Source: Deltaproteobacteria bacterium | GTDB taxonomy: Bacteria; Desulfobacterota; Desulfarculia; Adiutricales; Adiutricaceae | NCBI GenBank assembly: GCA_031269485.1 | Contig: JAISZC010000032.1 | Span: 1 to 58,805, forward strand | Direction: 5' to 3' | Length of the DNA: 58,805 bases | Part shown: piece by piece, positions 1-58,805 of the stretch | How the letters are laid out: the number at the start of each line of letters is the position of its first letter | Position numbering within the stretch: the first letter of the stretch is position 1 | Made by a program: the position numbers and the translations under genes | Notes under the pieces: generated by a model | Told to the model about the DNA's origin: nothing | Databases searched by the model: none | What the model saw: the letters and a program-made list of their open reading frames with translations, nothing else

Positions 1-658
1 CGCGACGCCAGACGGGCGTCAGCAAAAGGCCCAGGCAGGCCGCCGCCAGGGCCGCCGCCAGGGCCGCCCAGCCGCCGCAGGCCGACAACGTCAGCGTCGA
101 CGCCAGGGCCAAAAACAGCTCCCGCGGACCGGAGAGCTGGATCATCCAGCAGCCCAGCCCGCCGGATTCAGGCCGGGCGCTGTCCGAGCGCACGGCCACG
201 ATCGAGGCCGTCAGGCGGCCCCAGACGGGATAAAGGATCAGCGGCGCCGTCAGAAATCGGCCGTCCGGGGCCAAAGCGGCCAACAGCGACGTTTTGAGCA
301 GCAGGTCCAAGACGATGGCCGTCACTCCGAAGGCGCCTTGGCGGCTGTCTTTGAGGATTTCGAATTTTTTCTCCAGGCTGCGATGCGACAAAAGCGCGTC
401 CGCCGCGTCGGCCAAGCCGTCGAGATGGAAGCCGCGGGTGAAGATGATCTGGCAGGCCGCCAGAGCCGTCGCCGCGAAGCCCGCGGGCGCGGCGGCCAGA
501 TAGGCGACCCAGGCCAAGACGGCCGCGGCGAGCCCCAGAAAGAGGCCGACCAGCGGGTAATAGCCCGGCAGCCGGCCGAAATCCTCAGGCTCGAGGCGCT
601 CGGAGAACCTCAGCGGGGCGATGGTCAAAAAAGCCAAGGCGTGCAGGAGCGGTTTCAA
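1..658 (-). CDS. cobS: Adenosylcobinamide-GDP ribazoletransferase (cobalamin synthase), partial
   Basis: Joins adenosylcobinamide-GDP to alpha-ribazole in the last membrane-bound steps of cobalamin synthesis. The minus-strand frame is open from the window edge to a TTG at 658, which is preceded by GGAGG at a good distance. About 219 residues are visible and the C-terminus lies outside the window. The family motif GFHLDGLADAADAL is near residue 75, followed by the region around FEILKDSRQGAFG, and several hydrophobic segments follow. The gene supports corrinoid production, which suits the corrinoid-dependent methyltransferase-like genes near 30 and 57 kb. Recognition rests on the motif and membrane character; the TTG start is the least certain part. 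Confidence 0.85.
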   Translation of the reverse strand, partial: MKPLLHALAFLTIAPLRFSERLEPEDFGRLPGYYPLVGLFLGLAAAVLAWVAYLAAAPAGFAATALAACQIIFTRGFHLDGLADAADALLSHRSLEKKFEILKDSRQGAFGVTAIVLDLLLKTSLLAALAPDGRFLTAPLILYPVWGRLTASIVAVRSDSARPESGGLGCWMIQLSGPRELFLALASTLTLSACGGWAALAAALAAACLGLLLTPVWRR

Positions 659-1112
659 GAGAGCCTCCGGCCCGAGCCGGCCGGTCCGACCGGGAGGACG
701 CCGGGGCGGCCGAAAATTATAGGGCAAAAAAGGCCGCGGCGCCCGACCGCGGCGCGACAAGTATATCACAGCCCCGGCCGTCGACAAAAAGCCCTTCGGG
801 CGGTCTGGCGGACCGCAAAAAAGGCTTGAATTTCTTTCGGCGTTATTGTAATTGTTTCGAGTCAAATAAGCCCGGACCCGACCGCCGGCGACAGGCCGCG
901 GGACGGCCCGAGGACCAAGGCCGAGGCGGCCTGGTCTTGACGACTCTTTTTTTTGTCTGCCCCTTTCGCCGGCTTGCGGCCGCGGCCCGCGTTCTCGGAA
1001 CGCGGCCGCTGGTCCCCGGCCAGCGACCAAAAAATAATGCCCTGGGAGCGGCGCGGTGGAGCGGCCTCTCCCGAAAACGGCGCGTCGGCGCCTGACTCCT
1101 CAGGAGGCTGCT
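659..1112. other. Intergenic region between divergent cobS and the GcvH-like gene
   Basis: This GC-rich spacer of about 450 bases has no convincing gene. The short frames in it have no family resemblance and overlap each other. A small hairpin (AGGCCG/CGGCCT, near 918-932) lies before a run of T at about 945, but no gene ends there. I saw no clear cobalamin riboswitch box and no good sigma-70 promoter pair. Confidence 0.5.
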
Positions 1113-1613
1113 GTGGATCTGCACACGCTAAAATATTCTCCGGAACACCTTTGGGTGAGGATGGACGACGACAATCACGTGACCATCGGCGTGACCGAGG
1201 AATTTTTGCACGACTACGATAAATTGGTGAAAATTCGTCTTCCCGCCGAGGGCGACGAGTTTTCCAAAGATGAGATGTTCGGCCGCATCAGCGTGGGGCA
1301 CGGCTCCGGCATCAGGCTGATGTGCCCGCTCAGCGGCGAGGTCCTGTCGGTCAACGACGACATAGTCGATGCGCCGGAGGCCATTTTGGAGGATCCCTAC
1401 GAGGAAGGCTGGCTCATAAGGCTCGACATCCACTCCATGTCAGAATTTGAAGATTTGATGAGCCGCGAGGAGTACGAGGAGATCACCGAGCTGGAGAACG
1501 AAAGCGCGGACGAAATTGGGGAATTTGACGACGATGACGATGACGAAGATGACGACGACGAAGATGACGAAGATGACGATGACGACGACTACGATGACGA
1601 CGACGAGTATTGA
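1113..1613 (+). CDS. Glycine cleavage H-like protein lacking the lipoyl lysine, with acidic tail
   Basis: The start is a GTG at 1113 with AGGAGG five bases upstream; the frame is also open further upstream. The product has 166 residues. Residues 5-105 follow the GcvH fold: LKYSPEHLWVR, then a CPLSGEVLSVND stretch, then EDPYEEGWLIRL. The site that normally reads ESVKA, whose lysine carries lipoate, reads ISVGHGSG at residues 59-66, so the modified lysine is missing. Residues 137-166 are almost only Asp and Glu, encoded by GAC/GAT/GAA triplets that could slip. The gene stands alone, with a strong terminator after it and no gcvT or gcvP nearby. It probably does not shuttle aminomethyl groups and may be a binding or regulatory relative. 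The family assignment is firm; the function is unknown. Confidence 0.8.
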   Translation: MDLHTLKYSPEHLWVRMDDDNHVTIGVTEEFLHDYDKLVKIRLPAEGDEFSKDEMFGRISVGHGSGIRLMCPLSGEVLSVNDDIVDAPEAILEDPYEEGWLIRLDIHSMSEFEDLMSREEYEEITELENESADEIGEFDDDDDDEDDDDEDDEDDDDDDYDDDDEY

Positions 1614-1754
1614 GGCCGACGCGCCTTGAGGGCGACGGCTGACGCCGGCCCGCCAGGCGTTCGCGGCGTCCGCCGCTCCTAAGTTTTTCCGCGATCGTCG
1701 GGCCGCGAAGCCGCCTCTCCCTGGCGGCGTCGTCGCTGGCCAGAGATACGCCAG

Positions 1755-1800
1755 CCGGCCTGGCCGGGGATAAGCCTCCCCCGCCAGGCCGGTTTTTTTT
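1755..1800 (+). terminator. Rho-independent terminator after the GcvH-like gene
   Basis: A perfect 10-base stem (CCGGCCTGGC with GCCAGGCCGG, extended inward by G/C pairs) is followed at once by eight T residues on the plus strand. It lies 140 bases after the GcvH-like stop codon. Confidence 0.85.
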
Positions 1801-1829
1801 GGCCGGCGGTCAAGCCGTCGGCCGCGCGG

Positions 1830-1974
1830 CTTGTTTGCTTGTTTGCTTGTTTGCTTGTTTGTTTGCTTGTTTGCTTGTTTGTTTGCTTGCTTGTTTGCTT
1901 GCTTGCTTGCTTGCTTGTTTGTTTGCTTGCTTGTTTGTTTGTTTTTTTGTTTGTTTGTTTGCTTGCTTGCTTGC
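1830..1974. repeat. Tetranucleotide repeat (TTTG/CTTG), about 36 units
   Basis: About 145 bases are built almost only from TTTG and CTTG units, with one longer T run. The repeat lies between the terminator of the GcvH-like gene and the 3' end of the convergent response-regulator gene. Read on the minus strand in another frame, it would encode Lys-Gln/Asn/Ala/Ser repeats. No real gene runs through it, so it is best treated as a slippage-prone microsatellite in a spacer of about 400 bases. Confidence 0.9.
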
Positions 1975-2022
1975 CAGCGCGCTGGGCGGCCTCAGTCTCC
2001 GCCGGGCCGCCGCCGCTCCGCG

Positions 2023-2700
2023 TCAGAGCTGGGCCAAGCAGTAGCCCAGCCCGTGCTGGGTCTGGACGATTTCCTGGGCGCCGACTTTTTGGAATTTTTT
2101 TCGAATATGGAGGATGTGGCTGTCGATGGTGCGGTCGCTGACGGCCACGCCCGGAAAGACCTGCTCGAGGAGCTCGTCGCGGGAGAAAACTTTGCGCGGC
2201 CTTTGGCACATGGTCCGCAAAAGCTTGAATTCCGTGGCCGTCAGTTCGACTTTTTGGCCGTTCCAAAGGGCTTCGAGGCTTTCCAAATCCAGGCTCAGCG
2301 GACCGAGCTTGAAGACTTCGGCGGCCGCGGCCGCCGGCGCGCCGCGCCGGAGGATGGCCGCCACGCGGGCTGTCAGCTCCCGAGGGCTGAAAGGCTTGGT
2401 GACGTAGTCGTCCCCGCCGATGGTCAGCCCCATCACCCGGTCGACCTCCTCGTCTCGCGCCGACAAGAACAAGATCGGCGCGCGGCTGAACTCCCGAACG
2501 GCCCGGCACAGCCACAGGCCGTCCTTGCCTGGCAGGTTGATGTCGACGATGGCCAGGTCGGGCTTGAGGTCCTTGAAAAGGGCCAGGGCGCTTTCGCCGT
2601 CTTGGGCCGTCGCGACCGCGTAGCCGGCGGCGGTCAAGGCGAATTCGACGACTTCGGCAATGTGCGGGTCGTCGTCGACCACCAAAATGGAGGCGCTCAA
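2023..2700 (-). CDS. OmpR/PhoB-type response regulator
   Basis: The product has 225 residues. A receiver domain (about 1-118) has acidic residues at 10-11, the phosphoacceptor Asp53 in VDINLP, and the conserved Lys in YVTKPF. A winged-helix effector domain (about 130-225) ends in the typical HILHIRKKF and HGLGYCLAQL stretches. The start appears to be a TTG at 2700 with GGTGA upstream. It is the last of four minus-strand genes (glgA, GAF histidine kinase, metallophosphoesterase, this gene), so the kinase at 4149-6566 is its likely but unproven partner. Its target genes cannot be told from the sequence. Confidence 0.9.
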   Translation of the reverse strand: MSASILVVDDDPHIAEVVEFALTAAGYAVATAQDGESALALFKDLKPDLAIVDINLPGKDGLWLCRAVREFSRAPILFLSARDEEVDRVMGLTIGGDDYVTKPFSPRELTARVAAILRRGAPAAAAAEVFKLGPLSLDLESLEALWNGQKVELTATEFKLLRTMCQRPRKVFSRDELLEQVFPGVAVSDRTIDSHILHIRKKFQKVGAQEIVQTQHGLGYCLAQL

Positions 2701-2831
2701 AGTTTCACCGTCAGGGTCCTGAGAGTTTGGGGTTGTCGGCCGGCGGCTTGGTCAGTCTTTGGCGGTCAGGTTGTCCTGAGCCGAGGTTCCGGGCCGAAAT
2801 TCGAAGCGGCCGTCCTTTGGCGCGGCTGGCG

Positions 2832-4055
2832 TCAGTTCCGCGGCGTCGGGCTCTTGATGGTCAAAAGGCTGATCTCCGGCCAGGCCCAAAGCCGGAAGGG
2901 CACGGTCGAGGAGGCCAGGCCCTTGGTCACGTAGATGGTCAGAGGGCCCTCCTGATAGGGGCCGTGGACGAGGTCCAGGCCGTAGACCAAGCGGGCCAGG
3001 TTGAGGTTGGGAAACCAGGGGACCTGGGCCTGGCCGCCGTGGAGGTGCCCGGCCAGATACAGAGAGGCCCCGGCGGCGGCGGCTTCGGCGAAGCCTTCCG
3101 GGCGATGGTTGACGAAGACGACCAGGTGGCCTGGCTGGCGCGGCGGGCCGGCCAGGCGGCGGAAGTCGAAGCGTTCGCCTGGCGGCCGGCGGGATTTCAT
3201 GCCGGGCTCGCCCGTGTCGGCGAACCCGATCAGGCTCAAGGGGAGGCCGGGGAGGTTGAGGCGGCGGCCGGAAAGCACCTCGACGCCCAGCTTGGTCAAA
3301 ATGGCCTCCTCGCGCGCCGGATCGTCGAGCAGCAGGTCGTGGTTGCCCAGCACCGCGCAGACGCCGTAAGGCACGGAGCGCAAGCTCGCCAGCGGCTGCC
3401 GCCAGTCCCAGGCGAGCTCCGCCCGATCGTCGATCAGATCGCCGGCCAGCACGATCAGGTCGGGCTTGGCCGAGGCGGCCAGGGACATCGCCTCGGCCAA
3501 GGTGGCCTCATTGAGGCCGCGGCCGTAGTGCAGATCGGACAGCACCGCGATGGAAAAGCCTTCCAAGGCCGGCGGGAGGTTGGGCAGGGACAGAAACGAG
3601 CGGTGAATAATCGGGGGCTGGTTTTGGACGTGCAGGCCATAGGCCGAGACGGCCAGCATGCCCGCCAGCAGGATCGTCCGCAGATTCCAGAAGGCGGACG
3701 CCGGGCGGCCGGCTTTGAACAATCGCGGCAGGCCAGCCCGCCGGGACCGTCGCAGCGGGCGGAGCAAAAAGTCCAGGACGGTCAGCAGCGCCGCCGGCGC
3801 GGCCCAGGCCAGGTGGACGTGCTCCCAGGCCAGCGCCGGCCGCCAGACCCAGCAGAACCAAAGGCGGTCGGCCGGGGGCGGAGCCTTTTGCACGTGGAGG
3901 CGGAAGAAGACGACGACGGCGGCCAGGTTGAAGGTCAGATAAAGGGCGGCGACGAGCAGGCTAGGCAACGGGCGACGCAGGCGACGAAGCAGGAAGCGGA
4001 CGGTCAAGACTTGGATCAGCAGCATGACCAGGGCCAAGGCCGGACTGCGCATCAT
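2832..4055 (-). CDS. Membrane-anchored metallophosphoesterase (YkuE/YaeI-like)
   Basis: The product has 407 residues. The first 150 hold about four hydrophobic segments (for example ALVMLLIQVLTVRFL and LLVAALYLTFNLAAVVVFF). A calcineurin-like catalytic domain follows with all metal motifs: SDLHYG (DxH), AGDLIDD (GDxxD), LGNHD, VNHRPEG and AGHLHGG (GHxH). Relatives include phosphodiesterases acting at the membrane on phospholipid or lipid A-type substrates; the substrate here is unknown. The start ATGATG at 4055 has GGGAGC upstream. It sits 93 bases after the histidine kinase and 131 bases before the response regulator, probably in one transcript. Confidence 0.85.
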   Translation of the reverse strand: MMRSPALALVMLLIQVLTVRFLLRRLRRPLPSLLVAALYLTFNLAAVVVFFRLHVQKAPPPADRLWFCWVWRPALAWEHVHLAWAAPAALLTVLDFLLRPLRRSRRAGLPRLFKAGRPASAFWNLRTILLAGMLAVSAYGLHVQNQPPIIHRSFLSLPNLPPALEGFSIAVLSDLHYGRGLNEATLAEAMSLAASAKPDLIVLAGDLIDDRAELAWDWRQPLASLRSVPYGVCAVLGNHDLLLDDPAREEAILTKLGVEVLSGRRLNLPGLPLSLIGFADTGEPGMKSRRPPGERFDFRRLAGPPRQPGHLVVFVNHRPEGFAEAAAAGASLYLAGHLHGGQAQVPWFPNLNLARLVYGLDLVHGPYQEGPLTIYVTKGLASSTVPFRLWAWPEISLLTIKSPTPRN

Positions 4056-4148
4056 GGCTTGAGCTCCCGTTGGTTCGGGAGGTCAGGACGCCGCGGGCGG
4101 GCGCGGGCTGGACGGACCGACGCCGTCGGTTGGGGCGGCGGCATGGCT

Positions 4149-6566
4149 TCAGCCCTCGGCGAAGGCCGGCAGCATGAAGGTGAAGCTGGCCCCGCCGTCT
4201 GGCCATTCTGGCGGGTGGTTGGCGACCGTCAGCAAGCCGTTGTAACGGTCGATGATCTTTTTGACGATCGACAGCCCCAGGCCGGTGCCTTGAGTCTTGG
4301 TGGTGAAAAAGGGCGTGAAGACGTCGGTGAGCAGCTCGTCGGGCACGCCCGGGCCGGTGTCGGTCACTTGGCAGGCCACGTAGTCGGTTTCGTTTTCCCG
4401 GCAGCGCTTGAGGCGGATGCGGATCAGGCCGCCGCCTTGGGGGGCCATGGCTTGAGAGGCGTTGTAGATGAGGTTCAAAAAGACGTGCATGACCTGGCGC
4501 TCGTCGGCCGAGACCTTGGGCAGATTGTCTTCGTGCGTCAGATTGATGGTCACCCGGGTGCGGTCCATCTCGTGGCGCAGCGTGCGCACGGTTTCCTTGG
4601 CCACGTCCTCGAGCTGGAAGGAGCGCACCAGGCCGCGTTCGTCGCGGGCGAAGTCCAGCACGTTGTTGAGCACGCCGTTGAGCCGCTCGACTTCCTCCAG
4701 GATGACCAGGGGATACTTGCGCAGCGGGTCGTCGGCGGGCATCTTTTTGAGCAGCCGTTGGGTGAAGCCGCCGATGGACACCAGGGGGTTGCGGATCTCG
4801 TGGGCCAGCTGGGTGCCCATCTCGCCCTGGGCGGCCAGCTTTTCGGCCTCGATGAGCTGGATGCGCGTCTGGGCCAGGTTTTGGTTGGCCTGGCGCAGAT
4901 CTTCGTAGAGCTGGGTGTTTTCGATGGCCAGCCCGGCCTGGTTGGCCAACATGTTCAAATCGCGCAGGCTGTCGGCCGTCAGCGGCTCGCCGGACAAGGA
5001 GCGGTCCACGGCGATGACGCCCACCTCCCGCCCCTTGGCCAGCATGGGCACGGCCGCGTAGGCCCGCAGCCCGAAGTCGCCCAGATCGGCGTCGTCGGAA
5101 GCGTCGAGGCCCCGAAAGCCCAGCAAGGGCTTTTTCTCCAACGTCGCCCGGGCCAGGATGCGCGTCGAATCGGGGCGGACGGCGATCTTCAGGCTCATCT
5201 CCCGTCCCTGCTCCATCATCAGGGCCGCCTCCTCCCGCAAGGGGCGCCTGAGGTGCTCGGCCAAGCCCACGTTATCGTCGGGCGGGGCGGAGGAGTCGGC
5301 CGACCAGTACGCCGAGCTCTCCAGTCGCAGATCGTCTCCGTCGCCCTTGGCCAGCAGAATCAGCACCTTGTCGAAGCCCAGGCCCTGCTTGACGGTCAGG
5401 GCCTTGACGATGATCCACACCAGCTCGTCGTAGCGCACGGTGGTCAGCATGGCCCCGGATATGTCGTAGAGGTTCGACAGGTAGCGGACCATGGCCTCGT
5501 TGGTCGACGCCAGGCCCTCGACCTTGTTGAAGGTCAGGGCGTTTTCGACCACCCCGGAGATCATGCTGTTCATGGCCGCCAGCAGCTCCATGTCCTCCCG
5601 GGCGAAGAGCTGAGGGGAGACCGACAGGCCTCCGCCGCGGTGGCCGCCGAGCTTGTTGAACAGCGTGATGCTGCCTTGGTGGGGGCCTTGGAACAAAAGA
5701 GGCATGCTGATGACGGTGTTGCCAATCTCCTTGGCCGTCAGATCGCGGCTTTGAGGGTCGTCCTCCATCAGGCCCATGAAGGGCGCCTCTCGGCGGAGGC
5801 ACTCGGCCGCCGACCGGGGGAGGGCCCGGCCTTGAAAGCGCGAGAAATTGTAGGCTGGCGGGACGACGCCGTACTGGGAGGAGTACAGCAGCAGCTCGCC
5901 GGGCCGGTCAAGCACGTTGAGGGCGCAGCCGTCGGCGATGAACACGCCGGCGGCGATGCGGGGGATCATGCTCATGACCTTGTCGACTTCGATGGTCGAC
6001 GACAGCGAGCGGCCCAGCTCGCTGAGCACGTTGAGCACGCTGATGCGCTTGCGCGTGTCGGTGGCCAGCTGGTTGTTTTTTATGGCCAAGGCCAGCTGGT
6101 TGGCCACCGCCTCGACCACTTGGCCCGCCGGGCCGGAGCTCAGATCGGTCGGGCGGCTGCACAGGATCATGATGGCCCCGTAGCAGGTCTTGTCGTCGAC
6201 CACCGGCACCACGGCCAGGCAGGGCGTGAAGGGCGCGAGGTAGGTCCGCCAGAGCTCCGGCAGGCTCGCCAGATCATGGACTTCGGCCAAAAGAGGCTGC
6301 CGGTTGGCGATGGCGCGTTCCAAAAAGGAGCTGGTCAACGGCAGGGGCTCGGCGGGGACGGTCGGCTCGTCGGCCGGCCGGCGGACGAGCAGCAGGCGCT
6401 TTTCGCGGTCGAGGAAAAACAGCAGCGACTTGTCGAGGCTCAGCTCCCAAGACAGCAGGCTCAGGAAGTTGCCGACCTTGGCCTCGAACTGGATGTTGGA
6501 GTTGGCCAGCCTGATGAGCTTGGCCAAAAAGGCGGCGACGTCGCCGACCCTGACGGCGTTCGGCAT
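4149..6566 (-). CDS. Cytoplasmic sensor histidine kinase with three GAF-like domains
   Basis: The product has 805 residues from the ATG at 6566, which lies two bases after the glgA stop. The frame is open further upstream, but that part overlaps glgA in another frame. Three GAF-like regions lie at about 20-165, 180-345 and 365-555, followed by a coiled linker, a HisKA domain with His589 in AHEIRNPL, and an HATPase domain with N-box LNLIYNASQ (about 698), G1 box DTGPGVP and G2 box GTGLGLS. No transmembrane segment is obvious, so it probably senses an internal signal or small ligand. The tight junction with glgA suggests co-translation and a link to carbon storage. The response regulator at 2023-2700 is the likely partner. 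Confidence 0.88.
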   Translation of the reverse strand: MPNAVRVGDVAAFLAKLIRLANSNIQFEAKVGNFLSLLSWELSLDKSLLFFLDREKRLLLVRRPADEPTVPAEPLPLTSSFLERAIANRQPLLAEVHDLASLPELWRTYLAPFTPCLAVVPVVDDKTCYGAIMILCSRPTDLSSGPAGQVVEAVANQLALAIKNNQLATDTRKRISVLNVLSELGRSLSSTIEVDKVMSMIPRIAAGVFIADGCALNVLDRPGELLLYSSQYGVVPPAYNFSRFQGRALPRSAAECLRREAPFMGLMEDDPQSRDLTAKEIGNTVISMPLLFQGPHQGSITLFNKLGGHRGGGLSVSPQLFAREDMELLAAMNSMISGVVENALTFNKVEGLASTNEAMVRYLSNLYDISGAMLTTVRYDELVWIIVKALTVKQGLGFDKVLILLAKGDGDDLRLESSAYWSADSSAPPDDNVGLAEHLRRPLREEAALMMEQGREMSLKIAVRPDSTRILARATLEKKPLLGFRGLDASDDADLGDFGLRAYAAVPMLAKGREVGVIAVDRSLSGEPLTADSLRDLNMLANQAGLAIENTQLYEDLRQANQNLAQTRIQLIEAEKLAAQGEMGTQLAHEIRNPLVSIGGFTQRLLKKMPADDPLRKYPLVILEEVERLNGVLNNVLDFARDERGLVRSFQLEDVAKETVRTLRHEMDRTRVTINLTHEDNLPKVSADERQVMHVFLNLIYNASQAMAPQGGGLIRIRLKRCRENETDYVACQVTDTGPGVPDELLTDVFTPFFTTKTQGTGLGLSIVKKIIDRYNGLLTVANHPPEWPDGGASFTFMLPAFAEG

Positions 6567-6568
6567 GA

Positions 6569-8029
6569 TCAGAGCGCCTGGCCGGCGGCCAAGGCCTGGC
6601 GGTAAATCTCCTCGTAGGCCGCCGCGGCGCGCTCCCAGGAATAATCCTCGAGCATGGCCCGCCGCACGAGCCCGAGCCAGCCGGCGCGATCTTCGTAATG
6701 CCTGATGGCCGTGGACAAGGTCGCCAGGAGGGCTTCGGGAGTGTAGTCGTGGAACTTGAAGCCGGTGCCCTGGCCGGGTTTGGTGAGCTCGTCGACGACG
6801 GTGTCGTCGAGCCCGCCGGTGGCCCGCACCACGGGCACGGCCCCGTATTTGAGGGCGTAGAGCTGCTCGAGGCCGCAAGGCTCAAAGCGCGAGGGGGCCA
6901 AAAACAGGTCGGCGCCGGCCAAGATTTGGTGGGTCAGCGACGGGTCGTAGCTCAGCTTGAGGCCCACGCGGCCGGAGTTGGCGCGGGCCGTCTCGCGCAG
7001 AAAGGAGATGTGCTGATCTTCGCCGGTGCCCATGAACACCAGCCGCAGCGGCAGCTCCAAAAGGTCGGGCATGGCCCGGGCGATGAGATCAAGCCCCTTG
7101 CGGTTGAGCAGCCGGCTGATGACGGCCGCCACCGGCGAGGGGCCAGGCTCGAGGCCGAAGAGGGCCGCCAGATTGTCGCGGCAGATTTTCTTGCCGGCCA
7201 GGTTGTCCTGGTCGAAGAAGGCCGGCAGGCGGCGGTCGGTGGAGGGATTCCACAGGCCGTAGTCCACGCCGTGGAGCACGCTTCGGAGATCTTGGCGGCG
7301 CTCCTTGAGCACGCCCTCCAGGCCCTGGCCCAGCTCCGGGCCGAGGGTTTCCCGCGCGTAGCGGTGGCTGACGGTGCTGACGAGGTCGGCCCCCAGCAGG
7401 CCGGCTTTGGTGAGGTTGAGCTGGCCGTGGAACTCCAGGCCCTGAAAGGTGAAATGGCTCCAGTCGAGCCCGGTCATGGCGAAATCGTAATACGGAAAAG
7501 TTCCCTGGTTGGCGAGGTTGTGATAGGTGAACACTGTCCCCGCCCGGGCCAAGTTGGGCCAGGCGCGCTTGAGGACCTTGACGTACATGGGCACCAGGCC
7601 CGTGGGCCAGTCGTGGCTGTGGACAATCACGGGCTCGCCTGGCTCGGCCAGTTGGCCGATGGCGGCGAAGGCGGCCTTGGAGAAGAAGATGAAGCGCTCG
7701 GCGTTGTCGTCGTAATCTCCGAATTCGTTGCCGTAGATGCCGGGCCGGTCGAAGAGGTCGTCGCAGCCCACCAGCACCAGGCTGTGCTCGCCTGGGAGAT
7801 CGAGCCGAAAATGATCGGCGGTTCGTCGGCTGATGGCCAGATCAATTTCCCTTCTGAGATTCGGCAGCTTGACCAGCTGGAACTTTTCGGCCCCGTGGTG
7901 CTTGGGCGTCAGCACGGTCACCTGATGACCCTTGGCCGCCAGAGCCTTGGGCAGGTGGTACGAGACGTCGCCTAGGCCTCCGGCGCGGGAGCAGGGCACG
8001 GCTTCAGGGGTGACGAAAAAAATCCGCAT
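6569..8029 (-). CDS. glgA: Glycogen synthase (ADP-glucose type, GT5)
   Basis: Transfers glucose from ADP-glucose to the non-reducing end of alpha-1,4-glucan. The chosen ATG at 8029 gives 486 residues starting MRIFFVTPEAVPCSRAGGLGDV, which matches the N-terminus of the family (the usual KTGGL loop is RAGGL here). The frame stays open further upstream to 8290, but that part is low-complexity. The GT-B C-terminal domain has SRFEPCGLEQLYALKYG with the conserved Glu, then VVRATGGLDDTV. Length is typical. It is first in the group with the GAF kinase, which starts two bases after its stop. No other glycogen gene is in view. Confidence 0.92.
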   Translation of the reverse strand: MRIFFVTPEAVPCSRAGGLGDVSYHLPKALAAKGHQVTVLTPKHHGAEKFQLVKLPNLRREIDLAISRRTADHFRLDLPGEHSLVLVGCDDLFDRPGIYGNEFGDYDDNAERFIFFSKAAFAAIGQLAEPGEPVIVHSHDWPTGLVPMYVKVLKRAWPNLARAGTVFTYHNLANQGTFPYYDFAMTGLDWSHFTFQGLEFHGQLNLTKAGLLGADLVSTVSHRYARETLGPELGQGLEGVLKERRQDLRSVLHGVDYGLWNPSTDRRLPAFFDQDNLAGKKICRDNLAALFGLEPGPSPVAAVISRLLNRKGLDLIARAMPDLLELPLRLVFMGTGEDQHISFLRETARANSGRVGLKLSYDPSLTHQILAGADLFLAPSRFEPCGLEQLYALKYGAVPVVRATGGLDDTVVDELTKPGQGTGFKFHDYTPEALLATLSTAIRHYEDRAGWLGLVRRAMLEDYSWERAAAAYEEIYRQALAAGQAL

Positions 8030-8286
8030 AGTTTCTCGCAGGCCGGAAGAAGTCGCCTTCTGAGGCTTGGCGGCGTTGGGCCGCGGGCCTTGAGTTCTGA
8101 GGCGGCGAGCCGGCTTTGGGCCTTGATCCTCCAGGAGGGGCCCGTCTCGCGGCGCTTTGAGGACCTTGGGCGACGGCGTGGCCAGTTGCCGCGAAGTCTC
8201 GCCCGCCGTCGCGGGGGCGCCGGCTAACGGCCGCTTTGTTCGCCGGGGCGTCCGGGGCCAAGCCGCCGGTCGGCTTGAGGCCGTTT

Positions 8287-9216
8287 TCAAGCCCCGGGGT
8301 AGCCGTTTTCCTCGTGGATGAAGCTCACGATGGTGTCGAGCGTCTCATCGAGATCGTTTTTGGCGACCTGACAGGTGGCCACCGCCTCGTGTCCGCCGCC
8401 GCCGAAGTGCAGGGCGATGCTGCCCAAATTGGCCAAGCTGTCGCGGTTGATGATGCTGTTGCCCATGGCCAAAGCCACGTTGGTGGCTTCGCGGCCCCAA
8501 GTGACGTGGATGCTGACCTTGCACTCCGGAAACAAGGTGTAGGGCAGAAAGCGATTGCCGGGATAAATGGTTTCCTGTTCGCGAAAGTCGATGATCAGCA
8601 CCTGGCCGATCAGGCGCGAGCAGTTGCGCAGCATGTTTTCGTACAAATGGGCGTGCCCGAAGTAAAGCTCGGAGCGTTCCTTGACGTCGGGGTGTTGAAG
8701 AATTTGGTCCGCCGTATGGCTGCGGCACATGTCGATGAGCGCCTCCATCAAACTGTAGTTGGATATGCGGAAGTTGCGAAAGCGGCCCAGGCCGGTCCTG
8801 GGGTCCATGAGAAAGCCGATCAGGATCCAGCCGGTCGGATATTGTATTTCGTTGATGGTGAGATTGGCGCTGTCGACTTTGTCGACGGCCTCCATGACGG
8901 GATCCCAGTGCGGCGAGTAGCGCGAGGGTCCGCCGAGGAAGTCGTAGATGACCCGAGCGCAGGAGGGGGCAATGCGGGACATCCCGCGATATGAGATGGA
9001 GCCCAGTCGCTCGCCTTCGCTGGTGTGGTGGTCGAACCACATGCCCACGCCGTTGGAGTAGGGCACGTTGGCCAAGATGTCGTTGGGGCCGATCTGCACG
9101 AGACCGTCTTGAACGTCTTTGGGATGGACGAATTGGTAGCTGTCGATGAGGCCGGCTTCTTTGAGCAGGGCGCCGCAAGCCAAGCCGTCGAAGTCTGATC
9201 TGGTGACCAAGCGCAT
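8287..9216 (-). CDS. DHH-family phosphoesterase (NrnA/exopolyphosphatase-like)
   Basis: The product has 309 residues. The N-terminus has RSDFDGLACG, the first metal motif of the DHH superfamily. DHH is at 62-64 in WFDHHTSEG. The C-terminal DHHA1-type motif FGGGGHEAVATCQ is near 280. Relatives degrade short oligoribonucleotides, pAp, cyclic dinucleotide products or polyphosphate; the substrate cannot be chosen here. The ATG at 9216 has GAGG upstream. It appears to be transcribed alone. A possible promoter lies near 9473-9501 (TGGACT, 17 bases, TAAAAT on the minus strand). Confidence 0.85.
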   Translation of the reverse strand: MRLVTRSDFDGLACGALLKEAGLIDSYQFVHPKDVQDGLVQIGPNDILANVPYSNGVGMWFDHHTSEGERLGSISYRGMSRIAPSCARVIYDFLGGPSRYSPHWDPVMEAVDKVDSANLTINEIQYPTGWILIGFLMDPRTGLGRFRNFRISNYSLMEALIDMCRSHTADQILQHPDVKERSELYFGHAHLYENMLRNCSRLIGQVLIIDFREQETIYPGNRFLPYTLFPECKVSIHVTWGREATNVALAMGNSIINRDSLANLGSIALHFGGGGHEAVATCQVAKNDLDETLDTIVSFIHEENGYPGA

Positions 9217-9549
9217 TGTTGCCTCGATGTTCTTTCGCCGCGCGTCGGCGGCGAAAGACGCGTCCGACGGTTATCTCAGGGACCGCGGGCGCGACGGTTT
9301 TGACCATGGATGGGGGGCGGAAGGTTCGACTTCGCCGGACAGCGCTTCGGGCGCTCGGCCGCTTCCCGGCCAGGGCGGCGTGGCCGTTCTAACCGCCGGT
9401 CAAGTCCGCGTCGCGGGCGTCGCCTTGGGGAAAAGGCTGCAAACGCTTGGGCGCAAATTGACCTTGGCCTTGATTTTACCTCAGATGGCGGCTAAAGTCC
9501 AGTCTCAATTAGGCTAAATGGGGGCGGAGCTCGGCGGCGGACCCCGGCT
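9217..9549. other. Intergenic region between motB and the DHH gene
   Basis: No gene was recognised in these 333 bases. On the minus strand a weak promoter-like pair (TGGACT at 9496-9501 and TAAAAT at 9473-9478, spacing 17) could drive the DHH gene with a long leader of about 250 bases. Confidence 0.4.
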
Positions 9550-10818
9550 TCACTCCGCGGGGTCGCGTTCCAGCGGAGGGCCGGCGGTGGAGGCGTCGGG
9601 CGCGGCCGCATTTTTGAGGGTCTGCTCGAGCAGCATCTGCTCCAAAGACTCCTGGCTCGGGCGCGTGGGCTCGAGCCTTTGGCGGCCGGGCCGGCGGGCG
9701 GGCGGCGGCCCGGCCGCCTCGGAGGACGCCCCGGCCGAGGGCGGCGCCTGCCGAACCTGGTCCGCCTCGGCGGGCGGCGCGGGCGGCGCCTCCGGCGCGG
9801 CGACGTCGTAGATCATCAGGGTCACGCGGCGGTTGATGGGATCGGTGGGGTCGGTGCCGGGCAGCGTCTTGGTGGCGGCGTAGCCGGCCACCATGGTCAG
9901 GCGCTCGTCTTTGACGCCCCGGGTGGACAAGAAGCGGCGGGCGGCCGAAGCCCGGGCGGTCGACAGCTCCCAGTTGGTCAGGGTTTGGCTGAGGGTGACC
10001 ACGGCGTCGGTGTGCCCTTCGATGGCGAGCTTGTTGGGGATGGTGCTCAGACGTTCGGCCACGGAGGCCAAAAGCAGCTGGGCCAGAGGAGTCAGCTTGG
10101 GCTGGCCGGAGACGAACATGGGCCGGCCCTCTTTGTCCATCAGCTGGATGCGCAGGCCGCCTGGCACAATTTCCACGGACAGCTGGCCGCCCAAGTCGGC
10201 CCCGCCCAAGCTGTCGGAGGCGGCCGAGATAAGATCGGCCGCGAACTGGCTTTTGGCCTGACGGGCCTGGTCGGCCGTGCCGGCCTGACCCATGCCCGGT
10301 CCGGGCGGGACGTCTTCGACGGGCCCGTCGCCGGGGGCCACTCCGGTTTGGGTCGAGCCTTCGCCGCCCTCCTGCCCCTCGGGCAGTTCGGTCAAGTTGG
10401 GATCCTGGGGCCGGTCGGTCGGCCTCGTGGCCCCCAGATCCGGCCGTTCGTCGCGACGGTCGGTCAAGGCTTTTTCGCGTTCGTCGAGCGCCTTTTCTCG
10501 CTCCTCGAGCTCCTCGCCCATCTTGGTCAGCTCGAAACAGCCGCCGGTGAGGATGCTGGGCTTGGGCGGGGCGCCTTCCACGGGCGTAAGCAAGCCGCCG
10601 TTGGCGATCGCTTCGGTGAGGGTCAGTTCATTGTAATATTCCGCCAAGGCGGCCTTGCCCTGCTCAGAGGAGATGGCCAGCAGCCACATGACCAGAAAAA
10701 AGGCCATCATGGCGGTCACGAAGTCGGCGTACGCCACCTTCCAGCTGCCGCCATGATGGCCGCCGTGCCCTTTTTTTATAATTTTTTTAATTATGGGCGT
10801 TTTTTTGTCGCTGCTCAT
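9550..10818 (-). CDS. motB: Flagellar motor stator protein MotB
   Basis: Peptidoglycan-anchored part of the flagellar stator. The chosen ATG at 10818 gives 422 residues; an in-frame TTG three codons upstream is the alternative. A basic, Lys-rich N-terminus is followed by one membrane segment that begins with YADF, whose Asp carries the ions, and runs into AMMAFFLVMWLLAIS. After a charged linker comes an OmpA-like peptidoglycan-binding domain (about 225-340) with IEGHTDAV and STARASAARRFL. The last 70 or so residues are a Pro/Ala-rich tail not usual in MotB. It follows motA by 31 bases. Ion type cannot be told. Confidence 0.93.
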   Translation of the reverse strand: MSSDKKTPIIKKIIKKGHGGHHGGSWKVAYADFVTAMMAFFLVMWLLAISSEQGKAALAEYYNELTLTEAIANGGLLTPVEGAPPKPSILTGGCFELTKMGEELEEREKALDEREKALTDRRDERPDLGATRPTDRPQDPNLTELPEGQEGGEGSTQTGVAPGDGPVEDVPPGPGMGQAGTADQARQAKSQFAADLISAASDSLGGADLGGQLSVEIVPGGLRIQLMDKEGRPMFVSGQPKLTPLAQLLLASVAERLSTIPNKLAIEGHTDAVVTLSQTLTNWELSTARASAARRFLSTRGVKDERLTMVAGYAATKTLPGTDPTDPINRRVTLMIYDVAAPEAPPAPPAEADQVRQAPPSAGASSEAAGPPPARRPGRQRLEPTRPSQESLEQMLLEQTLKNAAAPDASTAGPPLERDPAE

Positions 10819-10849
10819 GGGCCCCAAGCTTCATCAGGGAGCGGGCCGA

Positions 10850-11704
10850 TCATTTTTTGACCGACTTCAGCAATTCTTCCATTTCCTCATAGCCGGGCCG
10901 ACAATGACTGGGAATGGCTCGGCGGGCGAACTCCACGGCCATGACCGGCGGCATGCCTTTGCCGAAGGCCACCAGCACGGCCTTGGCCACTTTAAGGATG
11001 TTGTCGAGATCGTGGGCCTGGTTTTCCAAAGTTTTGGCCATGGGGGCCATATACCCGTAGCTCAGAAGCAGACCCAAAAAGGTGCCGCACAGGGCCGCGC
11101 CGACGGAAGCGCCCAAAACGTCGGGCGGCTCGTTCATCAAGCCCATGGTGGTGATGATGCCCAAAACGGCGGCCACGATGCCCAGACCTGGCAGAGAGTC
11201 CGAAACCGTGGTCAAGGCCGTGGGCACCAACGTTCCGTGGTGTTCATGGGCGTCGGTGTCGATGTCCATGAGGTTTTCGAACTCTATGGGCTCGATGTTG
11301 CCGCTGACGAACACCTTGAGGTTGTCGGCCAAAAATTCCTTCAAATGGTGGTTATGAATGATCGTTGGATATTTGGTGAAGATGGCCGAGGAATCCGGCT
11401 TGTTGGCGTGCTCTTCCAAGGCCAGCATGCCTTCGCGGCGAGCGATGGAGAGGAATTCGTAGAGCAATAGCAGCAGATCGACGAACTGGTCTTTTTTGAT
11501 TTCTTTGCCTAGCAATATTTTAGGCAGCGAGCCGAAAGTTTCCTTGATCAGCGACATGGGGTTGGCGATGAGAAACGAGCCGAAGGCCGCGCCGCAAATA
11601 ATGATGACTTCGTTGGGTTGCCACAAGAGGGCCACTTTCCCGTGGTGCATCACATAGCCGCCGATGACGCAGCCGATGACGACGATTATTCCAATTGGCG
11701 GCAT
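10850..11704 (-). CDS. motA: Flagellar motor stator protein MotA
   Basis: Ion-channel subunit of the flagellar stator, 284 residues, with four hydrophobic segments. The conserved MotA regions are present: the N-terminal GxVxGGYVMHHG-type helix, PGLGIVAAVLGII and GTFLGLLLSYGYMAPMA. The cytoplasmic loop between segments 2 and 3 is of normal size. The ATG at 11704 has AAGGAAGAG upstream. It is first in the motA-motB pair, and a sigma-28-like sequence lies about 125 bases upstream. Confidence 0.95.
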   Translation of the reverse strand: MPPIGIIVVIGCVIGGYVMHHGKVALLWQPNEVIIICGAAFGSFLIANPMSLIKETFGSLPKILLGKEIKKDQFVDLLLLLYEFLSIARREGMLALEEHANKPDSSAIFTKYPTIIHNHHLKEFLADNLKVFVSGNIEPIEFENLMDIDTDAHEHHGTLVPTALTTVSDSLPGLGIVAAVLGIITTMGLMNEPPDVLGASVGAALCGTFLGLLLSYGYMAPMAKTLENQAHDLDNILKVAKAVLVAFGKGMPPVMAVEFARRAIPSHCRPGYEEMEELLKSVKK

Positions 11705-11825
11705 GATCTCTCTTCCTTATGGTCCCCTAGGCGACGCGCCGCAGTCGCCGCGCCGTCGTCCAGGTCCTCCGGAGGCAGGTTCGCCTGGGCCCGGGACGAA
11801 GTCGCGATGTCTGGGCCTATATGAT

Positions 11826-11853
11826 TAATCGGTTCAAAGCGGCCAAAAGTTTA
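11826..11853 (-). promoter_or_regulatory. Possible sigma-28 (FliA-type) promoter for motAB
   Basis: On the minus strand, TAAACTTT (11853-11846) is followed after 12 bases by ACCGATTA (11833-11826). This is close to the flagellar consensus TAAAGTTT, 11 bases, GCCGATAA. It lies 122 bases before the motA start, a fitting place for a late flagellar promoter. Spacing is one base over the norm. Confidence 0.4.
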
Positions 11854-11912
11854 AGGTTTTTTGGCCGCGGCCGCGAGGTGGCGCGGTCAGACGCCTGGGC
11901 TGAGGCGGCCGG

Positions 11913-12320
11913 TCAGAGGTTGGCCCGGATGGCGTCGGCGACGAACGGCAATTTGGTCAAGTCGGCCGGCTCGCCGGCCTTCAGCGGCAGCTCTTCTCGG
12001 CGCCGGCGAGGTATGACGTGCAGATGCCAGTGCGCCACCAGCTGGCCTGACTCGGGGCCGTTGTTCGAGATGAGATTGTAGGCCGCGGCGCCCACGCCCA
12101 GCATGGCGGCTTGGGCCAGCCTTTTGGCCAACGGCAGGGCCTTGGCCAGCAGCTCGTCGGGCGTTTCATGAATGACGGCGTAGTGTTGACGCGTGGTCAG
12201 CAAAAAATGGCCAGTTGTGACAGGATTTATATCCATAAAAGCCAAAAAATCGTTGTCTTCGTAAATTCTAATGGAAGGAATACGTCCATTCGCTATTTCG
12301 CAAAAAATACATTTAGTCAT
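11913..12320 (-). CDS. HIT-family nucleotide-binding protein
   Basis: The product has 135 residues from the ATG at 12320; an in-frame TTG at 12332 is possible. It starts with a CIFCEI-type zinc site (Cys pair), and the histidine triad HWHLHVIPRRR is near residue 100. Length and order match the Hint/HIT branch that hydrolyses nucleoside phosphoramidates or dinucleoside polyphosphates. It appears monocistronic, with an AT-rich upstream region. The 5' end of the gene is more AT-rich than its 3' end. Confidence 0.9.
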   Translation of the reverse strand: MTKCIFCEIANGRIPSIRIYEDNDFLAFMDINPVTTGHFLLTTRQHYAVIHETPDELLAKALPLAKRLAQAAMLGVGAAAYNLISNNGPESGQLVAHWHLHVIPRRRREELPLKAGEPADLTKLPFVADAIRANL

Positions 12321-12803
12321 ATTATTTCCCAAACTAACCTACGATTTTAATCGAGGTAGAAATTAGGGCAGTTTTAAGACTAGAATGAAAAGCGATAAAA
12401 AAACGATACGCAAATCGACCCACAGACTGGAAGCGGCTGCAGGACCAAACCGGCACGCTAAACATGTCGCCCGCGGGGTGGACTTGAAGAAGGAGTTTAA
12501 CTGCGGTCATCGCGGACGACTAGCAAGATGGCGGTTTTAATAGGTTGTGTTAGTGTATAACGTAAAAATAGAAGAAAAAATACCTGCGTGGCTATTAAGG
12601 TTAAAAATATAAATCAAAATTACAAATATTTCTCATGTTTTATGCCTCTGAAGCGGGCATAAAGCGGTTTTGAAGACCCATTTTCGGCGTGTTGCAGGCT
12701 AAATGACAGTTCCATCCTAGCGAACAACAGTTCCATCATAGCGCATGGACTGGCGGGTGTCAAGGCCCGGTTGGCGGCCGCCGACGTCCCGAGTTCGCCG
12801 CCG
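12321..12803. other. AT-rich intergenic region between the HIT gene and topA
   Basis: These 480 bases hold no recognisable gene. The part from about 12340 to 12660 is AT-rich. Near its right end the 17-base direct repeat ACAGTTCCATC(C/A)TAGCG occurs at 12706-12722 and 12727-12743, just past the 3' end of topA. Confidence 0.5.
12706..12743. repeat. Two 17-base direct repeats, possible remnant of a mobile element end
   Basis: ACAGTTCCATCCTAGCG and ACAGTTCCATCATAGCG lie four bases apart. Closely spaced short repeats of this kind occur at the ends of some transposons, but no transposase is nearby, so this is only a suggestion. Confidence 0.35.
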
Positions 12804-15668
12804 TCAGGACTCCGTCTTCGCGGCCGGCTGGGACGGCTTGGCGTTCGCGAGCGCGGAGTCGGCCTCGGCCAATTGTTGGGCCGACTTTTGCAGCGCTTCG
12901 GCCAACTTGCCGGACGCGCCTTTTTTTCGAGGCCTGGGCGGCGTCTCGTCCGGACAAGGGCCCGCCGTCCCGGCGGGAGCCTCGACGGGCGTCTTGGCCA
13001 ACTGGACGGCGGCTGATTTTTGGCGCCGCTTGGGCGGCGCCTCGTCCGGACAATGGGCCGGCGTCTCGGCCGGCGCCCGCCGGCCGGCGGCGGTCTTCCG
13101 GGCGGTCGGCGTCCCGGCCGAGGCCTTGCCCGGTTTGCGGGCGGCCTTGGCGGCCGTCGGCGTCCCGCTCAAGGAGCCGCCGGCCTTGCGGAACGGCGCT
13201 TTGGCCGGGGGGCCGGCGTTTCGGGCCGGCCGCTCGTCGTACGAGCGGCCCCCGCCCACGGCGCGGCTTTTTTCGCCGCCCTGGGTCGGACACTCGTCGT
13301 TGGGGCAAAACAGCTGCCCGAAGTCTGAACCTTTGGCCTGGGACTCGACTTGATAGGGGAAGGCGCAGACCGGGCAAGGCTCCTTGACCGGCTTGCCTCT
13401 GAGGATGACCCGGCAACGGGGATAATCCGAGCAGCCGAAAAAAACGGAGCCTCGCTTGGAAGGCCGCTCGACGATGACCCCCGGGCAGCCTGGCGCGGGA
13501 CAGGCGAAGCCGGTGGGAAAAGAGGCGGCGTGGCGGCATTTTGGGTAGCCCGAGCAGGCTATGAACCAAGTGCCGAGCCGGGTCTTGCGGGCGATCATGG
13601 GGCTGCCGCATTTCGGGCAATTGGGGTCCAAGCCTTCGGGCAGCGGCGGAGGGGTCTCCTCGTCGAGGCTGACGCGGCCGTTCTCGGAGGTTTTCAGGCG
13701 CTTGGCGTTGCGGCAGTCCGGATAGCCCGAGCAGGCCAGGAAGGTCCCGTAGCGGCCCCGTTTGGGAACCATGGGCCGGCCGCATTTGTCGCACAGCACC
13801 TCGCTTTCCAGCTCCGGCGGGGTCAGCGGCTGGGGCTGGCCCCGCTCGTCGCGCTCGTAGTCGGAGGTGCAGCCGCAGCGGCAGGACAGATAGAAGCCGT
13901 TGCGTCCGTAGCGGATGAACATGGCGCCGGACTGGCCGCACTTGGGGCAGGGCAGATCGACGGGATAGCCCTCGACCTTGACGTTGCGCATGCCCTGGCT
14001 GGCGCTGGCGAGGCCGGCGGCCAGCGGCTCGTAGAGCTTCTTGAGCACTTCGAGGTGGTCGACCGAGCCTTCCTCGATTTGGTCGAGGTCCTCCTCGAGG
14101 CCGGCGGTGAAGGTCACGTCCATGAGCCGGGGAAAGCTGGCCGTCAGCAGATCGGTCACCATGAAGCCCATCTCGGTGGGCCGCAGCTGGCCTTTTTGGC
14201 CGTGGACGTATTCCTTGTCGCGCAGCACGGAGATGATGGCCGCGTACGTGCTGGGCCGGCCGATGCCCTTGTCCTCCAATTCCTTGACGAGGGTGGCCTC
14301 GTTGAAGCGGGCCGGCGGTTGGGTGAAATGCTGCTTGGGCTCGATTTTGCTCGGCTTGAGCCGTTCGCCCTGCTCGAGCCGGGGCAGGATCTTCTTGTCG
14401 TCGTCCAGGCCTGGATCGTAGACCGCCAAAAAGCCCTTGAAGGTCACCACCGAGCCCGTGGCCCGAAAGACGCAGTCGGCCGCCGTCAGGTCGGCCGTGG
14501 TCTGCATCAGCAGGGCCGACGACATCTGGCTGGCCACGAAGCGTCGCCAGATGAGGTTGTAGAGCTGCCAGTGCTGGTGATCGAGGTGATTTTTGAGCTG
14601 GTCGGGCGTCCGGAGCGACGAGGTGGGCCGGATGGCCTCGTGGGCGTCTTGGGCGCCCTTCTTGTTGCGGTAGCTGTTGGGCGTCGCGGGCGCGTAGTCG
14701 GGCCCGAACTCGGCGCGCGCGTAGCTCATGGCCTCGACGGAGGCCTGATTGGAGACGCGCACCGAGTCGGTGCGCATGTAGGTTATCAGCCCCACCTGGC
14801 CCTCGGGCAGCTCCACGCCCTCGTAAAGGTTCTGGGCCACCCGCATGGTCCGGCCGGGGTCGAGGTGGAGGCGGTTGAAGGCGTTTTGCTGCAAGGTCGA
14901 GGTGGTGAAGGGCGGCAGCGGCGAACGCCGGCGTTCCTTGGCGGCGAGCTCGGCCACCGTGAAGTCGCCGGCGGAGACGGCTTCGACCACCGCGGCGGCG
15001 GCGGCCTCGTCGTTGAGGACCGCCTTTTGGCCGGCCTTCTTGAAAAGCGCGGCCTCAAAGGGCGTCTCGTCCTTGAGGAAGAAGGCCGTGACGGTCCAAT
15101 ACTCCTCGGGCGTGAAGGCGTAAATCAGCCGTTCGCGCTCGACCACCAGCCGCAAGGCCACCGACTGCACCCGGCCGGCGGACAGGCCCCGCTTGAGCTT
15201 GTCCCACAACAGCGGCGAGATCAGGTAGCCCATCAAGCGATCGAGGATGCGTCTGGTCTGCTGAGACTCGAAGCGGGTCTGGGAGAGCGGCACCGGTTTG
15301 GCGATGGCCGCCTTGACGGCTTGAGGGGTCAGCTCATGGAAAAGCACCCTTTGAAAATTATGGTTGTTGACGCCCAGACTCTGAGCGATGTGCCAGGCGA
15401 TGGCCTCGCCCTCGCGGTCGGGGTCAGGAGCCAAAAAAATATCTTTTTTGCCCCTAGCCGCTTTTTTCATGCTATTGATGATTTTTTCTTTGCCATCGAT
15501 AGCTACGTATTCTGGGGAAAAATCATTTAATATATCCACTCCAAGACGTTTGGGAGGAAGATCGCGAATGTGTCCGACAGAAGCCACTACTTGGAAGTCG
15601 TCGCCGAGGTATTTGCCAATAGTTTTGGCTTTAGCTGGGGATTCGACGATCAAAAGCTTGTCGGCCAT
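12804..15668 (-). CDS. topA: DNA topoisomerase I with multiple zinc ribbons and basic tail
   Basis: Relaxes negative supercoils by type IA strand passage. The product has 954 residues. The TOPRIM domain has Glu9 in IVESPAKAKTI and the acidic PDPDREGEA near 81-89. The catalytic Tyr is Tyr297 in LITYMRTDS. The core ends near 565. Zinc-ribbon units with paired Cys follow at about 574-600, 626-652, 684-711 and 723-752, and a weaker one at 765-793. Residues 800-954 form an Ala/Lys/Pro-rich low-complexity tail, probably binding DNA. The first 70 codons are clearly more AT-rich than the rest. Transcribed alone; a weak promoter-like pair lies near 15828-15855. Confidence 0.95.
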   Translation of the reverse strand: MADKLLIVESPAKAKTIGKYLGDDFQVVASVGHIRDLPPKRLGVDILNDFSPEYVAIDGKEKIINSMKKAARGKKDIFLAPDPDREGEAIAWHIAQSLGVNNHNFQRVLFHELTPQAVKAAIAKPVPLSQTRFESQQTRRILDRLMGYLISPLLWDKLKRGLSAGRVQSVALRLVVERERLIYAFTPEEYWTVTAFFLKDETPFEAALFKKAGQKAVLNDEAAAAAVVEAVSAGDFTVAELAAKERRRSPLPPFTTSTLQQNAFNRLHLDPGRTMRVAQNLYEGVELPEGQVGLITYMRTDSVRVSNQASVEAMSYARAEFGPDYAPATPNSYRNKKGAQDAHEAIRPTSSLRTPDQLKNHLDHQHWQLYNLIWRRFVASQMSSALLMQTTADLTAADCVFRATGSVVTFKGFLAVYDPGLDDDKKILPRLEQGERLKPSKIEPKQHFTQPPARFNEATLVKELEDKGIGRPSTYAAIISVLRDKEYVHGQKGQLRPTEMGFMVTDLLTASFPRLMDVTFTAGLEEDLDQIEEGSVDHLEVLKKLYEPLAAGLASASQGMRNVKVEGYPVDLPCPKCGQSGAMFIRYGRNGFYLSCRCGCTSDYERDERGQPQPLTPPELESEVLCDKCGRPMVPKRGRYGTFLACSGYPDCRNAKRLKTSENGRVSLDEETPPPLPEGLDPNCPKCGSPMIARKTRLGTWFIACSGYPKCRHAASFPTGFACPAPGCPGVIVERPSKRGSVFFGCSDYPRCRVILRGKPVKEPCPVCAFPYQVESQAKGSDFGQLFCPNDECPTQGGEKSRAVGGGRSYDERPARNAGPPAKAPFRKAGGSLSGTPTAAKAARKPGKASAGTPTARKTAAGRRAPAETPAHCPDEAPPKRRQKSAAVQLAKTPVEAPAGTAGPCPDETPPRPRKKGASGKLAEALQKSAQQLAEADSALANAKPSQPAAKTES

Positions 15669-16824
15669 AGCGCCTCATGACATCTTCTCGGCGGAAGATT
15701 TTTCGGAGCCTGCGGCTCCGGCTGGTTCCGGTCGGCCTAAAACGGTCGGCCGCCGCCTCCAGGGACGGCTTTGAGGGACGGATGTAGCTGAAGGCCACCA
15801 GATGGCGCTCAGGCGTCGAACCATGAGCTTATCTGGCGTCTGCAGTCGGGGTCAACTCTGGTCTACTTTAAATGATACGATTTATTTGCTTAATTGTAAT
15901 TTTTATAGTAGATAATATAAATTAAGACACAAGATTAGTTTTATTTTATAAATTTATGCGTCACAAATTTTTAGCGACGTAATAATGTTTGCAGTCCGGT
16001 CAACATAAGACATAAAAAATAAACATTGCCATTGAGCGCTTATTTAGCGGTCTTTAGTCGTTTTGTCGGCGTTTGACAAGGCGCACGCGGCTGGCGACCT
16101 GTCGGTTGATCAAAAGACAAAAAGCCTAATTTCAGCTTGACGACTAGAACAATGCCTTGAGCGCAGGCGTCAAAATTTGACCATTGCGGCCCTGATTTGG
16201 TTTTTTGCCTTTTGAACGCATGTTCGGCGTCAAGCCTCGTCCGACCGGCGGGAAAGGGCCAGCCGCGCCTCTCGGGCCGGCGGCGTCGAAGCTCGCGGTC
16301 GCCGGGGCGGCCATGAGGCCCTCCCAGGCGGCGGCGGCAGCGCTCCGGCGCACGGTGCGGCCTGAAGGATTGTACACACGCCGTCGCCATAAGGCAAACC
16401 GCGGGTCTGGCCGGCGGCGGGCTGGTCAAGTGCGGGGCCGCCAAAGCGGCTCGGACTGGCGGTGGAGTCGACTTCGGCCGCTGTCGTTGAGGCCGGTTGC
16501 CAATGCGACCGCGCCGAGAGCCCGAAAAGGCGAGCGAAAGAACGCAAAAGCTGCAAAAGCAAAAAGGCTCCGAAAAATCGGCGGCGGGCGCTCAGGCCGA
16601 ACGGTTCGAACGGAGCGCCCGCAGTTCTTTGTGCTGATTGTGCGTTCAAAATATATTTAAAGTAGTAACTTAGTTTTTAAAGCTTTACAAAAAACTTATG
16701 AGCGATTCAAAGATGATTGCTGGGCACAAAATTGAAAAAAAAGATATAATAATGATCCCGCTATGTCAGGCGGTTTGACTTTTAAAATACGGATTTTTTG
16801 TCATTCAATAATTGAAGCCTATCA
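15669..16824. other. Long intergenic region upstream of topA
   Basis: About 1.15 kb without a gene I can support. A hairpin (CGGAGCC/GGCTCCG) is at 15708-15723. On the minus strand, TTGACC (15855-15850), 16 bases, then GATAAG (15833-15828) is a weak candidate topA promoter. Bases 15860-16030 are very AT-rich, 16200-16600 GC-rich, and 16640-16810 AT-rich again. The open frames in the GC-rich part occur on both strands and show no family features. Confidence 0.5.
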
Positions 16825-17064
16825 TCAGTCTTTGACGTTGTTGCTGGCGTTGTTGTTGTCGTGCATGATCAGACCTTTTTCCCTGGCTTCGTCAAAGGAC
16901 AATTCCAGAGCGATGACTATTTTGCGAATCATGTCAATCCTGGGCTGCTTGGCCTCGATCTTGTTGATGGTGATCTCGGATACGCCAGCTTTGTGGGCCA
17001 ATTGACGAGTCGACAGAGACAGCGCCTCTCTGGCCTTTTTGAAAGCTTCCGGGTTAATTTTCAT
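16825..17064 (-). CDS. Small XRE-family helix-turn-helix regulator
   Basis: The product has 79 residues. The helix-turn-helix is clear: REALSLSTRQLAHKAGVSE followed by TINKIEAKQPRIDMIRKI, the usual five-helix Xre/Cro layout. The ATG at 17064 has AAAGGACC seven bases upstream. The C-terminal 15 residues are polar (Asn-rich). The gene stands alone between two gene-free stretches, so no target or toxin partner can be named. It is somewhat more AT-rich than the chromosome around it. Confidence 0.85.
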   Translation of the reverse strand: MKINPEAFKKAREALSLSTRQLAHKAGVSEITINKIEAKQPRIDMIRKIVIALELSFDEAREKGLIMHDNNNASNNVKD

Positions 17065-17824
17065 TTGCAGGTCCTTTCGTCAGAGCAAGCGAGCGCAAAG
17101 CGGGGCGACGCGCCTAGGAGGTCGGCGGCCTTCGCGAAAAGGGACTTGACTCAAGCCAGCGCACGGCGCGGGCGAGTCAGGCGAACGAGGCCGTGAACCG
17201 CCGAAGCTGGTTGGCTTTTTTGCGGGTCTCCGACGGCCAGCCGTGCAGCCAGCCAGCCAACCGCCCGTCCGAGCGCCTCCGGCCGGATAGGCCGGCGACG
17301 GACGCCGCAGTTGGGGCCGAAAAAACGAGTTGGCCAGAAGCAACGGCGGATGATCTTCCGCGACCTTCGCGGTATTGGGCATTTTTTTACCACATGTCTT
17401 GGCGGAAGGCAAGAAAAATTTGACAAAATTATGCTCCCTTGGAAAGGCACGGCGATTTGTCGTCAAGAGCAGTTTGGCCTATTGTTCGTTCGTCGTCCGG
17501 CCGCGGCCCGCGTCGGGCGTTTTTGGCGCCGTGGGCCGCGCGCCGGTCGACTGAGTCGACCGGCCGCCGCGGAGCGGGAAAGACCGGAGAAAAAGCGAGG
17601 CGAGCCGGCCTGGCGAGCGCACAGGCCGCGGCGTTGGCCGAACTGTCGGCGGACGGGGCCTGGCGCCAGCGGCCCCAGGGAGCCGGGTCCGTGAGGCGGG
17701 GTCCGGTCAAGCGGCGCTCGCCCGCCGCGGGAGAGGGGGCAGCGGGCCAGAAGCTTCCAGTTTGACGGTCGGCGGATTTTTTGGGGGGAGGGTTGAGCGC
17801 GTGCGCCGTTGGAGCGGAGGCGGC
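17065..17824. other. Gene-free GC-rich spacer
   Basis: These 760 bases contain only overlapping short frames on both strands with no recognisable domains. An isolated TTGACA at about 17417 has no matching -10 element. I see no RNA gene or repeat. Confidence 0.5.
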
Positions 17825-18853
17825 TTAGACGGTCACGGTTTCGCCTTCGATGGCCAAACGCACCTCGAGGTCGTGACCGGGGTAGAGCAGATTCGTGTAT
17901 GTGACGGTTTTACGCAGCATGTCGTAGAGCTTGGCGTCGCTGTAATACGGGTCATGATGAAAAAGAAAGAATTTTTTGACGTCAGCCTTCATGGCCATCT
18001 CAACCACCTTTAGGGGATTTGAATGACCCCAGCCTTCTTTGGTCATACTTTCTAGGTAGGTGTACTGCGTGTCGCTGATGAAGACGTCCGCGTCCTGGGC
18101 GAATCTGGTCAGTTCGACGCGGTTACGATCGCTGTCAGGCTCGGCGTCCACGAGCTCGTAGTCGGTGGCGAAGACCACGACGCGGTTGCGGACTTTGATT
18201 CTGAAAGCGAGCGAGCCGCCGGGGTGGGGCAGGGGCAGGGAGTCGATCGAAAAGGGCCCCGTCGTCAGGCCGTTGGCCGGAAAGCTGTGAAAGCGAATGT
18301 CGGCCCCGGCCTGCTGGAGGCTGACGGGAAAAAGCCGAGGGGAGGCTTGCTGGACGGTTAGGGCTTCTTTGATCCGCTCGCCATTTTCGCCGTAGACGTC
18401 GATGACGTTGCCGCAATGATAAGCCGGGCCGAAGAAGGGAAAGCCCTGGATGTGATCCCAATGCGTGTGGGTCAGCAGCAGCGTCAAATGGCGAGGGCGG
18501 TCGACGGCCAGCCGGTTGTGGAAGAGAGCCCCCTTGAGGTCGGCGGCGGCCATTAGCTCGGAAAGTTCGCAGCTTCCCGGGCCGGCGTGCAGGCTGCGCC
18601 CCAAGCCCACGATGCCGGTGCCGGCGTCGATGATCAAGACCTCGTCGCCTTCTCTTATTTCCAGGCAAGGGGTGTTGCCGCCGACCGTCGAGGCGGTCGA
18701 GGGCGGCAGCTCGTCGATGAAGGCGTCCAAATCCTGGGGGGCGGGCTGGCGCCGCAGAACGGTCTCCAGAGCCTCCTTGATTCGGTTTCTGATTTCGATT
18801 GGGGTGATGGGGCTGGGCAAAGAACCCCGCACTCCCCAGAATTTGATGTTCAT
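17825..18853 (-). CDS. Metallo-beta-lactamase-fold hydrolase
   Basis: The product has 342 residues. It begins MNIKFWGVRGSLPSP, typical of the metal-dependent hydrolase branch related to class II cyclic-nucleotide phosphodiesterase-like and PqqB-like proteins. The zinc motif is LTHTHWDHIQGFPFF (HxHxDH). Later metal ligands fit SDTQYT, GWGHSNP and LFHHDP. No signal peptide. The family often occurs with signalling domains, but the substrate is unknown. It starts 100 bases after the rny stop, so it may share that transcript. No clear ribosome site is seen before the ATG. Confidence 0.82.
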   Translation of the reverse strand: MNIKFWGVRGSLPSPITPIEIRNRIKEALETVLRRQPAPQDLDAFIDELPPSTASTVGGNTPCLEIREGDEVLIIDAGTGIVGLGRSLHAGPGSCELSELMAAADLKGALFHNRLAVDRPRHLTLLLTHTHWDHIQGFPFFGPAYHCGNVIDVYGENGERIKEALTVQQASPRLFPVSLQQAGADIRFHSFPANGLTTGPFSIDSLPLPHPGGSLAFRIKVRNRVVVFATDYELVDAEPDSDRNRVELTRFAQDADVFISDTQYTYLESMTKEGWGHSNPLKVVEMAMKADVKKFFLFHHDPYYSDAKLYDMLRKTVTYTNLLYPGHDLEVRLAIEGETVTV

Positions 18854-18953
18854 TTTAATTTAGATGTTAATAAGCTGTTTAAACATGTTGATGACGCTTA
18901 AGGTAAAAAAATTTATCCGTTCAAACCGTTCAGCCGACCAGAGCGGCGGCCGA

Positions 18954-20522
18954 TCATTTGGCCACGCCCACCGCTCTGGTCTCGCGGATGACCGTGACCT
19001 TGATCTGGCCGGGATAAACCATTTCCTTCTCAATTTGGCGGCAAATGTCGTTGGCCAACACCAAGGCCATGTCGTCGTTGACCTGTTCGCTGTTGACCAT
19101 GATGCGTATTTCCCGGCCGGCCTGGATGGCGTAGGTTTTGGAGATGCCGGCGTAGGAGTTGGCGATGCGTTCCAAATCCTCGAGCCGCTTGACGTACGTT
19201 TCCAGCATTTCGCGTCGGGCGCCGGGCCGCGCGCCCGAGAGGGAGTCCGCGGCCTGGACGAGCACGTCGAGAATGGTTTCCGGATGGACGTCCTCATGGT
19301 GGGCCATGATGGCGTGGACCACGGCCGGGCTTTCGCCGAAGCGCTTGGCCAGCTCGGCGCCGATGAGGCCGTGAGGTCCTTCGACTTCGTGGTCGACGGC
19401 CTTGCCGATGTCGTGCAGCAGGCCGGCCCGCTTGGCCTGCTTGACGTTTTGGCCCAGTTCGGCGGCCATGATGCCGCACAGGAAGGCCACCTCCATGGAA
19501 TGCTGCAGCACGTTTTGGGCGTAGCTGGTGCGGTACTTGAGCTTGCCCAGGATCTTGATCAGCTCGTGATGGATGCCGTGGACGCCCACGTCGAAGGCCG
19601 CCTCCTTGCCGATTTCCTTCAAGGAAAGCTCCATCTCCTCGCTGACCTTGGCCACCACCTCCTCGATGCGGGCCGGGTGGATGCGGCCGTCGACGATCAG
19701 GCGCTCGAGCGACTGGCGGGCTATCTCCCGCCTGATGGGCGAAAAGCTCGACAAGATGACGGCCTCGGGGGTGTCGTCGACGATGAGATCCACGCCCGTG
19801 GCGGCCTCAATGGCCCGGATGTTGCGGCCCTCGCGGCCGATGATGCGGCCCTTCATCTCCTCGTTGGGCAGATTGACCACCGAGATGGTGTGCTCGGCCA
19901 CGAAGTCCCCGGAGTAGCGTTTGACGGCCAAGGCCAAAATTTCCTTGGACTTCCGGTCGGCCAGCTCGCGGGTCTCGGCCTCGATGCGCCGGATGAGCCG
20001 TCCGCCCTCGTGGCGGGCCTCCTCCTCCATCCTGGAGAGCAGCAACTCCTTGGCTTCGGCGCAGGTCAGCTGGGCCACCCGCTCAAGGCGAGCGGTCTGC
20101 TCCCGGTGCAAGGCCTCGAGTTCCTCGGCCTTCAGGGCGTTGGCCTTGTCCTGCTTGACCAGCTCGTTTTCGTTGCGGGCCGCTTCGGCCTCGCGGAGGG
20201 CCAAGGCTTCGGAACGTCGCTCGAAATGCTCTTCCTTTTGACTTAATCGGTCTTCTTGTCTTTTTTGTTCTAAACGCCTCCCATTCATCTCTTTTTCAAA
20301 TTCATTTTTCATTTGAAAGATCAGATCCTGACCTTGCAAATGAGCTTCTTTTTTAATATTTACTGCGTCTCGTTGTGCATCTTGAATAATTTTTTGTGCA
20401 TAAGACTCTATATCGTTAATTTTAGTTTCTATTAACCTTTTTTTCCACCAAAACCCAATAAGAAAGCCAATAATAAGGGAAATGGCCGTTATGCAGGCCT
20501 CCATAGGGTAACTTATGGTCAT
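18954..20522 (-). CDS. rny: Ribonuclease Y
   Basis: Membrane-bound endoribonuclease that starts mRNA decay. From the ATG at 20522 (GGAG six bases upstream) the product has 522 residues; the frame is open 16 codons further. An N-terminal membrane helix ([16 protein letters not shown]) is followed by a long coiled coil to about residue 190, a KH domain ([17 protein letters not shown]) and an HD domain ([12 protein letters not shown], then HHEDVHPE). Length and order match the family. The first 90 codons are AT-rich compared with the rest. It follows zapB and zapA, a gene order seen in related bacteria. Confidence 0.95.
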
Positions 20523-20524
20523 TT

Positions 20525-20677
20525 CGGCTCCACATATATATACGATCCTCTGAGCTGCTGGAGAATTCAACCGGGCATCCAGGCAGGGTTATGGGACCAG
20601 GACGCATATATGTTCGACCGGCAGCGGAGCGGGACCGGGCAACCAGGGGAGAACGGTCGGGCGCGGGTGGCGCGTCG
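20525..20677 (-). ncRNA. Possible 6S RNA-like structured RNA between zapA and rny
   Basis: The 150-base gap between zapA and rny on the minus strand can form a long imperfect stem: CATATATGCG-TCCT (near 20614-20600) against AGGAT-CGTATATATATG (near 20549-20532), enclosing a C-rich loop region. In many proteobacteria the 6S RNA gene lies next to zapA, and I infer this from position and shape. The gap is a little short for a usual 6S RNA of about 180 bases, so the 5' end would overlap zapA. It could also be a leader structure of rny. Confidence 0.3.
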
Positions 20678-21043
20678 TCACGACTCCAGGCTATCGTCAA
20701 TGAAGGAGGTCATCTCCTGAACACGTTTCTCGGCTTCGGTCGCCGAATCGGTCAGGCTGGCCAAGGCGCGTCGGCAACGGATCAGCTCGCGGGCCAAGCG
20801 GAAGGCGGCGTGAGCGGCGAGGTCCATTTCATGGCTCAGGGCCGCCCGGCGGCTCGCCTCTTGAGCTTCCGCGGCGATCAAGGCCGCGATGTCCGCGACG
20901 AGCGCAGGGCTGTTGCTTTTGAAACGGTAGTCGCGACCGAATATTTTGACCGTCACGACGGTCAGTTCGACGTCTTCCGTCCGCCGCCGGCCGGGCTGGT
21001 CATTGGGGCCGGGCTGATATTTGGGAGAGCGGAGGAAATCCAT
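20678..21043 (-). CDS. zapA: Cell division protein ZapA
   Basis: Promotes bundling of FtsZ at the division ring. From the ATG at 21043 (GAGG upstream) the product has 121 residues; in-frame starts at 21064 and 21085 would lengthen it. The core VKIFGRDYRFKSNSP is the ZapA beta-sheet start. A long helix follows, rich in Ala, Arg and Glu, as needed for the coiled coil. A charged N-terminal extension of about 25 residues precedes the core. It lies between zapB and rny on the minus strand, which supports the call. Confidence 0.82.
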   Translation of the reverse strand: MDFLRSPKYQPGPNDQPGRRRTEDVELTVVTVKIFGRDYRFKSNSPALVADIAALIAAEAQEASRRAALSHEMDLAAHAAFRLARELIRCRRALASLTDSATEAEKRVQEMTSFIDDSLES

Positions 21044-21200
21044 TTCGTCGTCCTCTCCCGTCATTAATTTTGGAAAAGGCCCCAAAAAGCGTCCAACGCC
21101 CAGCGGGCGAAGCCGTCGAACTTGACGTCCTGCCGGCGCGTGCCGGCGGCGCCAAGGCTGAAGGCGGCCTCTTGGACAGCCGGCCGTCAGCGACGAATTA

Positions 21201-21413
21201 TTACTCTAAACGTCCTAGAAGAGCGTCCACCCGCTCTAAAACTAATCGTCGCTCGTCTACTAAGGCAGCTATGCGCTTTTTAGCTTCTTCAAGCTGGCTT
21301 TTTACCGTTTCCAGCTCGCGTCCTAGGGTTTGATTTTGCTTTTCAGCGGCGGCCTTTTTTTCCAGCAGGATCGTGACCTTCTTTTCTAAAAGCTCAAATT
21401 TAGCAAAATCCAT
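21201..21413 (-). CDS. zapB: ZapB-like coiled-coil cell division protein
   Basis: The product has 70 residues and is almost wholly coiled coil, from FELLEKKVTILLEKK to RLVLERVDALLGRLE, with heptad Leu/Ile/Val. Size, composition and position directly before zapA fit ZapB, which links ZapA to the division ring. The gene is more AT-rich than its surroundings. The identification rests on synteny and coiled-coil character, since the family has few fixed residues. Confidence 0.75.
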   Translation of the reverse strand: MDFAKFELLEKKVTILLEKKAAAEKQNQTLGRELETVKSQLEEAKKRIAALVDERRLVLERVDALLGRLE

Positions 21414-21824
21414 AAATGCCTCTTCGCCGGGTCTCTAAAAACCGGAAGCGTCGCCCGCGGCGCGGAAAACTCAGGCGTTCGGCCCTCGGCAGGGCGGCCA
21501 AGGCGGCAAGCTCGACAAGCTCAGGCGGACGCCTGGTTGGCGAACCAAGGAACCTCGGGCCGAACTGGCGAAAAAAGACCGTCGCGGTCAAGCCTTAAGC
21601 CAACGACGCTCTTGGGTTCGAGGAGCGCCCAATCGCAGCTTGAATCAATTCAACTAAATTTATATCACACATCGGGGGATAGAGCCAGAGTCAATTTCAG
21701 GCGCCGGCGCGTTTCGCCAGGGCGGCGCGGCGGCCGAGCGACGGGCGAAAAGGGGCCGGGCCGCTGGGGCCAGGCGAGGACCGCAGGCCAAGGCGGCCGG
21801 GGAAACAGGGTCGGCGGGCTGACG
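21414..21824. other. Intergenic region upstream of zapB
   Basis: No gene was recognised in this 410-base stretch. An AT-rich segment at about 21640-21680 may hold the zapB promoter, but no -35/-10 pair with good spacing stands out. Confidence 0.45.
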
Positions 21825-22946
21825 TCAGCCGACCGCCGACAAGCTGGTCAAGGCCGCCTCCAGCAGGAGTTCGGCCTTGGTCCCGTCCTCGGGGAAGGCG
21901 ACTTGGGCTTGGTGATAGACGAAGCTGACCCGGCCGCTGCGGGTGGGGATGGGCCAGTCGCTGAGGCGTTTTTGGAACAACAGCAGCGTCTTTTCCAGCG
22001 TCTGGCGTTCCGAGGCCGGCGCGGCCAGGGCGAACAGCCCGTAGGACACGTGCCCCAGCTCCCAGTCCGGGCCGGAATGCTGCAAAAGTTGCTGGGCCAA
22101 GGACCTCAGCAGGCTGCGGGCGTCCTCTTGGTTGTGGGCCGCCGCGAAGCGCCCCAGGCCCGAGACGCTTAGCAGGGTCAGCGTCACGCTCTGGCCCTGG
22201 ACGCCGAAGAGATTGACGAGGCGCTCCAGCCGCTCGATGAAATAGCTGCGGTGCGGCAGGCCAGTCTGGGGGTCGAGGCGGCTGAGCTCGACCACCCGGC
22301 TGGTGAGGCGGTCCTGATGCAGGTGGGCCGCCAGACGCAGGGCCAGACAGTCGAGAAAGCTCAGCTGCTCCGCGGCGAGCGTTTTTCCGTCCGAGCCGGC
22401 CAGCAGGAGGCTGCCGCGCAAGGTTTGGTTGGAAATCAGCGGCCAGCCGTAGAAAGAGGTGGCGTTTTTGAGCGGATCGCCTGGATGGAAGATGGAGGCG
22501 ACTTTTTCGGCGCCGGTCAGGGTCGGCAGAGCCAAGGCGTCGAGCTTGACGTGGACCCAGCCGGCCAGGCCGGAGTCGATGGGGTGGCGCAGGGCCAATT
22601 TAGGCTGTTGCGGCTGGTGGGCCAAGATGACGAAATGAGTCGGATCGCCTGGGAGCATTTCGGTCAGAAAGGCCCACGTCAGACCTGAAAAGGACAAAAT
22701 AAGACTGAGAATGTTCTGGCTCCAAGCGTTTTCCGAATCTTGCGGGCTTAAGATCTCTTCCACGCGCGGCCAGATGGCCAAAAAGTCGCCTGACATAATC
22801 GCTTCGTCCAAGGGCGACGCCGGCGTCTTTTGTCCTCTTTCGTTGAGGCGGCTCAAGACTTTGTCTAGGCCTTGGCCCATTTGGCGCAGCAAGCCGGGAT
22901 TTTCGTCCGGAACGGGCTTGGAGCGGGATTTTTTTTTGGACGTCAT
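21825..22946 (-). CDS. GAF plus degenerate GGDEF-domain protein
   Basis: From the ATG at 22946 (GAGGTGG seven bases upstream) the product has 373 residues. After a Lys-rich start, residues 70-210 resemble a GAF domain (FYGWPLISNQTLRGSLLLAG). Residues 220-370 start like a diguanylate cyclase (LDPQTGLPHRSYFIERLERL), but where the GGDEF catalytic loop should stand the sequence reads GHVSYGLFALA. It is probably inactive as a cyclase and may act as a c-di-GMP or partner-binding module. It follows rplI by 158 bases on the same strand; in related genomes dnaB often sits there. The loss of the motif is visible; the role is unknown. Confidence 0.72.
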   Translation of the reverse strand: MTSKKKSRSKPVPDENPGLLRQMGQGLDKVLSRLNERGQKTPASPLDEAIMSGDFLAIWPRVEEILSPQDSENAWSQNILSLILSFSGLTWAFLTEMLPGDPTHFVILAHQPQQPKLALRHPIDSGLAGWVHVKLDALALPTLTGAEKVASIFHPGDPLKNATSFYGWPLISNQTLRGSLLLAGSDGKTLAAEQLSFLDCLALRLAAHLHQDRLTSRVVELSRLDPQTGLPHRSYFIERLERLVNLFGVQGQSVTLTLLSVSGLGRFAAAHNQEDARSLLRSLAQQLLQHSGPDWELGHVSYGLFALAAPASERQTLEKTLLLFQKRLSDWPIPTRSGRVSFVYHQAQVAFPEDGTKAELLLEAALTSLSAVG

Positions 22947-23104
22947 GACGGGCCACCTCAACCGAGGTCCGAAGCTTGCGCCTCTTAGGCCGATCTGGCC
23001 GCGGCCGCCGAGGCCCAAGAGCGTTCGGCGGCCGATCAGGCCTCCGAGACGCGCCGGCTGGAGCCGAGCCGTCTCAGGCGGCCTTTCAGGGCGGCGGCGG
23101 AGAT

Positions 23105-23626
23105 TTAGTCGGCGGGGGCCTCCGGAACTTCAGCCGCCGCTTCGGCCGAAGCCGTCTCTTGGGCGGGCTCCTTGGCTGGCGTCCCCTCGGCCAAGACCTT
23201 GACCTTAAAGGCGGCCAGCACTTCGGGGTGGAGCCTCAAAGAGACCTCAAAATCGCCCACGGTCTTGATGGGCTCGGCGAGGCGCAGGCGCTTGCGGTCG
23301 ATGGTCAGCCCCGCGGCCGCGGCCGCCTCCACCAAATCTTGGGGCGTGACGGCCCCGTAGAGCTTGCCTTTGTCGCCGGCCTTGCGGACCAACGTCAGCG
23401 CCACGCCCGCCAGCCGGGCTTTAAAATCCAGGGCCTGGTCCTTGGCTTCCTTGGCCCGGGCCTCGAACTCGGCCCTTTTTCTGGCCATGGACTTGAGGTT
23501 GGCGGGCGTGGCCGCCAAGGCCGAGCCGTTGGGCAGCAAATAATTTCGGGCGTAGCCGGGGGCCACCGTGAGGACTTGCCCGGTCAGCCCGAGATTGGCC
23601 ACGTCCTTGGTAAGGATGATATCCAT
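23105..23626 (-). CDS. rplI: 50S ribosomal protein L9
   Basis: The product has 173 residues. It starts MDIILTKDVANLGLTGQ and has the L9 signature region around VAPGYARNYLLPNG. The long central helix and the C-terminal domain (KLYGAVTPQDLVEA) follow. The last 25 residues are an Ala/Glu/Pro-rich extension beyond the usual L9 end. It is third in rpsF-rpsR-rplI, 16 bases after rpsR. Confidence 0.97.
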   Translation of the reverse strand: MDIILTKDVANLGLTGQVLTVAPGYARNYLLPNGSALAATPANLKSMARKRAEFEARAKEAKDQALDFKARLAGVALTLVRKAGDKGKLYGAVTPQDLVEAAAAAGLTIDRKRLRLAEPIKTVGDFEVSLRLHPEVLAAFKVKVLAEGTPAKEPAQETASAEAAAEVPEAPAD

Positions 23627-23642
23627 GTCTCAGCGCCTCCGC

Positions 23643-23939
23643 TCAATATTGGACGGACGGCACCATGGCCGTGTAGGGCAGCAGGGCCATGTACCGGGCC
23701 CGCAGGATGGTCTTGGTCAGGAGCCTTTGATGCTTGGCGCAGTTGCCGCTGATGCGCCGCGGCACAATCTTGCCGCGCTCGGTGACGAAGGGCCTGATGG
23801 TTTTGACGTCCTTGTAGTCGACGTTGGCTATGTGATCGGCGCAGAAACGACACACCTTGCGGCGGTGGTAGGGCTTCTTCTTGGGTCGCGAACGGCGCGC
23901 CGCGCCCCGGTCGTCTGAACCGCTTCCGTGTTCGGCCAT
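23643..23939 (-). CDS. rpsR: 30S ribosomal protein S18
   Basis: The product has 98 residues. The core has [17 protein letters not shown], then [20 protein letters not shown], typical of S18 with cysteines retained at the N-terminal zinc-like site. A basic N-terminal extension of about 20 residues precedes it. The ATG at 23939 has GAGGAGAA upstream. It lies between rpsF and rplI, and S18 pairs with S6 on the 30S platform. Confidence 0.97.
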
Positions 23940-23951
23940 CTCGAATTCTCC

Positions 23952-24431
23952 TCAGTTCGCCTCGGCGGCGGTTTCTGCGCTCTGATCGTCGGAGTCGTCT
24001 TCGGCCGGGGCGTCGGCCTCGTCGGCCGGCTCGTCGGCCGCGGCGACCGGGGCGGCCTTGGCGGCCTCGGACTTTTCGCCTGGCGAAGCCGCGCTGGCCA
24101 AACGCTCCAGCACGGCCTTCAAGCTGTCCTCGGTGAAGTTCTTGTCCAGCACCAAGGTCAAAAATTTGAAGACCTGCTCGTCGATCTTCAGCTGACGCTC
24201 CAATTCGGCGGACACAGCCGCCTCGGCGCGGTAATCGTACAGCAAGTAGTAGCCGAAGAGCTCCTTGCGCACCGGGTAGGCCAGCCTGCGGCGGCCCCAC
24301 TCGTCGAGGCGCACGATTTGGCCCTTGCCGGCGGTCAGGATGCTGTCGACCTTGCTTTTGAAGGCTTCGAGCTTGTCGGCGGCCAAATTGGGCGAGAGCA
24401 GAACGAGAGTCTCGTACCTTCTAAAATGCAT
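23952..24431 (-). CDS. rpsF: 30S ribosomal protein S6
   Basis: The product has 159 residues. It starts MHFRRYETLVLLSPNL and has the S6 region WGRRRLAYPVRKELFGYYLLYDY. The C-terminal 55 residues are an acidic Ala/Asp/Glu tail of low complexity, longer than in many S6 proteins. GAGGAG lies upstream of the ATG at 24431. First gene of the S6-S18-L9 operon, with a strong promoter about 180 bases upstream. Confidence 0.97.
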   Translation of the reverse strand: MHFRRYETLVLLSPNLAADKLEAFKSKVDSILTAGKGQIVRLDEWGRRRLAYPVRKELFGYYLLYDYRAEAAVSAELERQLKIDEQVFKFLTLVLDKNFTEDSLKAVLERLASAASPGEKSEAAKAAPVAAADEPADEADAPAEDDSDDQSAETAAEAN

Positions 24432-25476
24432 TTAGTTCTCCTCATGGACTTAAAGACTTAAAGGCCCCGTCGGCGTTGACCGAACGGAGCGAGGGGAGTC
24501 CGCGTTCCAGGGCGCGGAGGCGCCGTCGGCCGCGCGCGCGGCCGCGTCGCTGGCCTCGGCCGAGCCGCCCGGAGGGGGCGGGAGCCGCGACGGTTTGGTC
24601 CCGGTCAGGGACGGAAGAATATAGCCTTTTCCCAGCCGCAAGTCAAGCTGAATTAAGGGCGAAAATCGTCAAGGCCGCCGCGGCGGCCTGGCGTGGCCCG
24701 ACGCCTGCGTGCCGCGGCCCGGACCAAATTTGACCTTTTAGCAAAAACCTCCTTTTCAACTTGACGGCTCAATAATCTTTTACAATAGGCCTTAAAACTT
24801 GATAATTTTGGCCAAATTTAATTTTTTAATAATCAAATTTTATCTTATTTTATACGTTTTATCTTAATTAAAATCTATTAATTAATTAAGCTTTATATTA
24901 TTTTTTAAAATATTGTCACTATCATTATTAATCTTTAATGAATTTATTTTCCAAAATATTATTTTTATCGTTATAATTTATATGAAAACTTATTATAAAA
25001 CTGCTATAGCTTGATAATTAGTAATAAATAGTGCATATAATGTCAAATAAATACTTATATTTTCTAATATAGCAACTTTCTATATATTTAATAGACTTCA
25101 TTTATGGCTTAAATATTACACATTATGTTCAACTTAATAATTATAACGTGATGATATTAAAAAAAAGACTGGGCTCGGCCGCGACCCGACGGTCGAGATT
25201 CCCGCGAGATTGCGCAGGTCGGCGATTTTTTCGGAAACTGCGCGCGCGTTCGTCTTTGAAGGCGGTCGTGGCGGTCTCAGGGCCAGGGCGGCGCCTGCCC
25301 GGAGCGCGGCCTCGGACGGCCGAGCGGGGCTGGCCGGCGGCCGGAACTTGCGAGGAACCTTTAGTCTTTTCCCGGAACATAGTATACTTCTGCCGTTGAC
25401 CCTTTGCCCGGCCTTCGCGGCCGCGAGGCAAAGCCGCCGTTTCCCCGTCTGGCGACGCGGCCGGATTGGTGCAAGC
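24432..25476. other. Intergenic region with very AT-rich core between rpsF and a divergent gene
   Basis: About 1 kb. Bases 24432-24611 are the rpsF leader and 24618-24646 its promoter. From about 24740 to 25150 the sequence turns abruptly AT-rich, with no open frame of note and no repeat array. From 25160 it is GC-rich again and precedes the gene at 25477. Long minus-strand frames at 25134-25791 mirror that gene and are not believed. Confidence 0.6.
24618..24646 (-). promoter_or_regulatory. Sigma-70 promoter of the rpsF-rpsR-rplI operon
   Basis: On the minus strand, TTGACT (24646-24641), 17 bases, then TATATT (24623-24618). Both boxes are close to consensus with ideal spacing. Transcription would start near 24611, giving a leader of about 180 bases before rpsF. 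That leader is GC-rich and could hold S6:S18 autoregulation, though I could not prove the structure. Confidence 0.75.
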
Positions 25477-26106
25477 ATGTTTCGAAGAGCTCCACGCCTC
25501 AGATATCGTCGGCCGAGGCCCTGGCGCAAGGTCGCTTGGGCGGTCTTGGCGCTCTTGGTCGCCGCTTCGGCCGCGGTCGGCCTGCATTGGTTGCGGGAGC
25601 GCCGCGTGGTCGAGGCCGACGCGGTCCGCGTCGACGTCTTGTTGGACCCTGCGGCTCCCCAGACGGCGGTCCGGCTTGAGGACGGGGGAACGGACGTCGA
25701 GGCGCCCGTGATTTCCGTCCGGAAGGCTTTGGAAGGCGTCATGACCGCCTGGGTCGAGGGGCTGGTCGCCGGGGATTTTTCCAGCTTTCACCGCCTAATC
25801 TCGCCTTCTTGGCAGGCCAAGGACGATCCGGCCCGGCTGTGGGAGTCATATCGGGTTCTGGCGCCTTATCGGGACGACTTGCAGTTTTTTCCGACCCGCG
25901 GCAAGCTGACCTTGCTGGAGTCCAGGCCGCTGTCGGCCGCTCCGGCGGCCTCCGCGACGGTCAGGGATTCTCTGGGCCCCGAAAGCCCTTGGCTGGTCGC
26001 GGGCGAATGGCGGGTGGGCAAGACCGCCTTGGGCTTCACGCTGGTGATGAGCTTCGAGGGAGATCAGTGGCGGCCTTTGCGCCTGGTGCTGGAAATATAC
26101 GTTTGA
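25477..26106 (+). CDS. Membrane-anchored protein of unknown function (DUF4864-like)
   Basis: From the ATG at 25477 the product has 209 residues. An Arg-rich start (FRRAPRLRYRRPRPWRK) is followed by one membrane helix (VAWAVLALLVAASAAVGL), so the rest is probably outside the cytoplasmic membrane. Residues 95-205 resemble a small NTF2-like or DUF4864-type domain: LEGVMTAWVEGLVAGDFSSF and ISPSWQAKDD, ending in beta strands such as WRVGKTALGFTLVM. The frame is open upstream to 25210, but that part is not protein-like. The 3' end holds a short repeat, CGTTTGAAGCGGC, that recurs just past the stop. It stands alone on the plus strand. Confidence 0.6.
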   Translation: MFRRAPRLRYRRPRPWRKVAWAVLALLVAASAAVGLHWLRERRVVEADAVRVDVLLDPAAPQTAVRLEDGGTDVEAPVISVRKALEGVMTAWVEGLVAGDFSSFHRLISPSWQAKDDPARLWESYRVLAPYRDDLQFFPTRGKLTLLESRPLSAAPAASATVRDSLGPESPWLVAGEWRVGKTALGFTLVMSFEGDQWRPLRLVLEIYV

Positions 26107-26318
26107 AGCGGCCTGGAAATGCACGTTTGAAGCGGCGTGGCTCCGGCGCGGCCGAAGCGCGGCTCAAGAAGAAGTCTTGGAAGACTGCGGAGCGAGGCGG
26201 CCTCAAGCTCCGTCGGGGGTCAGGCGTCGCTTGGGGGCGGCTTGAGCGTTTTAGGGACGCTCGCGGCCGGGCCGTTCGGGGGCGGCCTGGCCGCGGCGGT
26301 CCGCGGCCTCGTTGGACC

Positions 26319-27599
26319 TCAGGCCGTTTGATAGGCGGCCAGATCCAGCAGGCCGTGCCCCGAGAGGGTGAAAACCAGACAGCCTGGCCGTCCGGCCTGT
26401 TCCAGCTCCAGGGCCTTGCGGCAGGCGACGGCCACCGCGTGGCTCGATTCCGGGGCCGGGACGACGTATTCCGAAAAAGCCATCATCTTGGCGTAATTGA
26501 AGGCTTCCTCGGCCGAGACGGCCTCGGCCTCGATGAGGCCGGACTTGAGAAGCGAGCTGACGATGGGCGAGGCCCCGTGGTATCTCAGGCCGCCGGCGTG
26601 TATGGCCGGCGGCTGGAAGCCGGCGCCCAGGCTGAACATGGGCATCAAGGGCGTCAGGCCGGCCACGTCGCCCACGTCGTATCCGAACTGGCCGGCCGTC
26701 AGAGTCGGGCAGGATTCGGGCTCGGCGGCAATGACGCGGATTTTTTCGCCGGCCAAAAGCTTGGCGACGTAAGGAATGGCCAGTCCGCCGAAGTTGGAGC
26801 CGCCGCCATGGCAGGCCACGAGGAAGTCGGGCTTTTCGCCGACCATCGCCAGCTGCTTGTCCACCTCTTGGCCGATGACTGTCTGGTGCAGGAGCACGTG
26901 GTTAAGCACGCTGCCCAACGAGTAATTGGTGTCGGGGCGGCCGGCCGCCTCCTCGACGGCCTCGCTGATGGCCAGGCCCAACGTGCCCAGGGCGTTCGGT
27001 TCGGCGGCCAGGACCCGGCGGCCGGCCTCGGTGAGCTGGCTGGGGCTGGCCAGGACCTCGGCCCCCAGCAGGTTCATGATGACCTTGCGGTAGGGCTTTT
27101 GCTCCAGGCTGACCTTGACCATGTAGACCCGCACGTCGAGCCCGAAGTGCCTGGCCGCGAAGGCCAAGGCCGTCCCCCATTGACCGGCCCCGGTCTCGGT
27201 GCTCAGGCGCTTGACGCCGGCGGCGCGGTTGAAATAGGCTTGGGCCATGGCCGTGTTGCTCTTGTGGCTGCCGGAGGGCGAGACGCTTTCGTCCTTGTAA
27301 TAAATGCGCGAGCTCACCCCCAGGGCCTTTTCCAGTCGTCGTGCCCGTATCAGCGGCGTGGGCCGCCACATGGCCAGGGCCTCCAGGACCGGTTCGGGGA
27401 TGGGGACGAGCCTTTGCCCGCTGAGCTCCTGCTCGATGAGGGCCGGCGGGAAGATGGCCGCCAGAGCTGACGGATCCACGGGTTGCCGGTCTCGCCCCAG
27501 GTAGGGGGCCAACGGCTCGGGCAGGTCGGGCAGGACGTTGATCCAGGCGGCGGGCAAGGCGGACTTGGGCAGCAAGATTTTGTCGTCGGGAAGGTTCAT
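26319..27599 (-). CDS. trpB: Tryptophan synthase beta chain, TrpB2 type
   Basis: PLP-dependent enzyme that joins indole and serine. The product has 426 residues, longer than classic TrpB, as usual for TrpB2. The PLP lysine lies in SPSGSHKSNTA, and the catalytic glutamate region is LSTETGAGQWG. The phosphate-binding glycine-rich loop is ACHGGGSNFGG, and LVFTLSGHGLLDL ends the fold. No trpA or other trp gene is near, consistent with TrpB2 acting without TrpA, perhaps as a salvage enzyme. The ATG at 27599 has GGTGAA upstream. A hairpin with a T run precedes it by about 40 bases and may belong to the upstream operon. Confidence 0.9.
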   Translation of the reverse strand: MNLPDDKILLPKSALPAAWINVLPDLPEPLAPYLGRDRQPVDPSALAAIFPPALIEQELSGQRLVPIPEPVLEALAMWRPTPLIRARRLEKALGVSSRIYYKDESVSPSGSHKSNTAMAQAYFNRAAGVKRLSTETGAGQWGTALAFAARHFGLDVRVYMVKVSLEQKPYRKVIMNLLGAEVLASPSQLTEAGRRVLAAEPNALGTLGLAISEAVEEAAGRPDTNYSLGSVLNHVLLHQTVIGQEVDKQLAMVGEKPDFLVACHGGGSNFGGLAIPYVAKLLAGEKIRVIAAEPESCPTLTAGQFGYDVGDVAGLTPLMPMFSLGAGFQPPAIHAGGLRYHGASPIVSSLLKSGLIEAEAVSAEEAFNYAKMMAFSEYVVPAPESSHAVAVACRKALELEQAGRPGCLVFTLSGHGLLDLAAYQTA

Positions 27600-27637
27600 G
27601 GGCGTTCACCTGATCATGGGGTGCGAAAAAGGGGCGC

Positions 27638-27668
27638 AAAAAAAAGGTCCGCGGTTGAGTCGCGGGCG
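27638..27668 (-). terminator. Hairpin with T-run upstream of trpB2
   Basis: On the minus strand CCGCG-ACTCAAC-CGCGG is followed by ACC and eight T residues. It could terminate the LeuB-type/gmhB transcript or act as an attenuator before trpB2. A second hairpin (CGCCGAG/CTCGGCG) lies just upstream at 27680-27701. The stem is short, so confidence is moderate. Confidence 0.45.
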
Positions 27669-27872
27669 GAGTTAGGTTGACGCCGAGTTTTTTTGCTCGG
27701 CGAGCTTTTCAGTGGCGCGTTTTTTTTGAGGACCGGCCCTGGTCACGCGTCGTCAAGGCGGCGACAAAAATTTTGGACGGCGTCCGCGGCCGGCCGCGCG
27801 GCGCAGTTCAGGCGGCGCATTGGCAAGCGCCGGCCGCGGGCAAGTGCCCGTCGGCGCTTCGGCCGGACGCCG

Positions 27873-28433
27873 TCAACGGACGTCCCCGGCCTCCGCGAGG
27901 ATGAGGGCCGCCGCGGCCGTCAGGTCGTCGACCGCGGCGGTTTGAGGCGGCCGTTCGGCTTCCTCTTGGCGGCCGCAGCCGGTGCGGACCAATATGGTTC
28001 GATGCACTCCGGCGTTGAGGCCGGCCTGGGCGTCGGCCGCCTTGTCGCCGATCATGTAGGAGGCAGACAGATCCAAGCCCAGCTCCGAGGCCGCCCGCTC
28101 GATGAGCCCGGGCTTGGGCTTGCGGCAGGAGCAGGCGTCGGGCAGGTGCGGGCAATGGTACCAGCCGTCCAGGTCCACGCCCGCGCGGGCCTTGAGGTCG
28201 GCTTGAATGCTCCGGTGAAGGGCGAGCACGTCCTCGTCGCGGTAAAAGCCGCGGGCCACGCCCGACTGGTTGGTGATCACCGCCAGCGCGAAGCCCGCCC
28301 GGCTCAGGGCGGCCAAGGCCTCGGGCGCGCCGGCGATCCACCGGAAGTCTTCCCAGCGCCACAAGTAGCCGACGTCGTGGTTGATGGTGCCGTCGCGGTC
28401 CATCAGCACCGCCGGTCGGCCCAGGGCGGACAT
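27873..28433 (-). CDS. gmhB: D-glycero-D-manno-heptose-1,7-bisphosphate 7-phosphatase (HAD family)
   Basis: Removes the 7-phosphate during ADP-heptose synthesis for lipopolysaccharide. The ATG at 28433 gives 186 residues, a usual length. The HAD motif is MDRDGTINHDVGY at the start, and the second motif is ITNQSGVARG. The GmhB zinc loop CPHLPDACSCRKPKPG is complete, and MIGDKAADAQAG carries the last Asp. The frame continues upstream, but that part overlaps the dehydrogenase in another frame. It begins five bases after that gene's stop, so the two are co-transcribed. Confidence 0.88.
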   Translation of the reverse strand: MSALGRPAVLMDRDGTINHDVGYLWRWEDFRWIAGAPEALAALSRAGFALAVITNQSGVARGFYRDEDVLALHRSIQADLKARAGVDLDGWYHCPHLPDACSCRKPKPGLIERAASELGLDLSASYMIGDKAADAQAGLNAGVHRTILVRTGCGRQEEAERPPQTAAVDDLTAAAALILAEAGDVR

Positions 28434-28438
28434 GACCT

Positions 28439-29584
28439 TCAGCGTCCGGTCGTCAGCAGCGTTTCGGCCGTCAGTCGGCCGACCGTCTCGGTCGGCGCTT
28501 GGCCGCCCAGCTCGAAGGGCAGATCGCGGCCGGCGGCCAGGAAGGCGGCCGCGGCCCGGCGGACGGCCTCGGCGGCCTCGGCCTGACCCAGATGATCCAG
28601 CAGCATGGCCCCGGAGAGGATGGCGGCCAACGGATTGGCCCGGCCCGTGCCGGCGATGTCCGGCGCCGAGCCGTGGACGGGCTCGAACATGCTCAGGCTG
28701 TCGCCCACGTTGGCCGAGGCCGCCAGCCCCAGGCCGCCGGCCAGGGCCGAGAGCAGGTCGCTGACGATGTCGCCGAAGAGGTTGGGACACAAAATGACGC
28801 CGAAGTCCTGCGGCGTCCGCGGCAGCTGGTAGCACAGATTGTCCACGTTCATCGGCGCGAGCTTGACGTCCGGAAATTCGGCCGCCGCCCGCGCGGTCTG
28901 GACGTCCCAAAAGCCGTAATAATGGGGCAGGGCGTTGGCCTTGGTGGCCGAGTGGACGACGTTTTCGCCGCGGGCCCGGGCCAGCTCGAAGGCCTTGCGG
29001 GTGATCCGGGCCACGGCTGGCGCGGTCAAAAGGCCCAAAGAGAAGGCCGCCTCGACCTCTCTCCCCTCGTCGTCGGCCTCAAAGGCGCCTTCCAGCCGGC
29101 CTTTGAAGCGGTACAACCCCCGGTTGGCCTCCAGGTCCTGAGCCAGGCGGCCCTGGCCGCGGCCGCCGAGGCCCATGTAGAAGTCTTCGGTGTTCTCCCT
29201 GACCACCACCGCGTCCAGGACGCGGCCGGCGGGCAGGGCGACGGGGACGGGCACGCGGGGCAAGGAGCGGGCGGGCCTGAGGTTGAGGTATTGATCGAAA
29301 TGGAAGCGCAAGGCCAGCAGCAGCTCCTGCTCCAGCGGGCCGGGCGGCACCCGAGGGTCGCCTACGGCCCCCAGCAGCAAGGCCTGGGCGGCCCCCAGCT
29401 CGTCGAAGGCGCCCGGCGGCAGGACCTGCTTGTGCCGGAGGTAGTAGGCCGCCCCGAAAGGATAGGTCGCGAATTTAAGCCTGAAGCCGTGGACCGAAGC
29501 CGCGGCCTCCAAGACCCGGACGGCTTGCCCGATGACTTCGGGGCCGATGCCGTCTCCCGGCATCAAGGCGATGTCATAATCCAT
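28439..29584 (-). CDS. 3-isopropylmalate/isocitrate dehydrogenase family protein (LeuB type)
   Basis: NAD-dependent oxidative decarboxylation of a 2-hydroxy diacid, probably 3-isopropylmalate. The ATG at 29584 (GGAG upstream) gives 381 residues. It starts MDYDIALMPGDGIGPEV. Substrate-binding residues lie in LNLRPARSLP and VVRENTEDFYMGLGG. The metal Asp region is CPNLFGDIVSDLLSALAG, followed by FEPVHGSAPDIAGTG. The ENTEDFY form also occurs in tartrate/D-malate branches, so the exact substrate is not certain, and no leuACD is near. Driven by a strong promoter at 29683-29711 and followed closely by gmhB. Confidence 0.82.
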   Translation of the reverse strand: MDYDIALMPGDGIGPEVIGQAVRVLEAAASVHGFRLKFATYPFGAAYYLRHKQVLPPGAFDELGAAQALLLGAVGDPRVPPGPLEQELLLALRFHFDQYLNLRPARSLPRVPVPVALPAGRVLDAVVVRENTEDFYMGLGGRGQGRLAQDLEANRGLYRFKGRLEGAFEADDEGREVEAAFSLGLLTAPAVARITRKAFELARARGENVVHSATKANALPHYYGFWDVQTARAAAEFPDVKLAPMNVDNLCYQLPRTPQDFGVILCPNLFGDIVSDLLSALAGGLGLAASANVGDSLSMFEPVHGSAPDIAGTGRANPLAAILSGAMLLDHLGQAEAAEAVRRAAAAFLAAGRDLPFELGGQAPTETVGRLTAETLLTTGR

Positions 29585-29682
29585 GGTTTCTCCGGCGGGG
29601 CTCCGAAGAGCCCGGGTTGACGGCCCCGACCTCCGGCGCGTCGGTCGCCTTGCACGCGCCGAGGAGTTTTGACGGCTGGGCA

Positions 29683-29711
29683 ATCTTATTTGACGCCGCT
29701 AGCCTTGTCAA
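29683..29711 (-). promoter_or_regulatory. Sigma-70 promoter of the LeuB-type dehydrogenase/gmhB pair
   Basis: On the minus strand, TTGACA (29711-29706), 17 bases, TAAGAT (29688-29683). Near-consensus boxes with ideal spacing lie about 100 bases before the start codon. Confidence 0.75.
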
Positions 29712-29850
29712 GCAGGCCGCGTCGGCCTCGGCCCCGGCCGACGCGTCGAAAAAATCGTTGGGACGAAGGTGGCGAGCACTCTTGGGCGGCCTGAAAGACG
29801 ACGGCCGATTCCTGCCGCGGCTCAAGCCGCGGGCATCCTGGGGGATTTGC

Positions 29851-31059
29851 ATGAACAAAAGAAAGCTCATCGTCAGTGTCTTTGACAACCAACCGGTTGA
29901 CAGAACGCCTGTGGGGTTCTGGTTCCATTTCCTGGACCAGCCGGAAAAGGCCGATTATTTGGCGGACCCCGGCCTCCTGGACTTGGTCGTGGAGGGCCAT
30001 CGACGCTTCTTCAAGGCCTTCGAGCCGGATCTGATCAAGATAATGACCGACGGCTTCTTCGCCTATCCGGCGCCCGGCCCCCCCGTCAAAAAGCGCGACG
30101 ACTTGAGCCGCCTGGATCCCGTGGACCCCTCTCATCCGTGGTTGCGCGGCCAAGTCGAGCTGGCGCGGCGCATCGCCGATCTGCAGCCCGACGTCTGCCG
30201 GTTTTTCAACATTTTTTCGCCGGCCACGTGCCTTAGGTTCCTCCTGGGCCGAAACCTTTTCTGCGAGCTGATCCTGCGCGAGCCGGAGACCGTCAAGGTC
30301 GCCTTGGGCGCCATGGCGCGGGGGCTGTCCGTGCTGGCGCAAGCCGTGATCGAGGACGGCGGCGCCGACGGCTTGTATCTGAGCGTCCAAAACCCCGACG
30401 TCAACCGCATTTCCGACGAGGTCTACCGCCGGGTCCTGGCGCCGCCGGAGCTGGCGGTCCTGGCGGCGGCCAAAGAGGCCGGCGGACGCAACATCTTGCA
30501 CATCTGCGGGTATGACGAGGTCAAAAACAATTTGGATTTTTTCACCGCCTATCAGGCGCAGGCCTTCAGCTGGGCCGTCAACGTCGAAGGCCTCAGCCTG
30601 GGCGAAGGCCGGCGGCTGTTTGGCGGTCGGGCGGTCGTCGGAGGCTTTCCCAACACGGCCGGCTCCGTGCTGACCTCCGGCTCCAGAAACGAGGTCGAGG
30701 CCTTCGCCAAGGAACTCGCGGCCGAGGCGGGAAACGTGGGAGTCATCGTCGGCGCTGACTGCACCATTCCGTCGGACATTGACCTCAAACGGTTGGAATG
30801 GGTGCGCCAGGCCCTCAACAAGCCGATCCGAAAAACGGCCAAGCCGGCGGCCAAGCCGGCGGCCAAGTCGGCGGCCAAGCCGGCGGCCAAGCCGGCGGCC
30901 AAGCCGGCGGCCAAGCCGGCGGCCAAGCCGGCGGCCAAGCCGGCGGCCAAGCCAACGGCCAAGTCGGCGTCCAAGCCGGCGGCCAAGCCGGCGTCCAAGT
31001 CGACGGCCAAGCCGGCGGCCAAGCCGGCGGAAAGGCCGAAGAAAGAACAGGCGAAATAA
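29851..31059 (+). CDS. UroD/MtbA-like methyltransferase-family protein with Lys-Pro-Ala-Ala tail
   Basis: The product has 402 residues from the ATG at 29851 (GGGGGAT upstream). Residues 1-325 match the uroporphyrinogen decarboxylase/MtbA fold. Signs of the corrinoid methyltransferase branch are HICG (His217, Cys219) and a later Cys304 in VGADCTIPSD, the His-x-Cys...Cys zinc pattern used to bind a thiol methyl acceptor. The HemE N-terminal arginine motif is not seen. Residues 331-394 are 16 tetrapeptides, mostly KPAA, resembling histone H1 or nucleoid-protein tails. It may move methyl groups from a corrinoid protein, in line with cobS and the MttB-like gene, but no corrinoid protein is adjacent. 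Confidence 0.78.
   Translation: MNKRKLIVSVFDNQPVDRTPVGFWFHFLDQPEKADYLADPGLLDLVVEGHRRFFKAFEPDLIKIMTDGFFAYPAPGPPVKKRDDLSRLDPVDPSHPWLRGQVELARRIADLQPDVCRFFNIFSPATCLRFLLGRNLFCELILREPETVKVALGAMARGLSVLAQAVIEDGGADGLYLSVQNPDVNRISDEVYRRVLAPPELAVLAAAKEAGGRNILHICGYDEVKNNLDFFTAYQAQAFSWAVNVEGLSLGEGRRLFGGRAVVGGFPNTAGSVLTSGSRNEVEAFAKELAAEAGNVGVIVGADCTIPSDIDLKRLEWVRQALNKPIRKTAKPAAKPAAKSAAKPAAKPAAKPAAKPAAKPAAKPAAKPTAKSASKPAAKPASKSTAKPAAKPAERPKKEQAK
30841..31032 (+). repeat. Twelve-base coding tandem repeat (AAGCCGGCGGCC, 16 units)
   Basis: Sixteen units of 12 bases, most identical to AAGCCGGCGGCC, encode the KPAA tail of the UroD/MtbA-like protein. Unit variants are KSAA, KPTA, KSAS, KPAS, KSTA and KPAE. The in-frame period means copy number could change without a frameshift. 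Confidence 0.95.
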
Positions 31060-31482
31060 GCGGCGGCCTAGGCGTCGGCCGCGACGGCGCCTGGGCCGCA
31101 GGGGGCCGCGAAAATTGACTTTATGTCGGCTCATGCTACAATCGACCAAACGCGAAGGAGCGTTGAAACTCCTAACTTTTTCCGGCCTCGGAACGGGAGC
31201 GCCGTTGCGGCGTCTCTCCTGTCGTCCTTTTGGCTTCCGGACGTCCTTTCAAGTCGTTGCCGGAACGGCCGGACTCCGTTCGGAGGCCAAGCGCGAGACC
31301 GTTCGCCGGCGGCCGACCGGCGCTGCCCCGAAAGTCTCCGACCTGATCGAGATTCAGCGTCGAAGCCGGACGTCACGGGGGCGTCTCGTTTGTTGCATGT
31401 CTTCGCCGATCACATAGGCTCCCCTCAGTTAGTTCGCTAAGACTAACTACCATAACTCCAATATGACAACAAGCGGTAAAAA
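31060..31482. other. Intergenic junction between the GC-rich chromosome and the AT-rich island
   Basis: The first 370 bases are GC-rich, and the sequence turns AT-rich after about 31440. It holds a strong plus-strand promoter (31115-31142) but no gene that I can support after it. A 7-base inverted repeat (AGTTAGT/ACTAACT) lies at 31427-31448, exactly at the change of composition. Confidence 0.6.
31115..31142 (+). promoter_or_regulatory. Strong sigma-70-like promoter without an obvious gene
   Basis: TTGACT (31115-31120), 16 bases, TACAAT (31137-31142). A short hairpin (AGGAG/CTCCT) followed by a T run lies at about 31155-31181, right after the expected start, so transcripts could end early. 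No supported gene follows within 300 bases. Confidence 0.6.
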
Positions 31483-31506
31483 ATGGCAAAAAAAGTAAAG
31501 CATTTA

Positions 31507-31517
31507 ATATATATATA
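31507..31517 (+). repeat. Short AT dinucleotide repeat inside a signal-peptide coding region
   Basis: (AT)5A. Removing one AT unit joins the ATG at 31483 in frame with the DUF3798-like gene and creates a signal peptide. See the gene entry at 31542. Confidence 0.7.
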
Positions 31518-31541
31518 GTAACTATTTTAATTATATTATTC

Positions 31542-32705
31542 ATGAATAGTCAACTTGTTATGGCTCAGCATGACCCTGAAGGAGAATCAAAATATATAAT
31601 AGGTGTAGTTACTGGGCCTTGTATCCAAACTTGTGATGAATATACGGTAGCTATGGATATGATTAAAAAATACGGCGCAGCAGAGTCTGGTGGTTTAATT
31701 AAACATGTTACTTATCCTGAAGATTTTGTAACTGATATGGATAAAACAATAAAAATAATTGAAAATTTAAGTACTGATCCATTAGTTAAAGCTATTGTCG
31801 TCAATCAAGGTGTTCCTGGAACGTCTATAGCATTTAAAAACATAAAACAAAAACGTCCTGATATTAAATTATTAGTAAGCGAAATTCATGAAGATCCAAT
31901 TCATATTTCGTCTGTCAGTGATTTAGTAGTAAGTTCAGATTTTATTGCTAGAGGTTATCTTCTTCCCTTAGCAGCTAAAAAATTAGGAGCAAAAACTTTT
32001 GTTCATATATCATTTCCTCGACATATGATTAAGGAATCGATTAATCGTCGAAAAGTTATAATGGAAGAAGCATGTAAAGATTTAGGGTTAAAATTTGCAT
32101 CAGAAAATGCTCCAGATCCTATCGGAGAAGAGGGTCTTGATGGCGTTGAAAAATTTTTATCTAAAAATATTATGGTATGGTTAGATAAATATGGTAAAGA
32201 TACGGCTTTTTTTAGTACTAATGAGTCTCATACTGCCTTTATAGTCAAACAAGTTGCAAAATATGGTGGTTATTTTATTGAATCAGATCTAGCCTCTCCA
32301 CTTATCGGTTATCCTAAATTATTTAATATCAACTTATCTTCAAATATTAAATGGCAAGATGTAATAAAAGAAATTGATACCGCAGTGGTTGAGGCTAATT
32401 TAGCGGGAAGATTTGGCACTTGGACGGCTTCGCTCGGATATTGCCATACGGCCGGATTAATATCCTTTGCTAAACAAATTATTGAAAATAATGTGCAAGT
32501 TGATAATTTAGATAAATTATTAGAATCATATAGCCAATTTTCGTCAGATATAGACTGGAATGGGAGTGCCTATCGAGATTCTTCTGGTCATATAATTGAA
32601 CATTATTTTTTGTTATATCAAGATACTTATATATTTGGTCAAGGTTTTCTGGGCAATACTGCAGAAATAATTCCAGAAAAATATTTTATGTTGGGTAACG
32701 ACTAG
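31542..32705 (+). CDS. DUF3798-family protein, probably exported, start region frameshifted
   Basis: 387 residues from the ATG at 31542. It follows the DUF3798 pattern, a family of secreted or lipoprotein-like proteins with a fold like periplasmic binding proteins: IGVVTGP, MIKKYG, AIVVNQGVPGTS, KTFVHISFPRHM, EEACKDLGLKF, YGKDTAFFSTNESHT, and YQDTYIFGQGFLG near the end. No ribosome site precedes this ATG, and the product lacks a signal peptide. In the same frame just upstream the codons read IVTILIILF, a hydrophobic core. An ATG at 31483 encodes MAKKVKHLIYI one frame off; loss of one AT in the repeat at 31507-31517 would join them into a full signal peptide ending LVMA-Q. The gene is very AT-rich. 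Function unknown. Confidence 0.75.
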   Translation: MNSQLVMAQHDPEGESKYIIGVVTGPCIQTCDEYTVAMDMIKKYGAAESGGLIKHVTYPEDFVTDMDKTIKIIENLSTDPLVKAIVVNQGVPGTSIAFKNIKQKRPDIKLLVSEIHEDPIHISSVSDLVVSSDFIARGYLLPLAAKKLGAKTFVHISFPRHMIKESINRRKVIMEEACKDLGLKFASENAPDPIGEEGLDGVEKFLSKNIMVWLDKYGKDTAFFSTNESHTAFIVKQVAKYGGYFIESDLASPLIGYPKLFNINLSSNIKWQDVIKEIDTAVVEANLAGRFGTWTASLGYCHTAGLISFAKQIIENNVQVDNLDKLLESYSQFSSDIDWNGSAYRDSSGHIIEHYFLLYQDTYIFGQGFLGNTAEIIPEKYFMLGND

Positions 32706-32724
32706 ATATTAAAAGCAAAACCTA

Positions 32725-33832
32725 CATTTCGTTATTATAACTGGCATGATAAGTCAAGGCGCTGAAGAAGTTATCGGCGTGGAGAAATGATACGTAGATA
32801 CGGACAAGTATCTGATGGCGGTCTTATTGACCATCGGTTTTACTCTGATCAATTTATTGATGATCTAGAAGCTACGGCGAGTTTAATAGATAGTTTTGCC
32901 GATGATCCTATGATGAAAGCTATTGTGGTCAATCAAGCTGTGCCAGGGACGGCCGAAGGTTTTAGACGAGTCAAAGCTAGACGACCTGATATTATATGCT
33001 TAGCTGGAGAAGCGCATGAAGAACCAGAATAAATATCATTTTATGCCGATTTAGTAGTCGATTCTGATTTTATTTCTAGAGAACATTTAATACTGTATTC
33101 AGTAAAGTGCAAAAAAATTTGTTCATATATCTTTTGATCGTCATTTAGCTTATGAGACTATGAAATGACGATTTTTAATTATGAAAGAAGTCAGTAAAGA
33201 TTTAGGATTAGAATTCTCCGATGAGAGGGCTCCGGACCGAGCAGACTAGATGGCGTTGAAGTGGTAAAACAATATATAATTGATATTTTTCCACCTTGGA
33301 TAAAAAATATAGATCAATACTGTTTTTTTTTGCATAAATGATGCGTATACTGGTCCGTTAATTCAACAAATTACAAAATATGGTGGAATATTTGTTGAAG
33401 CTGATTTCCCATCAAGTATAGTGGGATACCCTGAAGCTTTTGATTTAGACTTAACTAATTATGTTGGTATTGGACTTTAATATAAAATAGAAAATAAAGT
33501 TATAAAAGCAGGGGCAAGTGGTCGATTGGTGACTTGGACTTATCTTTTGGTTATAATTAAACGACTGGAATAGCTGATTTTGGCAAGCTTATTGCGAAAA
33601 AGGCTGATGTTAAATCAATAAAAAACTATTAGATTGTTACAACCCTTTTTTTCCTGATGCTAAGTGGAATGGTAATTATTATAACGATTCAACCACTGAC
33701 AAGCCAATATTAAATTATTTTTTGATATATCAAGATATATATACTTTTGGTAAAAGTTATCTTAGTGTCGCTAGCGTTGAAACTCCAGATAAATACTATA
33801 CGATAGACATAAACACCGCGATTAAGGAATAA
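32725..33832 (+). pseudogene. Decayed second copy of the DUF3798-family gene
   Basis: Pieces of the same family can be read in order over 1.1 kb but in changing frames and with stop codons. They are VIITGMISQGAEEVIGVEK, MIRRYGQVSDGGLIDHRFY, AIVVNQAVPGTAEGFRRV, CLAGEAHEEP, KEVSKDLGLEFSDERAPD, YGGIFVEADFPSSIVGYPEAF, GRLVTWTYL, FPDAKWNGNYYND and YFLIYQDIYTFGKSYL. At least five frameshifts or stops separate them. An intact stretch of 81 codons (32787-33032) is only a fragment. It lies directly after the intact copy, so an old tandem pair has lost one member. The signal-peptide end is not recognisable. Confidence 0.85.
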
Positions 33833-34116
33833 TACTTAATATTATTATATATTTAGGTACTTTTTGACTCAAAGCACGCATTAGACAGACAAGAACGCTT
33901 TGGCCCCCGCCGCCTGGCGTTCAGGGCTTTTTGGGCCGGGCCAAACTCGAAGGGCGCCGGCTAGCCTTGAACCATCGGCCAGAGGCAGGGAACGGCGAAC
34001 CGAGCTCCCCACGTAGACGTCCTCGACCGCCGGGCGGCCAGGCCCAAGAGGCGACTCTTTGGCGTTGCAGATCCTTGCCCCTTCAGCCCAACAAGCGAAA
34101 CTCCGTCGTAAAAATT

Positions 34117-36936
34117 ATGGACATTATTTTATTAATTAAAAAAGAATACAAACAAGTAATATTTGTTTGTATTGCTTTTTTTATAATGATATTAGCTTCC
34201 TATGCTTATGTTAGTTCTATTATGAAGCGTCATATTGACGTATATAATCGAACTATTATGCATGTGCATAGCATAACCTTAAGAAACTTAGTTGTAGCTC
34301 ATGAAGCCGCTTTAAATCAAAGTGTTTCAACTTTAAAGATTGCTATAAAAAATAAAGCAAAACCAAATGATCTCTTAGAAATATTAACAAAACAAACAGA
34401 ATTATATAGAGAACAAAAAAATATTAAAGATGTATTTTTATCGGTATATGGTTATATTGATGGTAATTTTTTAGATGGTGCGGGTTTAATTCTCGACGAA
34501 TATTATAATCCAAAAATTTCTCCCTGGTTTCGTGGCGCAATTTTACAACAAGGTTTATATTATACTAAGCCATATAAAGATTCACGGACTGGCCAAGTAG
34601 TCTCCGCAATTTCTACAGCTATTTATGACGATAATGGTGAAAGTCATGGTGTAATAGCTATAGATTATCTTTTAAATCCGATTATTAAGCAAGTTACAGA
34701 ATTTAGTTTTGGAGGTATGGGATATGGTGTACTTATTGATAGCAGTTTAAATGTTTTAAGCCATCCTATTGATAAATATATTGGTCAAAATATTGATATG
34801 TTACCAGGTTGCAGCGGTTTAAGTGATAAATTAAAATCAATTAAAATTAAGGATAATAATAAAGAAAACGATAAAGATGATATTATTATCGAGAAAATAG
34901 TCAATGAAAGGGTCAAAAAAATAGCTTTTTTTAGCCGTTTAGAGAATGGCTGGTACCTAGGAATTGTTTCTCCGGAACGTTTTTATTATAGCGCAATTTA
35001 TAATATGATACCCATTATTGCTTGTTTAGGTTTTGCTTTGGCCGTGCCATTATGTTATTTATTACTTAGTCATACAGCCGCTAAATATCGCTCACAAGAA
35101 GAAAGTAGATTAAAATCATCATTTTTAGCGCGAATGAGTCATGAAATTCGGACACCTATGAATGCTGTTATTGGTATGAGCGATCTAGCCATACGTGATT
35201 ATGGACAACCAGAGGGACTCAATAGGCTTTTAGAGATTAGACGAGCTGGCAAGAATTTAATGAGCATAATTAATGATATTTTAGACATTTCAAAAATTGA
35301 ATCAAGTACTTTTCTTTTGTCCAATAAACCATATGAATTAGACAGACTTATATCTGATGTAATATCGATAATTAATATACGCACTAAGGATAAAGACCTT
35401 GATTTTGTTGTAGATATTGATAAAAATATACCTCGCGGGTTAATTGGCGATGATACGGCTTTAAGGCAGATAATGTTAAATTTATTATCTAATGCTGTTA
35501 AATACACACCAAAGGGTCAGGTTAAGTTATTGATCAGAGGCTTTTTGCAACATCTTGAATTTGAACCCAAAGTTAATTTGTTAATTACTGTTATAGATAC
35601 AGGTGTAGGTATACAAAAGGAGAATATGGGTAAATTATTCGAGGATTTTGTACGAATAGAACAAGAAGGCCATCGTTACATCGAAGGCACTGGATTGGGA
35701 TTGGCCATAGTCAGTAATCTATGTAAAAAAATGGAGGGTACCGTAACTGTAGAAAGTGAATACGGAAAAGGCTCAATTTTTACAGCTTCTGTTTTTCAAC
35801 TAATCAATAATATTGAACCTATTGGACAAATAGATAACTCTCTATTTACATTAATAGATAATGAAATTTTCATAGTTCCTTTCAAAGCTCCAAATTGTCG
35901 CGTCCTTGTGGTTGATGATAATTTAACAAATTTAATAATTGCCAAAGGATATCTTGAAGCTTATGATATGCAGATTACCCTGGCGCAATCTGGAAACGAA
36001 GCTTTATCTTTAGTACAAAATCAGGATTTTGATATATTTTTAATTGACCAAATGATGCCTGAAATGGATGGGATATCATTGATGAAAAAATTACGAAAAA
36101 ATGAAGAAGATGATAAAAAATATATTATTTTAGCTTTTACCGCCAACGCCATTAATGGGGTCCGAGAAACATTAATAGAAGAAGGTTTTGATGATTTTAT
36201 ATTAAAACCAATAGAAGAAAATAATTTAAATGAAATATTAGAAAAATTTATACCGCCAAATAAAAAAATAGATCCTAATAGCCCAAATAAGAATGTAAAA
36301 AATTATCATTTGTCAAATGAACAAAATAATGAAATCGACTTTAAATTATTAAAAGGTATAGATACTTCAGTTGGCTTAAGGCGTTGCAATAATTCAGAAA
36401 AAATATATTTTAATATTTTAAAAATATTTTTACATGAGGCTGAAGAATTTATTGATAAAGTTGTTGCAATAAATACTGACAATAGACAAGATTTGACTAT
36501 CATTTTTCATTCAATAAAAAGTGCCTGTGCCAATATTGGTGCCCTAGAAGTCTCAAAACTAGCAGCTTTTCTTGAAGAAAACGCAATTAAAAATAATATA
36601 TCCATAATTAATGCAGAAATTAATGATTTTAAAGAAAAATTATCGAAAATAACTGTAAGCTTGAGGGCTTTCATTAATAATTTTGAACATATATTTTTAA
36701 ATATGGATAATAAAACGAATAAAGTTGAATTAGATGACGCCGATCTCTTGTTACAGCGTCTTAAAATGGCCATAACTGAAAAGAATTTTTCTCAAATTGA
36801 TAAATTAATAGAATTGATATCAATTTCAAATTATAGATCCTCTGTTAAATATGTTAACCAAATAGAAGAATCGATTTTAGTTTCAGAATTTGATCAAGCC
36901 TTACATCTAATCGATAATATGCTAACTGAGGTTTAA
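34117..36936 (+). CDS. Membrane hybrid histidine kinase (dCACHE-HisKA-HATPase-REC-HPt)
   Basis: The ATG at 34117 gives 939 residues; the frame is open to 33931, but that part is GC-rich and not protein-like. A membrane helix at 13-33 and a second at 297-317 enclose an external sensor of the dCACHE type (ISPWFRGAILQQGLYYTKPY, then a second module with GVLIDSSLNVLSHP). Then come HisKA (His342 in MSHEIRTPMNAVIG), HATPase (LNLLSNAVKYT, DTGVGIQ, GTGLGLA), a receiver with Asp644 in FLIDQMMPEMDG, and an HPt domain with His798 in FHSIKSACANIG. All catalytic residues are present. The HD-GYP regulator starts two bases after its stop. Very AT-rich, with a weak ribosome site. Confidence 0.9.
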   Translation: MDIILLIKKEYKQVIFVCIAFFIMILASYAYVSSIMKRHIDVYNRTIMHVHSITLRNLVVAHEAALNQSVSTLKIAIKNKAKPNDLLEILTKQTELYREQKNIKDVFLSVYGYIDGNFLDGAGLILDEYYNPKISPWFRGAILQQGLYYTKPYKDSRTGQVVSAISTAIYDDNGESHGVIAIDYLLNPIIKQVTEFSFGGMGYGVLIDSSLNVLSHPIDKYIGQNIDMLPGCSGLSDKLKSIKIKDNNKENDKDDIIIEKIVNERVKKIAFFSRLENGWYLGIVSPERFYYSAIYNMIPIIACLGFALAVPLCYLLLSHTAAKYRSQEESRLKSSFLARMSHEIRTPMNAVIGMSDLAIRDYGQPEGLNRLLEIRRAGKNLMSIINDILDISKIESSTFLLSNKPYELDRLISDVISIINIRTKDKDLDFVVDIDKNIPRGLIGDDTALRQIMLNLLSNAVKYTPKGQVKLLIRGFLQHLEFEPKVNLLITVIDTGVGIQKENMGKLFEDFVRIEQEGHRYIEGTGLGLAIVSNLCKKMEGTVTVESEYGKGSIFTASVFQLINNIEPIGQIDNSLFTLIDNEIFIVPFKAPNCRVLVVDDNLTNLIIAKGYLEAYDMQITLAQSGNEALSLVQNQDFDIFLIDQMMPEMDGISLMKKLRKNEEDDKKYIILAFTANAINGVRETLIEEGFDDFILKPIEENNLNEILEKFIPPNKKIDPNSPNKNVKNYHLSNEQNNEIDFKLLKGIDTSVGLRRCNNSEKIYFNILKIFLHEAEEFIDKVVAINTDNRQDLTIIFHSIKSACANIGALEVSKLAAFLEENAIKNNISIINAEINDFKEKLSKITVSLRAFINNFEHIFLNMDNKTNKVELDDADLLLQRLKMAITEKNFSQIDKLIELISISNYRSSVKYVNQIEESILVSEFDQALHLIDNMLTEV

Positions 36937-36938
36937 AA

Positions 36939-38015
36939 ATGTTTAATTTTTCAAATTATATAATAATGATTGTTGATGATGCTATTACAAATTTAAAATT
37001 TGCTAAAAATACTCTCAAAGATATAGCAAATATTGTAACAGTCCCCTCAGCTGAAAAAATGTTTACTTTGCTTGAGACTGTAAAGCCTTCATTAATATTA
37101 TTAGACATAAATATGCCAACAATGAATGGTTTTGATGCCATAGCTAAGTTAAAAAATATGGAGTCAACAAGCCAAATTCCTGTAATTTTTTTGACAGCAA
37201 AAAATGATCCACAAAGCGAAATTACAGGCTTGGCTCTGGGGGCCGTTGACTATATAACAAAACCTTTTGAGCCAGAATTGCTAATAAAACGAGTAGAAAT
37301 ACATCTAACGTTGTTATACCAGCGTTTGATACTTGAATCACAAAGTAAAGAATTAAGTAATTTTAATAATAATTTACAAAAAATGGTACAAGAAAAAACT
37401 GATAAAGTTATAAGATTACAAAAAGCAATTTTAAATACGGTGGCTGATATTGTTGAATCAAGAGATACAAACACAGGTGAACATATCTCAAGAACAAGGC
37501 GATGGCTTGGTGATTTACTGCATCGTTTAAGAGATAATAATATATATACTGATTTAATTAAAGACTGGGATTTTGAACTAATTTTACAATCTTCTCAGTT
37601 ACATGATGTGGGTAAAATAGCAATAAGTGATAATATACTTAAGAAAAAAGGTCCTTTAACTAAAGAAGAATTTGAAAGTATAAAAACACATGTCGAACTA
37701 GGTGTAAAAATAATCGATAAAATTGGGTTAGAATTGCCCAATGATGATACACATTTTCTTCAATTTGCTAAAATTATGGCTTATTATCATCATGAAAAAT
37801 GGGATGGCACTGGTTACCCTTCAGGTTTAAGCGGTGAGAACATCCCTTTATTAGGCCGACTGATGGCTATCACTGACGTATATGATGCTTTAACGTCAGA
37901 TAGACCATATAAAAAGGCATTTACGCATGATATTGCCATTAATATAATTATTAAGGGCGCAGGTTATCATTTTGACCCTATTATTGTCAATGAATTTATA
38001 CAGATTAAACCATAA
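36939..38015 (+). CDS. Response regulator with HD-GYP c-di-GMP phosphodiesterase domain
   Basis: The product has 358 residues. The receiver domain (1-120) has Asp13-Asp14, Asp56 in LLDINMP and Lys in DYITKPF. A coiled linker joins it to an HD-GYP domain (165-358) with HD at 222-223 in QLHDVGKIAISD and the signature HHEKWDGTGYPSGLSGENIP at 284-303, so it should be an active phosphodiesterase. It starts two bases after the hybrid kinase stop, which makes it the clear phosphotransfer partner. The pair would turn an external signal into lower c-di-GMP, affecting motility or attachment. AT-rich like the kinase. Confidence 0.92.
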   Translation: MFNFSNYIIMIVDDAITNLKFAKNTLKDIANIVTVPSAEKMFTLLETVKPSLILLDINMPTMNGFDAIAKLKNMESTSQIPVIFLTAKNDPQSEITGLALGAVDYITKPFEPELLIKRVEIHLTLLYQRLILESQSKELSNFNNNLQKMVQEKTDKVIRLQKAILNTVADIVESRDTNTGEHISRTRRWLGDLLHRLRDNNIYTDLIKDWDFELILQSSQLHDVGKIAISDNILKKKGPLTKEEFESIKTHVELGVKIIDKIGLELPNDDTHFLQFAKIMAYYHHEKWDGTGYPSGLSGENIPLLGRLMAITDVYDALTSDRPYKKAFTHDIAINIIIKGAGYHFDPIIVNEFIQIKP

Positions 38016-38163
38016 TACTTCATTTAGAGGCCAGTTTGCGTGGGAGGCTCAGGTCGGTCGACGCTCTTTTGGCGCCTGAAAAAAACCAGGCGGCCGGCGC
38101 CGAGGCGCGGCCGCGGCGCCGGCCGAGCGCTCCCCTCCAGTCCGGCTCGTTCCAGGCCCGACG

Positions 38164-38430
38164 TCAGAGCCGGCGCGTGAAGCGTTCGGCGATCTGCGCC
38201 ATAAGCACGGTGAAGAGCGGCATGACCGCGGACAGGGCGTAAACTTCAGGGGTCAGCCCGCGCTTGAGCGAGGAGTAGATGGGCAAAGTCACCGATTCGG
38301 GGCCATGGGTGAAGAAGCTGATGATGAAATCGTCGAGCGATAGGGTGAAGGCCAGCATGGCGCCGGCCAGCACGCCGGGCATGAACAAGGGTAGCGTGAC
38401 GCGAAAGATAAAAATTGGAGGCGAACAAGT
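38164..38430 (-). pseudogene. Duplicated 3' fragment of potC
   Basis: About 270 bases repeat the end of the potC gene at 38601-38868 with a few base changes and small gaps. Encoded pieces are MPGVLAGAMLAFTLSLDDF, IISFFTHGPESVTLPIY and IAERFTRRL. The 5' part of the gene is missing and the fragment has no start. The copy also includes the bases just past the stop (from about 38138). At its other edge it joins a short copy of the HD-GYP gene's 3' end (TTAAACCATAAT, 38435 onward). Confidence 0.88.
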
Positions 38431-38434
38431 CTCC

Positions 38435-38461
38435 TTAAACCATAATATTTCATTTAAAGGT
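38435..38461 (+). repeat. Copy of the 3' end of the HD-GYP gene
   Basis: TTAAACCATAAT-TTCATTTAAAGG repeats, with two changes, the last codons and flank of the HD-GYP gene at 38004-38030. Together with the potC fragment it shows that both sides of the island's right junction were duplicated. The 115 bases from here to 38576 are AT-rich and hold no gene. Confidence 0.7.
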
Positions 38462-38600
38462 ATATCTCAGTTCTTTGATTGTATAAATAGTAAATAAATC
38501 AGAACGCCATCTCGCTAGCATGTCCTCCATTTTTAAATCATAATCCTCTCGTAATCCAAAATTATATAATAGACCAGTCCGGCTCGCTCCAGGCCCGACG

Positions 38601-39392
38601 TCAGAGCCGGCGCGTGAAGCGTTCGGCGATCAGCACCATAAGCACGGTGAAGAGCAGCATGACCGTGGACAGGGCGTAAATTTCAGGGGACAGCCCGCGC
38701 TTGAGCGAGGAGTAGATGTAGATGGGCAAAGTCACCGATTCAGGGCCATGAGTGAAGAAGCTGATGATGAAATCGTCGAGCGACAGGGTGAAGGCCAGCA
38801 TGGCGCCGGCCAGCACGCCGGGCATGATCAGGGGCAGCGTGACGCGTCTGAAAAGATAAAAATTGGAGGCGAACAAGTCCCTGGCCGCCTCGTCGGTCTC
38901 TTTGTTGAGGGAGGCCAGCCGGCTTCTGACGACCAAGGTCACAAAGGAGATTTGAAAGGTGATGTGTCCGATGATGAGGGTGCTCATGCCCAACGCGAAG
39001 ACCCCTGACAATTGCCGCAGGAGGGTGAAGGCCAAGGTCAGGCTGACGGCCATGATGATGTCGGGCACGACGACCGGCAGGTTGATGACGACGTCGAAGA
39101 CGCGGTGGGCCTTGCGGGGCCAGGGGACGCGGTCCAGCCCCAAGGCCAGGGCCGTGCCCAGCACGGTGGCCACGGCCGTGGAGACGGCGGCCACCAGCAG
39201 GCTGTTGACGGCCGCTTCCTGGATGTATTCGTTGTGGAGCAACCGGGCGTACCACTTCAGGGTGAAGCCTTTCCAGGCGAAGCCGATGCGCGCGGAGTTG
39301 ACGGAGAAGACGGCCACGGCCGCCGCCGGCAGGTAGAGCAGCAGCAGGGAGAAAAAGGCCGTCAAGGCCACCATGGGGCGCTTGCGGTCCAT
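38601..39392 (-). CDS. potC: ABC transporter permease, spermidine/putrescine type (PotC)
   Basis: The product has 263 residues from the ATG at 39392; the frame is open upstream, but that part overlaps potB out of frame. Six hydrophobic segments are present. The EAA loop for contact with the ATPase reads EAARDLFASNFYLFRRVTLPLIMPG. Conserved PotC features include SLDDFIISFFTHG near 205. It starts two bases after the potB stop, so the two are translationally linked. Its 3' end is duplicated at 38164-38430. The substrate could be a polyamine or a related amine. Confidence 0.85.
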   Translation of the reverse strand: MDRKRPMVALTAFFSLLLLYLPAAAVAVFSVNSARIGFAWKGFTLKWYARLLHNEYIQEAAVNSLLVAAVSTAVATVLGTALALGLDRVPWPRKAHRVFDVVINLPVVVPDIIMAVSLTLAFTLLRQLSGVFALGMSTLIIGHITFQISFVTLVVRSRLASLNKETDEAARDLFASNFYLFRRVTLPLIMPGVLAGAMLAFTLSLDDFIISFFTHGPESVTLPIYIYSSLKRGLSPEIYALSTVMLLFTVLMVLIAERFTRRL

Positions 39393-39394
39393 GG

Positions 39395-40315
39395 TCAGAG
39401 ATTCTTGGGACGGCGCCGGCACAGGGCCAAGCTGGCCAAGGTCATGATCATCAGGGCCATGGACAGCATGGCCCCGAAGGGCCAGTCGCGGGCCTGGCCG
39501 AACTGCAGCTGGATGAGGTTGCCGACGAGCATCTGCTTGGCCCCGCCGAGGATGTCGGACACCACGAACATGGCCATGGCCGGCACGAACGTCATCACCA
39601 GGCCCACCGACAGGCCCGGCAGGGTCTGGGGCAAGATGGCCTGGCGAAAGACCGTCCAGCGGCCGGCGTAGAGATCCCTGGCCGCCTCCAGCAGATCCCA
39701 GTCGAGGCGCTCGACGCTGGCGTAAAGCGGCAAGGCCATGAAGGGCAGGAAAGTCGAGACCATGCCCAGATAGACGGCCAGCTCGCTTGGGTAGAGGGCG
39801 CCGCCGGGGGGAACAAAGCCGGCCCAGGCGGCCAGCTTGGCCGGCGGGAGCTGGGGGCTGAGCAGCAGCAGCCAGGCGTAGGTCCTGACGACCACGTTGG
39901 TCCAGAAGGGGACGATGATGAGGGTCAGCCACCAGACGCGAGCCTTGCGCGGCCGGCAGGCGATGTGGAAGGTCAGGGGGTAGGCCAGCAGCACGCACAC
40001 GACCGTGGTGACCAAGGCCACCTCAAGGCTTCGCAGGAGAATCAGCAGGAAGTCCGGGCTCCAGCCGAACAGGCCGTAGCCCAAAAGGCGCTTGAAGTTG
40101 GCGGCTGAAAAGCTCCATACGATTTGGCCGTAAGGGCCTCGGGCGGCCAGAGCCACCAAGGCCAGGGCCGCGCAGGGGAGGGCCAGCAGCGTCGCCAGCC
40201 AGACGAGGGGCGGGCCGGCCAGGGCCAGGCCGGCGAGACGCAGTTCTCGGGCGTCGCGCACGTCTCCCCGCCAGGATATCATCTTGCGGGCCTTGCGGCC
40301 GGTGGACTCGGTCAT
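39395..40315 (-). CDS. potB: ABC transporter permease, spermidine/putrescine type (PotB)
   Basis: The product has 306 residues with about six membrane segments (for example PPLVWLATLLALPCAALALV). The EAA loop is LEAARDLYAGRWTVFRQAILPQTLPG. PotB hallmark stretches include VPFWTNVVVRTYAW. The ATG at 40315 has GGGAGG upstream. A 15-base perfect hairpin lies between this gene and potA. Together with PotC it forms the membrane channel of the importer. Confidence 0.85.
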   Translation of the reverse strand: MTESTGRKARKMISWRGDVRDARELRLAGLALAGPPLVWLATLLALPCAALALVALAARGPYGQIVWSFSAANFKRLLGYGLFGWSPDFLLILLRSLEVALVTTVVCVLLAYPLTFHIACRPRKARVWWLTLIIVPFWTNVVVRTYAWLLLLSPQLPPAKLAAWAGFVPPGGALYPSELAVYLGMVSTFLPFMALPLYASVERLDWDLLEAARDLYAGRWTVFRQAILPQTLPGLSVGLVMTFVPAMAMFVVSDILGGAKQMLVGNLIQLQFGQARDWPFGAMLSMALMIMTLASLALCRRRPKNL

Positions 40316-40368
40316 GGCGGCCTCCCGCCCGCCTCGGCGCCGGACTGCGCGGTCGAGGCGAATCGAAA

Positions 40369-40404
40369 GCCCGGACGGGCGGATGAGGATCCGCCCGTCC
40401 GGGC
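40369..40404 (-). terminator. Perfect 15-base hairpin between potA and potB
   Basis: GCCCGGACGGGCGGA and its exact complement, with loop TGAGGA. There is no T run, so it may slow or reduce transcription from potA into potBC, or protect transcript ends, rather than end transcription fully. Confidence 0.5.
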
Positions 40405-40430
40405 CATGGATCGATTAAGTCGTGGCCGCT

Positions 40431-41486
40431 TTACATGGGCTGGTCGTCAAGGGCGACCAGAGCGTCGGGCGGGAAGAACAGGCTCACCTGATCGCCGGGG
40501 CCCAGATGGCCCCGCGAGTCAGTGCGCACCCTGACCGGGCCGGGATCGAGCCACAGATCGAGGCTTTCGCCGCGATAGACGGCTTCCCGCACTCTGGCTC
40601 GAATCCAGTTGAAGGCGCCCCCGGGGGACTCGTCTTCCAGCTGGATGCGCTCGGGCCTGATGGCCAAGCGTCCTTCCTGCCATCTGGGGGCTTCCGACAG
40701 TCGCAAGGGCCCTAAATCGGTCACCACCTGATCCCCGTCGCGACGGGCAGGCAGTATGTTGGCCGCGCCGAGGAATTCGGCGACGAATTGATTGGTGGGT
40801 TTAGAATAGACCGACCGAGGCGCGCCGGTCTGGATGACCTGGCCGTCCTTCATGACCGCCAGGCGGTCGGAAAGCACCATGGCCTCGTCCTGATCATGGG
40901 TGACCAGGATGAAGGTCGTGCCCAAGCGGCGCTGCAGACGGCGCAGCTCCTCCTGGACCTGAGTCCGGAGGTGAGCGTCGAGGGCGCTCATGGGTTCATC
41001 CAAGAGCAGGATTTCCGGCTCGTTGACCAGGGCTCGGGCTAGGGCCACCCGCTGCTTCTGGCCCCCGGACAATTGATGCGGCAGGCGCTTTTCCAAGCCG
41101 GTCAGTTCCAGCATGTCCAGGCTGTCGCCCACTCTCCGTTTGATCTCGTCAGGTTCGAAGCTGCGGGCCTTCAGGCCGAAGGCCACATTTTCGAAAATGT
41201 TGAGGTGCGGAAACAGGGCGTAGCTTTGAAAAACCGTGTTGACCTGACGCTTGGCCGCCGGCAGATGGGTGACCTCGCGGCCCCCCAGAAAAATGCGCCC
41301 GGAATCGGGCAATTCCAGGCCAGCGATGATGCGCAGTAAAGTAGTTTTTCCGCAACCTGATGGGCCAAGCAAAGTAAAAAACTCGCCCGTCAGGACTTCC
41401 AAATCCACGTCGCGTAAGGCCAATTGGCCGCCAAAGCTCTTGCGGGCCTGGGCCACCAAGAGTCCTAATTCAATCTGGCCTGTCAC
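40431..41486 (-). CDS. potA: ABC transporter ATP-binding protein, spermidine/putrescine type (PotA)
   Basis: The product has 351 residues, starting at a GTG at 41486 with GGGAGG ten bases upstream. Walker A is GPSGCGKTT, the Q-loop FQSYALFPH, the signature LSGGQKQRVALARAL, Walker B ILLLDEPMSALD and the H-loop VTHDQDEAM. Residues 245-351 form a TOBE domain, as in PotA-type importers. It precedes potB by 115 bases. No binding protein (potD) is next to the three genes, so it must be encoded elsewhere or be replaced. Confidence 0.88.
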   Translation of the reverse strand: MTGQIELGLLVAQARKSFGGQLALRDVDLEVLTGEFFTLLGPSGCGKTTLLRIIAGLELPDSGRIFLGGREVTHLPAAKRQVNTVFQSYALFPHLNIFENVAFGLKARSFEPDEIKRRVGDSLDMLELTGLEKRLPHQLSGGQKQRVALARALVNEPEILLLDEPMSALDAHLRTQVQEELRRLQRRLGTTFILVTHDQDEAMVLSDRLAVMKDGQVIQTGAPRSVYSKPTNQFVAEFLGAANILPARRDGDQVVTDLGPLRLSEAPRWQEGRLAIRPERIQLEDESPGGAFNWIRARVREAVYRGESLDLWLDPGPVRVRTDSRGHLGPGDQVSLFFPPDALVALDDQPM

Positions 41487-42016
41487 CTCTCATATGCCTC
41501 CCTTCAACCCTTTAAGTCCATTGGAACCGCTTTTTTTAGGGATCGACGGTCAGAAGACTGCACGCGGGGGGACTGCCCGCTTCGGAGAAGCGGACTGGGT
41601 CGTAGGGCGCCTGCAGGCCAGCGGCCTAGGCGTGGCGGCGTTTAGTCTCGGCTCTGACCTCGAGCGGTTCCGGACCGAATATGAATCCCCCAAGGGATCG
41701 TTAAGGGAATATTACCCTAACGTGGACTGGCTTGCAAGTTTTTTTCGGCCTCGCGGCAGACGGCGGATTTGCAGGGGATTGGGGGCCGGCCGGGCGCGCT
41801 CCGGACCTCCAGGCGGCGCCGACCGAAATATGGACGGCCTGTCAGCTCTGGCCGGCTGGCGGGCTCGCCGAAATTGGCTCGGCCGGCCCCTCTCCGCCGC
41901 CGCAGGCCAGGCTTGCGGGCGACGAGGCCTGCGGCGGACCGCCGGAAACCTTGGCCTGGCTGGCTCGGGCTGAAACGTCCGGCCCGGAAGCGCCTCCGGG
42001 CCGGAAAAAAAGCGCC
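41487..42016. other. Intergenic region between the cyclodeaminase-family gene and potA
   Basis: No gene is supported in these 530 bases. A perfect 10-base hairpin (CCGGCCCGGA/TCCGGGCCGG, 41979-42004) lies just past the end of the upstream gene on the minus strand. The part next to potA is of mixed composition and probably holds the potABC promoter, but no pair of boxes is convincing. Confidence 0.5.
41979..42004 (-). terminator. Hairpin after the ornithine-cyclodeaminase-family gene
   Basis: Ten perfect base pairs with a six-base loop lie 13 bases after the stop codon. On the minus strand the run of T comes before rather than after the stem, so it is not a canonical terminator, but the location fits a transcript end. 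Confidence 0.45.
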
Positions 42017-43003
42017 TCAGATTTCCGCGATTTGGCCGACGGGGTTGGTCTTGAGCTTGGCCTTGATGAGCTCGACGGTCATGACGTCGTGCATGGCCAC
42101 GCCCATCAGCACGGCGCCCCGCAGGCCCGTCTTGACCGACGGCTTGACGCCGGCGCAGATTTCCGACATGTCGGCGTGCAGGCCCTCGGCTCGGGGGTAA
42201 TTCTGAAAATACGCGCCCCAGGACTGGGTTTGGAGATACTGGTTGCGGTCGTCGCACACAAACAGCCCGGAAGTCATCACCTCCGGGTCGAAGCCTGAGT
42301 CGTAGTCCTCCGAGACGCACAATACGTCGGACTTGAGCCAGCTTTTGCGGACGACGGGCTGGGGCTTTTCCAAAATAGGCACGGCGGTGACCACGACGTC
42401 GGCCTCGGCCACGCAGGCCTCGACCGAGGGGCTGCGGACGAGCTCCGCTCTTGGGGCGCTCGGCGCGACCTGCTCGACGAAGCGGTCGACCTGAGCGGGG
42501 ACAAGATCGTAAATTTTGAGGGTCTTGAGAGCCGGCAAGGCCGCCGGCAAGGCCGCCGGCAAGGCCAGGCCCGTGGCCGTGCCCTGGACGCCGGCCCCGA
42601 CCACCGCCGCGACCGAGGCCCCTTCGGCGGCCAGCAGCTGGGCGCAGACGCCCGTGGCCGCCCCTGTCCGCCATGCGGTGACCCAGGCCGAGTCCATGAT
42701 GAACTCCACCAGGCCCGTCTCGGGATCGTTGACGACGATGAGACCGTTGATGTAGGGCAGCTTTTTCGCGAAGTTCGAGGGGTAGCCCGCCGCCCACTTG
42801 ATGAGGGCCGCGTCCAGCGAGGGCACGTAGCAAGGCATGGCGTGGACGTAGCAGTCCGGGCGCGGGTGGATGCCTATCTTGGCCGGCAACTCGACTTTTT
42901 CGCGTGCCAAGATCTTCCAGCCCTCGATCAGCGCGTCCATAATTTCCCGCATGGTCAGGCCCAAAGAGGCGATGTGGCTTTGGGACAAGATTTTAACTTG
43001 CAT
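42017..43003 (-). CDS. Ornithine cyclodeaminase/mu-crystallin family protein
   Basis: The product has 328 residues from the ATG at 43003 (GGAGAGA upstream). The family's substrate arm is KWAAGYPSNFAKKLPYINGLIVVND. The Arg of WRTGAATGVCAQLLA and the dinucleotide loop VVGAGVQGTATGLAL follow. The end of that helix holds a 12-base repeat encoding LPAALPAALPA. The family includes ornithine cyclodeaminase, alanine dehydrogenase and imine or ketimine reductases; the residues seen do not fix the activity. It follows etfA by 104 bases and may belong to the same transcript, acting on an amine or imine made in that pathway. Confidence 0.8.
   Translation of the reverse strand: MQVKILSQSHIASLGLTMREIMDALIEGWKILAREKVELPAKIGIHPRPDCYVHAMPCYVPSLDAALIKWAAGYPSNFAKKLPYINGLIVVNDPETGLVEFIMDSAWVTAWRTGAATGVCAQLLAAEGASVAAVVGAGVQGTATGLALPAALPAALPALKTLKIYDLVPAQVDRFVEQVAPSAPRAELVRSPSVEACVAEADVVVTAVPILEKPQPVVRKSWLKSDVLCVSEDYDSGFDPEVMTSGLFVCDDRNQYLQTQSWGAYFQNYPRAEGLHADMSEICAGVKPSVKTGLRGAVLMGVAMHDVMTVELIKAKLKTNPVGQIAEI
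42531..42566. repeat. Three 12-base tandem repeats in a coding region
   Basis: GCCGGCAAGGCC three times, encoding the Leu-Pro-Ala-Ala stretch next to the nucleotide-binding loop of the cyclodeaminase-family protein. Confidence 0.85.
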
Positions 43004-43107
43004 TTAGGTCTCTCCTGGGGTCGGGTCAGGATCGGGTCGGGGGCGCAGCCGGCGCGGGGCCGCCGGGGAAGGCCGTCGTCTGGCGGCGCGGACCGCCGGC
43101 AGGGCAT

Positions 43108-44484
43108 TTAGCTCGCTGCCGCCGGGCCGTGACTCAGGGCTTGGGTTTCCGGGCTTGGGTCTTCGGGCCGAGTCTCCAGGCTTAAGGCGGCCTCGGCGGC
43201 GGCCTTGAGCAGCTCCTGCAAAATGGGCTTGGCGTCGCCGATCACCGCCAGATCCGACAGGCCCACGATGGGCGCCTTGGGATCGGAGTTGACGGCGGCC
43301 AGAAAGCCGGCCTTGCGTATGCCGGCGTGGAGGGCCGCCGCCCCGGACAGGCCGACCGCCAGACACCAGCGGGGGGCGACGACGGTTCCCGACACGCCCA
43401 CCAGCCGATCGAGAGGGGCCCAGGCGCTCATGGCCGCCGGCCGGCTGACGCCCCAATCGGCGCCCAGGGCTCGGGCCGTCGCGGCGGCCAGCTCAATTCC
43501 GGCCTGGTCGTCCAAGCCGCGGCCGGCCACCACCAGGGTCTTGGCTTCGGCCAAGACGGCCCCGGTTTGGGCTGGCGTTTCGCGGCGGCCGAGCAAGCGC
43601 GGCGGCGTAGGCAGGCTCGCGAGATCGGCCTCAAGAGGCGCAAGAGGCGTGACGGCGCCGGACTCGCCGGCGCCCGGCCCGGTTGTCCGAGCTGGGGTCG
43701 AGTCGTCGGTCGAATCGTCGGCCGAGTCGCCGGTCGCCTCGTCGGCCGGCTCGGTCGCCGGCCTCTCAGGTCGGCCGGCCCGGCTGCCGAACCAGTCGGG
43801 CGACAAGGCCAGGCAGTAAGGGCCCTGGACGAGCTCGAACCCGGCGAGGAGGTTTTGCGAGTAGACGCGCTTGACGGCCGTCGGCGGCGAGCCGTCCAAG
43901 ACGACGTCCAGCAGGCCGATCACGGCCGCGCCGCCGAGCTTGGCGGCCAGACGGCCAGCCATTTCGGCGCCGAAGACGCCTGGCGGAAAAAGGGCGGTCT
44001 CGAAAGGCTCGACGTCGATGACGTCGGCCGAGGCGTCGTTCGGGGCCTGGCCGAGCGCCGCTCTTCGGAGGGCCTGGAAAACATCCGTCAGCGCCTCGGC
44101 GACGGCGGAGGCCGGCTCGGCTCGGCCGCCGGAAGTCAAGAAGGCGAAAACTTCCGTCAAGCTTTCAGGTTGGATCCAAGGCGTCCGGAGGCGCAAAATT
44201 CGGCCGGCCGGCCGGCGCCCGAGGCGCTCCCCAGGCCGGCCCTCCAGGCGAGGCCCGACGGAAGCCGTCTCCGCGGAGGCGGCGAGGCCGCCCTTCTTGC
44301 CGGCCTGGCTCGCTTCGCCGACCCAAGGCGCGTCGTCGGGCGGGCTCGCCACGCCGCTCGTCGGGACGACGACGACCGTCAGCTGCGGACGGAGCGCAGG
44401 CCGGGCGGCCGCGAAGGCCTGCAGAGCCCGGACTTGAGCTGGCAGGGCGGCCGAGAGCCCGTTGAGGAAAGCGATGGTCCTCAC
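43108..44484 (-). CDS. etfA: Electron transfer flavoprotein alpha subunit (EtfA), expanded
   Basis: Carries the FAD domain of an ETF dimer. It starts at a GTG (44484) that overlaps the etfB stop by four bases. The product has 458 residues, over 100 more than usual. The C-terminal FAD domain is clear: LVGVSGTVVAPRWCLAVGLSGAAALHAGI-type sequence at 361-389, then AAVNSDPKAPIVGLSDLAVIGD (396-417). Extra low-complexity parts lie at about 45-100 and 235-285, the latter an acidic Ser/Asp/Thr repeat. The N-terminal half is diverged. With the FAD-linked oxidase and EtfB it forms an oxidase-ETF module that passes electrons to a quinone or ferredoxin partner not seen here. Confidence 0.85.
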   Translation of the reverse strand: MRTIAFLNGLSAALPAQVRALQAFAAARPALRPQLTVVVVPTSGVASPPDDAPWVGEASQAGKKGGLAASAETASVGPRLEGRPGERLGRRPAGRILRLRTPWIQPESLTEVFAFLTSGGRAEPASAVAEALTDVFQALRRAALGQAPNDASADVIDVEPFETALFPPGVFGAEMAGRLAAKLGGAAVIGLLDVVLDGSPPTAVKRVYSQNLLAGFELVQGPYCLALSPDWFGSRAGRPERPATEPADEATGDSADDSTDDSTPARTTGPGAGESGAVTPLAPLEADLASLPTPPRLLGRRETPAQTGAVLAEAKTLVVAGRGLDDQAGIELAAATARALGADWGVSRPAAMSAWAPLDRLVGVSGTVVAPRWCLAVGLSGAAALHAGIRKAGFLAAVNSDPKAPIVGLSDLAVIGDAKPILQELLKAAAEAALSLETRPEDPSPETQALSHGPAAAS

Positions 44485-45368
44485 GGCCGCCGCTCCGTCA
44501 AGGCTTGGAGCAAAATGGCCGCCTTGTCGGACGGGGCGCCTTGATCCACGAGCCTGACGCGCCGGCGTTCGTCAGGCCGGGTCAGCGACCGCAGCTTCAG
44601 CCTGGGCCGGACGTCCAAGCCCTTCGCGGCCTGGCGGACTTCCGGCGGTCTGCGGCCGAAGCTGAGGCGGTCCTTGACCGTCGGGACCCGCAAATAGGCC
44701 GAAGGGGCGTTGCCCACGGCCGCCAAGAGGGGCGGGACGACGACTTGGCGCAGCAAGCCGTCGTCGGTGAGGCTTTCCACGGCCAAGGGGGGGAGGCCGC
44801 CGCCGGGCCACGCCGAGGCCCCGCCGCTTGGGCCGGCCGTCTCGGCCGCTTTGGCCGTCTCGCCCGTTTCTTCTCCCCCTTCGGCCGCCTCGGGCGCCGA
44901 GGCCGGGGCGAGGCTCAGCGTTTCCGCGACGATCGGCCAGCCCAGGCGCTCGGCCAAAAAGAAGGGCGTCAGCGCGTTGCCGCCGTCGGCGCTGCGGCAG
45001 CCGGTCAGGATCAGATCCTGGGGCCGGGCCAGGATCTCCGCGGCCGCCAGGGCGGCCGTCAATTCAGGCCGGAAGCGCAGATCGGCCGGCGGCGCCAGAC
45101 GGACGACCCGGTCGAATTTGAGGGCCATGAGCGTCGCCGCCGTCCGGTCGGCGCGCTCGTCGCCGATCGTCAGCGCCGTCAGGACCGCCTCGCCCGGCGG
45201 CAGGGCCTCGCGCAGGCGCAAGGCCAGCTCCAGAGCGCTCTCGTCCTCGGGGTTGAGCGTCGTCCGGACGTAGCGCTCCTGGGGCCGCAGCTCGGCGTCG
45301 ACCCGCCAATCCTCCTCGGTCAGCGCCTCGAGCTCGGCGACGACCTTGAACAGCGCGAGGATCCTCAT
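44481..45368 (-). CDS. etfB: Electron transfer flavoprotein beta subunit (EtfB)
   Basis: The product has 295 residues. It starts MRILALFKVVAELEAL, then VRTTLNPEDESALELALRLRE, as in EtfB. The nucleotide-binding stretch is LILTGCRSADGGNALTPFFLAERLGWP. An insertion of Ala/Glu/Gly at about 155-180 lengthens it. The ATG at 45368 lies six bases after the oxidase stop, and the stop overlaps the etfA GTG. Tight packing shows one operon with its redox partners. Confidence 0.87.
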   Translation of the reverse strand: MRILALFKVVAELEALTEEDWRVDAELRPQERYVRTTLNPEDESALELALRLREALPPGEAVLTALTIGDERADRTAATLMALKFDRVVRLAPPADLRFRPELTAALAAAEILARPQDLILTGCRSADGGNALTPFFLAERLGWPIVAETLSLAPASAPEAAEGGEETGETAKAAETAGPSGGASAWPGGGLPPLAVESLTDDGLLRQVVVPPLLAAVGNAPSAYLRVPTVKDRLSFGRRPPEVRQAAKGLDVRPRLKLRSLTRPDERRRVRLVDQGAPSDKAAILLQALTERRP

Positions 45369-45374
45369 CGGCCC

Positions 45375-46814
45375 TCAGCGCTTGAGCGGAATGATGTCGC
45401 CCATGTTCATCACCCCGCGCGGATCGAAGGCCTCCTTGAGGGTTTTGAGGATGTAGAACGACGAGCCGTATTCGTCCTCGATCCAGGCCGCCCGGTGCTT
45501 GCCGACGCCGTGGTGATGGCACATCGAGCCGCCGCGGGCCAGAGTCTCCTCGACGATGATTTTTTTAATCGGCAGATGGTATTTAGTTATTTCTTCCTCC
45601 GGCACGATGTTCACCATGTTGTAATAGTAAACAAAGTAGATATTTGCCCCGTTAATGTAGCCATGCGAGCTGTGTCCGCCCAAAAGAGTTAAATCAGGCA
45701 CTTCAGCTCTAACTCGTTTCATGACCACCTCATAAATCTCATACAAACGGCTCCAAGGGGCCGATATCTCGGTTGTATGTCCAATATTATTGGTAGCAAT
45801 AATTTCGGCGCGTTCTTCGGCGACTTTGATGGGATCCCAGTTCAGGCCGTTGAACCAGCGCCGGATGTAGTCCGGGTCGACCGGACGACATTGCGGCTTT
45901 TGGGCCACGATCGCCGAGATGGCCTCGGCCGTGGCCTGGGCCAGGCCTTTGGGCCCTTCGGCCATGAAAATGAGCACGCACGAGTCGCCGGCGAAGTGGG
46001 AAAAATGAGAGGCGCCGTCTTCGGGGTCGTAGAGCCGGGCGATTGAGGGGCGGTAGCCGCGGACCATGACTTCCCGCAACAGCTCGAAGCCCAGCTTCAT
46101 GTCGTCGAGCAAGTAGCCCAAAAAAACGTTGTTTTCCGGATAATAGGGAAAAAGCTTGACCGTGACCTCGGTGATGAAGCACAAGGTCCCTTCGTTGCCG
46201 ACGACCACGTGGCGGATGTCGGGGCCGGCGGCCCGGCGGGGGACGTTTTTGATCCGGGTTATGCGGCCGTTGGGAAAAACGGCCTCCAGGCCCACGATCA
46301 TGTCTTCGATGCCGCCGTAGAGGGTGGAGAACTGGCCGATGCTGCGCGTGGCCGTCAGTCCGCCCATTTGGGCCAAAGGTTTGGACTGGGGCGAGTGGCC
46401 GGTGGTCAGGCCCATCTCGCGGCAGCGGTCGTCGAGCGTTTGCAGCGAGACGCCGCACTGGCAGGTGGCCTGCATGTCGTAGGGGTCGATGGACAGGATC
46501 TTGTTCATTCTGGAGCCGTCGAGGACCACCGAATCCGGAACCACGGTCTCCAGGCCGCCTTCGGTGGCCGAAACGCCCGTGCGGGGCACAATGTTTATCT
46601 GGTGCTCGGAGGCGAATTGCAAAACGTCCGAGACCTCTTGGGCGCTCTGGACGTAGGCGATGGCCGCCGGGACGGGTTGCGTGCAGACGCCGCGGATGTT
46701 TTCGTACTTGCGGAAGCGATCCACGCTGGCGTCGCGCAAGGCCTGCTCTTCCGTCGTCACCCGATCGGCCCCCAGAATTTTCTTGAGATTGGCGACGATG
46801 TCTTCTCGGTTCAT
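45375..46814 (-). CDS. FAD-linked oxidase, alkyl-DHAP synthase/GlcD-like
   Basis: The ATG at 46814 (GGAGAAA upstream) gives 479 residues. The PCMH-type FAD domain shows VPRTGVSATEGGLE, LAQMGGLTATRSIGQFSTLYGG and DIRHVVVGNEGTLCFITEVT. The C-terminal part has GGSMCHHHGVGKHRAAW and FDPRGVMNMGDI. The HHHGVG stretch is that of alkyl-dihydroxyacetonephosphate synthases and related hydroxy-acid oxidases. Placed before etfB and etfA, it most likely oxidises a 2-hydroxy acid or similar substrate and gives electrons to the ETF. Bases 45550-45790 inside the gene are clearly AT-rich compared with its flanks. Confidence 0.85.
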   Translation of the reverse strand: MNREDIVANLKKILGADRVTTEEQALRDASVDRFRKYENIRGVCTQPVPAAIAYVQSAQEVSDVLQFASEHQINIVPRTGVSATEGGLETVVPDSVVLDGSRMNKILSIDPYDMQATCQCGVSLQTLDDRCREMGLTTGHSPQSKPLAQMGGLTATRSIGQFSTLYGGIEDMIVGLEAVFPNGRITRIKNVPRRAAGPDIRHVVVGNEGTLCFITEVTVKLFPYYPENNVFLGYLLDDMKLGFELLREVMVRGYRPSIARLYDPEDGASHFSHFAGDSCVLIFMAEGPKGLAQATAEAISAIVAQKPQCRPVDPDYIRRWFNGLNWDPIKVAEERAEIIATNNIGHTTEISAPWSRLYEIYEVVMKRVRAEVPDLTLLGGHSSHGYINGANIYFVYYYNMVNIVPEEEITKYHLPIKKIIVEETLARGGSMCHHHGVGKHRAAWIEDEYGSSFYILKTLKEAFDPRGVMNMGDIIPLKR

Positions 46815-47175
46815 GACTATTTTTCTCCAGGCCCTCCGCGGACGGCGGGCGGTTAATGGAGCCGGGGCTCCTCGGCGATTTTTCAAGCTTTTGTCTTTCG
46901 AGCGTTTGAGGCTTTTTATACGCGCTGGCGGTCGCCGTCATGCCGCCGTCGGCCGCTTCAGGGTCGCCATCCGGCGATTTTGTCGCGTCGTCGCGGTCTG
47001 ACTCAGGCTAACCGGTTAAACAGCTGATTTGACCATTTTTTATTATTTTCTTTGATTTTTTTAATAAACTTGGTATTAACAATATTTTATATATATTAAT
47101 GTTGTCATCGACGTTGAATTATCGTCTAACGGCTCAGATTTTCTCCGTTTATTCTGGCGTCGAGCCCAGGCGTCG
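46815..47175. other. Intergenic region between the FGGY kinase and the oxidase operon
   Basis: No gene was recognised in these 360 bases. Bases 47020-47130 are AT-rich. This stretch probably holds the promoter of the oxidase-etfB-etfA operon, but I see no clear -35/-10 pair. Confidence 0.45.
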
Positions 47176-48603
47176 TCAGTTGAACAGCGGATAAGCCTTT
47201 TTCAAAATTTCGTCCGTGACGCTCGTGATGCCGCTGTAAACCTCGTCGTAGAGCCGGCGGTAGAAGGCCGAGACGGCCGGGTCGGGTTGAAAGACGTCGG
47301 CCGGCCGGACCATGGCGGCCACGGCCTCGTCGAAGCCGGCGTGGAGGCCCACGCCCACCGCCGCGCAGATGGCCGAGCCCAGGGCCACGGCGTCGTTGAT
47401 TTCGGCGCGGCCGGCCGGCAGCCCGAAGGCGTCGGCGACGATCTGCATGAAGAGATCGCCCTTGGAGCCGCCGCCGGAGACCGTCAGCCGCTCCAATGGA
47501 AAGTTCAGCTCGCGGCACATGGCCCGACAGTGGCCGGCCATGGTCAGGGCCACGGCTTCCATGACCGAGCGGTACATGTGGGCGCCGCCGTGTCGGCCGG
47601 TGAAGCCGATCATCAGGCCGCGCTTGTGCAGCGCCGAAGGCGGGGCCAGCCATTCGGGGACCGTCATCAGCCCCTCGGCCCCCGGCGGGATTAGGGCGGC
47701 TCGGCGGTTGAGCCAGTCGTCGGGCGTGAGGCCCTCGGCGGCCGCCTGCCGTTCGACGTCGCCGCCCATGAGCTCGCGCACCCAGCTGATGGTGGACATG
47801 CCGCGGCGGATGCCGTCGCTTTCGTACAAATAGCGGCCCGGCCTGGAGGCCAGGTTGGTGAAATGCCTGGGGCCTTCCGAAAGGCCGTCGAGGCCCTCGA
47901 CCATCGAGCAGATGTAGGTGCCCAGCGACAAAAGCGCCGCGCCCGGTCCCAGCGGACCGGCGCCGAGGGCCTCCACGGCCTTGTCGCTGGCCGTGGCCGC
48001 CACCGGCAGGCCTTCCGGCAGGCCGGTGGCTTCGGCGGCCTGCTTGGTCACGCGGCCCGCCAGCTCGCCGGGCTTGATCAAATCGAAGAGCATGGCGCGA
48101 GGCAAGTTGAAGCGGCCGAAAAAGTCCGGGTCCTCGCTCCAGTTCCAGGTCAAGGGATCCAGAGGCCACTGCCCCAGGAGGTTGGCCGCCGTGTCGAGCC
48201 GGCGGCCGGTGAGCCTGGCTCCAATGTAGCCGGTGGTGGTGGTCACGTAGCGGACGTCGGGGTTGTCGTGCTCGTAGGGCCGGGCCAGCCGCAGATCCAT
48301 CCAGCTGATGACCGGCTGGGCCAAGCTCAGATCCTCCTTCAAAAGGACCCGGCAGCAGCGGATGGTGCACAGCCCGACCCCGGCCAGATCGGAGAGGCGG
48401 CCAGGAAAGGCCGCCAAGGCTTGGCGGCAGGCCGCGCGGAGGGAATCCCACAAGTCGTCGTCCGGGTGCTCGGCCACGCCCTCCCGGGGCAGCCTCAGAG
48501 GCTTGAGAGGCTCGCGGCCCGCGGCCGCCACCCGGCCGTCTTGGTCGAAGACGATGACTTTGGTGCTCTGGGAGCCGCCGTCGATGCCGATCAGATACTT
48601 CAT
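47176..48603 (-). CDS. FGGY-family carbohydrate kinase (xylulokinase-like)
   Basis: Phosphorylates a sugar or polyol with ATP. The product has 475 residues, a typical length. It starts MKYLIGIDGGSQSTKVIVFD, the ATPase phosphate-1 motif. Later signatures are ATASDKAVEALGAGPLGPG and LTVSGGGSKGDLFMQIVADAFG (adenosine motif). The substrate is not clear: the family covers xylulose, glycerol, erythritol and others. The ATG at 48603 has GAGGCGC upstream. It follows the fused ETF gene by 84 bases on the same strand and may share its transcript. Confidence 0.87.
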   Translation of the reverse strand: MKYLIGIDGGSQSTKVIVFDQDGRVAAAGREPLKPLRLPREGVAEHPDDDLWDSLRAACRQALAAFPGRLSDLAGVGLCTIRCCRVLLKEDLSLAQPVISWMDLRLARPYEHDNPDVRYVTTTTGYIGARLTGRRLDTAANLLGQWPLDPLTWNWSEDPDFFGRFNLPRAMLFDLIKPGELAGRVTKQAAEATGLPEGLPVAATASDKAVEALGAGPLGPGAALLSLGTYICSMVEGLDGLSEGPRHFTNLASRPGRYLYESDGIRRGMSTISWVRELMGGDVERQAAAEGLTPDDWLNRRAALIPPGAEGLMTVPEWLAPPSALHKRGLMIGFTGRHGGAHMYRSVMEAVALTMAGHCRAMCRELNFPLERLTVSGGGSKGDLFMQIVADAFGLPAGRAEINDAVALGSAICAAVGVGLHAGFDEAVAAMVRPADVFQPDPAVSAFYRRLYDEVYSGITSVTDEILKKAYPLFN

Positions 48604-48687
48604 GGAGCGCCTCTTGCGAAAAAAGATCCTCGGCGTCCGTCGGCGGTCCGGCCAGCTGTCGGCCGCGGAGCGTCGCCGCGCCGTCTT

Positions 48688-50859
48688 TCAAGCCTCGTCG
48701 GCCGCGCCCAGCGGCCCTAAAAGCTCTTCCAAGGCCGGCCACAGCTCGTCCACGTCGGTCAGCAGGCCCAGCTGGGCCTGGGCGAAGATGGGGGCCCGAG
48801 GATCGACGTTGACGGCCGCGACGCGCTTGGCCCCGCCCACGCCGGCCATGAATTGCGCCGAGCCCGAGACGCCCAAGGCGATCAGCAGCTCCGGCGCCGC
48901 GCCGCGGCCCGACAAGCCGATTTGACGGTCGGCCGGCAGCCAGCCGCGCTCGACCGCGGCCCGGGTGCCGCCCAGCGTCCCGCCCAGGGCCGCCGCCAAG
49001 GCCGCCGCCTTCCGAAAGCCCGCCGGTCCGCCCAGGCCCAGCCCGCCGGCCACCACGAGCCGGGCTTTTTCCAGCTCGTCGGACGGCGTCAGAGGCCGGC
49101 GGGACAAAACCTCCACGCCCGGCGGCGGGTCGGGCGCCGTCAGCTCCACGATTTCCGGCGGCGGTCCGGGCGGAGCGCCGCCAGGCCCGGGCTCGCCCTC
49201 GCGCGCCTCGGCGCCGGCGGCCTCGCTTTCGTCGTCAGGCCGGTCCGTCGTTCTGACGGTGGCCATTTGGGGCCGGGCCTCGGGAGAGACGATGTCGGCC
49301 AGCAGCTCGCCGCCGAAGGCCGGTCTGGTCTGGACCAGCAGACCCTCGGCGAACCTCAAGGACGTGCAGTCGGCCGTCAGGCCGGCCTGAAAGCGGGCCG
49401 CGACCAACGGAGCGATTTCTCGGCCCCTTTCGTCGGCCGGCGCCAGCGCGACCGCCGGCTTGAGGCGCTCGATGGCCTCGGCCAGCGCCGCGGCCTCGAC
49501 GTCGGGCCGCCGCCGCCGGTCGGCCGGGAGACGAAAAATCAGCGCCTGGGACAGCCCCAGGCCAGCCAGCCGCGCCGGGTCCGGCGGCCCGTCGGCGGTC
49601 CAGGCGGCCCACGGCGTCAAGCCGCCCTCGGCGGCCAGGGCGGCGGCCTGCCGAGCCAAACGCCGGGACGACCGGCTCAGCCCCGGGCCCTCGGCCGTCA
49701 GCCAGACCAGCAGGCGACCGGCGGCCGCGACAGGCCGGCCTGAGACGGGCCCGCTGGACGCGGCCGGAGCGGGTCGCGCCGGGCCGGCCTGGCTTGGCGC
49801 GCTCTGGCGTGGCGGCGTCCGTTTGGGGGCCGTCCGGCCCGGCTCGGCTTGGCCGGGCTCGGCTCGGACGTCGAGGTCCGGGGCGCTCAAAGCCGCGAAG
49901 AGCGTCGCGGGCCGGGCCGTCCGGCTCACGTCGGGCCGGGCGGCCAGCAGGGCCGCCGCCGCCTCCTGGGGCGAGCAGCGGGTCAAGACCCGTTGGGGCG
50001 CGCCGGGCCGGCGGGAGGCCAGAATTTTGGTCGGCGAGCCCAGCTGGCCGTAGAGCGCGGGGTCGGGCCGGGGCAGATCGCTCAAGCCCAGCCTGGTCAC
50101 GATCTTGGGCCGGAGACGGCCGCGCACCGTCGGCAGCCGCGGCACGAAGGCGTCCTTGAGAACCGACAGCACGGCCGGGAGGGTCACGCGCAGCGTCGTC
50201 TCCTCGTCGGCCCATTTTTGGCGCAAAATCAGCCGGTCGGGGCCGGCCTCCAAAATCTCCGAGACGCGCCCCACGAAAGGCCATCGGAGCGAAACCGCCA
50301 GGGCCGGGCCCACCTGGCCGGTGCCGCCGTCGGCGCTGAATTGGCCGCACACGGCCGCCCTGAAGGGGCCGCACAGTTCCAGGGCCGCGGCCAGGGCGCG
50401 GGCGGTGGCCAGCGAGTCGGCCCCGGCGAAGGCAGGATCGCACAGGTGCCGGCCTCGCGCCGGCCCCAGGCTCAGAACCTCCCGGATGGTCTCGTCGGCC
50501 TGGGGCGGACCCATGGAGAAGACCTCGACCTCGGGGCGGAGGTCGGGGCCGACGGGCTGGCGGGGCTCGGGTCGGCTGTCGGACCGGCTGTCGGGCCGGA
50601 GGCCGGCCGGCGGCTCGGGCCGCGCGTCGGTCCCCGACGCCTCGGCCCAGGGGGCCGCCAGCCGGGCTTCCATGATTTCGGCCAGCCGCAGGGCGGCTTC
50701 CACGGCCGGGCCGTCGTGGGGGTTGAGGCGACGGGCGCCGCCGCGCAGCACGTAGCCTCGGAGCGGATCGACCGCGCCGGAGGCGCCGGCCGGCACCTGC
50801 TTGACGGCGACGGCGATTTTCAGGCCGGCCGCCGGGCCGGCGAAGCTCTCGCCGCTCAT
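48688..50859 (-). CDS. Fused EtfB-EtfA electron transfer flavoprotein
   Basis: The product has 723 residues and joins both ETF subunits in one chain. Residues 1-310 are EtfB-like: LKIAVAVKQVP at the start, CGQFSADGGTGQVGPALA as the nucleotide-binding part, and the conserved KWADEETTLRVTLPAVLSV strand. Residues 320-380 are a Pro/Ala/Arg-rich linker. Residues 380-723 are EtfA-like, ending with QIGLSGRGAAPELLIALGV, VSGSAQFMAGV and RVAAVNVDPRAPIF, the FAD-binding region. The ATG overlaps the stop of the oxidase before it by four bases. The fusion would fix subunit ratio. Bifurcating type cannot be told by eye. Confidence 0.86.
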   Translation of the reverse strand: MSGESFAGPAAGLKIAVAVKQVPAGASGAVDPLRGYVLRGGARRLNPHDGPAVEAALRLAEIMEARLAAPWAEASGTDARPEPPAGLRPDSRSDSRPEPRQPVGPDLRPEVEVFSMGPPQADETIREVLSLGPARGRHLCDPAFAGADSLATARALAAALELCGPFRAAVCGQFSADGGTGQVGPALAVSLRWPFVGRVSEILEAGPDRLILRQKWADEETTLRVTLPAVLSVLKDAFVPRLPTVRGRLRPKIVTRLGLSDLPRPDPALYGQLGSPTKILASRRPGAPQRVLTRCSPQEAAAALLAARPDVSRTARPATLFAALSAPDLDVRAEPGQAEPGRTAPKRTPPRQSAPSQAGPARPAPAASSGPVSGRPVAAAGRLLVWLTAEGPGLSRSSRRLARQAAALAAEGGLTPWAAWTADGPPDPARLAGLGLSQALIFRLPADRRRRPDVEAAALAEAIERLKPAVALAPADERGREIAPLVAARFQAGLTADCTSLRFAEGLLVQTRPAFGGELLADIVSPEARPQMATVRTTDRPDDESEAAGAEAREGEPGPGGAPPGPPPEIVELTAPDPPPGVEVLSRRPLTPSDELEKARLVVAGGLGLGGPAGFRKAAALAAALGGTLGGTRAAVERGWLPADRQIGLSGRGAAPELLIALGVSGSAQFMAGVGGAKRVAAVNVDPRAPIFAQAQLGLLTDVDELWPALEELLGPLGAADEA

Positions 50860-52415
50860 GAGCCGTCCTCCTCACCGAGCGGGCCGTCCGGGAAGACGTT
50901 GCCGGGGTTAAGCCAGCCCTGGGGATCGAAGGCACGCTTGAAGGCCTTGAGGGCCTCGACGCGCTCGGGCCGCTCGCAGGCCAGAAAAAGCTCTCTTTTT
51001 ATCTTGCCGACTCCGTGCTCGAGAAAAAGCTCTCCGCCGGACGCCTTCGCCCGTTCGAGGCGGACCGCGGCCAGCTCCAGGCCGCGTCGCCGCTGATCGG
51101 GGTCGTCGGCCAGGATGTTGACGTGGAGGTGGTTGCCCGCGGCGTGGCCGAAAACGGCCGCCGTCAGACGGCTGTCGGCCAGCTCGGCGCGCAGCTCGGC
51201 CAGCGTCGCCCCGAAGGGCCGGCCCGGCGCCTGCGCGTCGAAGGCCAGCTTGACGCCCGGCCGGCCCGCGGCCTTGAGGCGGTCGAGCCGGCAGCCCAGG
51301 GCCTCGGGGACGGCATGTCTGAACATCTTCATTTTTCCCGTCTCGTCGTCCGTCAGCGCCCAGCTGCGGTCCGGATCGCCTCCGACGGCCTCGACGCGGG
51401 CCATGAGCTCGGCGGCCGCTTCTTCGGCCTGCTCCTGGCCGTCGGCTTGGAGCTCCACGAAGGCCGCGGCCTGCGAGCCGGAGGGCGGATCGGGCGTGTC
51501 CCGCAGCTTGGAGGCCGTCTTTTTGAGCTCCAACGCCTGCGCCAGGCTGACTTCGTCAAGAAAGTCCAGCGAAGCCAAGGGCTCGGGGGGCTCGGCCAGG
51601 ACGGCCTCGATGAACTCGGCGGCGGCGGCCTCCCGCTCGAAGAAGAAGGCCAAGGCCCAGACGGCCGCCGGCCGGGGCGTCAGAGCCAAGGTCAGCGAGG
51701 CGATCACGCCATGCATCCCCTGGCCGCCCGCCAGCGCGTCCAGCAGGTCGGCCTGCGGCTCGAGCCCGAGGCTGCGGGGCGACAGCTCCAAAAAGCCGCC
51801 GGCGGGCAGCTCCAAACGAGCGCCTTGAAAAACCCGGCGCCCGCGCCGCAGCTCGCGCAGCTGGCCGTCGGCCGTGATCAGCTTGACGCCCCGCACGTGA
51901 GCCGCGGTCGAGCCGTGGCGCAGGGCGGCCGGTCCGCGGGCGTTGACGGCAAACAACCCTCCCAGGGCGGCGGCGCCTTCCCCGGGATCGGGCGGCCAAA
52001 AATAAGACCCGCGCCTGAAGGCCTCCGCCGCATCGGGCCGCGGCGGCGGGCCGGCGAGGTCCAGCTTGCGGCGCAGCAGATCGCGGTTGAGATCGTCAAG
52101 GCTCAGGCCCGGCTGAACCTCAAGCTCGAGCGAGCCGTCGGGCCCCTCGCTCAGAGCCCACGGGCGGTTGAGGGCGGCCAGGCTCAGCAGGCAGCCGCCT
52201 TGCGGGACGCCGGCGCCGCACAGGCCGGTGCGGGCGCCCTGCGGAGTGAGGGGGAGGCCGCGCTTGAGGCACGCTTGGACCGCGGCGACGAGCTCGTCGA
52301 GATCGGACGGGGCGGCGAAGAAATCGGCCCGACCCTCGAAGCGCGACTCGTCGCGCAGAAAGACGCGGCGTTCGGGCCCCAGAGGCTCGAGGAGGGATTC
52401 AGGGCGGCGGTTCAT
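50856..52415 (-). CDS. FAD-binding oxidase of the GlcD/lactate dehydrogenase type
   Basis: The product has 519 residues. The PCMH FAD domain shows LTPQGARTGLCGAGVPQGG and AALGGLFAVNARGPAALRHG. The C-terminal domain has VFGHAAGNHLHVNILAD (the HxxGNxHxN pattern), LFLEHGVGKIKRELF and FDPQGWLNPGNVF. This is the layout of GlcD, D-lactate and D-2-hydroxyglutarate dehydrogenases. The ATG at 52415 has GGAG seven bases upstream. Its stop overlaps the fused ETF start, so the two proteins surely work together, passing electrons from a 2-hydroxy acid into the ETF. Confidence 0.88.
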   Translation of the reverse strand: MNRRPESLLEPLGPERRVFLRDESRFEGRADFFAAPSDLDELVAAVQACLKRGLPLTPQGARTGLCGAGVPQGGCLLSLAALNRPWALSEGPDGSLELEVQPGLSLDDLNRDLLRRKLDLAGPPPRPDAAEAFRRGSYFWPPDPGEGAAALGGLFAVNARGPAALRHGSTAAHVRGVKLITADGQLRELRRGRRVFQGARLELPAGGFLELSPRSLGLEPQADLLDALAGGQGMHGVIASLTLALTPRPAAVWALAFFFEREAAAAEFIEAVLAEPPEPLASLDFLDEVSLAQALELKKTASKLRDTPDPPSGSQAAAFVELQADGQEQAEEAAAELMARVEAVGGDPDRSWALTDDETGKMKMFRHAVPEALGCRLDRLKAAGRPGVKLAFDAQAPGRPFGATLAELRAELADSRLTAAVFGHAAGNHLHVNILADDPDQRRRGLELAAVRLERAKASGGELFLEHGVGKIKRELFLACERPERVEALKAFKRAFDPQGWLNPGNVFPDGPLGEEDGS

Positions 52416-52666
52416 CGACGGCTCCGAAAGGAGCTGGAGGCGGCCGGCGGACGGCGCGGCGAGAGGCGGACAGTCATCAAAACCCCAGCAAATGGCGGCG
52501 CCGGCGCTCCTCGGCCGCGGCGCGACGGCCGGCGAGCGCGACGCCTTTGACGATGATTATGGCGCAGCCGCCTGGCTGGCGCAAGGCGTCCGCCGGCGGC
52601 GGCCCGAAAAAGGCCGAAAAAAGGGCAAAAAAATTGAAAGGCGAGCCCGAAACGGACGGGCGACAA

Positions 52667-52732
52667 GGAACCGAAAAAGGAACCGAAAAAGGGGTCGAAA
52701 AAGGGGCCGAAAAGGGACCGGCAAAGGGGCCG
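52667..52732. repeat. Twelve-base tandem repeat (GG(A/G)(A/G)(C/T)CGAAAAA)
   Basis: Five and a half units: GGAACCGAAAAA twice, GGGGTCGAAAAA, GGGGCCGAAAAG, GGACCGGCAAAG and a half unit. It lies in a non-coding spacer and shows increasing divergence to the right. Confidence 0.85.
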
Positions 52733-52899
52733 CAGGGCGAGCCCGAAACGAGTTGCGGCAAGGGCCGACAACGGGACAGAAAAACGGGACCGAAAAAAAA
52801 GTCAGCCCGGCGAACTTTGAGGCGAAAGCTGACCGTCGAGCCGCAAGCGACGGCGATTGAAGGATCGGCGTCGCCAGGGGCCGCATGGAGCGCGGCCTT

Positions 52900-52959
52900 T
52901 TGGCCCACCGATTGGCCCACCGATTGGCCCCCCGATTGGCCCTCCGATTGGCCCTCAGG
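52900..52959. repeat. Twelve-base tandem repeat (TTGGCCCNCCGA)
   Basis: Five units: TTGGCCCACCGA twice, TTGGCCCCCCGA, TTGGCCCTCCGA and TTGGCCCTCAGG. Same period as the repeat at 52667 but an unrelated unit. Confidence 0.9.
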
Positions 52960-53250
52960 GGTCTCAAGCTCAAGCCGCGCGACGTCTCTTGGGAGGCCCG
53001 GCCGTCTCCGCTCGCCTGATCGCCCCGGCGGGAAAAGCATAACCTCCGGGCGCGCCTCGAAACGCCTCCAGGCTCGCCGGCCCGGTCGCTGGGCCGGCGA
53101 GGCGCCAGGCGTTTTTTCGACCTGGCCGGTTGGGGCTGGCTGGGCGACGCCAATTTGACTTGACCATGAAATAGTTCGCCGCCGCCCTTGGAGCGGCTCG
53201 CCGTCGAAAAAGGCCGCCAGATCCGGCGCCCAGCTGGCGGCCGCTGAGCG

Positions 53251-53290
53251 GCGGCGCTCCGGTCGGGTCCGGCCCCGACCGGAGCGCCGC
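53251..53290 (-). terminator. Perfect 17-base hairpin after the BCCT gene
   Basis: GCGGCGCTCCGGTCGGG pairs with its exact complement across a six-base loop, starting 11 bases past the BCCT stop codon. There is no T run, but length and place support a transcript end. Confidence 0.65.
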
Positions 53291-53301
53291 CAACGCGCCT
53301 C

Positions 53302-54951
53302 TCAGTCCACAAAAAGCCGGCTGAGCGTCGACCGGCCGCCCTTGGGCGCGTAAGCCGGCGGCAGACGCTTGGATGGCAGGGGCCGGCCCAGCTCGTCGTA
53401 GTCCTCCTTGTGGAGGTCGTACTTGGCGGGATTGGCGATGAGCTTGAAGGCGCTCACGCACACGGCCACCAGCAGGAAGAGGCTGGGGAAGCCCCCGAGA
53501 TTGGAAACCATCTTGACCCCGTCGATGCCGGCGGCGATCATCATAATGAGGCACAGCGCGCCGATCAGAACGCCCCACAGGACCTTGAGCTGGAAGGGCG
53601 CCTCCTGGTCCTCGGTCGACAGCCCGCTGGTGCACAGGCCGGCCATGGCGTTGGTGTTCGAGTCGGCGGCCGTGACAAAGGAGACGAAGACCACCAGCAG
53701 AAACAGCGGAATCGACAGCGTCGGCAGGGGCAGGGCGCGGAACAGGGCGTAGGTGGCGCCTTCGGGGGTGTTGCTGGCCTTGATGGTGGCCTGCATGCCT
53801 TCGTTGATGCCCAGGCCGGCCAGTTCGAAGTTGATGGCCGTGCCTGAGAAGATGCCCAGCCAAATCAGGCTGAAGATCGAGGGGACGACGAAGATGACGG
53901 TCAGGGTCTCGCGGACGGTGTAGCCTTTGGCCACGCGGCCCAGGAAGACCGAGGTGACCGGCATCCAGGCGATCCACACGCACCAGTAAAAGGTCGGCCA
54001 CCAGCGCGACCAGCCGTCGGCGGAGGTGGTGGAGGTCCACAGGCTGATTTTGAAGAAGTCGCTGAGGTACAGGCCCAGGCCCTCGACCATGAAATCGAGC
54101 AGATAGGCCGTGGGGCCGGCCAGAAAGACGAAGAGCCCCAGCACGAGATAAACGCGGACGTTGATGGACGACAGAATTCGGATGCCGCGCATCAGGCCCG
54201 TGGAGGCCGAAATGACGAAGGCCAGCACGATGATCAGGGCGGTGACGATCCAGCCGGTCTTGCCGGCGTCCACGCCGGCGAGGGAGTTGAAGCCGCCGGC
54301 CAGCAGCAGCACGCCCGAGCTCAGCGAGGCGGCCATGCCGCCGGTCAGCGCGAAGAGGCATACGCAGTCGACCACGGGCATGACGGTCTTGGTGGCCTTG
54401 TCGCCCAGGGCCGGGTAGAGCATCGAGCCGATTGAGTATTCTTTTTTCATGTTGTAGAAGGCGAAGGCGAAGACGACGGCGGGCAGACCGTAGATGGCCA
54501 TGGGCGAGAAGGTCCATTCCAGAAAAATGGTCTGGACGGCCCATTCGACGGCCTTTTGGGACTTGGCGCCTTCGACGATGTGGGACGGCGGCCCGTAGAG
54601 GTGGTACATGGGCTCGCCGGCGGCCCACAGCAGAATGCCGGCGGCCATGATGGTGCACAGCGCTATCCAAGTGAAATTGGCCTGGCCCATGACGGGCTGG
54701 GCCTTGGAGCCGCCGATGCGGACCTTGGAAAATGGCGAAAAGTAGGCGGCCACCGTCATCACGACGCACACGCAGGTGATGCCGTTGAACAGCCACGAGA
54801 AGTTGGCGAGGATCCACCCGGCCGCGGCGTTGACGACCTTCAAAAAGATTTCAAAGCTGGTCAGGTTCAGGACGATCAAGGCCACTACCAGCAGAAACGG
54901 CGGAAGAAAGATGCCCCATTTGGTTTTTTTAGACGAAGTTACGCTGCTCAT
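53302..54951 (-). CDS. BCCT-family betaine/carnitine/choline transporter
   Basis: The product has 549 residues with about twelve membrane segments. It carries the BCCT hallmark around WWPTFYWCVWIAWMP and the early Gly-rich region ILLWAAGEPMYHLYGPP. These carriers bring in quaternary amines such as glycine betaine, carnitine, choline or gamma-butyrobetaine. The ATG at 54951 has GGAG seven bases upstream. The short C-terminus lacks the long regulatory tail of osmotic carriers such as BetP, which suits a nutrient role. It lies downstream of the SDR, YcxB-like and MttB-family genes on the same strand. Confidence 0.9.
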   Translation of the reverse strand: MSSVTSSKKTKWGIFLPPFLLVVALIVLNLTSFEIFLKVVNAAAGWILANFSWLFNGITCVCVVMTVAAYFSPFSKVRIGGSKAQPVMGQANFTWIALCTIMAAGILLWAAGEPMYHLYGPPSHIVEGAKSQKAVEWAVQTIFLEWTFSPMAIYGLPAVVFAFAFYNMKKEYSIGSMLYPALGDKATKTVMPVVDCVCLFALTGGMAASLSSGVLLLAGGFNSLAGVDAGKTGWIVTALIIVLAFVISASTGLMRGIRILSSINVRVYLVLGLFVFLAGPTAYLLDFMVEGLGLYLSDFFKISLWTSTTSADGWSRWWPTFYWCVWIAWMPVTSVFLGRVAKGYTVRETLTVIFVVPSIFSLIWLGIFSGTAINFELAGLGINEGMQATIKASNTPEGATYALFRALPLPTLSIPLFLLVVFVSFVTAADSNTNAMAGLCTSGLSTEDQEAPFQLKVLWGVLIGALCLIMMIAAGIDGVKMVSNLGGFPSLFLLVAVCVSAFKLIANPAKYDLHKEDYDELGRPLPSKRLPPAYAPKGGRSTLSRLFVD

Positions 54952-55006
54952 AGTCGCGCTCCAATGCAGCTCGCCTTGATCGGGCGGCGGAAATGGGAAA
55001 TGGCGC

Positions 55007-55783
55007 TTAGCGGACCAAGTAGCCGCCGTCGACAGCCAAAATGTGCCCGTTGACGTAGTCCGAGGCTCGGCTGGCCAAGAAAACGCAGGCGCCCATGAGA
55101 TCCAGGCGTTCGCCCCAGCGGTTGGTCGGGATGTGCTCCAGCACCCGGCGGTTTCTCTCCGGGTCGCTGCGCGTGGCGGCGGTGACGGCGGTGGCGAAGT
55201 AGCCTGGGGCCAATCCGTTGACCTGTATGTTGCAGCCGGCCAGCTCGTCGCAATAAGCTCTGGTCAGGCCGGCCAGGCCGTGCTTGGTGGCGGCGTAGGC
55301 CGGCGAGCGCAGCCCGCCGAGCCAGGTGAACATCGAGCAGACGTTGATGATTTTGCCGCGGCGTTGAGGGACCATGATCTTGGCCGCCTCGTGGCTCATC
55401 TCGAAAGCCGCGGTGAGGTTGACGGCCACCATGGCGTCCCACTTGTCGCGGTCGAAGTCCAGCACGTCGTCCTCCAGGCAGATCCCGGCGCAGTTGACGA
55501 GGATGTCGAGCGAACCCAAGGCTTCCACGCACTTGGCGGTCACCTCGGCCGGCACGCCTTTTCGGGTGATGTCGGCCTTGACGAAGCCGGTCTTGGCCCC
55601 CGCCGCCTCCAAAAGCTGGCGGGCGGTCCCGTCGTCCTCCAGGAGGCTGGGCAAAAAGACGTTGGCCCCGGCTTTGGCCAAGGCCAGCGAAAAGCCCAGG
55701 CCCAGGCCGGTGTTGCCGCCAGTGACCAAGGCCGTCCGGCCCTTGAGGGAGAAAAAGTCGAGGGAAAATTGGCTGATGTTCAT
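55007..55783 (-). CDS. Short-chain dehydrogenase/reductase (gluconate 5-dehydrogenase/KduD-like)
   Basis: The ATG at 55783 (GAGGTG six bases upstream) gives 258 residues. The NAD(P) loop is TGGNTGLGLGF, then NCAG, the active-site Ser in NVCSMFTWLGG, and YAATKHG with the catalytic Tyr and Lys. The C-terminal SDYVNGHILAVDGGYLVR is typical of classical SDRs such as KduD and Gno. It is 55 bases upstream of the BCCT gene, so the two are co-transcribed. It may oxidise or reduce a hydroxylated carbon on the imported compound, such as carnitine; the substrate is inferred, not shown. Confidence 0.88.
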   Translation of the reverse strand: MNISQFSLDFFSLKGRTALVTGGNTGLGLGFSLALAKAGANVFLPSLLEDDGTARQLLEAAGAKTGFVKADITRKGVPAEVTAKCVEALGSLDILVNCAGICLEDDVLDFDRDKWDAMVAVNLTAAFEMSHEAAKIMVPQRRGKIINVCSMFTWLGGLRSPAYAATKHGLAGLTRAYCDELAGCNIQVNGLAPGYFATAVTAATRSDPERNRRVLEHIPTNRWGERLDLMGACVFLASRASDYVNGHILAVDGGYLVR

Positions 55784-55916
55784 GACAAGCACCTCAAGGC
55801 CGGTCGCGACAGGCGTCGGGGAAGGGAAAGGGAAAAGGTCGCCGGCGGCCCGAGCAAGCTTTGGTTCGCCGGCCGTTCGGGGAGCGTTCCTCAGGCTTTG
55901 GAGCTGATCTTGGAAG

Positions 55917-56501
55917 TCAATTTTGCTCTCGCCGCCGGCTCGGCCCCGCGTCGCCCGCCGCTTGGCCTTCGCGGGCCGTTTGTCCGGGCGATTTTTCGAA
56001 GCGGGCCAAATTGTCGCTCAGCAGACGTCTGACCTCCCCGCACTGCTCCGCGGTCAGCACGCGTTTGGGCAGGCAGAAGGTGCGCAGCCGATCGGGCCGG
56101 ATGACGAACAGCTCGTCCGTTTCGAAGGCTCTGGCCCGCTTGTCGCCTCGGAGCGGAGAGCTCTCCCCGTCGGGGGTCAGCAGCCGGCCGTCCGGGCTGA
56201 AGCCCAGACGGTAGCGGCCGTTGAGCTTGGCCACTTGGGCGGCGCCCCGCCAAGCCCGCCACGACGGGGCCAACGCCACGGCCAGATAGACGCCGACCGT
56301 CAGCAGCCCCAAGAGCGGCAGCTCGAGGTGGCTAGGGTTGAGGCCGTAGCTGACGGTCAGAAAGACGCCCGTCGCAAAGAGGGCCGCCAGCGCGGCCAGC
56401 CGGACCCGGCGGCCGCCCAGGGCGGCCACGAGCTTGAAGGCCTCGGCGGCCTCAGGCCGTTTAAGCGAATATTCCGGCGTCCAGAAGGGGGCGTCGGTCA
56501 C
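55917..56501 (-). CDS. YcxB-like membrane protein
   Basis: It starts at a GTG (56501) whose last two bases are part of the mttB-like TGA stop, giving a four-base overlap. The product has 194 residues. Two membrane helices lie at about 33-52 and 58-75 (VRLAALAALFATGVFLTVSY, then a Leu-rich segment). A C-terminal soluble domain of YcxB type follows (AFETDELFVIRPDRLRTF, CLPKRVLTAEQCGEVRRLL), usually cytoplasmic and of unknown role. The charged end (PGQTAREGQAAG) is extra. The overlap means its translation depends on the methyltransferase gene. Confidence 0.78.
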   Translation of the reverse strand: MTDAPFWTPEYSLKRPEAAEAFKLVAALGGRRVRLAALAALFATGVFLTVSYGLNPSHLELPLLGLLTVGVYLAVALAPSWRAWRGAAQVAKLNGRYRLGFSPDGRLLTPDGESSPLRGDKRARAFETDELFVIRPDRLRTFCLPKRVLTAEQCGEVRRLLSDNLARFEKSPGQTAREGQAAGDAGPSRRREQN

Positions 56502-57970
56502 GGCCGGAGCCCCGAGCCCGCCCTCAAGTCCCGCGCCCAGTCGGGCCCCAGGTCCTGCGCCGGAGGGGCGCCGGTCAGGCGCTCGACGAGCGCCTCCAGT
56601 TCGGCGAGCGCCTCGGGCGCCAGAGTCGGCGGCTCGTAGGCCGCCAGGCGGCGGCGGACCTCGGTCCAGGCCTGGCGGCGCAGATCGCCGCCGTCCTTGG
56701 TCCAGCTTTCGAAGCTGCGGCGATCGCCCAAGACAGGCCGCCGGAACTCGCTCCGAAAGGATTTCAGGGTGCTTTTGAGCTTGAGGAAGCCGCCGGCCTG
56801 CTGCCCTTCGGCCACCACGCCGGCCAAGTCCTCGGGCCAAGGCGTCAAGCCGCGCTCGAGCCGCCGGAACTTGGCCATAATCTCCTCGTCGAAGATCCAC
56901 TTGTCGAAAGAGGCCGACATGAAGGACTCCAGCACGCCCACGCTCTGCAGCATGAAGCTCGCGCCGGCCCCGAGGCTCAAAAGCAGGTTCCAGGCCGACT
57001 CGGCGCCGGCCTGGGCGTCGAGGACCTTGGCGTCGGTCAGGCCGCCTCCGCCGCGGTAGGGGAGATCGTAGCGGGCGGCCATTTGGCCGCAGCCGGCCGA
57101 GAGGAGGGAATACTCCGGGGCCCCCAGGGCCAGGCCCATGGAGCCCATGTCCATGATCGAGGAGGTCGTGCCGTAGATGATCGGCAGCCCCGGCGAGAGA
57201 AGCTGGGCGTAGATCAGCCCGCCGAGGACCTCGCAGTTGGCTTGGAGCACGCCGCCGGCCAGGCTGACCGGGCTGGTCGCCCCGGACATGGCGCAGCAGG
57301 AGACGTTGACGGGCTGGCCCAGCTCGGCGTAGACCCTGAGGCCTTCGAGCATGCGCTCGTCCCAGGCCATGGGGGAGAGGCTGTTGCAGATGCCCACGAC
57401 CACCGGCCGATCGTCGTGACCCAGCGCCCGACGGACCATCTCGATGATCCCGGCGGAGACCTCGGGCCCTTCGCTCTGGCCGATCAAGGGCCGGTCGGTC
57501 ATCGCCAAGGTCAGCAGCATTTGAAGATAAAGCCCCGCCGTCGGGCGCGGCCAGCTCGGATACAACGAGCCGCTGCAAGCCAGATCCAGCGTCGGGCTGG
57601 TCTGGGTCAGCCGCAGCATGTCCCGAAAGTCGTCGACGCCGACCGGGCGCTGAAGGCCGTCTTCGGTCAGCAGCATCGGAACCCCGGCGCAGGGCGCCAG
57701 CGCGGCCGGCCGGCCGCGGCCGACGGTCAGCGTTTTGGCCGGGTCGCGGGCCGTCAACGTGAAGGCGCTCGGGGCCGTGGCCAAAGCTTTTTCGACGACG
57801 TCGCGGGAAAAGAAGACTTGGCCGCCGTCCGTTTTCAGGCCGTGGCGCCGAAAAGTTTCCAAAGCCTTGGGCGCCTTCATCGTCAAGCCGCGGCGGCCCA
57901 AAAGATCCAGGGTCGATTCGTGGACGAGCTCGATCTGCTCAGCGGAAAGGACTTGGAGGTTAAGGCGCAT
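56498..57970 (-). CDS. MttB-family methylamine methyltransferase, without pyrrolysine
   Basis: Members move a methyl group from a quaternary or tertiary amine to a corrinoid protein. The product has 490 residues. It starts MRLNLQVLSAEQIELVHEST and has the family's barrel regions ALAPCAGVPMLLTEDG, GTTSSIMDMGSMGLALGAPE and YRGGGGLTDAKVLDAQAG. The frame has no in-frame TAG, so it is not the pyrrolysine-type trimethylamine enzyme. Such members include glycine betaine, proline betaine, carnitine and gamma-butyrobetaine demethylases. The ATG at 57970 has AGGAAAA upstream. BCCT and SDR genes downstream support a quaternary amine substrate. No corrinoid protein gene is adjacent. Confidence 0.88.
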   Translation of the reverse strand: MRLNLQVLSAEQIELVHESTLDLLGRRGLTMKAPKALETFRRHGLKTDGGQVFFSRDVVEKALATAPSAFTLTARDPAKTLTVGRGRPAALAPCAGVPMLLTEDGLQRPVGVDDFRDMLRLTQTSPTLDLACSGSLYPSWPRPTAGLYLQMLLTLAMTDRPLIGQSEGPEVSAGIIEMVRRALGHDDRPVVVGICNSLSPMAWDERMLEGLRVYAELGQPVNVSCCAMSGATSPVSLAGGVLQANCEVLGGLIYAQLLSPGLPIIYGTTSSIMDMGSMGLALGAPEYSLLSAGCGQMAARYDLPYRGGGGLTDAKVLDAQAGAESAWNLLLSLGAGASFMLQSVGVLESFMSASFDKWIFDEEIMAKFRRLERGLTPWPEDLAGVVAEGQQAGGFLKLKSTLKSFRSEFRRPVLGDRRSFESWTKDGGDLRRQAWTEVRRRLAAYEPPTLAPEALAELEALVERLTGAPPAQDLGPDWARDLRAGSGLRP

Positions 57971-58805
57971 GCGTGGTTTTCCTAGGTTTTGGCCGGCCAG
58001 GCGGTCGACGCCTTGGGCCGGCTGGGAAACGGGACGAAGCGGCGAAAGAGCGCAGTTGGGCGTCCAGGACGACGGTCAAGACGCCTGGTCGCGTGACCGG
58101 CGTGGAGGCCGACGATTCGCTGCGGTTTGCGGTAAAAAAACTGGCTGATTACCGATGAAATAATAATACGGGCGTCAGGGGCGGCACAATAGCAAGATTC
58201 GGACATGGGCTGGAATTTTTCCGACATTCGGCGGTCGGCCTCTGAAGGTTCTCTTGGCCCGGCGGCGCTCGGGCGCCAAGAAGCGTTTTTTTTCGAGACG
58301 TTTTTCGCCGCTCGCGCTGACGCCAGGGGCGCCGGAAGGCCACGCCAGATCTGGACTTTTTTCGACATGCGGCGGCCGACGCCGAAGGCCCGCTTGAGCC
58401 AGAAACGTCGCCGGCCTCGTTGAATCCAGGCCGTGGCCGGCTTTCGCCGCAGCGCGAAAGCCGGATTCTTCGCCGCGCCGGCCCTCGCCTTGGGGCCTCG
58501 CCGTCGACTTGCCGGACGCCGCGCCTCCCCCGTCTCAACGAAGCCTCTCCGTCGGCCTGAGAAGGCGCGTCCAAAGTCAGGCTTCGCCCCGCCGGCGGGC
58601 CGCCAAGCAGGTTGCAAAAAACGCGCTTAAGCTGGCCGGGAGAACCCGGAAATGGCTCCGCCGCTGGATGACCCTGGCCGAAAAAGATCTGAAATTTTTG
58701 CAATTTGTGACGGTCGCTCGCCGCAGGCGGGCCTGAGCTAGAATTAATATTAAATACGGATAGTTGAGCGTTTTCCCAAAAACGTTCGCCAGCTGGCCGG
58801 CCGGG
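57971..58805. other. Gene-free region at the right edge
   Basis: No supported gene occurs in these 835 bases. Short frames on both strands are Arg/Pro-rich reflections of GC bias. The mttB-family promoter should lie near 58000-58200, where composition is mixed, but no clear box pair is seen. Confidence 0.45.

Follow-up and report, generated by a model that had tools for sequence, protein, structure and literature searches.

A frame break in the signal-peptide codons of a half-decayed DUF3798 gene within a conserved deltaproteobacterial sensory operon

In this analysis of a 58,805-nt contig from a deltaproteobacterial draft genome (the window), we find that the gene for an exported-type DUF3798 protein is cut off from the beginning of its own signal peptide by a break in the reading frame, that a second DUF3798 domain immediately downstream, which is part of the same ancestral gene, is extensively decayed, and that the sensory genes that follow are intact and belong to a conserved operon. 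We consider the chances about even that a recent frameshift broke the leader of a gene that was already being eroded step by step, a gene that may still be leaky through slippage on a poly(A) tract. The leader, the operon genes, the promoter candidate, and the short tracts discussed below all lie on the plus strand.

Translation from the ATG at 31483 to 31485 gives MAKKVKHLIYI and ends at a TAG at 31516 to 31518, as the earlier note on this DNA had read it; this leader ORF (31483 to 31518) is a former signal-peptide start that is now out of frame. The same note had placed the DUF3798 gene one frame away, and it does lie there: its frame runs without a stop from 31467 to 32702 and contains the first ATG at 31542, with IVTILIILFMNSQLVMAQ as the surrounding reading. 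The leader frame is offset from the gene frame by a net −1 (or +2), and any one-base loss within the approximately 30 nt from 31486 to 31515, or a two-base gain, accounts for this offset. Once the leader is taken away, no export segment is left in the window protein. The leaders of related genes (n = 49) encode signal peptides or membrane anchors in frame; since the complete leaders examined in relatives have an in-frame hydrophobic export segment, the break is peculiar to the window locus. A consensus scan gave one sigma-70-like promoter candidate, TTGACT-16-TACAAT with TG before the second hexamer (31115 to 31142), about 340 nt 5′ of the leader ATG. The GC-rich leader region from 31148 to 31420 folded no better than shuffled sequences and had no repeat elsewhere in the genome beyond a 40-nt match, and an Rfam search of positions 30000 to 39500 returned no RNA element, with one sub-threshold chance match only.

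The open frame, which spans 31467 to 32705 with its stop codon and whose mature part begins at about 31566, encodes a DUF3798 domain (domain 1) that matches Pfam PF12683 with an E value of 2e-94 and 316 bits, against a cut-off of 24.6, over positions 1 to 271, the full length of the profile. Structure 3QI7, a solved DUF3798 member with a periplasmic-binding-protein-like fold, matches the same profile at 2e-29. The earlier note had treated this gene as complete and the sequence behind it (domain 2, 32706 to 33832) as a decayed neighbor copy; however, the fused genes of relatives show that the ancestral gene encoded two domains and that the former is its N-terminal half; spacing, linker, and phylogeny identify the latter as its second half. 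Among the 37 genomes of family relatives, most of those with a match have a single frame of about 780 to 1130 amino acids that contains two DUF3798 domains. The spacing between equivalent residues of the two domains is about 376 codons in the window and about 360 to 386 codons in the fused genes of the family, whereas tandem but separate DUF3798 genes in Synergistota are spaced at about 444 to 481 codon-equivalents. The TAG at 32703 to 32705 sits in the inter-domain linker, and the next residues in frame read ILKAKPTF where a relative has ...FKTAAKPTF. In a tree of 56 domains, built by a quick method and supported by SH-aLRT values only, window domain 1 clustered among the family's first domains (95) and window domain 2 among its second domains (96). 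Fused two-domain DUF3798 genes are also carried by two Synergistaceae MAGs (loci L033 and L035), and their domains pair with those of the Synergistaceae tandem genes; two DUF3798 domains therefore seem to have been joined on more than one occasion.

The decay of the two halves is lopsided. In a frameshift-tolerant alignment against five intact relatives, domain 2 and the linker showed 11 to 13 disruptions (about four stops in domain 2 and seven to nine frameshifts, depending on the reference), and the roughly 370 codons of domain 1 showed none. At the domain 2 rate, about 11 events would be expected in domain 1, and the Poisson probability of zero is about 2e-5. Multiple inactivating changes, the mark of a pseudogene, were thus found in domain 2 only; domain 1 has none besides that of the leader. 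Setting the disruptions aside, the halves are equally similar to the two-domain gene of relative G012, with identities of 188/367 (51%) for domain 1 and 198/373 (53%) for domain 2. Near-invariant sites are retained at 87.5% in domain 1, 84% in the kinase, 99% in the regulator, and 80% in domain 2, where radical changes at such sites include G to E, D, or V. The count of 0 against 11 to 13 disruptions indicates that domain 1 was kept under selection while domain 2 decayed, and the retention of near-invariant sites in domain 1 suggests a protein that either still works or did so until very recently. In two relatives, G023 and G002, the second domain is cleanly lost and a single first-type domain is kept together with the kinase, so a one-domain form is viable.

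The window is one contig of a 2.59-Mb draft genome of 249 contigs that is 75.7% complete. Outside a GC-rich spacer (33900 to 34110) that separates two of its AT-rich genes, the whole operon (31430 to 38020) has a GC content of about 31%, compared with about 65% for the contig; the AT-rich island probably came from an AT-rich relative or took on its composition in one. Past the regulator gene, a 310-bp direct repeat (92%) at 38137 to 38435 and 38574 to 38882, within a likely transporter permease gene, encloses an AT-rich remnant whose sequence (ttaaaccataat) looks like the end of the regulator gene; repeat and remnant together may mark a duplication or insertion at the island edge. On the other side of the operon, a 12-bp tandem repeat array (30836 to 31030) gives a uroporphyrinogen-decarboxylase-family protein (29617 to 31059) a long tail of the (AKPA)n type, and a further repeat-rich stretch lies at 1829 to 1974.

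The (AT)5A tract at 31507 to 31517, to which the earlier note had drawn attention, is indeed present, and the 11-nt sequence ATATATATATA occurs once in the window. It is unusual for an AT-rich island, not extraordinary: at least one such tract was obtained with a probability of 0.06 to 0.12 in Markov simulations of the 31% GC island, although it is improbable when judged against the whole GC-rich window. A heritable switch, in which the gain or loss of AT units (or of A residues) turns export on and off across the population, is favored by the fact that the tract reaches the five-unit threshold for dinucleotide repeats within signal-peptide codons, that a change of one AT unit joins the two frames, and that domain 1 is otherwise undamaged; however, beyond the chance expectation in the island, several observations weigh against it. 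None of the 49 leaders of related genes contains a dinucleotide tract of at least five units, and A or T runs of 7 to 10 are common there. The 11-mer occurs at six sites in the genome, and none of the three other readable sites (two minus-strand matches being left out) has a clear gene-start setting. Of eight Haemophilus loci with five-unit dinucleotide tracts, seven were without length change, and the documented switch is the (TA)9-11 tract of hifA/B (PMC2651432). The window tract resembles the hifA/B tract in its two-base unit and in its position in the 5′ region of a gene whose product is exported, but it is half as long, lies in signal-peptide codons rather than in a promoter, and is without known length variation and without an analogue in relatives. 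With the second half of the gene already a pseudogene, the fresh loss that the earlier note had offered as its other option fares better than its phase-variation option, and we regard a heritable on/off switch as distinctly improbable. We also judge it improbable that the out-of-frame leader is a working device in which A7 slippage or AT-unit changes set the fraction of cells or molecules that export the DUF3798 sensor partner; if it were, it would tune the hybrid kinase and its cyclic-di-GMP output now that the second binding domain is lost.

Just 5′ of the AT tract lies an A7 tract (31488 to 31494) that had gone unnoticed, and the AT tract is one candidate among several for the cause of the break, since a loss in A7, or of any one base in the same 30 nt, would serve equally well; the relatives' leaders are too diverged to tell the two tracts apart as the indel site. 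The A7 tract also provides another route around the break. Read in frame with the leader ATG, it forms the slippery heptamer A_AAA_AAA; slipping by −1 at this site gives MAKKSKAFNIYIVTILIILFMNSQLVMAQ, so that RNA polymerase or the ribosome may rejoin the ATG at 31483 to the gene; part of the product would then be exported, and the gene would be leaky, not dead. Both the frame and the direction of the heptamer are exactly what such a rescue requires, a complete signal peptide results, no A_AAA_AAR occurs in frame in the 1711 codons of domain 1, the kinase, and the regulator, and domain 1 bears no other damage. Poly(A)-tract frameshifts corrected by transcriptional slippage are reported for Blochmannia and Buchnera (PMC3017870, PMC5009743), and the window gene is similar to these in that its AT-rich frame is intact but for one break, at an A-run or close to it (PMC3017870); unlike them, its A-run is just seven bases long, its second domain is a true pseudogene, and it is known from DNA alone. 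Seven is below the usually cited run length of at least nine, and in E. coli A_AAA_AAA slips modestly and much less readily than A_AAA_AAG (PMC5009743). Furthermore, a deletion in an A-run of lysine codons makes such a heptamer automatically, the leader folded no better than shuffles (z = +1.25), with no stimulatory structure predicted downstream, and a programmed −1 frameshift would be without conservation, the relatives' leaders being in frame. On balance, rescue by slippage seems unlikely. Slightly less credit is due to a sequence or assembly error, or a mixed-strain consensus, at A7 or the AT tract, under which the real gene would be in frame and encode a single-domain exported protein. 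A lone indel in a homopolymer and repeat region, the intact domain 1, the single-domain versions in relatives, and the draft state of the assembly are all consistent with an error; however, no break occurs in domain 1 or in the roughly 4 kb of the kinase and regulator genes despite 12 A7/T7 runs in the island (8 to 10 expected in Markov simulations), which argues that the general error is low. It is very improbable that translation starts at the ATG at 31542, the first in-frame ATG, or at another internal codon to give a cytoplasmic DUF3798 protein: no Shine-Dalgarno-like sequence lies 5′ of this ATG, the complete leaders of relatives carry export segments, and the partner kinase has a dCache domain, which is normally extracytoplasmic.

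These considerations lead us back to stepwise erosion as the simplest explanation. The first gene of the operon would have encoded an exported protein with two DUF3798 domains, which are type I periplasmic-binding-protein-like; in this lineage, the second domain would no longer have been needed and decayed, while the frames of domain 1, the kinase, and the regulator were kept. Later, a net one-base loss (or two-base gain), probably at the slip-prone A7 or at the (AT)5A tract, would have struck the signal-peptide codons of the surviving domain, with the result that the exported protein is presumably not made or is made at a low level only. Because the sensor gene was already half decayed, we favor a recent mutation that broke the frame over an AT switch as the likelier explanation; that the break is recent is suggested by the lack of other damage to domain 1 in this one genome of the genus, the relatives that were searched including no second one. 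Erosion also has evidence to contend with, in that slippage at A7, which lies in the right frame, could still sustain the gene, a homopolymer error in the assembly or consensus is possible, and domain 1 has kept its near-invariant sites as well as the intact kinase has.

The break stands at the head of a conserved operon, in which the DUF3798 pair is followed by genes for a dCache hybrid histidine kinase (34117 to 36936; dCache_1, HisKA, HATPase_c, receiver, and Hpt domains) and a REC-HD-GYP response regulator (36939 to 38015; a receiver and an HD-GYP type HD domain, HD_5), both intact. LuxP-LuxQ and TorT-TorS are known systems in which a hybrid kinase depends on a periplasmic binding protein. 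The likeness in gene content is that an exported type I periplasmic-binding-protein-like protein is encoded beside a hybrid histidine kinase, and this adjacency, like the operon as a whole, was found at 14 loci in 13 relatives. In contrast to LuxP-LuxQ and TorT-TorS, the DUF3798 protein of this operon is tandem and usually anchored in the membrane, a dCache domain forms part of the kinase itself, and the output is an HD-GYP regulator. The operon recurs across the family at loci L119, L124, L127, L128, L115, and others, and two copies adjoin in L124. Outside the family (f1), in Spirochaetes, Synergistota, and Clostridia, the DUF3798 gene adjoins a gene for an ABC transporter ATPase, whereas in the window and the family its neighbors encode the hybrid kinase and the HD-GYP regulator. 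The operon of tandem DUF3798, dCache hybrid kinase, and REC-HD-GYP genes is apparently uncharacterized in the literature.

In conclusion, the operon is a better target for further work than the repeat, since its gene content leads us to expect that, in an uncultured gut lineage of Deltaproteobacteria, a cyclic-di-GMP circuit has a partner that binds a ligand. If the leader does act as a switch, it would represent an unusual graded control over the export of a sensory protein; on present evidence, the locus is best seen as a conserved sensory operon caught partway through the stepwise loss of domains.
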